Part shown: positions 1-37,447 of the stretch, piece after piece | Layout: each line of letters begins with the position of its first letter | Numbering within the stretch: the first letter of the stretch is position 1 | Source of the DNA: Acidimicrobiia bacterium | GTDB lineage: Bacteria; Actinomycetota; Acidimicrobiia; Spongiisociales; JAHEDJ01 | Assembly: GCA_029210695.1 (NCBI GenBank) | Contig: JARGFH010000037.1 | Span: forward strand, 1-37,447 | Direction: 5' to 3' | Length of the DNA stretch: 37,447 nucleotides | Made by a program: the position numbers and the translations under genes | The notes under the pieces: generated by a model | Databases searched by the model: none | What the model saw: the letters and a program-made list of their open reading frames with translations, nothing else | Told to the model about the DNA's origin: nothing

Positions 1-101
1 CCGCAGTGAATTACCTACACATCCACCGCGAGGACTTTTGCTGGCCACCAACGAGGACTTTCACATGGCCATGGACACCCGTTCGCAGAAGCGACCGGCT
101 G

Positions 102-446
102 CTACCAGTCCCAGTCGAAGAGGGTGGTGCCGACGATCAGAAGTGCGATAGCGGTGCCTGCCACGCTCATCGCAACAAAGAATCGGGCCCCGTGCCGCGT
201 CCGCTGATAGCGGGCGCGGAATTCTGCGTCGTCCGCCAGGGGGCCGCGCCGAAGTATCTCGACTGCTCTGATCGTCAGGAATCGGTCTGAGCGAGTCAAT
301 GCATCCCAATCGGCCGTCCTCTCGGTCTTCAGCCAGTCGACAAACCGGTGATCTTCGCCCTCCCGCCGCACATCCAGATAGAAGGCGTAGATAGTCGATG
401 CCGCCACGACGCTCACAAGGAACATGACCTGGAAACTGGTGTTCAC
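102..446 (-). CDS. Hypothetical two-helix membrane protein (114 aa)
   Basis: I do not recognise a family. The protein has a hydrophobic N-terminal helix (about residues 5-24), a charged middle rich in Arg, Asp and Glu (25-85) and a second hydrophobic helix (about 89-108) ending in FDWDW. This suggests a small inner-membrane protein with the charged loop on one side. The start is GTG at 446 with no clear Shine-Dalgarno. It is the last gene of a minus-strand series behind the PLP enzyme and another small membrane protein, so co-transcription is possible but not shown. Codon use matches the high-GC neighbours and the reading frame is open throughout, which is why I accept it over the antisense frames. 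Confidence 0.6.
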   Translation of the reverse strand: MNTSFQVMFLVSVVAASTIYAFYLDVRREGEDHRFVDWLKTERTADWDALTRSDRFLTIRAVEILRRGPLADDAEFRARYQRTRHGARFFVAMSVAGTAIALLIVGTTLFDWDW

Positions 447-458
447 GGCTGCGTCCGC

Positions 459-542
459 CTAGGTCCTCGAGGTGGGATGAGCCCGACACGCACCAAGACC
501 GGCGGCGGCGGCCACGATCAAGAACAGGATGCCGAGGCTCAT
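459..542 (-). CDS. Possible 27-aa hydrophobic lipoprotein-like peptide
   Basis: A short ATG-initiated frame lies between two better supported membrane genes. It encodes a hydrophobic stretch followed by LGAC, which resembles a lipobox, and a short polar tail ending at TAG. No Shine-Dalgarno is evident and such a short frame can occur by chance. It is listed because it fills the gap in the minus-strand series and has the shape of a tiny lipoprotein or signal peptide. Confidence 0.2.
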   Translation of the reverse strand: MSLGILFLIVAAAAGLGACRAHPTSRT

Positions 543-585
543 GATCCCCGGTAGCCCGACGACGGAAATATCCCGGCGGTCACGG

Positions 586-798
586 TCAGAATCGGAGCCG
601 GTCTTGCGGGGGAATCGCCGCCGCATACGCGAAACCCGCCCCGGTTGCCAGCGCCAGCACGAACGGGTTGGCGGGCAGCCAAACGTCTCCGTGGCTCATC
701 AGTATGCCGACGTAGAGCATCGCCATCCCGGCGCCAAGCGTCGCAGCCGCCACCGCCAACGCGACGGGCGTCTGACTCCGTTGGGCTTCTCCGGTCAC
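586..798 (-). CDS. Small hydrophobic membrane protein (70 aa)
   Basis: I do not recognise a family. The GTG start at 798 overlaps the TGA stop of the upstream PLP enzyme (GTGA), an arrangement typical of translational coupling. A longer frame starting inside the PLP gene is less likely. The product has two hydrophobic segments (about residues 11-33 and 43-60) separated by a short polar turn, and a basic C-terminus (PPQDRLRF). It is probably a two-helix membrane protein co-expressed with the PLP enzyme. Its role is unknown. Confidence 0.55.
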   Translation of the reverse strand: MTGEAQRSQTPVALAVAAATLGAGMAMLYVGILMSHGDVWLPANPFVLALATGAGFAYAAAIPPQDRLRF

Positions 799-2486
799 CG
801 TCGGTCCAGTCTGAGCTCGTCGGGCAGCGGGAACCACCGGAGATGCTCGAAGTCGGCGGTCACATCCGGCATGCCGATCGGACTCGGAAGATCGTGCTGG
901 GCTTCGTCGAGAATCATCCGTGCTTGGGCGAGATACGCTGCCAGGTCGGGTTCGGTGGTCTCATGGCGGCGATGCGGCCACACCATCACTCCCGCTTCGT
1001 ACGACACGTCGGCCATGCTCATTGGAGCTTCCTTGATCGGGCAGCGGTGCCGCCACAGACCCGAAGTTGGCTCGAAACGGTAGAGCGGCAGCAGCTTCCA
1101 CCCTTGCTCGGCAACGAGATTCACCGCGTCGAGGATGTACTGGAAGACGGATTCTGAGATGAAATAGTTGAAGTTGACCCGGATCCATCCGGGTTTGATA
1201 CCTTCGCAACCCCGATCGATCTCCCGTTCGAACTCGTGCGATTTCTCGATATCGATGCCCAGTAGACGATGCCCATATGGCCCGGCGCAGGAGCAGCCCC
1301 CCCGCCCCTGGATTCCGAACAGGTCGTTGAGGATCGCCACTACAAAGTTGTGGTGCAGATACCGGTCGTCGTGCCGGACGACGAATGAGACGATTGACAG
1401 GCGGTCGGCGTCGTGGTTGCCGAGTACCTCGAGGTTCGGGTTGTCCTCCCACGAACGGATGGCGCGGCGGATGAACTGCTCCTCCCGCGTGCGGATCTCC
1501 TCGACGCCTACCGTGTCCTTCAACTGGAAGACGAGGCCAGCGCGGATCGACTCGATGATGGCGGGTGTCCCACCTTCTTCTCGGAGTTCCGGATCTTCGA
1601 GATAGCGGTGACTGTCCGGGTTGACGTAGGCGACGGTTCCTCCGCCCGGCACGTCCGGAACGCGATTGGTGAACAACTCCCGGCGGGCGATCAGCACTCC
1701 CGGCGTTCCGGGCCCGCCGATCATCTTGTGGGGCGACAGGAAGATTGCGTCCTTGTAGGCGAGGTTTCCGTTCTCCGCTGAGCCCATTTCGATGCCGACA
1801 TACGGTGCGGCGGCGGCGAAATCCCAGAAGCTCAGCGCGCCGTGTTCGTGCAGGATGGTGGAGACCGTGTCCCAGTCAGTGAGGATTCCCGTCACATTGG
1901 AGGCGGCGGAGAACGAGCCGATCTTGAGCGGCCGGTGGCGATATCGGTCCAGTTCGGTCCGAAGATGATGGAGGTCGACATGGCCGTCGGCGTCCTCATC
2001 GATCGTCACTACGTCTGCAATGGATTCGCGCCACGGGAGCTCATTGGAGTGATGCTCGTAGGGCCCGATGAAGACAACGGGTCGCGCCTCGGCCGGAATG
2101 TGCTCGAGAAGATGGTGGGTTTCCTCGAGTTTGGAGGGGATCATCAGGCCCAGCACGCCTACCAACTTGTCGATGGCGCCCGTCGAGCCGCTGCCCGTGA
2201 AGATGACGGCATGCTCGCTCCCGGCCGCCGTACATCGGCGGATCATCGCTCTCGCTTCCTCGCGGAAGCGAGTAGTTTGCAGGCCGGTGCCTGAAGATTC
2301 GGTATGTGTGTTTGCGTAGAGCGGAAGTACCGCCTCGCGAATGAAATCCTCGATGAAGGACAGCGCCCGACCGGAGGCGGTGTAATCGGCGTAGATCACG
2401 GGGCGCGGGCCGAATGGTCCTTCGACGACATCATCTTTTCCGATCACCGAGTTCCGGATCGATGTGATCAGTTGATCGTTACCCAT
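795..2486 (-). CDS. Class V aminotransferase-fold PLP enzyme (563 aa)
   Basis: A fold-type I PLP enzyme of the class V aminotransferase / cysteine desulfurase superfamily. Visible motifs are YADYTASG near the N-terminus, GSGSTGAIDKL (cofactor phosphate-binding region), EHHSNELPW, FWDFAAAAPY with the PLP-pyridine Asp at about 222, and SPHKMIGGPGTPG with the Schiff-base Lys at about 254. A later GGCSCAG segment sits where SufS-like enzymes carry their catalytic Cys loop. At 563 aa it is longer than SufS (about 410 aa), and the extra C-terminal domain has no obvious signature. I chose ATG 2486, directly before MGNDQ; a frame 21 codons longer reads through the probable promoter. The substrate is uncertain: desulfurase, lyase and transaminase activities are all possible. 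Confidence 0.85.
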   Translation of the reverse strand: MGNDQLITSIRNSVIGKDDVVEGPFGPRPVIYADYTASGRALSFIEDFIREAVLPLYANTHTESSGTGLQTTRFREEARAMIRRCTAAGSEHAVIFTGSGSTGAIDKLVGVLGLMIPSKLEETHHLLEHIPAEARPVVFIGPYEHHSNELPWRESIADVVTIDEDADGHVDLHHLRTELDRYRHRPLKIGSFSAASNVTGILTDWDTVSTILHEHGALSFWDFAAAAPYVGIEMGSAENGNLAYKDAIFLSPHKMIGGPGTPGVLIARRELFTNRVPDVPGGGTVAYVNPDSHRYLEDPELREEGGTPAIIESIRAGLVFQLKDTVGVEEIRTREEQFIRRAIRSWEDNPNLEVLGNHDADRLSIVSFVVRHDDRYLHHNFVVAILNDLFGIQGRGGCSCAGPYGHRLLGIDIEKSHEFEREIDRGCEGIKPGWIRVNFNYFISESVFQYILDAVNLVAEQGWKLLPLYRFEPTSGLWRHRCPIKEAPMSMADVSYEAGVMVWPHRRHETTEPDLAAYLAQARMILDEAQHDLPSPIGMPDVTADFEHLRWFPLPDELRLDRR

Positions 2487-2494
2487 CACACGGG

Positions 2495-2500
2495 ATAGTA
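2495..2500 (-). promoter_or_regulatory. -10 box of the PLP enzyme gene (leaderless style)
   Basis: On the minus strand TACTAT ends 8 nt before the ATG at 2486 and no Shine-Dalgarno is present. This TAnnnT-to-start spacing fits an actinobacterial leaderless transcript. No good -35 box is visible. Confidence 0.4.
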
Positions 2501-2537
2501 GGCCAATGTGCCGTGGCCGGTGTTGGTGCCCGCTCAC

Positions 2538-2566
2538 GTGACGGGCCAATCGAGACTGGCTACCCT
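2538..2566 (+). promoter_or_regulatory. Candidate promoter for the trpS leader
   Basis: GTGACG (2538-2543), a 17-nt spacer and TACCCT (2561-2566) form a plausible housekeeping promoter. It points at the short leader ORF that starts 9 nt after the -10 box. The gene to the left is divergent, so this is the only obvious promoter region for trpS. Confidence 0.4.
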
Positions 2567-2575
2567 CAGTCCATC

Positions 2576-2611
2576 ATGACGACGGATACTCATTGGCGGC
2601 TCACCATCTGA
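2576..2611 (+). CDS. Possible trpS leader peptide (11 aa, one Trp)
   Basis: ATG to TGA encodes MTTDTHWRLTI. It lies between the candidate promoter and the terminator-like hairpin at 2642-2670, upstream of trpS. A single Trp codon (TGG, 2594-2596) is fewer than in classical trp leaders, but the arrangement of promoter, short ORF, hairpin and synthetase gene matches ribosome-mediated attenuation. The sequence around the Trp codon (GGCGG) is complementary to CCGCC just downstream, so alternative pairing is conceivable. It has no Shine-Dalgarno and would have to be read as a leaderless start. Confidence 0.3.
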   Translation: MTTDTHWRLTI

Positions 2612-2641
2612 ACGGCCCGCCCGCGAGTGCTAAACGCGACA

Positions 2642-2670
2642 CGCCGGACGCCTCGAGGCTCCGGCGTTTT
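2642..2670 (+). terminator. Terminator-like hairpin upstream of trpS (possible attenuator)
   Basis: CGCCGGA (2642-2648) pairs perfectly with TCCGGCG (2660-2666). The enclosed GCCTCGAGGC is itself self-complementary, and TTTT follows directly. This has the form of an intrinsic terminator, but no plus-strand gene precedes it in the window and trpS starts 15 nt later. It therefore more likely controls trpS than ends another gene. Confidence 0.6.
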
Positions 2671-2684
2671 CTTCAGGAGTGACA

Positions 2685-3665
2685 GTGACCAAGCAAACGG
2701 TTTTCTCGGGGATTCAACCGACCGGTGATGTGCACATCGGGAACTACCTGGGAGCCCTCAGGAACTGGGTGGCACTCCAGGGGGAATACGACACGATCTA
2801 CTGCGTCGTCGACCTGCACGCCACGACCGTGCCTTACGACCCAGAGGAACTCCACGACAGCCGGATACTCACCGCCAAATTGCTGATGGCCGTGGGTGTG
2901 GATCCTTCCCGGTCGCTTCTCTACTTCCAGAGCCAGGTACCGCAGCACGCCGAGCTTTCGTGGATCCTCGGGTCGATGACGCCGCTCGGGGCCCTCAACC
3001 GGATGACCCAATACAAGGAGAAAGCGGAGAAGGTGGGTCAGATGCTCGGTCTCTACTCCTACCCGGTTCTGATGGCCGCGGACATCCTCGTCCACAAGGC
3101 GCATGCGGTCCCGGTTGGAGACGATCAAACCCAGCACCTCGAGCTGACCAGGGATCTTGCCGACCGCTTCAACAACCGCTTTGGAGAGACCTTCCCGGTT
3201 CCCGAACAGATCACTCCGGAGAAGGGAGCGCGCATCATGTCGCTGCAGGACCCAACGGCCAAGATGTCGAAGTCCGACGGTGATCCTCGGGGCTCAGTGC
3301 TCCTGTTGGATTCGGCAGATACGATCGTGAAGAAGTTCAAGACGGCCGTAACCGATTCTGAGCGAGAAGTGCGCTACGACCGCGAGAAAAAGGCGGGCAT
3401 CTCGAATCTGCTCGACATCCTCTCCATCTACACGGGGCGATCGGTCGATGATCTCGTCGATGAATACGTCGATGCCGGGTACGGGCTGTTCAAGGAAGCC
3501 GTCGCGGAGGTGGTAGTCGATGGCCTGGCCCCGATTCGCAATGCCTTCAACTCGCTCGACGACCAGGACGTGAGCCGCATCATGGCGCGCGGCGCCCTCG
3601 ACGCCAGGACGCGCGCCGAGCAGGAGATGGCAGACGTCCGCCGCCGGGTGGGCCTGGGTGCCTGA
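2685..3665 (+). CDS. trpS: Tryptophanyl-tRNA synthetase
   Basis: A cytoplasmic class I aminoacyl-tRNA synthetase that charges tRNA-Trp. The HIGH-type motif is HIGN (17-20), in the N-terminal context SGIQPTGDVHIGNYLGA, and the KMSKS loop is at 193-197. The length of 326 aa matches bacterial TrpRS (about 330 aa). The GTG at 2685 is preferred to the GTG at 2679 because AGGAG (2675-2679) stands 5 nt before it and would overlap the earlier codon. It is transcribed alone, convergent with the CPBP protease gene. The upstream leader ORF and hairpin suggest expression may respond to Trp-tRNA charging. Confidence 0.95.
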   Translation: MTKQTVFSGIQPTGDVHIGNYLGALRNWVALQGEYDTIYCVVDLHATTVPYDPEELHDSRILTAKLLMAVGVDPSRSLLYFQSQVPQHAELSWILGSMTPLGALNRMTQYKEKAEKVGQMLGLYSYPVLMAADILVHKAHAVPVGDDQTQHLELTRDLADRFNNRFGETFPVPEQITPEKGARIMSLQDPTAKMSKSDGDPRGSVLLLDSADTIVKKFKTAVTDSEREVRYDREKKAGISNLLDILSIYTGRSVDDLVDEYVDAGYGLFKEAVAEVVVDGLAPIRNAFNSLDDQDVSRIMARGALDARTRAEQEMADVRRRVGLGA

Positions 3666-3681
3666 GGGGCCGAGGCCCCTC
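3664..3681 (+). terminator. trpS terminator hairpin overlapping the stop codon
   Basis: GAGGGGCC and GGCCCCTC form a perfect 8-bp inverted repeat around GA, beginning inside the trpS TGA codon. There is no T-tract. It lies between convergent genes. Confidence 0.5.
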
Positions 3682-3685
3682 GACC

Positions 3686-3720
3686 GTACAACGTAGAACT
3701 TAGAACCTAGAACGCAGAGC
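3686..3720. repeat. Heptamer repeat tract 1 (TAGAAC type, 5 units)
   Basis: Five consecutive 7-base units read GTACAAC, GTAGAAC, TTAGAAC, CTAGAAC and GCAGAGC, between the convergent trpS and CPBP genes. The same unit type recurs at 7474-7572, 26340-26374, 31292-31312 and 37344-37378. Confidence 0.7.
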
Positions 3721-3776
3721 ACGTGACATACCGCGTCGCGGACTCGATATGAGCTTGACCTCTGAAACGGTGAAAG

Positions 3777-4538
3777 TCACTCCAACGTTGAGAAGTAGTC
3801 CGCCCCGGCGATGAAGATCACCAACCACATGTTGAATCCGGCATGAGTGAAGATGGCCGGACCGAGCCGGTCGTGCTTCAGTGTCAGCCAGGCAAGGGGC
3901 ACTGCGACCAGGATCAACTGTGGGACCAGGATCCCGAACTGGAGCAACCACTGCGGGTCGGTGAGATCGACCGACAAGATGTGGAGGCCGGCGAACACGA
4001 GGGACGAGACGAGAATTGCCGCCCTGGTCGAGACTCGCCGGGTCAACGAGCGGAGCAGGACACCCCTGTAGGTGAGTTCTTCGACGACCGGTGCCGCCAC
4101 CGCGGCGGTGAGCGAGAGAACGATCATGGCGATGAGGGGCAACTCGGAGTCCGCCGCCACATCGATGATCGTCTGGCCCGAATCGTCCAAACCCGCCAGT
4201 TCGTACAGCGGGAAGAACAGCAGTGCCAGGGCGAACTGGAGGGCGAGTCCGGCCAGCGTATAGAAGATGTCACCGGGCTGGATATCGAACCGGAGCCCTT
4301 CGGCGAACGTCGTATTGCGACGGCGGACAATCCAGGCCAGCACTGCTAGTTGCCCGAGGTATTGAGCCGGCACCAATACCACAACCGACATGACGATATC
4401 GTCGGCTCCGACGTCGCCTACCGCAGCCAGCACGCCCGTGACGATCAAAGCGGTGATGAAACCGGCCAGCGCTACGAGGACAACGTCACCAAAGGTGAAG
4501 CGGGGCAGCTCGGTCTCGGTGGTACTCGGCTCGGTCAC
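3777..4538 (-). CDS. CPBP family intramembrane metalloprotease
   Basis: A multi-helix membrane protein of the CPBP (CAAX protease and bacteriocin-processing, ABI) family. The three family motifs are present: EExxxR (E153, E154, R158 in VVEELTYRGVLL), FxxxH (F182, H186) and HxxxN (H232, N236). These are the metal-binding and catalytic residues. At least six hydrophobic segments occur, at roughly 17-40, 47-70, 91-112, 134-150, 174-190 and 204-220. The start is GTG 4538, 6 nt after TACCCT; the longer open frame upstream is only the translated heptamer repeat. The substrate cannot be told from sequence: prenyl-protein processing, peptide immunity and surface protein processing are all known for the family. 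It is divergent from guaB3. Confidence 0.85.
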   Translation of the reverse strand: MTEPSTTETELPRFTFGDVVLVALAGFITALIVTGVLAAVGDVGADDIVMSVVVLVPAQYLGQLAVLAWIVRRRNTTFAEGLRFDIQPGDIFYTLAGLALQFALALLFFPLYELAGLDDSGQTIIDVAADSELPLIAMIVLSLTAAVAAPVVEELTYRGVLLRSLTRRVSTRAAILVSSLVFAGLHILSVDLTDPQWLLQFGILVPQLILVAVPLAWLTLKHDRLGPAIFTHAGFNMWLVIFIAGADYFSTLE

Positions 4539-4544
4539 GCCGGG

Positions 4545-4550
4545 AGGGTA
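4545..4550 (-). promoter_or_regulatory. -10 box of the CPBP protease gene
   Basis: TACCCT on the minus strand, 6 nt before the GTG start, with no Shine-Dalgarno. It fits a leaderless transcript and supports the chosen start. Confidence 0.4.
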
Positions 4551-4567
4551 GCAATGAGCGACCCGCC

Positions 4568-4605
4568 CATAGCCCTGAGACCCGCGCATAGCCCTGAGAC
4601 CCGCG
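4568..4605. repeat. Two tandem 19-bp direct repeats
   Basis: CATAGCCCTGAGACCCGCG occurs twice back to back (4568-4586 and 4587-4605) and runs directly into the heptamer array. It lies between the divergent CPBP and guaB3 promoters. Confidence 0.85.
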
Positions 4606-4700
4606 ACTTGCGACTTGCGACTTGCGACCCGCGACTCGCGACTTGCGACTTGCGAACCGCGACTTGCGACTCGCGACTTGCGACTCGCGACCCGCGACTC
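4603..4700. repeat. Heptamer repeat tract 2: 14 tandem GCGACTT-type units
   Basis: Fourteen uninterrupted 7-base units, mostly GCGACTT or GCGACTC with GCGACCC and GCGAACC variants, fill 98 bp. The period is kept exactly although units vary, as expected for an old slippage-generated array. It sits between the two divergent promoters (4545-4550 and 4705-4710), so copy number could change promoter spacing. Open reading frames through it are repeat translation, not genes. Confidence 0.9.
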
Positions 4701-4704
4701 CTGG

Positions 4705-4710
4705 TACCGT
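4705..4710 (+). promoter_or_regulatory. Candidate -10 box for guaB3-guaA
   Basis: TACCGT directly after the heptamer array, 27 nt before the GTG start of guaB3. The predicted 5' end leaves room for the GGAGG Shine-Dalgarno at 4728-4732. Confidence 0.35.
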
Positions 4711-4737
4711 GACCGGACCATCCGGGTGGAGGTTCTG

Positions 4738-5895
4738 GTGGAGATCGATATTGGTATTGGCAAGACGGGGCGCCGGGCCTACGGGTTCGACGACATCGCA
4801 ATTGTTCCGAGCCGTCGCACCAGGGACCCGGACGACGTCGACATCAGCTGGCAGATCGACGCCTTCCAATTCGAGCTGCCGATGCTGGGCTCTGCGATGG
4901 ATTCCGCCATCAGTCCGGCCACCGCTGTCGAGATCGGCAGGTTGGGTGGACTGGGCGTCTTGAACCTCGAGGGGCTCTGGACTCGCTACGAGGATCCCGA
5001 AGCCCACTTCGCGGAAATCGCCGAGTTGACGCCGGAAAAGGCTACGAGGCGTATGCAGGAGATCTACCTCGAACCGATCAAACCGGAACTGGTCGGTCGC
5101 CGGATCCAGGAGATGAAGTCGGCGGGAATCGTCACCGCCGCCAGCCTCACCCCCCAGCGGGTAGGCGAACTGTATCGCCAGGCGCTCGAGGCGGGCCTCG
5201 ACATCATGGTCATCCAGGGAACGGTTGTTTCGGCCGAACATGTATCGACGCAAACCGAGCCCCTCGATCTCAAGCGGTTCATCGCCGACCTCGACGCCCC
5301 CGTGATCGTGGGTGGATGCGCCTCCTATTCAACCGCCTTGCACTTGATGCGGACCGGAGCGGTAGGCGTGCTGGTCGGCGTTGGTCCGGGCGCCGCCTGC
5401 ACGACCCGGGGTGTGCTGGGTGTCGGTGTACCCCAGGCCACCGCCATCGCCGATGCGGCCGGGGCGCGCATCCGCTATCTCGATGAAACCGGCCGATACG
5501 TCCAGGTCATCGCGGACGGCGGCATGCGGACGGGTGGTGACGTTTCTAAGGCGATCGCCTGCGGCGCAGATGCCGTCATGATCGGATCGCCTCTGGCAGC
5601 TGCCGCCGAGGCGCCGGGCCGAGGCTCCCATTGGGGGATGGCGACCTTTCATCCGACGTTGCCGCGGGGCGCTCGTGTCCAGGTCGGCAATCTCGGCACG
5701 CTCCAGGAGATCCTCACCGGTCCCGCTCATGAGAACGACGGGCGTCGCAACCTCTTCGGCGCGTTGCGCGTGTCGATGGCAACTACCGGCTATGCCAACG
5801 TGAAGGAGTTTCAGAAGGCCGAAGTCATGGTGGCTCCATCGCTTCAGTTCGAAGGAAAGGCCCTACAGCGTTCGCAACGAGTCGGGATGGGTTGA
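4738..5895 (+). CDS. guaB3: GuaB3 family IMP dehydrogenase-related protein
   Basis: A TIM-barrel protein of the IMP dehydrogenase / GMP reductase superfamily, of the shorter actinobacterial GuaB3 type (385 aa, no CBS domains). The N-terminus ([19 protein letters not shown]) matches that subfamily. [20 protein letters not shown] contains the catalytic-loop Cys, and [20 protein letters not shown] is the phosphate-binding segment. The GTG start at 4738 has GGAGG 5 nt upstream; the longer frame into the heptamer array is rejected. The stop overlaps the guaA start by one base (TGATG), so the two are co-translated. Canonical GuaB makes XMP for GuaA; whether this paralogue has IMPDH or GMP reductase activity is not decided here. 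Confidence 0.9.
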
Positions 5896-7469
5896 TGGCC
5901 GGCGAGTCGGCGGTGTTGGCAGGTCAGGCCTCAACGGGCGACTTCGACCGGGTCCTGGTCGTCGACCTGGGGGCTCAGTATGCCCAGCTGATCGCCAGAC
6001 GGGTTAGAGAGGCTCACGTCCTTTCGGAAATCGTCCCCCGCGACATCACGGTCGAGGAGATCAAAGCCAGAAACCCGGCCGGCATCATCCTCTCGGGCGG
6101 ACCGGCCTCGGTCTATGCCGACGACGCCTATGAGATCGATACTGCGATCTTCGGAGCCGGGATTCCTGTGCTCGGGATTTGCTACGGCCATCAGTTGCTG
6201 GCTCATTCACTCGGCGGCACGGTTGAGCAGACCGGAACAGCTGAATACGGGAAGACCGAGCTCGAGGTATCCGGTGACTCGGCGCTCTTCTCCAATTTGC
6301 CTGTGCGACAGGATGTTTGGATGAGCCACGGAGACGCAGTCGTGGCCGCTCCAGAGGGTTTCGCCGTCACGGCCTCGACGGCCGGATCGCCTGTGGCGGC
6401 GATGGAGGACCGGCAGCGGGGCCTGTACGGCGTACAGTTCCATCCGGAGGTCGTCCACACGCCCAGGGGAACGGAACTCCTCCAACGGTTCCTGTATGAG
6501 GCATGCGGGGCGCGACCAACGTGGACCCGCCACTCCATCATCGAGCAATCGGTCGATGCCATCCGCGCCCAGGTCGGGGGTGAGAACGTGATCTGCGGGC
6601 TCTCCGGTGGCGTAGATTCCTCGGTGGCGGCGGCGCTGGTTCAAAAAGCGGTGGGGAGCCAGCTGACCTGCATCTTCGTCGATCACGGCCTGTTGCGGGC
6701 AGGCGAGGCTGAGCAGGTTGAGGCAACCTTCCGCGACGCTTTTCACGTCAACCTCATACACGTCAAGGCCGAGGATCGCTTCCTCGAGGCGCTCGCTGGT
6801 GTCACGGACCCCGAGGCGAAACGCATGATCATCGGCGAGACCTTCATCCGGGTGTTCGAGGACGTTGCGGACGATCTCACCGACACGCGCTTTCTCGTTC
6901 AGGGAACGCTCTACCCGGACATCATCGAGTCCGGCACCAAGGACGCCGCCAAGATCAAGAGCCATCACAACGTCGGCGGCCTGCCCGATGACATGCAGTT
7001 CGAACTCGTCGAACCATTGCGCGACCTCTTCAAGGATGAGGTGCGGGCGGTCGGCGAAGAACTCGGCTTACCCCCGGAGATCGTCTGGCGTCAGCCGTTT
7101 CCAGGTCCGGGTCTTGCGATTCGCATCATCGGTGACGTCACCCGTGAGCGCCTCGATATTCTGCGGGCGGCCGATTCGATTGTCCTCGAAGAGGTTCGGA
7201 AAGCGGGCCTCTACAACGAGTTGTGGCAGTCCTTTGGAGTGCTCCCGGCAATCAAGACGGTCGGGGTTCAGGGGGACGGCCGTACTTACGCTCATCCACT
7301 CATCATCAGGGCGGTCACGAGTGACGATGCCATGACGGCAGATTGGGCCAGGTTGCCGTACGAGGTGCTCGAAGCGATGTCCTCCCGGATCATCAACGAG
7401 GTCCCGGAGATCAACCGGGTGGCCTACGACATCTCATCGAAGCCCCCTGCGACAATCGAGTGGGAGTGA
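5895..7469 (+). CDS. guaA: GMP synthase (glutamine-hydrolysing)
   Basis: Converts XMP to GMP with ATP and glutamine in purine synthesis. The N-terminal class I glutamine amidotransferase domain (about residues 18-205) has the nucleophile C96 in GICYGHQ and the His/Glu pair in QFHPEVVHT. The ATP pyrophosphatase domain follows, with its P-loop GLSGGVDSS. The C-terminal dimerisation domain ends in KPPATIEWE, the normal GuaA terminus. The length of 524 aa is typical. I use ATG 5895, which overlaps the guaB3 stop; the TTG one codon earlier is less likely. Confidence 0.97.
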
Positions 7470-7473
7470 AGAG

Positions 7474-7572
7474 GTTGTAGGTTTTGGGTTCTAGGTTCTG
7501 CGGTCGAAGCGGGCAGATCTGTGCTTGAGCGGTCGCCCATAGAACGCAAAACTCATAACCTAGAACCTCAGG
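7474..7572. repeat. Heptamer repeat tract 3, two arms in opposite orientation
   Basis: The left arm (7474-7501) reads GTTGTAG, GTTTTGG, GTTCTAG, GTTCTGC. The right arm (7538-7572) reads CATAGAA, CGCAAAA, CTCATAA, CCTAGAA, CCTCAGG, roughly the reverse complement of the left unit type. The arms share an 11-base complementary core and could form a long imperfect hairpin after guaA. I see nothing else in this gap beyond the CheA-like gene start at 7661. Confidence 0.7.
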
Positions 7573-7660
7573 TTGTCAGACGCACGATCCCGCTCAATAT
7601 GCCTCAAGGGGGTCATTTATGCGGCCGATACGGTTGAGAATACGGATTCAGAGGTAGCGC

Positions 7661-9859
7661 GTGGACTGGAGCGACAACGAAGAACTCCAAGCCATCTTCC
7701 GCGAGGAGGTGGCCGACCGAGCTCGAAATCTCATCGAAGGCGGGAAATCCCTCGGCGGGGGAACGCTCGACTTAGACGCGCTCCAGGCTCTGTCACGCGA
7801 CGGCCACACCATCAAAGGCAACGCATTGGTCATGGGGTTTCCGACCATCGCCGACGCCGGCAAGCTCCTCGAGTTCACATGGAAAGAACTCCGCGATGGG
7901 CAGCGAGAGCCAGACGGGGAACTCGGCGAGTTGCTATCCAGGGTTGCTTCCCACCTGTTGCCGACCGTTGACATCGAAGGCCGCGACGAGCCGCGCGAGC
8001 TACTGGCGGCCCTGACTGCACTTCGAGCTCATCTCGGCAATGGCGGCGGTGACGCTCCGTCCGGTGGCCCGAAGCCGGGCAACAGCCGGCCCGGCACCTC
8101 ACCGGGGCTCGCCGGAGAACCCTCAGAACCTCCGCCGCCCCGAGGAGGGCCGGCGTCGTTCCAGCCGCGGCCGGACATCGAGGTACGGGCACGACACGAT
8201 GTCGAGGAAGCCGAAGGGCGCGCCTCTGTTGATCTCGGCGGATTGCTGTCGACAATCGAGGGGCGGATCATCGGCGAAGCCACCCGGGTCGATTCTGCGA
8301 AGTTGTACCAATTGATCAACCGCTCTGTCGAGGTGAAACTCGATATGGAGGCCCTCGCCCGAGGTTTGCAGGGTCTTCGTCTGGCTGTGGCGGCCGGGCC
8401 CGGCGAGATCGCAGCCCTGGCGTCCACCTGGGAGAACTCGGTGGCCAGGGTCGAGCAGTCGCTCGATGAGCTCCAGTCGCAGGCCTTGGACCTGGCGACG
8501 GTGCCCCTTCGAGAGGTCACGGATACCTTCCCGCAACTCGCCAACTACCTCGGTAGGCGAACCGGCAAGGAGTTGCGGTTTGAATTGGTGGGCGACGATG
8601 TCGAGGTTGATCGCCAGATCGTCGACGCTCTTCGAGAACCGCTCCGGCATTTGCTGGTCAACGCCATCGATCATGGAATCGAGATGCCGCGCGAGCGGGC
8701 CGCAGCCGGGAAGACGACGATCGCCACGGTGTCGATTCGGGCGAGCGTCAAAGACCACAGACTCGTGGTCACAGTCGAGGATGACGGACGGGGCGTTGAC
8801 TGGGCTCGAGTCCGTGAAGTCGCTGAAGAGGAGTCCGAGGCCAACGCCGCGCTCTCGGACGCCGAAGTGGGTCGCCTGTTGTTTGCTGCCGGATTCTCAA
8901 CGCTCGCCGAGCGGTCCGATCTGAGTGGGGATGGCGTCGGACTGGCTTCCACCTCGGATATGGCGGCGGAGATGAATGGTGGCCTGCGTCTCGATACAAC
9001 TCCCGGCGGAGGAACGATCGTGACGCTAACCCTGCCGGCTTCTCTGGCATTGCAGGACGTACTACTTGTTCGATCCGACGGCCATCAGTGGGGAATCCCG
9101 CAGGTAGCGCTTCTCGCCACGTTCCCGATCTCCGTCGCAGAGATCCACCCGGGAGAGGACCGGATGGAACTCTGGTACGAAGGGCGTGCCCTGCCTCTGT
9201 CATCCTTTGCCTCCGCCGTCGGACTGCCGGAAACGGAGGAATTCAGCGACATCGTGGTGCTTGGGACCCGGCTCGGCCCGGTGGCGTTGACGGTTCCGCA
9301 GGTCGATGGAAGGCGCCAGGTAGCCGTGAAGGGTCTCGGCCCCGTCCTGGCCGGTTCGCCACATCTGGCCGGGGCGGCGTTGCTGGGCGGGGGCTCCGTC
9401 GTTGTGGTGGTCGACCCGGACCAGCTCAGCGAGCGTGTGCGCTCGGTCCCGCGTCCGGTCAAACACCGTCCGCGCGTGTTGGTCGTTGACGACTCGCGTG
9501 GTGTCCGCCAACTGATCGGTGCGGCACTGTCCGGGCAAGGTTTTGATGTCGTAGTTGCCTCGAATGCAGACGAAGCAGGGCGGGAACTCGCAGGATCAGA
9601 TTTCGATGCCCTGGTCGTCGACTATCAGATGCCGGGCTCCGACGGCATCGAGTTGATTGAACGCGTGCGGGTTGGCTCTCAATCGATGCCGGTGATCATG
9701 GTGTCGGCGGTCGCCACGCCCGACGACCAGGATCGAGCCTGGAAAGCCGGCGTAGACGCCTATCTCGACAAATTCGACCTCCGGAAGGGCGCCCTCGTGG
9801 ATACGCTGCGCAGCCTGCTGCAAATGCGGGGCGTCCCGTTCGAGGAACGATCCGCATGA
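7661..9859 (+). CDS. CheA-like hybrid histidine kinase with C-terminal receiver
   Basis: Domains in order: Hpt with phosphorylatable H49 (DGHTIKGNAL); a Pro/Gly-rich linker (about 125-180); a CheA-type dimerisation segment leading into ATLD...VPLREV; a HATPase domain (N-box N334 in HLLVNAIDHGIE, then VEDDGRGVD near 373 and GDGVGLAS near 425); a CheW-like domain (about 465-590); and a receiver with D654 in ALVVDYQMPG. The layout resembles ChpA/PixL/FrzE hybrid kinases. No CheY-binding P2 domain and no receptors, CheR, CheB or flagellar genes are in the window. The GTG start has GAGGTAG upstream. The stop overlaps the next gene (ATGA), so kinase and response regulator are coupled. Confidence 0.88.
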   Translation: MDWSDNEELQAIFREEVADRARNLIEGGKSLGGGTLDLDALQALSRDGHTIKGNALVMGFPTIADAGKLLEFTWKELRDGQREPDGELGELLSRVASHLLPTVDIEGRDEPRELLAALTALRAHLGNGGGDAPSGGPKPGNSRPGTSPGLAGEPSEPPPPRGGPASFQPRPDIEVRARHDVEEAEGRASVDLGGLLSTIEGRIIGEATRVDSAKLYQLINRSVEVKLDMEALARGLQGLRLAVAAGPGEIAALASTWENSVARVEQSLDELQSQALDLATVPLREVTDTFPQLANYLGRRTGKELRFELVGDDVEVDRQIVDALREPLRHLLVNAIDHGIEMPRERAAAGKTTIATVSIRASVKDHRLVVTVEDDGRGVDWARVREVAEEESEANAALSDAEVGRLLFAAGFSTLAERSDLSGDGVGLASTSDMAAEMNGGLRLDTTPGGGTIVTLTLPASLALQDVLLVRSDGHQWGIPQVALLATFPISVAEIHPGEDRMELWYEGRALPLSSFASAVGLPETEEFSDIVVLGTRLGPVALTVPQVDGRRQVAVKGLGPVLAGSPHLAGAALLGGGSVVVVVDPDQLSERVRSVPRPVKHRPRVLVVDDSRGVRQLIGAALSGQGFDVVVASNADEAGRELAGSDFDALVVDYQMPGSDGIELIERVRVGSQSMPVIMVSAVATPDDQDRAWKAGVDAYLDKFDLRKGALVDTLRSLLQMRGVPFEERSA

Positions 9860-10872
9860 AGATACTGATCGCCGACGACAGCCCGGTCATCCGTCATGCA
9901 GTTTCGGCCCTGCTGGCCAACAACGGCATCGAGACCGTGACGGCCGAAGACGGAATCGAAGCGATCCAGAAGTTCTACGCCGAACTGCCGGACCTGGTAC
10001 TCATGGACATCCAGATGCCGCGGATGACCGGATACGTTGCCTGCCGCCTGCTCAAGGAGGACTGGACCGTGGCAAATATCCCGGTCTTGATCCTCACGGC
10101 GCACGACTCGGCCGAGGATCGATACTGGAGCGCCAAGTCCGGTGCCGACGGGTACCTGACGAAGGAGACGCTGGGAGAGGATCTACTCAGCGCCATCCGT
10201 TCTGCCTACGCCAGCCGGGCGCTTTCGCAGTTGTCTGGGGAGCAACGCACGCCACTCAAGCTCGATGAGATGGACGTGCTCAGCCGCGTGACCCAGCTAC
10301 TCGACCGCAAGCTGTTCGAGACAACGATCGTCAACGACATCGTGACGATGGCCACCCGTGCCACGGATCTGGACTCCACCCTCGAGCAGACGATGTTCGT
10401 CATTCGTCGCTTCGTAACCTACGACCTGGCCGGCATCGCCGTCGTCGGCGACAGACTGCTGAAGCTACGGGCGGATTCTCCCGTCACTCGATCGAGCATT
10501 TTGCATTTCCGGCGATTGACCTCCGGTCACGTAGAGCAACTGGCGGCCATTCCCCTCAGCCCCGAGGAGTTGACGATCTCGTTCAGCGATACCGAGATGG
10601 TCACCGACGGCGAGGATGATGGAGGGCAGTGGCCGTCCTTCGCGGCCCTGGCGCTCCGCTCCCACGGTGAGACGGTGGGGGTCCTGGCGCTGGCTGCGAA
10701 GACCCCTGCCCGGTTCCCGCCCGAGGTTCTCAAGACGCTGCGTATGGTCGAACATCCCATCGCGGCGGTGCTGGACTCAGCCCGCAATCATCAACGCGTT
10801 CTTCAACAGGAGGCGCAGGCCAGCTTGTCGTCGCTGTATGAGACGAGATCTGACCGCCGGGCGCTATCCTGA
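9856..10872 (+). CDS. Response regulator with receiver and GAF domain
   Basis: The N-terminal receiver (about 1-120) has the acidic pair in IADDSP, phosphoacceptor D51 in LMDIQMPRMTG and a conserved Lys in GYLTKE. A helical connector (about 140-170) leads to a GAF-like domain (about 172-325: DLDSTLEQTMFVIRRF..., VGVLALAAKTP). No DNA-binding or catalytic output domain is visible, so the output is probably protein-protein or ligand-modulated. The start overlaps the CheA-like gene by 4 nt, making it the likely phosphotransfer partner. Confidence 0.85.
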   Translation: MKILIADDSPVIRHAVSALLANNGIETVTAEDGIEAIQKFYAELPDLVLMDIQMPRMTGYVACRLLKEDWTVANIPVLILTAHDSAEDRYWSAKSGADGYLTKETLGEDLLSAIRSAYASRALSQLSGEQRTPLKLDEMDVLSRVTQLLDRKLFETTIVNDIVTMATRATDLDSTLEQTMFVIRRFVTYDLAGIAVVGDRLLKLRADSPVTRSSILHFRRLTSGHVEQLAAIPLSPEELTISFSDTEMVTDGEDDGGQWPSFAALALRSHGETVGVLALAAKTPARFPPEVLKTLRMVEHPIAAVLDSARNHQRVLQQEAQASLSSLYETRSDRRALS

Positions 10873-10983
10873 TCGGGTGACTAGTCCTATTGTGAGTGGG
10901 GCGAACTGCCCTCAACCTACTGGATGACTCTGCCGAATCTACCGGAAGACGCTGGATTCGCCACGCCTGGAGGATGGTGAGCG

Positions 10984-11838
10984 ATGTTCGTGTGGTCGGT
11001 CATCCTGGGGGTGGTGGCGGTTATTGTGACTGCCATAGCGGCCTACGCCGTCTATTCAGCCAGACGTCGGGAGAAGGCGGCTCAGCTGGCCGCGGAACGG
11101 TCCGAACTGATCAAGAACGAGTTTGTGGCGATGGTTAGCCACGAGTTGCGGACACCGCTCACTTCCATTGCCGGGTTTGCATCGATGCTCCTGGAGTCGT
11201 GGGAGAACCTCCCCCCTTCGGAGGTGGCCGAGTTCCTGGGGATCATCAATTCACAGTCTGAACACCTCTCCGAATTGATAGAAGACGTACTCGTGATTCC
11301 CCGCATTGAAACGGGCCGTTTGTCGCTCGAGCTCGAGGACGTCGACCTCTCGGATCTGGCCCACCGGGTCAACGATTTCACCTTCCAGCCCGGTATGGGC
11401 AAGGAGGCCTCGGTGGCCATCCCCGGCGGAGTGCTGGTCCGCGCCGATGTGCGTCGGATGCAGCAGGTGCTGAGGAATCTGCTCGAAAACGCCAAGAAGT
11501 TCGGCGGCGATCAGATCCTCGTCGAGGGGGCGTTTCTCGGAGATCAGTACATGGTGGTGGTCTCAGACAACGGTTCCGGGGTCCCCGACGAGGAAGTGAG
11601 CCGGATCTTCGAGCAGTTCCAGCAAATCGCCGACGGAGATACGAGGATCGGAACGGGCACCGGCCTGGGCCTGCCCATCGCCAGAGAGCTGGCGAGGGCG
11701 ATGGGAGGCGACGTCTGGTACGAAAGCCGGTTTCCCATGGGCAGCCGCTTCTGCCTCACGATCCCGGTCGCCCCTGCTCCCGCCCCCTCTGCGGGGGGGG
11801 TCCCGAGCGAAACAGAGGTGTACGACAACAGGATTTGA
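10984..11838 (+). CDS. Single-span membrane sensor histidine kinase
   Basis: One N-terminal transmembrane helix (residues 4-24) without a sizeable outside domain, a short linker, HisKA with H53 in VSHELRTP, then HATPase_c (N-box NLLENAKKFGG, DNGSGVPDEEV, GTGTGLGLPIARELA). It follows the receiver-GAF gene by 111 bp and probably works with that system. GGAGG lies 10 nt upstream of the ATG, a long spacing. The C-terminal tail after the kinase fold (APAPAPSAGG...) contains a G8 run and is encoded by a hairpin resembling the palindromic repeat at 15279-15414; it is probably not part of the fold. Confidence 0.88.
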   Translation: MFVWSVILGVVAVIVTAIAAYAVYSARRREKAAQLAAERSELIKNEFVAMVSHELRTPLTSIAGFASMLLESWENLPPSEVAEFLGIINSQSEHLSELIEDVLVIPRIETGRLSLELEDVDLSDLAHRVNDFTFQPGMGKEASVAIPGGVLVRADVRRMQQVLRNLLENAKKFGGDQILVEGAFLGDQYMVVVSDNGSGVPDEEVSRIFEQFQQIADGDTRIGTGTGLGLPIARELARAMGGDVWYESRFPMGSRFCLTIPVAPAPAPSAGGVPSETEVYDNRI

Positions 11839-11905
11839 GGCTTACGCCGGCGTCCTGGTGGCTCGGGTTCTTACAGCCCTGTAGTTCGATGTCCCCGGTT
11901 TGAGG

Positions 11906-11911
11906 TACCAT
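11906..11911 (+). promoter_or_regulatory. Candidate -10 box of pcrA
   Basis: TACCAT lies 10 nt before the ATG, with no Shine-Dalgarno in between. It suggests a near-leaderless transcript. Confidence 0.35.
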
Positions 11912-11921
11912 CGCCGGACCG

Positions 11922-14900
11922 ATGGATTCAGCACGTCCGATCACCGACTCAGCACTGTTCGACGGCCTCAATCCTGCACAGCGCGAGGGTGTGGCGGCTA
12001 CCGACGGCCCCGTCCTCGTGGTGGCGGGGGCCGGATCGGGCAAGACCAGGGTGCTCACTTATCGAATCGCCCACCTGATCCGTGACCTCGGCGTGTCTCC
12101 GCACGCGATCCTGGCTATCACGTTCACCAACAAAGCTGCCGACGAAATGAAACAACGGGTAGCCAGCCTCGTCGGGGGCGTTGCCGGGTCGATGTGGGTG
12201 TCGACGTTTCACAGTGCCTGCGTGCGCATTCTGCGACGTGAAGCCCACCGCCTGGGCTACAAGTCCGCCTTCTCGATCTACGACGCCGCCGATTCGCTGC
12301 GCTTGATCACGATGTGTGTGTCGGATCTCGACCTCGATCCGAAGCGGTTTCCGCCCAGGAGTATTCGGGCGGCGATCTCGAACGCCAAGAACGAGATGAT
12401 CGACTTCGAGACCTACCGCAGCCAGGATTCGGGCTTCTACCACGAGCAAGTGGCAGACGTCTACCGCCTCTATCAGCAACGCCTCCTCGAGGCATCGGCG
12501 ATGGACTTCGACGATCTCCTGATGATCACCGTCGAGTTACTCGGGGCATTTCCCGACGTGCTCGAGCAGTACCAGCGCCGGTTCCAGTATGTCCTGGTCG
12601 ACGAGTACCAGGACACCAACCACGCCCAGTACATGCTGGTCAAGCTGCTGACGGATTCGCATCACAACCTCTGTGTGGTGGGTGATCAGGACCAGTGTCT
12701 TCCTCCCGGTACTTCAATCAAGACCACCTCCGGCCACAAGCCGATTGAGGAGGTCAATGTGGGTGACGAGGTAGTTGGGGTGGCCGGCGACGGCAATCTA
12801 CACCCCGGCCGCGTATCGCACGTTCAGCCCGGGACCTACTCGGGGCCCGTTTACCGCATCGACGCCGGGGACTCAACGCTGGTTGGAACACCTCATCACC
12901 TGGTACCGGCCCGACTGGACCTGCCGCAGGACTCCCATGTCGTCTATCTCATGTATCGAGGCGATCGCGGCTTCCGGCTCGGTCTCACGAAAGCTTTCCG
13001 GTCGAACTCTCGAGGCCTGGCAGACCTAGGAGTGACCGTCCGCAGCAATCAGGAGCACGCGGACAAGGTGTGGATTCTGAAGGTCTGCCCGTCAAGGGCC
13101 GAGGCCGCATACTGGGAATCGCGATTGTCTGCTGAGTACGGAATCTTGACCGCCCGTTTCCACGGCGTTGGTCGGAATCTCGATATGGATGAACCATGGT
13201 TGAAGCGTCTCTATGACGAGGTGGACACCGTCAGCGCCGCCAAGTTCCTCATGGAAGACTTCAACTTGCACGCCGAGTTTCCTCACTACCGGCCGCAGAA
13301 CGGGCAGAGGCGCCAGAGTGTCAATTTGACGATGTTTTCAGATCGGCGAACGGGCGTTGGGTACCACCGCGTCCAGTGGTCATCGAACCGGTCCGATATC
13401 GCCGATCGTTTGCGTGAGGCGGGGTTCAATGTGAGGCCGGGCAAGTTCCCCGGTACATTTCGCGTCGAGACTTCGCGCAAGAGCTATTCAAAGGCGCTCG
13501 AACTGGCGAAGGGGATGACGCTGGCTGCTGATCTCGAGATTCAAAGGCGAGCCTCAATAGGAGGGGACATGTACTCCTATACGCCGCTGGCTCACCTTCG
13601 AGCGGGGATGAGGGTTCTCGTTGAGGCCGATGGGCGTTTCGTCGAGCGAGCCGTGGAGCAAGTCGAGGTTGAGGAGTACTCCGGCCCGGTCTATGACCTG
13701 CAGGTTGACCCGGTTCATCATTACGTGGCGAACGGAGTTCTGGTTCACAACTCGATCTACAAGTTCCGAGGCGCCGATATCCGCAATATTCTCGAATTTG
13801 AGAAGGACTATCCGGATGCCCGGATAGTGGTGCTCGACCGCAACTACCGGTCGACCGAGATAATCCTCGAAGCCGCCAACGCGGTGATCGACAACAACCT
13901 GCACCGCAAGCCGAAACGGTTGTGGACCGACCTGGGCCGGGGAGAGCTGATCACCCGCTACGAGGCCCAGGACGAACACGACGAGGCCGCCTTCGTCGCC
14001 GATCAGATCGAACTGCTCGACGATCAGGGTTATCACCGCCGCGACATCGCCATCTTCTACCGCACGAACGCGCAGAGCCGGGTCCTCGAGGAGGTGTTCG
14101 TGCGGTACGGCATCCCCTACAACGTCGTCGGGGGAGTGAAGTTCTACGAGCGGCGTGAGGTTCGCGATGCGCTTGCCTACTTGCGGCTACTGGCCAACCG
14201 CACCGACGAGGTGGCGGCCAAGCGCGTGATCAACGTCCCGAAGCGGGGTATCGGACAATCGACGATTGCCCACATCGATCGGTTTACCCAGGATGGACGG
14301 ATCCCGTTCTACGACGGACTCCTTCGAATAGACGACATCGGGATGGTGGCGGCGCGTTCCGCGATCCGCGTGAAGGAGTTTGTCGGTCTAATTGATCGCC
14401 TCGAGGAGGCGGCGGCCGACGGTCCCCGGGCGGCAATCGACGCGGTGCTGGCGGAAACCGGCTACGTGGCCGAACTGGAAGCGGAGCGGTCGGTCGAGGC
14501 GCTCGGCCGGGTGGAGAATCTCCGGGAGCTTGCATCGGTGGCCGAGGAGTTCGAGGAGTCGATGGACGGCTCGATCATCGACGACGGACCGTGGGCGACG
14601 CTGGGTGGAATGCGGAAGCTCGAGTTGTTCCTCGAACAGGTGAGCCTGGTGACGGACATCGACGAACTCGACGACCAGGCCGAAGCGGTGACGCTGATGA
14701 CGCTGCATACGGCCAAGGGCCTCGAGTATCCGGTCATCTTCATCGTCGGCATGGAAGACGGGGTGTTTCCTCATTCACGTTCGCTCGGTGATCCCGAAGA
14801 ACTCGAAGAGGAGCGGCGTCTTTGCTACGTCGGCGTGACGAGAGCGGAGGAGAAGCTCTACGTGACGCACGCCTGGCAGCGGATGTTGTTCGGCAGTTCT

Positions 14901-15185
14901 AGTTTCAACGCCCCGAGCAGATTCTTGGGAGAGATCCCAGAAGATCTGGTGACCATGGCGCCGAAGCGAACCCGTCGGAGCCAGGAGATCGCTTCGCCTT
15001 CACCGGGCGCAACCGTTTCCGCCGACGAGATCGGCGTCGGCGATCGGGTGCTGCACGGCAAGTGGGGCGCCGGCGTGGTGGAGGAGATCACCGGCACCGG
15101 CGACCGGGCAGAAGCCTGGGTGGTCTTCGACGAGAGCGGCCGCAAACGGTTGCTGCTGGCATGGGCGCCTCTTTCCAAGGCATAG
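11922..15185 (+). CDS. pcrA: UvrD/PcrA ATP-dependent DNA helicase containing an intein
   Basis: A superfamily 1A 3'-5' helicase for repair and replication-transcription conflicts. Motifs: N-terminal Q motif (LNPAQREGV), Walker A AGAGSGKT, motif Ia TFTNKAADEMKQR, motif II DEYQDTN (D227, E228), motif III VGDQDQ/SIYKFRGA split by the intein, LDRNYRS (IV), TLMTLHTAKGLEYPVIF (V) and LCYVGVTRAEEKLY (VI). The C-terminal region ends in a Tudor-like segment (VGDRVLHGKWGAGVVEE), as in PcrA. The precursor is 1087 aa; removing 352 intein residues leaves 735 aa, a normal PcrA size. The stop codon lies within a perfect hairpin (15168-15198). Confidence 0.95.
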   Translation: MDSARPITDSALFDGLNPAQREGVAATDGPVLVVAGAGSGKTRVLTYRIAHLIRDLGVSPHAILAITFTNKAADEMKQRVASLVGGVAGSMWVSTFHSACVRILRREAHRLGYKSAFSIYDAADSLRLITMCVSDLDLDPKRFPPRSIRAAISNAKNEMIDFETYRSQDSGFYHEQVADVYRLYQQRLLEASAMDFDDLLMITVELLGAFPDVLEQYQRRFQYVLVDEYQDTNHAQYMLVKLLTDSHHNLCVVGDQDQCLPPGTSIKTTSGHKPIEEVNVGDEVVGVAGDGNLHPGRVSHVQPGTYSGPVYRIDAGDSTLVGTPHHLVPARLDLPQDSHVVYLMYRGDRGFRLGLTKAFRSNSRGLADLGVTVRSNQEHADKVWILKVCPSRAEAAYWESRLSAEYGILTARFHGVGRNLDMDEPWLKRLYDEVDTVSAAKFLMEDFNLHAEFPHYRPQNGQRRQSVNLTMFSDRRTGVGYHRVQWSSNRSDIADRLREAGFNVRPGKFPGTFRVETSRKSYSKALELAKGMTLAADLEIQRRASIGGDMYSYTPLAHLRAGMRVLVEADGRFVERAVEQVEVEEYSGPVYDLQVDPVHHYVANGVLVHNSIYKFRGADIRNILEFEKDYPDARIVVLDRNYRSTEIILEAANAVIDNNLHRKPKRLWTDLGRGELITRYEAQDEHDEAAFVADQIELLDDQGYHRRDIAIFYRTNAQSRVLEEVFVRYGIPYNVVGGVKFYERREVRDALAYLRLLANRTDEVAAKRVINVPKRGIGQSTIAHIDRFTQDGRIPFYDGLLRIDDIGMVAARSAIRVKEFVGLIDRLEEAAADGPRAAIDAVLAETGYVAELEAERSVEALGRVENLRELASVAEEFEESMDGSIIDDGPWATLGGMRKLELFLEQVSLVTDIDELDDQAEAVTLMTLHTAKGLEYPVIFIVGMEDGVFPHSRSLGDPEELEEERRLCYVGVTRAEEKLYVTHAWQRMLFGSSSFNAPSRFLGEIPEDLVTMAPKRTRRSQEIASPSPGATVSADEIGVGDRVLHGKWGAGVVEEITGTGDRAEAWVVFDESGRKRLLLAWAPLSKA
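12696..13751 (+). other. In-frame intein (352 aa) in helicase motif III
   Basis: The insert starts with Cys (CLPPGTSI, block A) directly after VVGDQDQ and ends in VLVHN, followed by Ser +1. Block B is GTPHHLV and block F is YSGPVYDLQV...HHYVANG, so the splicing residues (Cys1, block-B His, His-Asn end, Ser+1) are intact and splicing should work. The central part (about intein residues 75-280) has no recognisable LAGLIDADG motif. It holds VVYLMYRG...FRLGLTK and WILKVCPSRAEAAYWESRL, reminiscent of a GIY-YIG or other compact homing-nuclease domain, then a segment with regular polar strands. The insertion site is the highly conserved ATP-contacting DQDQ/SIY, a known hotspot in UvrD-like helicases. 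Confidence 0.93.
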
Positions 15186-15198
15186 CCTTGGAAAGAGG
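15168..15198 (+). terminator. Perfect 14-bp hairpin across the pcrA stop codon
   Basis: CCTCTTTCCAAGGC (15168-15181) and GCCTTGGAAAGAGG (15185-15198) are exact reverse complements around the loop ATA. The TAG stop (15183-15185) lies at the loop. There is no T-tract. Confidence 0.6.
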
Positions 15199-15278
15199 TT
15201 CGAGAAGGTCGGCCCCCCCGAAGGGGGGAAGGGACCCGTTGCGCAGCAGCGGGTAGGGGGGCAACCAGCAAGATCCGT

Positions 15279-15414
15279 CAAACCGCCCCCCTCCCCTCGA
15301 GGACTCGGGACTCCCCCCACTTCGTGGTGGGAGAATGGGATTGGGTTGTTGGGGTGGGTGAAGTCACTTTCCGCGTTTCTCCCCTGCGGAGCGGGGGAGA
15401 TGCTGAGTCTTCGA
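15279..15414. repeat. Palindromic repeat element, copy 1 (about 136 bp)
   Basis: Shared with copy 2 at 25038-25181. It begins CAAACC(G/T)...CCCCCCTCCCC and has a left hairpin (CTCGGGACTCCCCCCACTTC... pairing to GGTGGGAGAA). After a variable centre it has a right hairpin (GCGTTTCTCCC...GGAGCGGGGGAGA) and ends TGCTGAGTCTTCGA. Left and right arms are imperfect reverse complements of each other (AAGACTC...CTCCCCC on both), as in BIME or MITE-like elements. It encodes nothing. Just before it, 15199-15278 has GC-rich hairpins (CCCCCCCGAAGGGGGG). Confidence 0.75.
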
Positions 15415-15611
15415 ATCGGAGGGGGCGGACAGGTCGACTGGATTCGGATCTATCCGCATCTACCGATCTCACCCGTCGATCCCAGGTTGTGGAGGCGACA
15501 TACGGTCTGTCGGCATCGGACGTCAACGTCAGATCTCCAGCACTCACGCCAGTCCAACGATTGAGCCCCCGATTCTCAAGACAACCGTACGCGGTGAAAC
15601 CGCCCAGAGAT

Positions 15612-15638
15612 GGGGCGGGTCTCCCTTGAACCCGCCCC
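15612..15638. terminator. GGGGCGGGT hairpin
   Basis: A 9-bp stem GGGGCGGGT / ACCCGCCCC around CTCCCTTGA. It is of the same type as the hairpins at 15756-15783 and 16324-16353. Confidence 0.45.
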
Positions 15639-15755
15639 TTGACCTGCGCCGCTCTGCGTTGCGGGTTCGAGACCGGTGTAGGCGAGAGCATGAAGTGGAG
15701 AGCCTGCGGGCTCGACGAGTTGCCCGGTCGGAGAAAGGCAGGGGCACGCGGAGAA

Positions 15756-15783
15756 GGGGCGGGCTCCCCCTGGAACCCGCCCC
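15756..15783 (-). terminator. GGGGCGGG hairpin after the 65-codon frame
   Basis: GGGGCGGG pairs with CCCGCCCC. On the minus strand it follows the TAG of the weak frame 15800-15997 by about 16 nt, the same stop-to-hairpin spacing as after the secreted-protein gene at 16372. Confidence 0.45.
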
Positions 15784-15799
15784 TCGTGTCTGGCGCCGC

Positions 15800-15997
15800 C
15801 TAGTGGGTCAGCGGATGTCTCCAGCGGCGGTGGCCGGCTCGTTGGCGGTGCCGTTTGATGAGCCGGTGGAGCCTCGCTTCCAACCGTGGACCGAATCGGG
15901 TCAGTTTGAGTGGACTCCCTCTATCGCGGCGAAGATTCTCAGCCGCTTGCAGTCGGACCTCTTGTATTGCTCTTGCTCCCCGGTAATCGGGCAACAT
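15800..15997 (-). CDS. Doubtful 65-aa basic frame in the orphan unit
   Basis: An ATG frame preceded by GGGGGG encodes an Arg-rich product with no recognisable family. A 24-codon frame overlaps it out of phase. It is kept only because it lies between the orphan promoter (16226-16258) and a terminator-type hairpin on the same strand. A non-coding role of the transcript is equally likely. Confidence 0.15.
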   Translation of the reverse strand: MLPDYRGARAIQEVRLQAAENLRRDRGSPLKLTRFGPRLEARLHRLIKRHRQRAGHRRWRHPLTH

Positions 15998-16225
15998 ACG
16001 GACCCCCCTTCATCTTTCCCTTCTCTACTCCTATGTCGCAGTGTGCAGGATGCGCCTAACAAGCCGCTCACTAAACAAACGCTCGAGGCCGTCATGTTTA
16101 TGACAGGCTTCCATGGGTTCTCCCGAGGTGTTCCCGGGCGCCGGAGCCTGGAAGGGCGCCTAAATCTCCGGCCTTCCGGGTGTCGTTCGTTGTTTCGTCA
16201 TCTCGGCCCGATCTCTTCTTCCCCC

Positions 16226-16258
16226 TTAACACGTCTGAGCGATGTCCGACGGAGTACC
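16226..16258 (-). promoter_or_regulatory. Orphan copy of the sigma-cassette promoter motif
   Basis: On the minus strand: GGTACTCC (plus coordinates 16251-16258), 17 nt, CGTGTTAA (16226-16233). The spacing is identical to the promoters before all three sigma genes, and the -10 part equals that of cassette C. No sigma gene follows. It reads away from cassette A into the gene-poor stretch. Confidence 0.6.
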
Positions 16259-16323
16259 TGATTCCGAGGATTCGTTAGAAGCCTTTCCGCGCGCCGGGAG
16301 AACTTTCGCAAAACGGGATTGGG

Positions 16324-16353
16324 AGTGGGCGGGTTCCCCCAAACCCGCCCACT
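16324..16353 (-). terminator. Terminator hairpin of cassette A
   Basis: A perfect 12-bp stem AGTGGGCGGGTT / AACCCGCCCACT with loop CCCCCA begins 18 nt after the stop of the secreted-protein gene. A conserved box (CGGGAGAACTTTCGCAAAAC, 16295-16314) follows it on the far side, as in the other cassettes. Confidence 0.6.
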
Positions 16354-16371
16354 CTTGTCGCGCTGCTCTGT

Positions 16372-16956
16372 CTAGGGCGTGGTCGCCTGCGGTGGTGACA
16401 GCGTGATTTCGACCGTGGTGCCCTTCTTGGCGCGGAAGTCCACTCGCAGGTGGAGTGGCTTGCCATTCGAGTCGTCTCGCATATCGAAATCACCATCTTG
16501 CGGATAGCACCAATGACCGGCATCCCAGGTCCAGTAGGTCTGGTTTGAGTACCAGGAGAACGGGTCGGTCATCTCGCTGTAAGCCAGGTCGAAGGACGCT
16601 GTGTAGGAAGGACCCGTGTGGCCCTCCCAGTCCTGCTCGAGCACGCAGATGTCTCCGGGCGAATCATCAAGGACGAACACAATCACCCTGGAGATCGGGC
16701 CTTCGACAGGTTCCCTCGAGATCGGGTCGACAGCTTTGACGGTGACGGTGCCAACCCCTGTATCGCTCTCCGCCGGTGTCCAGAGGCATTCGAATCTGAT
16801 GGTGCCCGTGCCACTGAGAGAGATCTCACCGTCCGCGGTGATCGCGCATTCCCGCACTGCGGCCGGTTCTTGAGGCGGTTTCCCCTTCCCTGCGGCTGGT
16901 GCCGCCAGGGCGACGAGCACCGCTAGGGCAGTGACCAGGATCAGACTCTTCCTCAT
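16372..16956 (-). CDS. Cassette A: secreted Cys-containing protein (194 aa)
   Basis: I recognise no family. A Sec signal peptide (MRKSLILVTALAVLVALAAPAAG) precedes a mature domain with four Cys, in the contexts ECAI, FECLWTPA, GDICVL and HWCYPQD. They are conserved in the cassette B protein and probably form disulfides outside the cell. Other shared blocks are SYTASFDLAY, NGKPLHL and KKGTTVEI. AGGAG stands 4 nt before the ATG. The gene is third in the cassette, 149 bp after the propeller gene, and is followed by a strong hairpin. It could be the ligand, partner or product of the sensor system; this is inference. Confidence 0.8.
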   Translation of the reverse strand: MRKSLILVTALAVLVALAAPAAGKGKPPQEPAAVRECAITADGEISLSGTGTIRFECLWTPAESDTGVGTVTVKAVDPISREPVEGPISRVIVFVLDDSPGDICVLEQDWEGHTGPSYTASFDLAYSEMTDPFSWYSNQTYWTWDAGHWCYPQDGDFDMRDDSNGKPLHLRVDFRAKKGTTVEITLSPPQATTP

Positions 16957-17105
16957 GACGCTCCTTTCGCTCCCCTAACCAGATACCGCACAGCGGTTTG
17001 GCGCTGCTTGGGCCCGGGGCGGATAGGAGATCTAGTCCTACCCCCGTCGGGAGCCTCCTCAAGTCTCCACCTCTTGCCGATAGCTGCTTCATGCCTTCCC
17101 CCTCC

Positions 17106-18506
17106 CTAGTCGGTCCACTCGCCGATCCAGACGGCCGGCGCCCCGAATCCGACCCGGCCCACGGCGACGATGCGACCTTCCACCAGAGCAACGTCGCGGA
17201 TGGCCCCAGATTCATCCTCGAGATACCTCATACCGAAGACGTCCTGGTTCTTCTCTTTCGTCCACGTCTGTCCGCCGTCGCTAGAGGTGCTCACGAAGCC
17301 CTGGTTCTTCTCGCCGACGGCCACGGCCAGGTCGCCGTCGACGGCAATCCCGGATAGGTACGAGCCGATGTTGGTATCGACCTGATAGATCTTCTCCGCC
17401 TCGACGCTGACGTCGACGGCTCGCCATACTCCAAGTTGTCCCACCGCTAGGTAGGCATAGCCCACGTTGGCGACGTCGAGCAACGGTGCCGGGCGCCACC
17501 AGCCGTCGCCTTGCTCGACCGGCATGTCGACCCACTCGATTCCGTCGATCGAGCGATACATCCCCTCCCGCCCACTGGGGTCGAGTCCTGCTGCCACGAA
17601 CTGAGTACCGTCGAAGATGATCGAGAAGAGCGTGCCGCCCGGCGACGGTGATCGCTCCCAGGTGAGCCCGTCCGCGGAGCGCCACACGGCGTCACCGACC
17701 GCCACGAACTGGTCGGGCGAGGCGGCCACCGCCCACATCCGTAGTACGACGTCGTCGCCGCCGAACACGGCCCCGTCATGAGGTACTCGTGTCCAAATCG
17801 CACCGTCGCCAGAGGACCAGACCACGGCGACCGGAGAGGCATCCAACCAGGCCGAGCTGTTCCAGCGGTCGAGCCCTGCGAAGTACATGTCCCCCGCCGC
17901 TCCTGTGCCTTCGAATCCCACCGCCACCGTTCTCTCACCTAGCGAGGCGAATCCAACGACCTCTGCGAAAGTTCCGTCTGACGAGTCGCCAGACTCCTCA
18001 CCTGCCGGAGTGATCGTCGCCCGTTCCCAGGCGGACCCGTCGTCGGACCTCCAGATCGCCGCGTCCCGTCCGTCGAAACCGCCGGCTAAGAAACCATCCT
18101 CAGCGGCAGCGATGGTGTCGAGCGCTGCCTCGGCGGATGTAGCGGCCAGTTCCATGCGGGTCCATGTGATCGATGGAACCGGCTCGGCCGGCACGGCGGC
18201 GGCCGTGGTCGGGGTCGGCGGTGTGGTGTTCTCCGGCGGGGAAGTGACTGAGGTGACCGGAACCGTCGTCGGTGCAACTTCCTCGACGAATGGTGCTTCG
18301 TCGTCCCCGAGGGGGGCCAGCAGTGCTGTTAGACCGATAACGAGCGCCAGCGCGGCAGCCGCGCCCAGTGAAATGGCGAGGTTTCGTTGAGTCGGTGACG
18401 CCTGGCGCCGCCGGGTGACCCGTTCGTCCAGGTCGGGACCTACGATCGCATCCCGATAGCTGTGGAGGCTTTCGGCAGCGTCGCTCAGCATCTGATCGAT
18501 GGTCAT
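17106..18506 (-). CDS. Cassette A: membrane-anchored Asp-box beta-propeller, possible anti-sigma (466 aa)
   Basis: The N-terminal part of about 42 residues is charged and presumably cytoplasmic (MTIDQMLSDAAESL...). One transmembrane helix (43-65) is followed by ALLAPLGDDEAPFVEE, a Thr/Pro-rich spacer (to about 112) and a large outside domain. That domain carries repeated Asp-box / BNR motifs SxDGxxW (SDDGSAWER, SGDGAIWTR, SADGLTWER, SIDGIEW, SSDGGQTWTK), which indicates a sialidase-like beta-propeller; sialidase activity is not implied. The ATG overlaps the sigma stop (ATGA). Position and topology suggest a transmembrane anti-sigma sensor, but the N-terminus has no HxxxCxxC zinc motif, so the anti-sigma role is inferred. 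Confidence 0.85.
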   Translation of the reverse strand: MTIDQMLSDAAESLHSYRDAIVGPDLDERVTRRRQASPTQRNLAISLGAAAALALVIGLTALLAPLGDDEAPFVEEVAPTTVPVTSVTSPPENTTPPTPTTAAAVPAEPVPSITWTRMELAATSAEAALDTIAAAEDGFLAGGFDGRDAAIWRSDDGSAWERATITPAGEESGDSSDGTFAEVVGFASLGERTVAVGFEGTGAAGDMYFAGLDRWNSSAWLDASPVAVVWSSGDGAIWTRVPHDGAVFGGDDVVLRMWAVAASPDQFVAVGDAVWRSADGLTWERSPSPGGTLFSIIFDGTQFVAAGLDPSGREGMYRSIDGIEWVDMPVEQGDGWWRPAPLLDVANVGYAYLAVGQLGVWRAVDVSVEAEKIYQVDTNIGSYLSGIAVDGDLAVAVGEKNQGFVSTSSDGGQTWTKEKNQDVFGMRYLEDESGAIRDVALVEGRIVAVGRVGFGAPAVWIGEWTD

Positions 18507-19036
18507 TCCGTCACCTCATCATTGACTCGAAGGTACGTGGCCAGCGTCTGCTTGCCTCGCTGAAGATGGGTCTTGGCCGTGAATGGTGAACACTGCAGGA
18601 TCTCCCCGATATCTGACAGGCTGTGACCCTCGAGGTAGGTGAGGGCGATGACCTGCGCCTGGCGTTTCGGTAGGCGGCGTACGGCGGCCCAGATCTCCGC
18701 CGCTTCGGCTGCCACCTCTGGTGGTGTGTCGCCGGTCGGCCGGCGCCACAGGCGGGGGAGTGCTCTGCGTTCGACCTGCGTCCGGCGGTACCGCGACACC
18801 GCTTTGTTGGCAACGACCCGGCGGATCCAGGCTCCGGGTGCCGGGTATGTTCCGACTTCCGCCCAGTTCTGGCGGGCGGCAATGAAAGAGTCCTGGGCGA
18901 GATCCTCACCAATCCACCGGTCACCGGTGAGGGCATAGGCGAGTTCCGCAATCCTCGGGTATTCCCGAGCGTAGAAGGCAGCGAACGATGTTTCGCTCTG
19001 GTATTCGCCCCTCGGCGGAGAATGGGTTTCTGCCAC
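18503..19036 (-). CDS. Cassette A: SigE-family ECF sigma factor (177 aa)
   Basis: Sigma-70 region 2 (FAAFYAREYPRIAELAYALTGD, EDLAQDSFIAA, IRRVVANKAVSRYRR) and region 4 (VRRLPKRQAQVIALTYLEG, LSDIGEILQCSPFTAKTHLQRGK) with nothing else, so an ECF (group 4) factor. The start is GTG 19036, preceded by GGGGAAG. An earlier GTG at 19060 lies 3 nt from the TTAA of the probable -10 box and would be outside the transcript. It is first in the cassette and closely similar to the cassette B sigma; the region 4 DNA is nearly identical over about 60 bp. It probably recognises its own promoter at 19064-19096. Confidence 0.9.
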   Translation of the reverse strand: MAETHSPPRGEYQSETSFAAFYAREYPRIAELAYALTGDRWIGEDLAQDSFIAARQNWAEVGTYPAPGAWIRRVVANKAVSRYRRTQVERRALPRLWRRPTGDTPPEVAAEAAEIWAAVRRLPKRQAQVIALTYLEGHSLSDIGEILQCSPFTAKTHLQRGKQTLATYLRVNDEVTE

Positions 19037-19063
19037 TGCCTTCCCCAATCCGGCTCTCACCCA

Positions 19064-19096
19064 TTAATACGCTTTGAGAGACCGAGTTGGAGTACA
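19064..19096 (-). promoter_or_regulatory. Cassette A promoter motif
   Basis: Minus strand: TGTACTCC (19089-19096), 17 nt, CGTATTAA (19064-19071). CCTTGTACTCCA is identical to the cassette B copy over 12 bases. The CGT core of the -10 part is usual for ECF-type promoters. Confidence 0.7.
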
Positions 19097-19113
19097 AGGC
19101 CGCGGTCCTTTTC

Positions 19114-19238
19114 CCGTTCTTGCGTGGAGTGCTCTCGCAGACCGGGACGTTCCCACCACGATAAGGATTGCGCCGTTTCTCTCCTTTGCTCGTGCGTGGG
19201 TCGCTCCCGTGTATCGGGAGGAGCTAACGCAAGAACGG
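19114..19238. repeat. 12-bp inverted repeat CCGTTCTTGCGT / ACGCAAGAACGG
   Basis: Exact reverse complements at 19114-19125 and 19227-19238 between cassettes A and B. The inner copy lies about 17 bp upstream of the cassette A promoter. The outer copy is part of the conserved box after the secreted-protein genes (also at 22346-22366 and 16295-16314). Confidence 0.6.
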
Positions 19239-19243
19239 ATTGG

Positions 19244-19278
19244 AGGGTGGGCAGGGTCCCCCTTTCCCTGCCCCACCT
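19244..19278 (-). terminator. Terminator hairpin of cassette B
   Basis: AGGGTGGGCAGGG pairs with CCCTGCCCCACCT apart from small bulges. It lies 18 nt after the stop of the secreted-protein gene. GCTCTGTCTAGGG between hairpin and stop is shared with cassette A. Confidence 0.5.
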
Positions 19279-19296
19279 AGTGGTCCGGTGCTCTGT

Positions 19297-20031
19297 CTAG
19301 GGGCTAGTTGGTGGCGACATGACCTGCGGCGGGTCCAGGACAATGTCGACCATCGTTCCCTTCTTGATCCGGAAGTTCACCTGCAGGTGCAAAGGCTTCC
19401 CGTTCGGGTCGGCCCGCATTCCCTTGATCGGATCCTGCGGATAGCACCAGTGTTGGCCGCCGAGGCTCCAGTAGGTCTCGTTCTCGTAAGGCGCGTAATC
19501 CGGGTAGATGTCGTCGGGATCCCAGTCGGCATCCCTCGGCAGGTATCCGTAGGCGAGGTCGAAGGTTGCCGTGTAGCTCGCACCGGTCTGGTCGGCCCAC
19601 TCCTGTTTCAGCACACAGATGTCGCCGGGCGACGCATCACGAACGAACACCACCAGGTTCGAGATGGCGCCGCCAAGGGGCGTGACCGTCACCGTGCCAA
19701 TCTCAGTCTCGCTCGGCGCCGGCGTCCAGAGGCATTCGAACCTGGTCGCGCCTGAACCGTTGATGCCAGATAGCACGTCTGTTGTGCAGGCTTGTACTTC
19801 GGAAGGCTGGGGCGCCGTTGTCGTCGTGCTGGAGCAACTGGGGTGATCAGGTCTGTAGTCGGGCGATTCTGGATTGCAGAAATCCGGGGGAGCGGCTGCC
19901 GCGACGGCTGCGAGCGTCAGCACCAACGCTAATACCAGCACCATTCCCGTGGTGAATCGCCATCTGCTTCCTATATCTGAGACCCTGACGGGCTTTGCCT
20001 TGTGCGGTTCTTTGGCTGATGCGTGTTTCAT
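19297..20031 (-). CDS. Cassette B: secreted Cys-containing protein (244 aa), paralogue of cassette A
   Basis: Same family as the 194-aa protein of cassette A: FECLWTPAPSETEIGTVTV, SPGDICVLKQEW, SYTATFDLAYG, HWCYPQD, NGKPLHLQVNFRIKKGT and PPQ near the end, with the same four Cys in order plus extra Cys near the N-terminus. It has a long basic n-region (about 28 residues) before the hydrophobic core (MVLVLALVLTLAAVAAAA), so the signal peptide may be a retained anchor; an internal ATG at 19944 is an alternative start. GGAGA lies 4 nt before the chosen ATG, which is 9 nt from the propeller stop. A Ser/Thr-rich spacer follows the signal. Confidence 0.8.
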   Translation of the reverse strand: MKHASAKEPHKAKPVRVSDIGSRWRFTTGMVLVLALVLTLAAVAAAAPPDFCNPESPDYRPDHPSCSSTTTTAPQPSEVQACTTDVLSGINGSGATRFECLWTPAPSETEIGTVTVTPLGGAISNLVVFVRDASPGDICVLKQEWADQTGASYTATFDLAYGYLPRDADWDPDDIYPDYAPYENETYWSLGGQHWCYPQDPIKGMRADPNGKPLHLQVNFRIKKGTMVDIVLDPPQVMSPPTSP

Positions 20032-20040
20032 GAATTCTCC

Positions 20041-21663
20041 CTAGTTCGATGTGTTTCCGATCCAGACGGCGGCATCGCTTCCGCTGTATCCCACAGCCAG
20101 CAGGCGGCCCCCGCCGGCATCGATAACGTCGGTCATGGCTGTTTCTACGAGTAACTGGCCAACCACCAGGTCATGTTCGAAGTGCCACTCCGAGTTGATG
20201 GAGGACACGAACGCGGTGTCTCGATCCCAACCAACGGCCACAACCCCGCTCTCGGTCTCGAGGAGCGCCTTCACCGGGTCGTGTTTGAGGTTGGCAGTGT
20301 TGAAGAACACCTTTGGCTGGGCTCGAGCAAAGGGCGCTGTGTCGTCCCAAACCCGGGTCCAAGCCAGACCGTTGTCCGAAGTCCAGAGGGCCATTCGGGT
20401 TGGTGAAGTACCTGCGGCGATGAGGCCCGTCTCGGTGGTCGTCACCGTCCAGATGAAGTACGGCTCGGACTCGGCGAGATCGTCGCTTTGCTCGATCAGG
20501 CCGCCAAACACCGATGGGTCACTGGGGAGTCGTGTCCATTCGTATCCGTCCTCAGACACCCATACGGCTCCCCGCATGATTCCTTCTCCGGTTTCAGCTT
20601 GGTTGAGGTCGGTCCCGACAGCTATGAATCGTTCGCCCGTGTATGTGACATCGTGCATCCATTTGCTTGATGGGCCCCCGAACACATCTTCGTCGTGAGC
20701 GATCCGTTGCCACTCGATCCCGTCCGTTGAGACCCATACCGCCGCATCGCTGTGAGCCGAGCCAACCGCCACGATCAACCCGTTGCCCACGGTGACGGCT
20801 TCCATCGCCTGGTCACCGGCATCAGGGGATGAACCGTCGCTTGGCCCGCTGAAGACTCCACTCGGATCGGCCACCCTATTCCAGGTCAATCCATCGGCAG
20901 ATGTCCAGACCGCGGCATCCAGGTCGTCGCGTCCATACTCCTGATCGAAGCCGTAGATGGCGGAGAACGCATCCGGTCGGAATTCCTGTTGCGATCTACG
21001 AAAACCAAAATATGCCTGGTCGACGATTCCAACGGCGACGAGACCGGGTCCGGCCTCCACAACGTCGATGATGTCCTGGCTGCCGGGCCCACCGAATACC
21101 GCTTCGTCATGTGGAACCCTGGACCAGTCTGTACCGTCTTCTGAGATCCACACTGCTGCATCCCAACCATCCTCCGGGGTTGGTTCGCATGGCCCGGCGC
21201 AGTCGGTGCCGACGGCGACGAACCGGGAATCGAAAGCAATGACCGACTCGATGTGTTGTGTACCCGTGGTTCCCAAGTCGCCATTTGTGTCGGATATCCG
21301 CTCCCAGTCGACCGTGGCCCAGCTGATGGCCGGTTCCGCCGTCGCGATTACAGCGGTGGTGACAGTTTCTACTTCGGGCTCTGCTGGGACTGACTGTTCG
21401 GGCGATGGGGAAGGAGCGGTCGTCGGAGCAGGCGCCGGCGTCGTCTCGTCCACGAATGGAGCCTCTTCTCCGCCGAGAGGTGCGAGGAGCGCGGCTAGTC
21501 CGATGATGATCACCAGCGCGGCCGCCGCTGCCATGGCAAGGGCCCAACCTCTGCGCCTCGGAGCCAACCGGCGACGATCAGGTTCGAGGACAGGGACCCG
21601 GAGAGTTGATCCGAAATCATGCATCTCGTCGACGGCCGGACGAAGTCGTTGATCGAGCGTCAT
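20041..21663 (-). CDS. Cassette B: membrane-anchored Asp-box beta-propeller, possible anti-sigma (540 aa)
   Basis: Same plan as in cassette A: inside segment MTLDQRLRPAVDEM... (1-39), transmembrane helix (40-62), ALLAPLGGEEAPFVDE, Pro/Thr-rich spacer, then Asp-box repeats (SEDGTDWSR, SADGLTWNR, STDGIEWQR, SEDGYEWTR, SDNGLAWTR). It ends DAAVWIGNTSN, like the AVWIG ends of the other two. It is about 70 residues longer than its paralogues, with extra loops between blades. The start ATG 21663 overlaps the sigma stop (ATGA); a 9-codon upstream extension inside sigma is rejected. An anti-sigma role is likely by position but has no recognisable zinc-binding anti-sigma domain. Confidence 0.85.
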   Translation of the reverse strand: MTLDQRLRPAVDEMHDFGSTLRVPVLEPDRRRLAPRRRGWALAMAAAAALVIIIGLAALLAPLGGEEAPFVDETTPAPAPTTAPSPSPEQSVPAEPEVETVTTAVIATAEPAISWATVDWERISDTNGDLGTTGTQHIESVIAFDSRFVAVGTDCAGPCEPTPEDGWDAAVWISEDGTDWSRVPHDEAVFGGPGSQDIIDVVEAGPGLVAVGIVDQAYFGFRRSQQEFRPDAFSAIYGFDQEYGRDDLDAAVWTSADGLTWNRVADPSGVFSGPSDGSSPDAGDQAMEAVTVGNGLIVAVGSAHSDAAVWVSTDGIEWQRIAHDEDVFGGPSSKWMHDVTYTGERFIAVGTDLNQAETGEGIMRGAVWVSEDGYEWTRLPSDPSVFGGLIEQSDDLAESEPYFIWTVTTTETGLIAAGTSPTRMALWTSDNGLAWTRVWDDTAPFARAQPKVFFNTANLKHDPVKALLETESGVVAVGWDRDTAFVSSINSEWHFEHDLVVGQLLVETAMTDVIDAGGGRLLAVGYSGSDAAVWIGNTSN

Positions 21664-22190
21664 GACGTCCCCCCTTCTGTTCCCAGGCACTCGGCAAGAG
21701 TTGCCCTACCTCGCTGCAGGTGGGTCTTCACCGTGAAGGGTGAGCATTCAAGTATTTCGCCGATCTGCTGGATTGATAGGTCTTCTAGATAGGTGAGGGC
21801 GATGACCTGTGCCTGGCGCTTCGGGAGGCGGCGGACCGCCGCCCATACCTCGACAGACTCCGCCGAAAGTTGCGGGGGAGGTGCCGGTGCCTTGTGTTGC
21901 AGTCGGAGAAGAGCGCGGCTTTCCGCTCCGGTTCGGCGGAGTCTCGACACCGACTTGTTGGCGACCACCCTGCGCACCCAGGCGGCGGGAGAGTCGTACC
22001 CCGAGATCTTCTGCCAGTCACGCTGAGCGGCAATGAACGCATCCTGGGCAAGATCCTCGGCAGCCCACCGGTCGCCGGTCAAGGCACAGGCAAACTCGAC
22101 GACGGGCCGGTACTCCCGTTCATAGAACTCCGCGAACGGCGCCGCTTCGAGCGTTCGTATCTCCTGTGAGGCTTCGGCCTCGCGTCCCAT
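21660..22190 (-). CDS. Cassette B: SigE-family ECF sigma factor (176 aa)
   Basis: Region 2 (FAEFYEREYRPVVEFACALTGD, EDLAQDAFIAA, VRRVVANKSVSRLRR) and region 4 (VRRLPKRQAQVIALTYLED, IQQIGEILECSPFTVKTHLQRGR). The start is ATG 22190, with GGAGG 6 nt upstream; a GTG two codons earlier is less well placed. It is closest to the cassette A sigma. The leader from the -10 box is very short, so the Shine-Dalgarno is almost at the 5' end. Confidence 0.9.
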   Translation of the reverse strand: MGREAEASQEIRTLEAAPFAEFYEREYRPVVEFACALTGDRWAAEDLAQDAFIAAQRDWQKISGYDSPAAWVRRVVANKSVSRLRRTGAESRALLRLQHKAPAPPPQLSAESVEVWAAVRRLPKRQAQVIALTYLEDLSIQQIGEILECSPFTVKTHLQRGRATLAECLGTEGGTS

Positions 22191-22205
22191 CTGCACCCTC
22201 CACCC

Positions 22206-22238
22206 TTAACTCGCACCAGAGGCCGATGCTGGAGTACA
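22206..22238 (-). promoter_or_regulatory. Cassette B promoter motif
   Basis: Minus strand: TGTACTCC (22231-22238), 17 nt, CGAGTTAA (22206-22213). The spacing equals that in cassettes A and C and in the orphan copy. Confidence 0.7.
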
Positions 22239-22345
22239 AGGTTGTTCCATGGTGGACGGAGCGGCCTACCGGGCACAGGGTCCAACGGCCCCAATCGCGC
22301 CCATTCCCCATAACCACCTCCGGGGTCACGCCCGTCGCGCACTCC

Positions 22346-22366
22346 GGGAGGAACTCACGCAAGAAC
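22346..22366. repeat. Conserved box after the cassette C secreted gene
   Basis: CGGGAGGAACTCACGCAAGAAC-type box. It matches 19216-19236 (cassette B) and more weakly 16295-16314 (cassette A), each on the 3' side of the secreted-protein gene. Its function is unknown; it may belong to terminators or be a trace of the duplication. Confidence 0.5.
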
Positions 22367-22385
22367 AAGCAAGGGTGAGGTGGGG

Positions 22386-22985
22386 TCAGCCCGCCGGAGT
22401 GATTGTGGCGGTGAGAGTTCCCTCGGAGCTTCCAACCGGAATCCAGTCGTTGACGATCTCCTTGCCCTCCTTGGTGAAGAGAGTCACCGAGAAGGTTCCG
22501 GTTCCATAGGACTTCAGCGAGAACATCTCGAGCACCTCTTGAACAGGTCGCCCGTTCTTGGGATTGACCCCGAACTGCCAGTAGTAGTCGAACAGGAGGT
22601 TCACCAACGTGACCTCTCCGTCTCCGTCGACCTCGAGGATGAGCGTCCCGCCGAACGAGCCGTCGGGCACGTACGGGCCGATTCCGTGGCAGCCGCTGAA
22701 CGCAGCGGCCGATGCACCCCATCCGGCGTCGTAGTCGCGCTCCCATGGGACAGCGAGGTTCACTCCGACGACTACTTCGGGCGATAGGCCAGCTGACAAA
22801 GTGCCTGGAACCGTACCGGTCATGGGGATGGTGCCCTCCGTGGCGCACGTGGTGTTGAGAACTCCGCTCAGTTCGACCTCGAACCGATCCGGATTGCCCA
22901 GCGGTTTGCCCCCCTTGGCGGCCATCGCCGGCGTCGCGGCCAGCAGCATCATCAGCACCAGTGCGATCATCGCTATGCGTTTCAT
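22386..22985 (-). CDS. Cassette C: secreted protein of a different family (199 aa)
   Basis: A Sec signal peptide (MKRIAMIALVLMMLLAATPAMA) precedes a mature region with two Cys (TTCATEG and SGCHGIG) and many beta-prone Gly/Thr stretches (GTIPMTGTVPGTLSAG, GTLILEVDGDGEVTLV). The FECLWTP, GDICVL and WCYPQD blocks of the cassette A/B proteins are absent, so this is not an obvious paralogue although it holds the same position. GGAG precedes the ATG, which is 9 nt after the propeller stop. I do not recognise a family. Confidence 0.75.
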   Translation of the reverse strand: MKRIAMIALVLMMLLAATPAMAAKGGKPLGNPDRFEVELSGVLNTTCATEGTIPMTGTVPGTLSAGLSPEVVVGVNLAVPWERDYDAGWGASAAAFSGCHGIGPYVPDGSFGGTLILEVDGDGEVTLVNLLFDYYWQFGVNPKNGRPVQEVLEMFSLKSYGTGTFSVTLFTKEGKEIVNDWIPVGSSEGTLTATITPAG

Positions 22986-22994
22986 ATCCGTCTC

Positions 22995-24410
22995 CTAGTA
23001 ATCCGTCGGGGTGCCGACCCATACCGCGGCGTCGCCGTTGCCCTCGAGGAGGCCTCGCTGGGCAAGGTTGTTGCCGAAACTGCCGCCGACGATTATGTGG
23101 TCTTCGAACTTCACGATTGAGAACGCTTCCGACTGGCGGGACTCCGATCTGGGGTTGCCGAACACGTCCTGATCCTCCCGTACCGTCCATGTGAACCCGC
23201 CGTCGGTCGATTCCCAGACGGTGGCGGCCGTTGCTAGGTATGCCTCTCGCGCACCTACGGCGACGATCGTGTCGTCGACGGCAATGATGTCGTGGACCTG
23301 GTCGGCTGCATACCCGTCGTTCTCTTCGTAGCCGCCCCTGAAGGTCCAGGTGAAGCCGTCCGTGGAGAACCAAACGAGTCGGCGGGATCCGGAACCCAGG
23401 GCGAAGTATCCATCTCCTGTCTCCGCCATGGCAGCGAACCTCCCCTGGAAGCTGGGTGCCGTCTCGACCCCGGCGGACTTCCAGTTCGTGCCGTCGGTCG
23501 AATACCAGGCGGCTTCTCGATACGCCCACTCATCATCGGGGCCGACGGCCCCGACTGCCAGGATGGCGGTTCCTGTGGCGATTGCATCGGAGACATACGA
23601 TCCCGGTACATTTGCCCGTGTCCACGAGCCTCCGTCGGGCGATGTCCAGATCGCCTCGCCAACGGCGAGGAAACCGGTAGGCGTGGCGATGATCCGTGCA
23701 TCGGACCGTAGGGGGCCCGACCCCAGGCGGAACGCGTCGCCGTCGTCGGGGACCCTGGCCCACGTCGATCCATAGTCGTCGCTGTACCAGAACGCCATGA
23801 CCTTCACGGCCGGGTCGATTTTGACATGCGATTCCCCAGGACGGTGCAGGACGTCGATTCCGATCGCGACCAGGCGCCCATTTCCTTCGGCGATGTCGAG
23901 GAGCCATCGCCGGGAGTCCTCGCCGTACGGGCTCTGTTCAGAACCGAAGGCGTCCGTTGCGTCATTGACGCGATGCCAGTCGAGACCGTCCTCCGACGCC
24001 CACACCGCAGGTGAGTATCGATCTTCACCAACCGCGATCAGTCCCGAGGACACGCCGCGAATCGAATAGATCTCCTGGTTCCCTTCACCGCCGAGGTCGG
24101 GGTCGGCGACACGAGTCCATGCGTATGGGGATCCGGCCGGGCTAGCCGGGGTTGTGCCGGGCGAAGTCGAGCCAGTCGGAGCGACGATGCCCGGCTCGTC
24201 GGCCACCGGAGCGTCGGGGCCGAACGGTGCAATAAGGGCGATGGCGATCAGGGATACGAGGCAGACGGCCGCGGTGGCGGCCGCGACGGCGAGTCTGTTC
24301 AGCCTCCGAGGAAGTCTCTCGAGGCCCGGTTTGGGGACGGCAAAGGCCGATCGGACGTGACGGTTGAGGTCCGAGGCGGCGGATTGCAGACGTTGCTCGA
24401 GCTTGGTCAT
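22995..24410 (-). CDS. Cassette C: membrane-anchored Asp-box beta-propeller, possible anti-sigma (471 aa)
   Basis: Inside segment MTKLEQRLQSAASDLNRHV... (1-38), transmembrane helix (39-62), ALIAPFGPDAPVADE, short Thr/Pro spacer, then Asp-box repeats (SEDGLDWHR, SDDYGSTWAR, SPDGGSWTR, STDGTNWKS, STDGFTWTF, STDGGFTWTV). It ends AAVWVGTPTDY. The ATG at 24410 overlaps the sigma stop (ATGA); a 61-codon extension is rejected because it runs inside the sigma gene. It is more diverged than the A/B pair but keeps the plan and the MT.LEQRL-type N-terminus, which may be the sigma-binding part. Confidence 0.85.
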   Translation of the reverse strand: MTKLEQRLQSAASDLNRHVRSAFAVPKPGLERLPRRLNRLAVAAATAAVCLVSLIAIALIAPFGPDAPVADEPGIVAPTGSTSPGTTPASPAGSPYAWTRVADPDLGGEGNQEIYSIRGVSSGLIAVGEDRYSPAVWASEDGLDWHRVNDATDAFGSEQSPYGEDSRRWLLDIAEGNGRLVAIGIDVLHRPGESHVKIDPAVKVMAFWYSDDYGSTWARVPDDGDAFRLGSGPLRSDARIIATPTGFLAVGEAIWTSPDGGSWTRANVPGSYVSDAIATGTAILAVGAVGPDDEWAYREAAWYSTDGTNWKSAGVETAPSFQGRFAAMAETGDGYFALGSGSRRLVWFSTDGFTWTFRGGYEENDGYAADQVHDIIAVDDTIVAVGAREAYLATAATVWESTDGGFTWTVREDQDVFGNPRSESRQSEAFSIVKFEDHIIVGGSFGNNLAQRGLLEGNGDAAVWVGTPTDY

Positions 24411-24949
24411 GCTTCCTCCTCGACGAGTTGCAGCTTCTGAGCGAGCGATTGTTTGGCTCTCTGGAGATGGGTCTTGGCGGTAGTGCCTCGGCAGCCGAGT
24501 ATTTCGGCGACCTCGGGAATCGTGTACCCCTCGAGATAAGTCAGCGCAACGACCTGGGCTTGCCGCCTGGGAAGTGACCGAACGGCCTCCCACAGTTCGA
24601 CTGTCTCGGCACTCAGTGCATTGCCGCGCTCACCGCGAGGCTCGGCGGCGAGACGGATCACCGCGTTCGTTTCAGAGTGGCGGCGCCGGATCCGTGAAAT
24701 CGATCGGTTGGTGACCACCCGCCGAAGCCAGGCATGCGGGGCGTCGTACTGTGCAATGCGATCCCAGCGTTTCTGTGCGGTGATGAAGGCTTCCTGGGTG
24801 ATGTCCTCGGCAGCAGCTCGGTCCCCGGTGATCGCGAACGCCAGTGCAACCGCCGGGTGATACTGCGAGCGATAGAACTCACCGAACGATTCGACCTCAG
24901 CCGATGCCCTCACTGTTATCCCCACATCGACGCCTTCGAAGGATGTCAT
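24407..24949 (-). CDS. Cassette C: SigE-family ECF sigma factor (180 aa)
   Basis: Region 2 (FGEFYRSQYHPAVALAFAITGD, EDITQEAFITA, LRRVVTNRSISRIRR) and region 4 (VRSLPRRQAQVVALTYLEGYTIPEVAEIL, TTAKTHLQRAK). The ATG at 24949 is 6 nt after TTAA of the promoter, compatible with a leaderless transcript. The GTG at 24913, preceded by GGGGA and aligning with the cassette A start, is a real alternative (168 aa). It is more distant from A and B than they are from each other. Confidence 0.88.
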   Translation of the reverse strand: MTSFEGVDVGITVRASAEVESFGEFYRSQYHPAVALAFAITGDRAAAEDITQEAFITAQKRWDRIAQYDAPHAWLRRVVTNRSISRIRRRHSETNAVIRLAAEPRGERGNALSAETVELWEAVRSLPRRQAQVVALTYLEGYTIPEVAEILGCRGTTAKTHLQRAKQSLAQKLQLVEEEA

Positions 24950-24955
24950 CACCAG

Positions 24956-24988
24956 TTAACACGCCCGAACGCCCTGAAGAGGAGGACA
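24956..24988 (-). promoter_or_regulatory. Cassette C promoter motif
   Basis: Minus strand: TGTCCTCC (24981-24988), 17 nt, CGTGTTAA (24956-24963). One base differs from A and B in the -35 part; the spacing is the same. Confidence 0.65.
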
Positions 24989-25037
24989 GCGTCCCGCTGC
25001 GTGCAGCACGGAAGTTGGCGGTCCCGCATCACACCGG

Positions 25038-25181
25038 CAAACCTGCCCCCCTCCCCGAGAAGACTCGGGACTCCCCCCACTTCGTGGTGGGAGAACGGGG
25101 TATACGACGTGGTCTCGTATCGAACGAGGGTTGGCTTTTGCGTTTCTCCCTCGCGGAGCGGGGGAGATGCTGAGTCTTCGA
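25038..25181. repeat. Palindromic repeat element, copy 2 (about 144 bp)
   Basis: Same orientation as copy 1 at 15279-15414. GACTCGGGACTCCCCCCACT and the following TCGTGGTGGGAGAA are identical in both, as are GCGTTTCTCCC and GCGGAGCGGGGGAGATGCTG with AGTCTTCGA. Only the centre differs in sequence and length. It lies between the cassette C promoter and the transaldolase gene and encodes nothing. Confidence 0.75.
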
Positions 25182-25224
25182 AGCAGAGGGGACCCCGGCG
25201 ACGGTCCGCCTGGTGGTAGTCGCG

Positions 25225-26325
25225 CTAGCTGCTTGCCTGCCCGGCTATACCCGCCAGCAACTCCCGGTACGACACGGCGAACTTCTCGACACCTTCGTCT
25301 TCGAGAACCTGGACCACGTCGTCGTAGTCGACACCGGCTACCGCCAGATGGTCGAGGGTGGCCCGGGCGGCGGTGATCTCCTCTGCTCCGAACGGCGTTG
25401 GGTCGGGATCGCCGTGGTCGCGATAGGCGTCGATTGTGGCCAGCGGCATCGTGTTCACAGAGTCGCCGACGATGAGCGGCTCAACATAGAGCAGGTCGTC
25501 GTAGTCGGGGTTCTTGGTGCTGGTGCTGGCCCACAGGGGGCGCTGCAGCTGGGCTCCGGCTGCGGCGAGCGCCTCCCAGCGCTCACCGGCAAACGTATCC
25601 AGAAACGCACCATATGCGGCTTGAGCGTTGGCCACGGCAGTCTTCCCGCGTAGTGCCAGAGCGGCGTTCGTCCCCAGGGCCGTAAGGCGGTTGTCCACCT
25701 CGCTGTCGAATCTCGACACGAAGAACGACGCCACCGAGGCAACCGGCCCCGGGTCGCCGCCGGACGCGAGCTGGCGCTCAATGCCGGTCAGGTAGGCATC
25801 CATCACCGCGAGGTAGCGATCCAGGGAGAAGATCAGGGTTACATTGACCGAGATGCCCTCAGAGATCAGCTGCTCTATGGCGGGCAGTCCGGCTTTCGTG
25901 GCCGGAACTTTGATCAGCAGGTTCTGCCGATCGACCCTCTGCCACCAGGCGCGGGCGTCTGCAATGGTGCCTTCGGTGTCGTGGGCGAGTTCGGGGGAGA
26001 CCTCGACGGAGACGTGCCCGTCTTGCTTGCCGCCCTTCGCCCATATGGGTAGGAGAACATCGCAGGCATCCTGGATATCGCGCTTCACCAACTCCGCGTA
26101 TATGGCCTCTATGCCGGCTCCGCCGGCGGCGAGCTGCGAGACGGCACCGTCGTAATCCGAAGATCCGGTGATGGCGTTGGCGAAAATCGTCGGGTTCGAC
26201 GTGACGCCGCTGATCCCGTCTTCGTCGATCAGTCGCCTGAGCTCGCCATTGTCGAGCATCGACCTGGAAACCTGATCCGACCAGACGCTTTGTTTCAGTG
26301 CAGAGATGGCATGAAGAGTGGACAT
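25225..26325 (-). CDS. tal: Transaldolase
   Basis: A cytoplasmic enzyme of the non-oxidative pentose phosphate pathway that transfers dihydroxyacetone units between sedoheptulose-7-P and glyceraldehyde-3-P. Motifs: GVTSNPTIFANAI (40-52), Schiff-base K139 in NLLIKVPATKAG, NVTLIFSLDRY and RPLWASTSTKNPDY. The 366-aa length fits the actinobacterial type. The start at ATG 26325 has TATCTT 6 nt upstream and no Shine-Dalgarno. It stands alone, without transketolase, zwf or pgi neighbours. Confidence 0.93.
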   Translation of the reverse strand: MSTLHAISALKQSVWSDQVSRSMLDNGELRRLIDEDGISGVTSNPTIFANAITGSSDYDGAVSQLAAGGAGIEAIYAELVKRDIQDACDVLLPIWAKGGKQDGHVSVEVSPELAHDTEGTIADARAWWQRVDRQNLLIKVPATKAGLPAIEQLISEGISVNVTLIFSLDRYLAVMDAYLTGIERQLASGGDPGPVASVASFFVSRFDSEVDNRLTALGTNAALALRGKTAVANAQAAYGAFLDTFAGERWEALAAAGAQLQRPLWASTSTKNPDYDDLLYVEPLIVGDSVNTMPLATIDAYRDHGDPDPTPFGAEEITAARATLDHLAVAGVDYDDVVQVLEDEGVEKFAVSYRELLAGIAGQASS

Positions 26326-26331
26326 GGGCCA

Positions 26332-26337
26332 AAGATA
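26332..26337 (-). promoter_or_regulatory. -10 box of tal (leaderless style)
   Basis: Minus-strand TATCTT, 6 nt before the ATG, directly beside a heptamer tract. Confidence 0.4.
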
Positions 26338-26339
26338 TC

Positions 26340-26415
26340 AGTTCTGAGTTCTGAGTTCTGAGTTCTGGGTTGTCGCGGGGCCAATTGCCAATCGCCAATT
26401 GCCAAACGTCAATTG
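26340..26415. repeat. Heptamer repeat tract 4: AGTTCTG x4 then CCAATTG x5
   Basis: 26340-26367 holds four exact AGTTCTG units, followed by the variant GGTTGTC (to 26374). 26381-26415 holds CCAATTG, CCAATCG, CCAATTG, CCAAACG, TCAATTG. Two unrelated 7-base units lie side by side between divergent promoters. AGTTCTG is the reverse complement of the CTCAGAA type at 31292. Confidence 0.85.
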
Positions 26416-26472
26416 ACCTGATTGGCGACAAGTAGGCTTCGATCCCAAACACCCGGCCCCATCTACAGGAGC

Positions 26473-26478
26473 TATCCT
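26473..26478 (+). promoter_or_regulatory. -10 box of the B12-binding gene (leaderless style)
   Basis: TATCCT, 7 nt before the ATG, with no Shine-Dalgarno. Confidence 0.4.
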
Positions 26479-26485
26479 CCGCCCC

Positions 26486-26878
26486 ATGCCACGGAGGATC
26501 CTGATCGCCAAACCCGGCCTCGACGGCCACGATCGGGGTGCCAAGGTCATCGCCAGAGCATTGCGGGATGCCGGTCACGAGGTGATCTACTCGGGTCTCC
26601 ACCAGACACCCGACCAGATCGTCGAGACGGCCATTCAGGAGGACGTCGACGCGATCGGCCTCTCCGTTCTCTCCGGCGCGCACATGACCCTGTTTCCCAA
26701 GGTCGTGGAGGCCCTCCGCCGGCGAGACGTCGATGACATCGTCGTGTTTGGCGGTGGAATCGTACCGGATGACGATATCCCCAAGCTCAAAGAAGCGGGT
26801 TTGGCGGAGATCTTCACCCCGGGGGCTCCGCTCTCGGAGATCACCGACTGGGTGTCAAACAACATCCCCGAACGCTGA
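26486..26878 (+). CDS. Stand-alone B12-binding subunit of a methylmalonyl-CoA mutase-type enzyme
   Basis: A single cobalamin-binding Rossmann domain (130 aa) with the DxHxxG base-off motif (D13, H15, G18 in [10 protein letters not shown]), SVLSGAH and [10 protein letters not shown]. It equals the C-terminal domain of the methylmalonyl-CoA mutase large subunit, here as a separate small subunit. The catalytic subunit is not in the window. The next genes, sucCD, use succinyl-CoA, the product of that mutase, which supports a propionyl-CoA to succinate route. Isobutyryl-CoA or ethylmalonyl-CoA mutase small subunits are alternatives. Confidence 0.88.
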
Positions 26879-26961
26879 GTGAGCCACCTCGAAATGAGCA
26901 GCATGCGGATCAACGCGCGTCGTGAAAGTGGCGTCCACTCGAGCCGGAGACTGGAACGGAT

Positions 26962-28185
26962 ATGAAGATCCACGAGTATCAAGCAAAGCAACTGATGGCG
27001 GCGCGGGGGATTGCGGTCCCGTCCGGCGTGGCGGTCACGACCGTGGCTGAGGCGGTTGGAGCGGTTCGATCCCTGATCGAGAGCACCGGCAACCCGGTGG
27101 TGGTGGTGAAGGCTCAGATCCACGCAGGCGGGCGCGGGAAGGGCCGCTTCAAGGAGCATCCAGATGTGGCCGGGGTGAACGTGGTCACCGACGGGATCAG
27201 AGGCGGCGTCGAGGCTGCCGAAGAGCAGGTCCGGCATCTCGCAGCTCGCATGCTCCGCTCGACGCTGGTCACCATCCAGACCGGTGATGAGGGCAAGCAG
27301 GTCAATCACTTGTATGTCGAGCAGGGCATCGACATTGCTCGTGAGCTGTACCTCTCGGTCCTGCTCGATCGCGCCGTTTCACGCAACATCGTCATGGCTT
27401 CGACCGAGGGCGGCATGGAAATCGAAAAAGTCGCGGCGGAGACTCCCGACAAGATCCTCCGGGAGACTGTCGACCCGGCGATAGGGCTGGCCGGCTTCCA
27501 GGCGGCCCGGCTCGGGTTCGGGCTCGAACTCACCGGAGATGCCCATCGGAACTTCGTGAAGTTCGTGACCGCACTCACCTCGCTGGCCGTCGAACTCGAC
27601 ACAGATCTGGTGGAGATCAACCCACTCGTCATCACCACGGACGGTCGGGTGATGGCACTTGACGGCAAGATGGCCTTCGACGACAGCGGGCTCTTCCGGC
27701 ACCCGGACGTCGAGGAGATGCGCGACGAGTCGGAAGAAGACCCGGCCGAACTGGAAGCAAAGGCAGTTGGTCTTTCGTATATCAAGCTCGACGGCACCAT
27801 CGGCTGCCTCGTCAACGGAGCCGGACTGGCGATGGCCACGATGGACACCATCAAGCACGTCGGTGGCGAACCGGCCAACTTCTTGGACGTAGGCGGGGGC
27901 GCCGACGCCGATCAGGTGGCCGCCGGGTTCCGGATCATCACCCGTGACCCCAATGTGAAGGGCATCTTCGTCAACATCTTTGGCGGCATCATGCGCTGCG
28001 ACGTTATTGCTTCGGGGGTCGTGCAGGCGGTCAGGGATGTGGGCCTGGAGGTGCCGCTCGTCGTTCGCCTCGAGGGCACCAACGTAGAAGAGGGCAGGCG
28101 GATCATCGAAGAGTCCGGCCTGGATGTCATCTCCGCCGTCGATATGAAAGACGGCGCCGAGAAGATCGTGGAGTTGGCCAAGTGA
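26962..28185 (+). CDS. sucC: Succinyl-CoA synthetase beta subunit
   Basis: The ATP-grasp subunit of ADP/GDP-forming succinate-CoA ligase in the TCA cycle. Motifs: [12 protein letters not shown] start, [22 protein letters not shown], and NFLDVGGGA followed by [10 protein letters not shown]. The 407-aa length is slightly above the usual 388-400. The stop overlaps the sucD GTG (GTGA). The 83-bp gap before it holds no gene. Confidence 0.96.
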
Positions 28186-29105
28186 GCATCCTCATCAACA
28201 AAGACACCAAAGTCATCGTCCAGGGGCTCGGGAACACCGGACAGTTCCACACGGACAAAGCGATCGCCTACGGAACGCAGATGGTGGGGGCGGTGCACCC
28301 GTCGAAGGCCGGGACAACCCACGTATTCGAGGGAGAGACGGACCACTCGGGTGTGCAGGGCCGTCCCGACTCGTATCGGGTCGAAGTCCCGCTGTTCTCA
28401 TCGGTCCGGCAGGCGGTCGAGGAGACGGGCGCAGACGCCAGTGTGGTGTACGTGCCGCCTCCGTTCGCCGCAGACGCCATCATGGAGGCCGCCGAGTCGG
28501 GAATCAAGGTGATCGTGGCGGTGACGGAGGGCGTTCCCATCGCCGATATGGTGCGCGCCAAGCGCTATCTGGCCGACAAGGACACTCGCCTGGTCGGGCC
28601 GAACTGCCCCGGTGTGATCACCCCGGGCGAGATCAAGATCGGCATCATGCCCGGGTATATCCACCAACCCGGAAAGATCGGTGTCATCAGCCGGTCGGGA
28701 ACCCTCACGTACGAAGCGGTCTATCAGCTGACCAGGCTGGGTCTGGGGCAGACCACCGCCGTCGGAATCGGTGGCGATCCAGTCAACGGAACGAACTTCC
28801 TCGACATGTTGAAGCAGTTCAACGCCGACCCGGACACCGAGGGTGTGGTCATGATCGGCGAGATAGGTGGTACGGCAGAGGAAGAGGCCGCCGAGTGGAT
28901 CAAGGACAACATGACGAAGCCGGTGGCAGGGTTCATTGCCGGAACCACGGCGCCGGCCGGCAAGCGCATGGGACACGCCGGCGCGATCATTTCCGGTGGG
29001 AAGGGAACCGCCGCAGCCAAGATCGCCGCGTTGCACGCAGCGGGCATCGAGGTGGCGGAAACCCCGACCGACATGGGTACCGCCATGGTCCGGGCGATGG
29101 GCTGA
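28182..29105 (+). CDS. sucD: Succinyl-CoA synthetase alpha subunit
   Basis: The CoA-binding and phosphohistidine subunit. Motifs: [56 protein letters not shown] and the active His at about 265 in [16 protein letters not shown]. Length 307 aa. The GTG start overlaps the sucC stop, so subunits are made in equal amounts. Confidence 0.96.
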
Positions 29106-29114
29106 CCCAGACGT

Positions 29115-29162
29115 TTCTCGGCAATGCTGTGTACGGAAAACCGTACATTGCATTGCGGAGAA
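29115..29162. repeat. 48-bp palindromic repeat, copy 1
   Basis: Nested complementary arms TTCTC, GCAATGC and TGTACGG close on an AAAA loop and return as CCGTACA, GCATTGC and GAGAA. Copy 2 at 31241-31288 matches 43 of 48 bases in the same orientation. It lies just after sucD and may terminate transcription. Confidence 0.8.
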
Positions 29163-29171
29163 TCTGAGGAG

Positions 29172-29771
29172 ATGGACTTCTTCATCGTCGGACTCGGTCT
29201 GGGCCTCGCCGCCGGGCTCGCCCCGGGGCCGCTCCACATGCTGGTCCTGACTGCGTCGATGCAGCGCGGGTTCGCGGCAGGGCTGCGAATAGCCATTGCC
29301 CCCCTCCTCACGGATCTGCCGATCGTCACCGCCGGGGTGCTGGCCGTCGGGGCGATGCCCGACGCCGCGGTTCGTGTCCTGGCCTTCGGCGGCGGTCTAT
29401 TCATCATCTACCTCGGCGTCGACGCGCTGCGATGGAGCGTCGAGGATGATCAGGCGGCGACCCCTGCTATCGACCTCAGGCGCGGCTTCATCGCCAACTT
29501 CCTCAACCCGCACCCCTGGTTGTTCTGGCTCGGAGTCGGCGGACCGCTCCTTCGTTCCGCCTGGGAGACCTCAGCAGCCTCGGCGATCGCGTTTGTGGTG
29601 GCGTTCTATCTCCTGTTGATCGGAACCAAGGTGTTGCTGGCGGCGGTGGCTTCCAGGGGAACGACTTTCATAGAGACAGCCTGGTACGGATGGATGATAC
29701 GACTGGCCGCCGGTGCACTGATGGCCATGGGCCTGTGGCTGGTCGTGGGCGCAATCCGCGACACCTTGTGA
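29172..29771 (+). CDS. LysE/RhtB-type exporter (199 aa)
   Basis: A small membrane transporter of the LysE amino-acid exporter superfamily: N-terminal [22 protein letters not shown] with the family's GxxPGP-like turn, a conserved [14 protein letters not shown] segment and about six hydrophobic helices. I chose ATG 29172 because the 16-codon longer frame runs into the 48-bp palindrome. The substrate is unknown. Confidence 0.8.
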
Positions 29772-29828
29772 CGTGAACGTTGCTTTCCATCATTGGACAC
29801 GTCACCACGGCCCTATACAGTGTCGGTC

Positions 29829-30254
29829 ATGACTCCACAGGTCGCAGTCGAGGTACCGCTGCTCGGGGACGAGCGGCACAAGAATTGGGCGAAGGTCGTC
29901 TACTCGGTAGACACTTCCGTTTCGTCCGGCTGGGCATATGACGGCGAATTTGTCGCCGCCGGCGCGATTCAAGATGTACCGGCCGGCGGTGTACTGCTGG
30001 TCTACGGCGAGCGCGGGTCGCGCGCCAACCCGGTCATCGAAGCTCGTGTGTATCAGATCAACCCGGAGGGGACCCTGAGCGAGCGCGGCATCGGCAAGGG
30101 CCGAGGGTGGGCGCGGACCGTGCGCGACACCGTCGAGCAGTTGCTGTCGGAAGAGACCCCGGGGCCGATTGTCGATCTGTCCGGATATGCCGATGTGGAA
30201 CTGATCGAGGAACTGGCCCGGCGCGGCTACCAGGTCGATGGAGGGAGCAAATGA
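29829..30254 (+). CDS. Hypothetical protein (141 aa) coupled to the quinone oxidoreductase
   Basis: I do not recognise a family. The protein is soluble-looking, with alternating beta-like segments (VVYSVDTSV, GVLLVYGERG, VIEARVYQI) and a C-terminal helical part (RTVRDTVEQLLSEE, VELIEELARRGYQV). TATACA lies 9 nt upstream of ATG 29829 and no Shine-Dalgarno is evident. Its TGA overlaps the ATG of the next gene (ATGA), so the two are probably co-translated and functionally linked. Its stop and frame are well supported by this coupling. Confidence 0.65.
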   Translation: MTPQVAVEVPLLGDERHKNWAKVVYSVDTSVSSGWAYDGEFVAAGAIQDVPAGGVLLVYGERGSRANPVIEARVYQINPEGTLSERGIGKGRGWARTVRDTVEQLLSEETPGPIVDLSGYADVELIEELARRGYQVDGGSK

Positions 30255-31222
30255 TGCATGCAATGCAGATCGCGGAGCTCGGGGGTCCCGAAGTACTCGA
30301 ATGGGTAACGGTCCCACGACCCGAACCGGGAGCCGGCGACCTGCTTGTGCATGTCGAAGCTGCCGGTATCAACTTCATCGACATCTACCAACGGAGTGGC
30401 CTGTATCCACGTGACCTCCCGTTCACGCTCGGCCTCGAAGGGGCCGGCACGGTGGTAGAGGTGGGGCCGGGCAGCGATGGCTTCGAGGTGGGTCAACGAG
30501 TTGCTTGGGCGACTGCACCCGGATCGTACGCTGAGTACGCCCTAGTGCCTGCCGAAGTGGCCGTCCATGTTCCGGACGCGGTGGCGCTGGATGTGGCGGC
30601 CGCAGTGATGCTCCAGGGTATGACCGCCCACTTCCTGGCGATGGACACCTATCCGCTCGACGCAGGAGAGAAGTGCCTGATTCACGCAGGCGCCGGCGGT
30701 GTAGGGCTCCTCCTGATCCAGGTCGCCAAGCTGCTCGGAGCGGAGGTGTTTGCCACAGTCTCCACCGACGAGAAGGCCTCGCTGGCGAGCGAAGCAGGTG
30801 CAGATCACGTGATCAACTACACGGAAGGCGACTTCGGAGATGCGGTCGAAGAGATCGTCGGTCCGAAGGCGCTCGACGTCGTCTACGACGGAGTCGGCGC
30901 GGACACGTTCGACCGCGGGCTGGAGCTTCTTCGCCCGCGCGGGTTGATGGCTCTGTTCGGGCAGTCGAGTGGCGTCGTCAAGCCGCTGGATCTCGGCAAG
31001 CTGGCCCGGTTCGGTTCGTTGTATGTGACCCGTCCATCGCTCTTCGTCTACATCGCCCAGCGCGTCGAGCTCGAGCGCAGGGCTGCGGACGTCTTCGAGT
31101 GGATCGCTTCCGGGCAGTTGAACGTGCGAATTGGAGCTCGCTTCCCGCTGTCGGGTGCCGCAGATGCTCACCGGGCGCTGGAGGCGCGTGAAACGACCGG
31201 CAAGGTGCTTCTCGAGCCCTGA
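30251..31222 (+). CDS. qor: NADPH:quinone reductase / zeta-crystallin-type MDR oxidoreductase
   Basis: A medium-chain dehydrogenase/reductase without the zinc ligands, of quinone oxidoreductase type. Motifs: AAGINFIDIYQRSGLYP, LPFTLGLEGAGTVVEVG, nucleotide-binding HAGAGGVGLLLIQVAKLLGA, and GADHVINY. The ATG at 30251 overlaps the upstream stop and has GGAGGGAG before it; a 48-codon extension is rejected. Length 323 aa is typical (about 325). The physiological acceptor is not known. Confidence 0.9.
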   Translation: MMHAMQIAELGGPEVLEWVTVPRPEPGAGDLLVHVEAAGINFIDIYQRSGLYPRDLPFTLGLEGAGTVVEVGPGSDGFEVGQRVAWATAPGSYAEYALVPAEVAVHVPDAVALDVAAAVMLQGMTAHFLAMDTYPLDAGEKCLIHAGAGGVGLLLIQVAKLLGAEVFATVSTDEKASLASEAGADHVINYTEGDFGDAVEEIVGPKALDVVYDGVGADTFDRGLELLRPRGLMALFGQSSGVVKPLDLGKLARFGSLYVTRPSLFVYIAQRVELERRAADVFEWIASGQLNVRIGARFPLSGAADAHRALEARETTGKVLLEP

Positions 31223-31240
31223 AATCCGCCGAATCACGGT

Positions 31241-31288
31241 TTCTCAGCAATGCTACGTACGGAAAACCGACCATTGCATTGCGGAGAA
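31241..31288. repeat. 48-bp palindromic repeat, copy 2
   Basis: Same length and orientation as copy 1 (29115-29162), 43 of 48 bases identical. The central stem is weaker (CGTACGG / CCGACCA). It lies between the convergent qor and lutC genes and may act as a bidirectional terminator. Confidence 0.8.
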
Positions 31289-31291
31289 AAC

Positions 31292-31312
31292 GTCAGAACT
31301 CAGAACCCAGGA
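31292..31312. repeat. Heptamer repeat tract 5 (CTCAGAA type) reaching into lutC
   Basis: Units GTCAGAA, CTCAGAA, CCCAGGA. The first units encode the last residues and the TGA of lutC on the minus strand (VLGSEF stop). Confidence 0.6.
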
Positions 31313-31958
31313 CAATCACGTGCAGATCCTTCGGGCCGTGCACGCCCAGGTTGAGGGTCTGCTCGATGTCCGCCGTCCGGCTCGGCCCGGTGACGAACAC
31401 CAGATTGGAGGTGTGGCGGGCAGCGTCGGGGTGTTCCGCAATCCAATGGGAAAGGCCCGGCACGATGTCCTGCTCTCTCAGCAAGGCGATGTGGGCGAGC
31501 GGAATCAGCGACGCCATCCGTGATCGACCGCGACCGGCCTCGAGAACGATCGACCCCGATTCAGCGAGACCGCCGGAGGTACCGGTGATGCCCACCTGCA
31601 GGTCCATGTAGCGAGCCTGATGTTCCAGCCGCGTCTCCTTGCCAATGATCGGATCGACCACGTCGACGAGCAACCGGTCGATCAGTCCCGGCACCGGCAG
31701 GTGCTCGGGATCCCAGGTGAGCACCTCTCGTGCTCCGTAGGTCTCGAGAAGGCCCGCAATGATGCGCACCACGTCGTCGTTGCCGGCTGCCCGATGACCA
31801 ATGCCGTCCACGGCCTCGAGACGCTGGAGAAACCGATCGACCAGGTGATCTTCCGGCAGATCCGGCAGGAGAGGTCCCGGTGGGCTCTCGGGCACCGGTG
31901 GCAACTCTGAGGTGGTTCCTGCCGACCTCACTCGCTCGAGGAACAGCTCACGTTCCAC
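31293..31958 (-). CDS. lutC: LutC-type lactate utilisation protein (221 aa)
   Basis: The LUD-domain protein of the LutABC L-lactate oxidation complex. Conserved blocks: LDLQVGITGTSGGLAESGS-like segment (reads MDLQVGITGTSGGLAESGSI), RMASLIPLAHIALLRE and NLVFVTGPSRTADIEQTLNLGVHGP, the standard LutC C-terminal signature. GTG 31958 overlaps the lutB end by 11 nt and has AGGAG 7 nt upstream. The C-terminal residues come from a heptamer repeat. Confidence 0.92.
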   Translation of the reverse strand: MERELFLERVRSAGTTSELPPVPESPPGPLLPDLPEDHLVDRFLQRLEAVDGIGHRAAGNDDVVRIIAGLLETYGAREVLTWDPEHLPVPGLIDRLLVDVVDPIIGKETRLEHQARYMDLQVGITGTSGGLAESGSIVLEAGRGRSRMASLIPLAHIALLREQDIVPGLSHWIAEHPDAARHTSNLVFVTGPSRTADIEQTLNLGVHGPKDLHVIVLGSEF

Positions 31959-33351
31959 CGTTCCGCTCCTTCCATCTCGCATGAAACGGCCGGGTGGCCG
32001 GTCGGGGCAGATCTCGATGGTCGGTCCAGGCTGCACCCTTCCCCGGCAGCGAAGAGATCCAGCCCTTCCGTCCCAGGACTTTGGAGCCGAGGCCGGCTGC
32101 CCGCAAGGCAGTGCGCCAGAGCGCGGGCCTGGTGGCCAGGCCCGCGTACCAGCCGATGACTCTTTCGAGGCCCGGGGGCGGGTAGCCCTGGGCGACTGCA
32201 TCACGACGAAGGCGAAGCAGGAGTTCGGGAAGGTCGATCCTGACCGGACAGGCGTCGAGGCAGGCGCCACACAAACTCGAGGCGTAGGGGAGGTCGTGCC
32301 AATCCTCCAGGCCGAGGAGGGACGGGACCAGCACTGCACCGATTGGCCCTGAGTAGGTGAACCCGTAGGCGTGTCCACCGGCTTCCCGGTAGACCGGACA
32401 CACGTTGAGGCACGCCCCGCACCGTATGCAGGCGAGTATCTCGGCAGTGTCTCCTCCCAGAACCCGGGACCGGCCGTTATCGAGGATGACGACATGGAAC
32501 TCATCCGGTCCGTCGGGCTCCTCCGGCCGACGCGGCCCGGTGATCAGGCTCGTATACACGCTCAGTTTCTGACCGGTCGCACTCCTGGCGAGAACCTCCA
32601 GAATCACGGCGGCGTCTCCGAGCGTCGGAACGATTCTCTCCATCCCCATGATCGCAACGTGAACTCTGGGAGCGGTGGTCGTCAGCCTGCCGTTTCCTTC
32701 ATTCGTGACGAGCGAAACGGTTCCGGATTCGGCGATGGCGACGTTGCAGCCGGAGATCCCCATGTCTGCGTCCAGGAAGATCTGGCGGAGGTGGCTCCTG
32801 GCGATCCCGTTCAGTTCCTGGGGGTCATCCGTGTATTCGACGTCGAGCTTGTCTGCGAACAGACGACCGACATCCTGGCGGGTCTTGTGCATGACGGGCG
32901 CGATGATGTGCGAGGGAGTATCCCCGGACAGTTGAATGATGAACTCACCGAGATCCGTCTCAACGACTTCGAACTCGCCGGCCTCGAGGGCGTCGTTGAG
33001 GTGGATCTCCTCCGTGACCATCGACTTCGACTTGACGATCCGGCCTACGTTTTCCCGTTCGGCGAGCCGGCGGATGTACCCGATAGCTTCCTCGCCGTCG
33101 GCTGCAAAGAAGACGTGACCCCCCTGCGCCTCGACCTCGTCGGTGAAGCGAGCGAGAAGCTCATCGAGATGCGCCAGCGAGTAGAGGCGTATCTCCCTAG
33201 CCCGATCGCGCATCGAGTCCATGCTCGGGAACTCCTCGACCGCGGTGAGCCGATGAGACATCATCCGGCGGCTGCCGGTGTTGAGGGCAGCAACGCCCGG
33301 ACTGCCGAGACCTTTGCGCGCCCGATCGATGAAAGCAACGGGCACCATCAC
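31948..33351 (-). CDS. lutB: LutB-type iron-sulfur lactate utilisation protein (467 aa)
   Basis: A LUD domain (KSKSMVTEEIHLNDALE, GISGCNVAIAESGTVSLVTNEGNGR) followed by two 4Fe-4S ferredoxin-type motifs, CIRCGACLNVCPVY and CGACLDACPV, and a C-terminal helical part. It transfers electrons from lactate oxidation. The GTG at 33351 overlaps the lutA stop (GTGA). The N-terminal about 30 residues look less conserved, so an internal start (for example at MMSHRL) is possible. Confidence 0.93.
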   Translation of the reverse strand: MMVPVAFIDRARKGLGSPGVAALNTGSRRMMSHRLTAVEEFPSMDSMRDRAREIRLYSLAHLDELLARFTDEVEAQGGHVFFAADGEEAIGYIRRLAERENVGRIVKSKSMVTEEIHLNDALEAGEFEVVETDLGEFIIQLSGDTPSHIIAPVMHKTRQDVGRLFADKLDVEYTDDPQELNGIARSHLRQIFLDADMGISGCNVAIAESGTVSLVTNEGNGRLTTTAPRVHVAIMGMERIVPTLGDAAVILEVLARSATGQKLSVYTSLITGPRRPEEPDGPDEFHVVILDNGRSRVLGGDTAEILACIRCGACLNVCPVYREAGGHAYGFTYSGPIGAVLVPSLLGLEDWHDLPYASSLCGACLDACPVRIDLPELLLRLRRDAVAQGYPPPGLERVIGWYAGLATRPALWRTALRAAGLGSKVLGRKGWISSLPGKGAAWTDHRDLPRPATRPFHARWKERNGGT

Positions 33352-34085
33352 GATGCCGGCTCCCCGTTCAAGACTTCCGCGATGTGCTTGACCTCGATGG
33401 TCGATCCCCTGCGGCGGAGCCCGCCGGCGAGGTGCATGAGGCAGCTGACGTCTACGCCGACGAGGAGGTTGGCTCCGGTGGCTTCAACGTTGGTGAGCTT
33501 GGTGGACATTATGGATGCAGAGACCTCCGGCAACTCCACCGAGAAGAGGCCGCCGAATCCGCAGCAGGTCTCCGCGTCCGGCAGATCGACCCGCTCCAGG
33601 CCGGAGACATGGTCGAGGAGGGTTTCCGGTTGAACGCGGATGCCCAGGTTCCGAAACCCGTGACAGGACGGGTGGTAGGTGGCGGTTCGACCTGCGCAAA
33701 CAGCTCCGGCATCGGTGATCCCGAGTTCGTCAACCAGGAAGCTGGAGAACTCCTTGACCCGGGCGGACACCCGTTCGGCGGCCCCCCGCAGTTCGTCGTT
33801 TCCGTCGAACAACTCCGGGGTGTGGTTGATCATCATGTCGGCACACGATCCGGAGGGCACCACGATCGTGCCCTCGGTGGCGTCCAGAACCTCGATCGTG
33901 TGCTGGGCCATCTCCCTGGCCTGGTCGTGGTATCCCACGTTGAAGGCGGGCTGACCGCAACACGTCTGATCGAAGGGGAACTCGACTGTGCAGCCGTGGC
34001 GCTCGAGAACGTCCACTACGGCCTCGCCGACCTCCGGAAAAAAGGAATCGACCAGGCACGTGACAAAGAGTTGCACCTTCACCAT
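33348..34085 (-). CDS. lutA: LutA-type CCG-domain lactate utilisation protein (245 aa)
   Basis: Two cysteine-rich CCG domains (FDQTCCGQPAFN and DAETCCGFGGLF), found in GlpC/HdrB-like subunits and LutA. It is first in the lutABC operon for L-lactate to pyruvate. ATG 34085 is 7 nt after minus-strand TAGGGT (34093-34098), suggesting a leaderless transcript; the GTG three codons earlier is less likely. No lutR or lactate permease is in the window. Confidence 0.92.
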   Translation of the reverse strand: MVKVQLFVTCLVDSFFPEVGEAVVDVLERHGCTVEFPFDQTCCGQPAFNVGYHDQAREMAQHTIEVLDATEGTIVVPSGSCADMMINHTPELFDGNDELRGAAERVSARVKEFSSFLVDELGITDAGAVCAGRTATYHPSCHGFRNLGIRVQPETLLDHVSGLERVDLPDAETCCGFGGLFSVELPEVSASIMSTKLTNVEATGANLLVGVDVSCLMHLAGGLRRRGSTIEVKHIAEVLNGEPAS

Positions 34086-34092
34086 GGGCTGC

Positions 34093-34098
34093 ACCCTA
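34093..34098 (-). promoter_or_regulatory. -10 box of lutABC (leaderless style)
   Basis: Minus-strand TAGGGT, 7 nt before the lutA ATG. It lies in a 59-bp divergent region shared with the LLM oxidoreductase gene. Confidence 0.35.
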
Positions 34099-34144
34099 TC
34101 CGATCGGGCCTAGGATCGCTGCACCAACACGGGAAGGTGTTCGA

Positions 34145-35056
34145 GTGCGTCCGCTGGCCGTCGGAGTCCAGTTGCCGGAAGTGGAACGAGAGGTGCGCTG
34201 GCCGGAGATTCGATCAATGGCCGTGCTGGCCGAAGCGGTCGGCTTTGATTCGATCTGGCTCGGAGACCACCTGGTGTATCGTCCGGAGGATGCAGACCCG
34301 CGCGGACCGTGGGAGGCGTGGTCCATGCTGGCGGCGATCGCGGCGGTGACCGAACGAGTGCAGATCGGTCCGTTGGTGGCCGCCACCGCCTTTCATACCC
34401 CGGCGATGCTGGCCAAAAAGGCAGTGACGGTCGATGAGATCTCGGGCGGCCGGTTGATCCTGGGCCTCGGCGCCGGTTGGAACCGCACCGAGTTCGATGC
34501 TTTCGGATACCCGTTCGACCATCGTGCCTCCCGCTTCGAGGAAGCCTTCCACCTCATCCGGCGATTGGTAGGCGGAGAGGAAGTCGATCACCGGGGTGGG
34601 TACTACCGCCTCGATCAGGCGGTGCTGCTGCCGGCCGGGCCGCGGCCCGGCGGCCCGCCGATCCTCATCGGTTCGCAGGGGCCCCGGTTGCTGAAGGCAA
34701 CGGCTCCCTTCATGGATCAGTGGAACGGCTGGTATGCGTGGTACGGCAACCGGGCCGAGGGCCTGCCGGACCTGCTGGCCAAGCTCGAAGATGCATGTGA
34801 GGCAGTCGGTCGGGACTCCTCCGAGATCTCCAAGACGGTTGCCGTGCTCGCCACACTTCCGGGCGGTCGTGGCCGGATCCACGGCGACGCCGAGCAGGAG
34901 GGCAAGAACCCGCTGGCCGGTTCGCCCGCCGAAATCGCCGATGTGCTCGGCCGGTATGCCGGATTGGGGATCGACCACGTGCAGATGGTGCTCGACCCCA
35001 TCACCGAAGGATCGATCGAATGGTTCACGTCTGTTCTGTCCGAACTGGATGCCTAG
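34145..35056 (+). CDS. LLM class (probably F420-dependent) oxidoreductase (303 aa)
   Basis: A luciferase-like TIM-barrel flavin/F420 enzyme. Motifs: GVQLPEVE start, AEAVGFDSIWLGDHLVYRPED, ISGGRLILGLGAGWNRTEFDAFGYPFDHRASRFEEA, PILIGSQGPRLLKATA, and AGLGIDHVQMVLDP at the end. This pattern is common in F420-dependent actinobacterial enzymes. GGGAAGG precedes the GTG start. FMN use is an alternative and the substrate is unknown. It is divergent from lutA. Confidence 0.85.
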   Translation: MRPLAVGVQLPEVEREVRWPEIRSMAVLAEAVGFDSIWLGDHLVYRPEDADPRGPWEAWSMLAAIAAVTERVQIGPLVAATAFHTPAMLAKKAVTVDEISGGRLILGLGAGWNRTEFDAFGYPFDHRASRFEEAFHLIRRLVGGEEVDHRGGYYRLDQAVLLPAGPRPGGPPILIGSQGPRLLKATAPFMDQWNGWYAWYGNRAEGLPDLLAKLEDACEAVGRDSSEISKTVAVLATLPGGRGRIHGDAEQEGKNPLAGSPAEIADVLGRYAGLGIDHVQMVLDPITEGSIEWFTSVLSELDA

Positions 35057-35089
35057 CTTCTTTCGACGAGACGATCCAGCGAAGGAACC

Positions 35090-35107
35090 CCCGGGTCTTC
35101 GCCCGGG
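35090..35107. terminator. CCCGGG hairpin between convergent genes
   Basis: CCCGGG-TCTTCG-CCCGGG between the LLM gene stop and the HD-GYP gene stop. It is suited to act in both directions. Confidence 0.45.
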
Positions 35108-35116
35108 CTTCGGATC

Positions 35117-35695
35117 TCAGGCGGTGAGTTCCATCCAGTTGGGAATCCCGTTCTGCCACGACGTGACAACGAGGTCGTGCATGGCATCGACGATGTCTGG
35201 ATCGAACTGGGTGCCTGCGTTGTCGCGGAGTTCCTGAAGTGCTTGATGGACGGGTTGGGGATGCTGATATGCCCGGTCGCTGGTCATGGCATCGAACGCA
35301 TCGGCCACCGACAACACCCGGGCCGTGAGCGGGATCTCCGAATTCCTCAGGCCTACCGGATAGCCCCGTCCGTCGAATCGTTCGTGGTGACAGAGAACTG
35401 CCTGGGCGATCTCTTCGTCGACCAGACCCGTGAGCATCTGAAAGCCGATGAGCGGGTGGCGGGCGACCTCGATCATCTCGAACGGGCTGAGTTTGGTGGG
35501 TTTGTCGAGGAGGCGGCGTTCGACTTCGACCTTTCCGATGTCGTGGAGGCGGGCCGCGATCTGTACCTGGATGACCTGGATCGGGCTGAAGTGGACGGCT
35601 CTACCGAGGGCGGCGGCGAGGATGGCCGTGCGCCCGCTGTGATCGGCGAGGGCGCGATCTGCGCTGCAAATGGAAAGCCACAGTTCCTCGACCAT
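35117..35695 (-). CDS. HD-GYP domain phosphodiesterase (192 aa)
   Basis: A stand-alone HD-GYP domain: metal-ligand HD (H51, D52 in LHDIGK), LLDKPTKLS, and HHERFDGRGYP (103-113), the signature of cyclic-di-GMP phosphodiesterases. It has no receiver or sensor domain, so control must be by expression or a partner. GGGAG precedes the ATG. It follows the methyltransferase gene by about 100 bp on the same strand. Confidence 0.88.
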   Translation of the reverse strand: MVEELWLSICSADRALADHSGRTAILAAALGRAVHFSPIQVIQVQIAARLHDIGKVEVERRLLDKPTKLSPFEMIEVARHPLIGFQMLTGLVDEEIAQAVLCHHERFDGRGYPVGLRNSEIPLTARVLSVADAFDAMTSDRAYQHPQPVHQALQELRDNAGTQFDPDIVDAMHDLVVTSWQNGIPNWMELTA

Positions 35696-35797
35696 TCCTG
35701 CTCCCGTCGTTTACCTCTCTCACTGGTATCGGCAAAACCCGTGCTCAATCTTGAGGAGCAGTTCGGCAATAACGTGACGGGTACCCTGCGCACCGGC

Positions 35798-36583
35798 TCA
35801 ACTCGACCGGCCACCCGGGAGTCGTTCTGCGACAAAGCATTCGACGCGATAGCGGATCGATAGCTCAGCCCGGCCGGTCGTGTCGGGATGGTGGTCGAGA
35901 ATCTGCCTGACTTCATCGAGTACGGCGCGGCGTTCCACCTCCGGCAGGACGGCCACATGGCTGACTGAGGCGAGGCGCTGCACCACCATAGGTGGAGAGG
36001 CGACCTGCTCGTGGAAGAACCGGGCGGCATCAAACCGGGAGAAGCCGGGGATCCTCCAGGCAGCAGAGGAGCGCGTTTGATCATGGTCTCTCCATGGGGC
36101 GTGCTTCTCCACTCGATCCATGATCGACCACACCGCATCGACCCAGTCAACGGTTCGATCGCGAGCATTCCAGAGCAGGCCGATTCTTCCGCCCGGCCGG
36201 AGCACACGGCCGAGCTCCGCATGTGTGGCAGGGTTGTCGAACCAGTGGAAGGCCTGGGCGATAGTCATCGCGTCGACGGCGCCGGTTCGGAGCGGCAGGG
36301 CTTCGGCAACGCCGGCGACTACCGGGATATCCGGTGCGGTGCGGTGCAGGAGGGCTCGCATCCCGGCAACAGGCTCGACGGCCATCGGCCGGGCGCCACG
36401 CTCGGCGAGCAATCTGGTGAGTTTGCCGGTTCCGGCGGCAAGATCGACGAGGATCGCGGCCGGGTCGATTGCCAGGTTCGCCATCACCCAATCGACGGCT
36501 TCGGCCGGATAGCCGGGCCGGGCTGCCTCGTAGGCCTCCGCAGCCGAACCGAATCCGTCAGCGGCTACACGGTGGATTGCCAT
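35798..36583 (-). CDS. Class I SAM-dependent methyltransferase (261 aa)
   Basis: Rossmann-fold methyltransferase: FGSAAEAYEAARPGYP start, motif I LVDLAAGTGKLT (from about 46), AVEPVAGM (acidic residue of motif II), VAGVAEALPL, AFHWFDNPA and ELGRVLRPGGRIGLLWNARD. This pattern is typical of the Methyltransf_11 group. The frame is open 72 codons further upstream, but most of that overlaps the dsbA-like gene; ATG 36583 fits the domain boundary. ATG 36643 is an alternative. The substrate is unknown. Confidence 0.82.
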   Translation of the reverse strand: MAIHRVAADGFGSAAEAYEAARPGYPAEAVDWVMANLAIDPAAILVDLAAGTGKLTRLLAERGARPMAVEPVAGMRALLHRTAPDIPVVAGVAEALPLRTGAVDAMTIAQAFHWFDNPATHAELGRVLRPGGRIGLLWNARDRTVDWVDAVWSIMDRVEKHAPWRDHDQTRSSAAWRIPGFSRFDAARFFHEQVASPPMVVQRLASVSHVAVLPEVERRAVLDEVRQILDHHPDTTGRAELSIRYRVECFVAERLPGGRSS

Positions 36584-36626
36584 GAGCGCATTCTGGCGGA
36601 GTTCAATCGGATCGATGCTCCAATTG

Positions 36627-37304
36627 TCAGCAGACCTCGCCATCGAGGTCGCACGACGGCGCCTCGACAGTTCCAGGCGTCCGGTCCTCGAGCCACGCAT
36701 GCAGGGCCGCATCGGCATCCAACGGTGACGCCCAACCTGCGGTGAGATAGGCGGCCGCTTCGCCATCCCGGGCCAGCAGCGCAGGGAATCCGCCGACACC
36801 CCAGCGCCGGGAGAGCGAGAAGTCGCCCCAGGTCAGCTTCTTCGTGACCTCGGATGCCATCGTGGTGAGGAACTCACCGCGATCGACGGGGAACTCGTCG
36901 ACGAGGTCGGGGTAGACGCCGGGGTCGGTGACGTCGACGCCTTCGGAGTAAAAGGCGCGCTGAACTCGGGTGAGGAACGGCAGGGCCTGGGATTCATCGA
37001 TCTGACGCATCGCTACCACCGCCACGGCTGCCTGTTCGGTGTCGTACACCCAGTCGTCCCGATCGAGGAATCTGTGATCGAAAGGTTGTCCGGAGCGTTC
37101 TCCCACCGCCGTCCATGCCCGGGTGAGATAGCTGCGCATTCCGTCGCTGAGAGCCTCGGCGGCAGCTCCCGGCCGTAGTCCGCCCATGACGACCTTGATG
37201 GGAAGCTCAGGATGGTGATCCGCCAACGCCTCGATGCTCGGAGCGAACCCCCAACACCAGGAGCACATCGGATCGGCGACGTATATCAATTCGAGGTCGG
37301 ACAC
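36627..37304 (-). CDS. DsbA-family thioredoxin-fold protein (225 aa)
   Basis: A DsbA/FrnE-like protein with active site CSWC (C14, C17 in DPMCSWCWGF) and a cis-Pro segment GVGGFPALL. There is no signal peptide, so it is cytoplasmic, like FrnE or 2-hydroxychromene isomerase-like proteins. I chose GTG 37304, 10 nt after minus-strand TAGGGT (37315-37320); the longer TTG-initiated frame includes the promoter. It may form an operon with the methyltransferase gene. Confidence 0.85.
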   Translation of the reverse strand: MSDLELIYVADPMCSWCWGFAPSIEALADHHPELPIKVVMGGLRPGAAAEALSDGMRSYLTRAWTAVGERSGQPFDHRFLDRDDWVYDTEQAAVAVVAMRQIDESQALPFLTRVQRAFYSEGVDVTDPGVYPDLVDEFPVDRGEFLTTMASEVTKKLTWGDFSLSRRWGVGGFPALLARDGEAAAYLTAGWASPLDADAALHAWLEDRTPGTVEAPSCDLDGEVC

Positions 37305-37314
37305 AGTGTGCTGG

Positions 37315-37320
37315 ACCCTA
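37315..37320 (-). promoter_or_regulatory. -10 box of the DsbA-like gene
   Basis: Minus-strand TAGGGT, 10 nt before the GTG start. Confidence 0.35.
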
Positions 37321-37343
37321 TCTACCAACCCGGGCTATGCAGA

Positions 37344-37378
37344 CGAAACTCATAACCTAGAACTCATAACCTAGTGGT
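37344..37378. repeat. Heptamer repeat tract 6 (CATAACC/TAGAACT units)
   Basis: CGAAACT, CATAACC, TAGAACT, CATAACC, TAGTGGT: 7-base units alternating as a 14-base period, of the same family as tracts 1 and 3. Confidence 0.75.
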
Positions 37379-37415
37379 CTGTCGCTGAAATGGCGAACCG
37401 GTGTAGTGTTGGGGG

Positions 37416-37447
37416 ATGGTTGCTACTGCTGAAGCGTTGCGGATGTC
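37416..37447 (+). CDS. Start of a gene cut by the window edge, possibly an IS630-type transposase
   Basis: ATG 37416, preceded by GGGGG, encodes MVATAEALRM before the window ends. This N-terminus recalls IS630-family transposases. The sequence before it (GGTCTGTCGCTGAAATGGCGA) begins abruptly after CTAG in the heptamer tract, as an insertion at a TA would. Too little is visible to be sure. Confidence 0.3.
   Translation, partial: MVATAEALRM

Follow-up and report, generated by a model that had tools for sequence, protein, structure and literature searches.

Three ECF sigma factor cassettes with membrane Asp-box propellers and linked exported proteins in an acidimicrobial genome

The window considered here, the whole 37,447-nucleotide stretch of contig JARGFH010000037.1 from an Acidimicrobiia bacterium (assembly GCA_029210695.1), harbors three consecutive cassettes in which the gene for an ECF sigma factor is followed by those for a membrane-bound propeller and an exported protein. 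The locus raises the question of how these three products might act together, and in particular whether the propeller protein serves as the anti-sigma factor of its partner and what part the exported protein plays. Sequence comparison leads us to regard each cassette as probably a self-contained signalling unit, with a tail-held sigma factor, an outside sensor, an autoregulated operon and an exported output.

The three cassettes and their products

The first-pass annotation had described three minus-strand units of the same gene order at 16372-24988, and all nine genes are indeed found there, the three cassettes occupying positions 16372-24989. In each, the gene for an ECF sigma factor comes first, that for a single-pass membrane protein whose Asp-box propeller lies outside comes second, and that for an exported protein third, all on the minus strand. 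Cassette 1 comprises sigma 1 (18503..19060, 185 aa, GTG start), propeller protein 1 (17106..18506, 466 aa) and secreted protein 1 (16372..16956, 194 aa). Cassette 2 is made up of sigma 2 (21660..22196, 178 aa), propeller protein 2 (20041..21663, 540 aa when its start is taken at the ATG overlapping the stop codon of sigma 2) and a secreted or membrane-anchored protein 2 (19297..20031, 244 aa). The corresponding genes of cassette 3 encode sigma 3 (24407..24952, 181 aa), propeller protein 3 (22995..24410, 471 aa) and secreted protein 3 (22386..22985, 199 aa). The coordinates also bear out an ATGA overlap between sigma stop and propeller start at all three junctions (18503-18506, 21660-21663 and 24407-24410), and this overlap is seen in many relatives as well. 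When the gene order was sought in other genomes it proved to be conserved across other genera and families, and members of several families within the order share the cassette layout.

All three sigma factors, of 178-185 aa, contain Sigma70_r2 and Sigma70_r4_2 over the Pfam cut-off. The nearest NCBIfam family is the SigE family TIGR02983, against which sigmas 1-3 score 111.1, 133.5 and 130.1 bits, below the curated cut-off of 141.55. The sigmas share 49-64% identity (64% between sigmas 1 and 2, 49-53% between sigma 3 and the other two) and the propellers around 30%, values far above chance. Secreted proteins 1 and 2 are homologous members of the PGDxC family, as seen in a family alignment, and are 51% identical, whereas secreted protein 3 belongs to a second family and gives no BLAST match to them. 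The suggestion of a triplication does not hold as a clean three-gene event, since the third secreted protein is unrelated. Duplication in place is plausible for cassettes 1 and 2, in which all three genes are homologous; against its extension to cassette 3 are the different secreted protein and a sigma tree in which the three window sigmas are not each other's exclusive closest relatives.

Each propeller protein has a single hydrophobic segment that starts at residue 42-45, and proteins 1, 2 and 3 contain five, five and six Asp-box motifs, respectively. Propeller protein 1 can be divided into a cytoplasmic tail (~1-42), a transmembrane segment (~43-64), a linker (~65-112) and the Asp-box propeller (113-466), and its AlphaFold2 model (mean pLDDT 72) shows two helices, at 3-21 and 38-63, followed by an all-beta propeller. 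Together these features agree with the single-pass topology and outside propeller proposed earlier, and the ALLAPLG and AVW(I/V)G motifs noted in these proteins are real. The common start motif is present as MT(I/L)DQxL in cassettes 1 and 2 and differs at one position in cassette 3, which has MTKLEQRL. In Foldseek searches with propeller protein 1, a GH74 xyloglucanase is the top match by E-value (3.5e-10), and Ycf48 is matched with a TM-score of up to 0.71 on target at E ~1e-7 to 1e-9. The Ycf48 and GH74-type Asp-box propellers thus have the outside-domain fold in common with the window propeller, but only ~13-17% sequence identity to it. None of the sialidase or glycosidase families in Pfam exceeds its cut-off in the window propellers, BNR_2 reaching 12.5 bits against a cut-off of 31.4 in propeller 1 only, and a sialidase activity was rejected on this ground. 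One relative carries a head of another repeat type in place of the Asp-box propeller.

The cytoplasmic tail and its sigma factor

The tails that precede the membrane helix are 41-44 aa in the window and 35-75 residues overall. The first-pass annotation had remarked on the lack of a zinc-binding anti-sigma motif, and this stands: cysteine is absent from 26/26 tails, such that Hx3Cx2C does not occur in them. Searches with Pfam and NCBIfam profiles found no known anti-sigma domain in the tail. The class I anti-sigma domain (ASDI) is generally ~100 aa in length with four helices, and domains of <50 aa, being possible class II members, were left out of the published collection; non-zinc factors make up ~44% of class I (PMC7406223). 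The window tails, at 41-44 aa, have one predicted helix (3-21) ahead of the membrane helix. A zinc-type or class I identity was rejected because the tail has no cysteine and is too short. In comparison with the CnrY-like class II factors the tail length fits, and the AlphaFold2 model of propeller protein 1 has helix 3-21 and a second helix from 38 that runs into the membrane; CnrY is, to our knowledge, without a large propeller. Class II anti-sigma factors have a short domain with two helices that wrap the sigma factor, and any likeness to CnrH/CnrY, compared by description, would lie in this short two-helix domain outside class I (PMC7406223).

Tail similarity tracks sigma similarity (Mantel r=0.39, p=0.0005; r=0.49 for the first 36 residues), although linkage alone could give such co-inheritance because the tail segment adjoins the sigma gene. 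Propeller similarity does not track that of the sigma (r=0.04), whereas the two propeller halves, taken as a positive control for covariation, track each other with r=0.52. Domain swaps are also found. The relative G002 has two cassettes in which ~83%-identical propellers sit on ~30%-identical tails, next to sigmas of different classes; the break in similarity falls at the linker, and the DNA block common to both cassettes stops just past the propeller gene. Between the relative G003 and cassette 1, dS is 0.10-0.13 for sigma, tail and linker and 0.74 for the propeller, against a genome background of 0.72-0.98. Both the Mantel covariation and the swapped propellers of G002 place the tail with the sigma rather than with the propeller. 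The receptor would thus appear to be modular, with sigma, promoter, tail and membrane helix moving as one and the propeller being exchangeable.

These observations support the propeller protein as a putative regulator of its sigma factor. The tail does lack a known anti-sigma domain and is shorter than those of class I, as might be expected if the propeller protein were a cargo or adhesin merely co-expressed with a sigma that is controlled transcriptionally. That explanation is nevertheless quite improbable, given the tail-sigma covariation with swaps at the linker, the translational coupling by ATGA and the precedent of Tt-TolB discussed below.

The putative circuit and its exported product

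A promoter-like motif, TTGTMCTCC-N17-CGWRTTAA, lies on the minus strand ahead of each of the three sigma genes. It reads TTGTACTCC-N17-CGTATTAA before sigma 1 (19064..19097), with the same site in G003, TTGTACTCC-N17-CGAGTTAA before sigma 2 (22206..22239), and CTGTCCTCC-N17-CGTGTTAA before sigma 3 (24956..24989), with the same site in the relative G001. A fourth copy, AGGTACTCC-N17-CGTGTTAA, is found downstream of secreted protein 1 (16226..16259, minus strand) and is conserved in G003. At <=3 mismatches there are four sites in the window against 0.19 expected; as the pattern had been derived from the sites at the sigma genes, independent support comes only from the fourth and the orthologous sites. 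At <=2 mismatches the 3.9 Mb genome has four sites, every one of them in this locus, a restriction suggestive of an autoregulated, self-contained circuit. The fourth site may be a second target of the sigma. The region on its 3' side (15691..16225, minus strand), a candidate RNA or small reading frame, is conserved with 86% identity in G003. A known RNA was rejected as this region has no match in Rfam; its folding energy is not unusual (z -0.02), and the 65-aa candidate frame (15800-15997) has only a weak coding signal.

In the proposed circuit, the short cytoplasmic tail would hold the ECF sigma at the membrane as an anti-sigma factor. The propeller would sense an outside cue, perhaps an extracellular ligand as the first-pass annotation had proposed, whereupon the receptor would let go of the sigma by changing its conformation or by being cut stepwise by proteases. 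Once free, the sigma would use the TTGTMCTCC-N17-CGWRTTAA promoter to transcribe its own operon, giving more receptor together with the exported protein, which would be the main output.

All three third genes encode a signal-peptide-like segment, as claimed earlier, but in the second (19297-20031) an N-terminal extension of 29 residues comes before it, and this protein may therefore have a signal anchor. The window members of both secreted families have no match in Pfam or NCBIfam. A secreted protein model from AlphaFold2, built from 3 sequences, has a pLDDT of 51 and no Foldseek match under E 1e-3, and so the predicted fold is described as mostly beta and nothing further. In a class-wide search, the strong matches (E<1e-10) to the family of secreted proteins 1 and 2 came, in 16/16 cases, immediately after the gene for a membrane propeller, which in most cases had a sigma gene ahead of it; relatives of secreted protein 3 also adjoin sigma-receptor units in G003, G096 and G104. 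An exported gene comes next in 21/26 cases when the propeller is paired with a sigma and in 3/34 when it is not (Fisher p=1.5e-8), a count in which 5 of the 21 positives came from the secreted-protein searches, one call (L147) is probably false, and a crude signal-peptide rule missed one paired case, window cassette 2. At least three sigma-propeller pairs (L041b, L044, L045) are without an evident exported gene.

It is somewhat unlikely that, within the same circuit, the exported protein is instead the ligand or co-sensor of the propeller, binding the receptor outside and reporting accumulation, damage or kin in a form of feedback or cell-cell recognition. The tight linkage of exported and receptor genes, and the filling of one position by two unrelated secreted families, would accord with such a role, and beta-propellers commonly bind proteins. 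Against it, no covariation was found between secreted-protein and propeller similarity (r=0.07, p=0.25, with low power at n=12), the near-identical propellers of G002 precede clearly different secreted proteins with the shared DNA ending after the propeller gene, and in some pairs the third place is taken by lipoproteins of other kinds. We thus favour the secreted protein as output over ligand. That the third genes, which vary in kind and are missing from some pairs, are bystanders kept by operon structure and have no role in the circuit is very improbable in view of the 21/26 against 3/34 distribution and of a secreted family whose strong matches all hold this position in different families of the order.

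Relation to known systems and significance

A literature search found no description of such sigma-propeller cassettes. A comparable pair is, however, present in Thermoanaerobacter, a genus from a different phylum to that of the window organism. In Thermoanaerobacter tengcongensis, the ECF sigma gene for Tt-RpoE1 is directly followed by that for Tt-TolB, a membrane protein in which a 39-residue N-terminus precedes a single transmembrane segment (39-61) and a large outside part annotated as TolB-like; the N-terminus binds the sigma, Tt-TolB inhibits it, and Tt-RpoE1 transcribes its own gene (PMC3397946). The window has the same architecture, with an ATGA-overlapping gene after the sigma, a transmembrane segment from residue 42-45 and an outside propeller. 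Tt-TolB differs in its length of 645 aa and its TolB-type annotation rather than Asp-box repeats, the junction is a 2-bp gap as opposed to an ATGA overlap, and the next two downstream genes run in the opposite direction, no linked exported third gene being described (PMC3397946). The earlier remark that no described system was known is consequently not sustained for the basic architecture, and non-zinc anti-sigma factors are also common (PMC7406223). Because Tt-RpoE1/Tt-TolB was characterised earlier, the cassettes are a variant and not a new basic architecture; what is new relative to that pair is the other propeller type, the linked exported third gene and the swappable ectodomains. The SigI/RsgI systems of cellulolytic clostridia are similar in having several paralogous, autoregulated sigma/membrane anti-sigma pairs per genome and an anti-sigma built of three parts, one of them a sensory module on the outside, but SigI has another C-terminal domain in place of sigma-4, and RsgI senses through modules of a different sort, carbohydrate-binding modules among them, no linked exported third gene being mentioned in the text consulted (PMC6056542).

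A more far-reaching proposal, which we consider unlikely, is that of a lineage-specific sense-and-secrete platform, in which recombined sigma-tail-membrane modules with exchangeable heads would control a regulon of little beyond itself, and the exported protein would be the receptor's own ligand in positive feedback or kin recognition.

With the self-contained unit favoured here, sigma/anti-sigma signalling would gain a form that has sensor, switch and exported product in one small cassette. The natural swaps of the outside domain would reveal the portion of the receptor that goes with the sigma, and the swapped pairs would be ready material for studies of ECF receptor specificity and for orthogonal surface sensors. 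The cassettes would also provide a first functional context for the two secreted protein families.

Three sigma-propeller units and their secreted proteins

The nine genes described in the first-pass annotation are all present on the minus strand, where they form three cassettes that each encode an ECF sigma factor, a membrane Asp-box propeller protein and an exported protein. These genes lie, respectively, at 18503-19060, 17106-18506 and 16372-16956 in cassette 1, at 21660-22196, 20041-21663 and 19297-20031 in cassette 2, and at 24407-24952, 22995-24410 and 22386-22985 in cassette 3. In all three the sigma stop codon overlaps the propeller start codon as ATGA. The sigmas are plain ECF proteins with 49-64% identity to one another, and their nearest family is TIGR02983 (SigE family), for which they score below cut-off. 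The propellers are only about 30% identical to one another, contain 5, 5 and 6 Asp-box motifs (propellers 1, 2 and 3) and give no Pfam match over cut-off. Secreted proteins 1 and 2 share 51% identity, whereas BLAST finds no relationship between these and secreted protein 3; the set as a whole is thus not a clean three-gene triplication. The window's genome also harbors seven WhiB genes; within the control set this family is detected in Corynebacterium alone, so an actinobacterial origin is very probable. A UvrD-type helicase at 11922-15185 of the window has a weak intein splicing domain match (residues 531-610), below the family cut-off.

Secreted proteins 1 and 2 are members of a family in which a PGDxC motif is invariant; in a class-wide search of 395 genomes, this family is confined to the order of the window's genome. 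All 16 strong matches (E<1e-10) are encoded immediately after a gene for a membrane propeller, and a sigma is visible beside 14 of them; the match on G030:C111, in a related genome, is at a contig edge with its sigma not in view, and in that on C12 of the window's own genome the sigma is lost or decayed. The latter locus (L043:6474-8701) is an apparent fourth, decayed cassette, in which the propeller and secreted genes are retained, no sigma was found and the N-terminus of the propeller is apparently disrupted. Among weaker matches, G104:C204 has no adjoining propeller and G109:C327 is on a short contig. Relatives of secreted protein 3 are few: those in G096 and G104 follow a sigma-receptor pair, and in G003 the contig stops short of where the pair would show.

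Recurrence in relatives and comparison with known systems

With each cassette part used as a separate query, propeller matches are found in 57 of 99 related genomes. Many are lipoproteins without a sigma, and a subset across several families lies directly 3' of a sigma gene, in most cases with an overlap of 1-14 bases. An exported gene, called by a crude signal-peptide rule, occurs within 300 bases past the propeller in 21/26 sigma-paired versus 3/34 unpaired cases (Fisher p=1.5e-8). The three-gene order recurs in several families. Five of the 26 came via the secreted-protein search, and without them the count is 16/21; one positive, L147, looks like a false call. Gene starts and signal peptides were assigned by simple rules in mostly fragmented assemblies, several cassette contigs stopping within the cluster, and the statistics draw on modest numbers of partly non-independent sequences.

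The nearest characterised system is Tt-RpoE1/Tt-TolB, which is autoregulated and in which the Tt-TolB gene lies 2 bp past the sigma gene; the 39-residue N-terminus of Tt-TolB precedes a transmembrane segment and binds the sigma in a two-hybrid assay, and the sigma is inhibited in vitro (PMC3397946). The cassettes have the arrangement of genes and protein segments in common with it, their tails being putative counterparts of the sigma-binding N-terminus. SigI/RsgI, with its several paralogous pairs, is an analogue (PMC6056542). Class I anti-sigma factors are excluded by tail length and motif, and class II is a possible assignment (PMC7406223). No description of a linked exported third gene was found in the part of the literature searched.

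Cytoplasmic tails and exchange of receptor parts

The propeller proteins have cytoplasmic tails of 35-75 residues and, in agreement with the first-pass annotation, these carry no zinc-binding anti-sigma motif, having neither cysteine nor Hx3Cx2C. Tail similarity correlates with sigma similarity (Mantel r=0.39, p=0.0005, 24 non-redundant pairs; r=0.49 for the first 36 residues), whereas the propellers of the same proteins show no such trend (r=0.04). Agreement between the two propeller halves (r=0.52) indicates that the propeller measure is more than noise. As the tail adjoins the sigma gene, linkage contributes to their co-inheritance.

A natural experiment on receptor exchange is found in the related genome G002, where two cassettes combine propellers of about 83% identity with tails of about 30% identity and with sigmas that fall into different classes (47/152 aligned residues identical). 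Similarity breaks at the linker, and the common DNA block stops just past the propeller stop codon, leaving the secreted gene outside. G003 contains a second mosaic: compared with cassette 1, identity is about 94% over promoter, sigma, tail and linker (dS 0.10-0.13) and about 74% over the propeller (dS 0.74). Housekeeping genes of the two genomes give dS 0.72-0.98, a background that the propeller matches, and it therefore looks as if the sigma half was recently exchanged. In G104 (L205:2609-5373), a sigma and a membrane receptor with a cassette-type tail precede the secreted protein 3 relative; by eye the receptor repeats resemble FG-GAP rather than Asp-box repeats, possibly representing a different type of propeller in this position.

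In G002 a cassette with another sigma class (L182:1-730, contig C11) occupies the same spot beside transaldolase, a site that therefore has the appearance of a cassette hotspot. Near the transaldolase gene of the window, short stretches at 25141-25191 and 26377-26415 recur many times in related genomes and are probably small intergenic repeats.

Promoter-like motif and proposed circuit

The motif TTGTMCTCC-N17-CGWRTTAA is common to the regions preceding the three sigma genes, where it lies near the start codon. When up to 2 mismatches are allowed, four sites are present in the 3.9-Mb genome, each of them at the cassette locus, against one for the reversed control pattern; at up to 3 mismatches the window has 4, against 0.19 in shuffles. 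Orthologous sites in G001 and G003 match perfectly. Because the pattern was derived by comparing sigma-gene sites, including those of G001, the cleanest independent evidence is the fourth site (16226-16259), which is downstream of secreted protein 1 and conserved in G003. The stretch that follows it (15691-16225) is 86% conserved in G003 and has no Rfam match or clear coding signal; the best candidate gene there is a predicted 65-aa frame at 15800-15997 with a plausible ribosome site.

The propeller protein is a putative membrane anti-sigma, in which the outside propeller would sense a cue and the tail would hold the sigma, which would in turn drive its own operon. The exported protein is possibly the ligand of the propeller, yet no propeller-secreted protein covariation is seen (r=0.07; n=12, low power) and the G002 swap provides some contrary evidence. 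Given how few motif sites the genome contains, the likeliest main output of the circuit is the exported protein.
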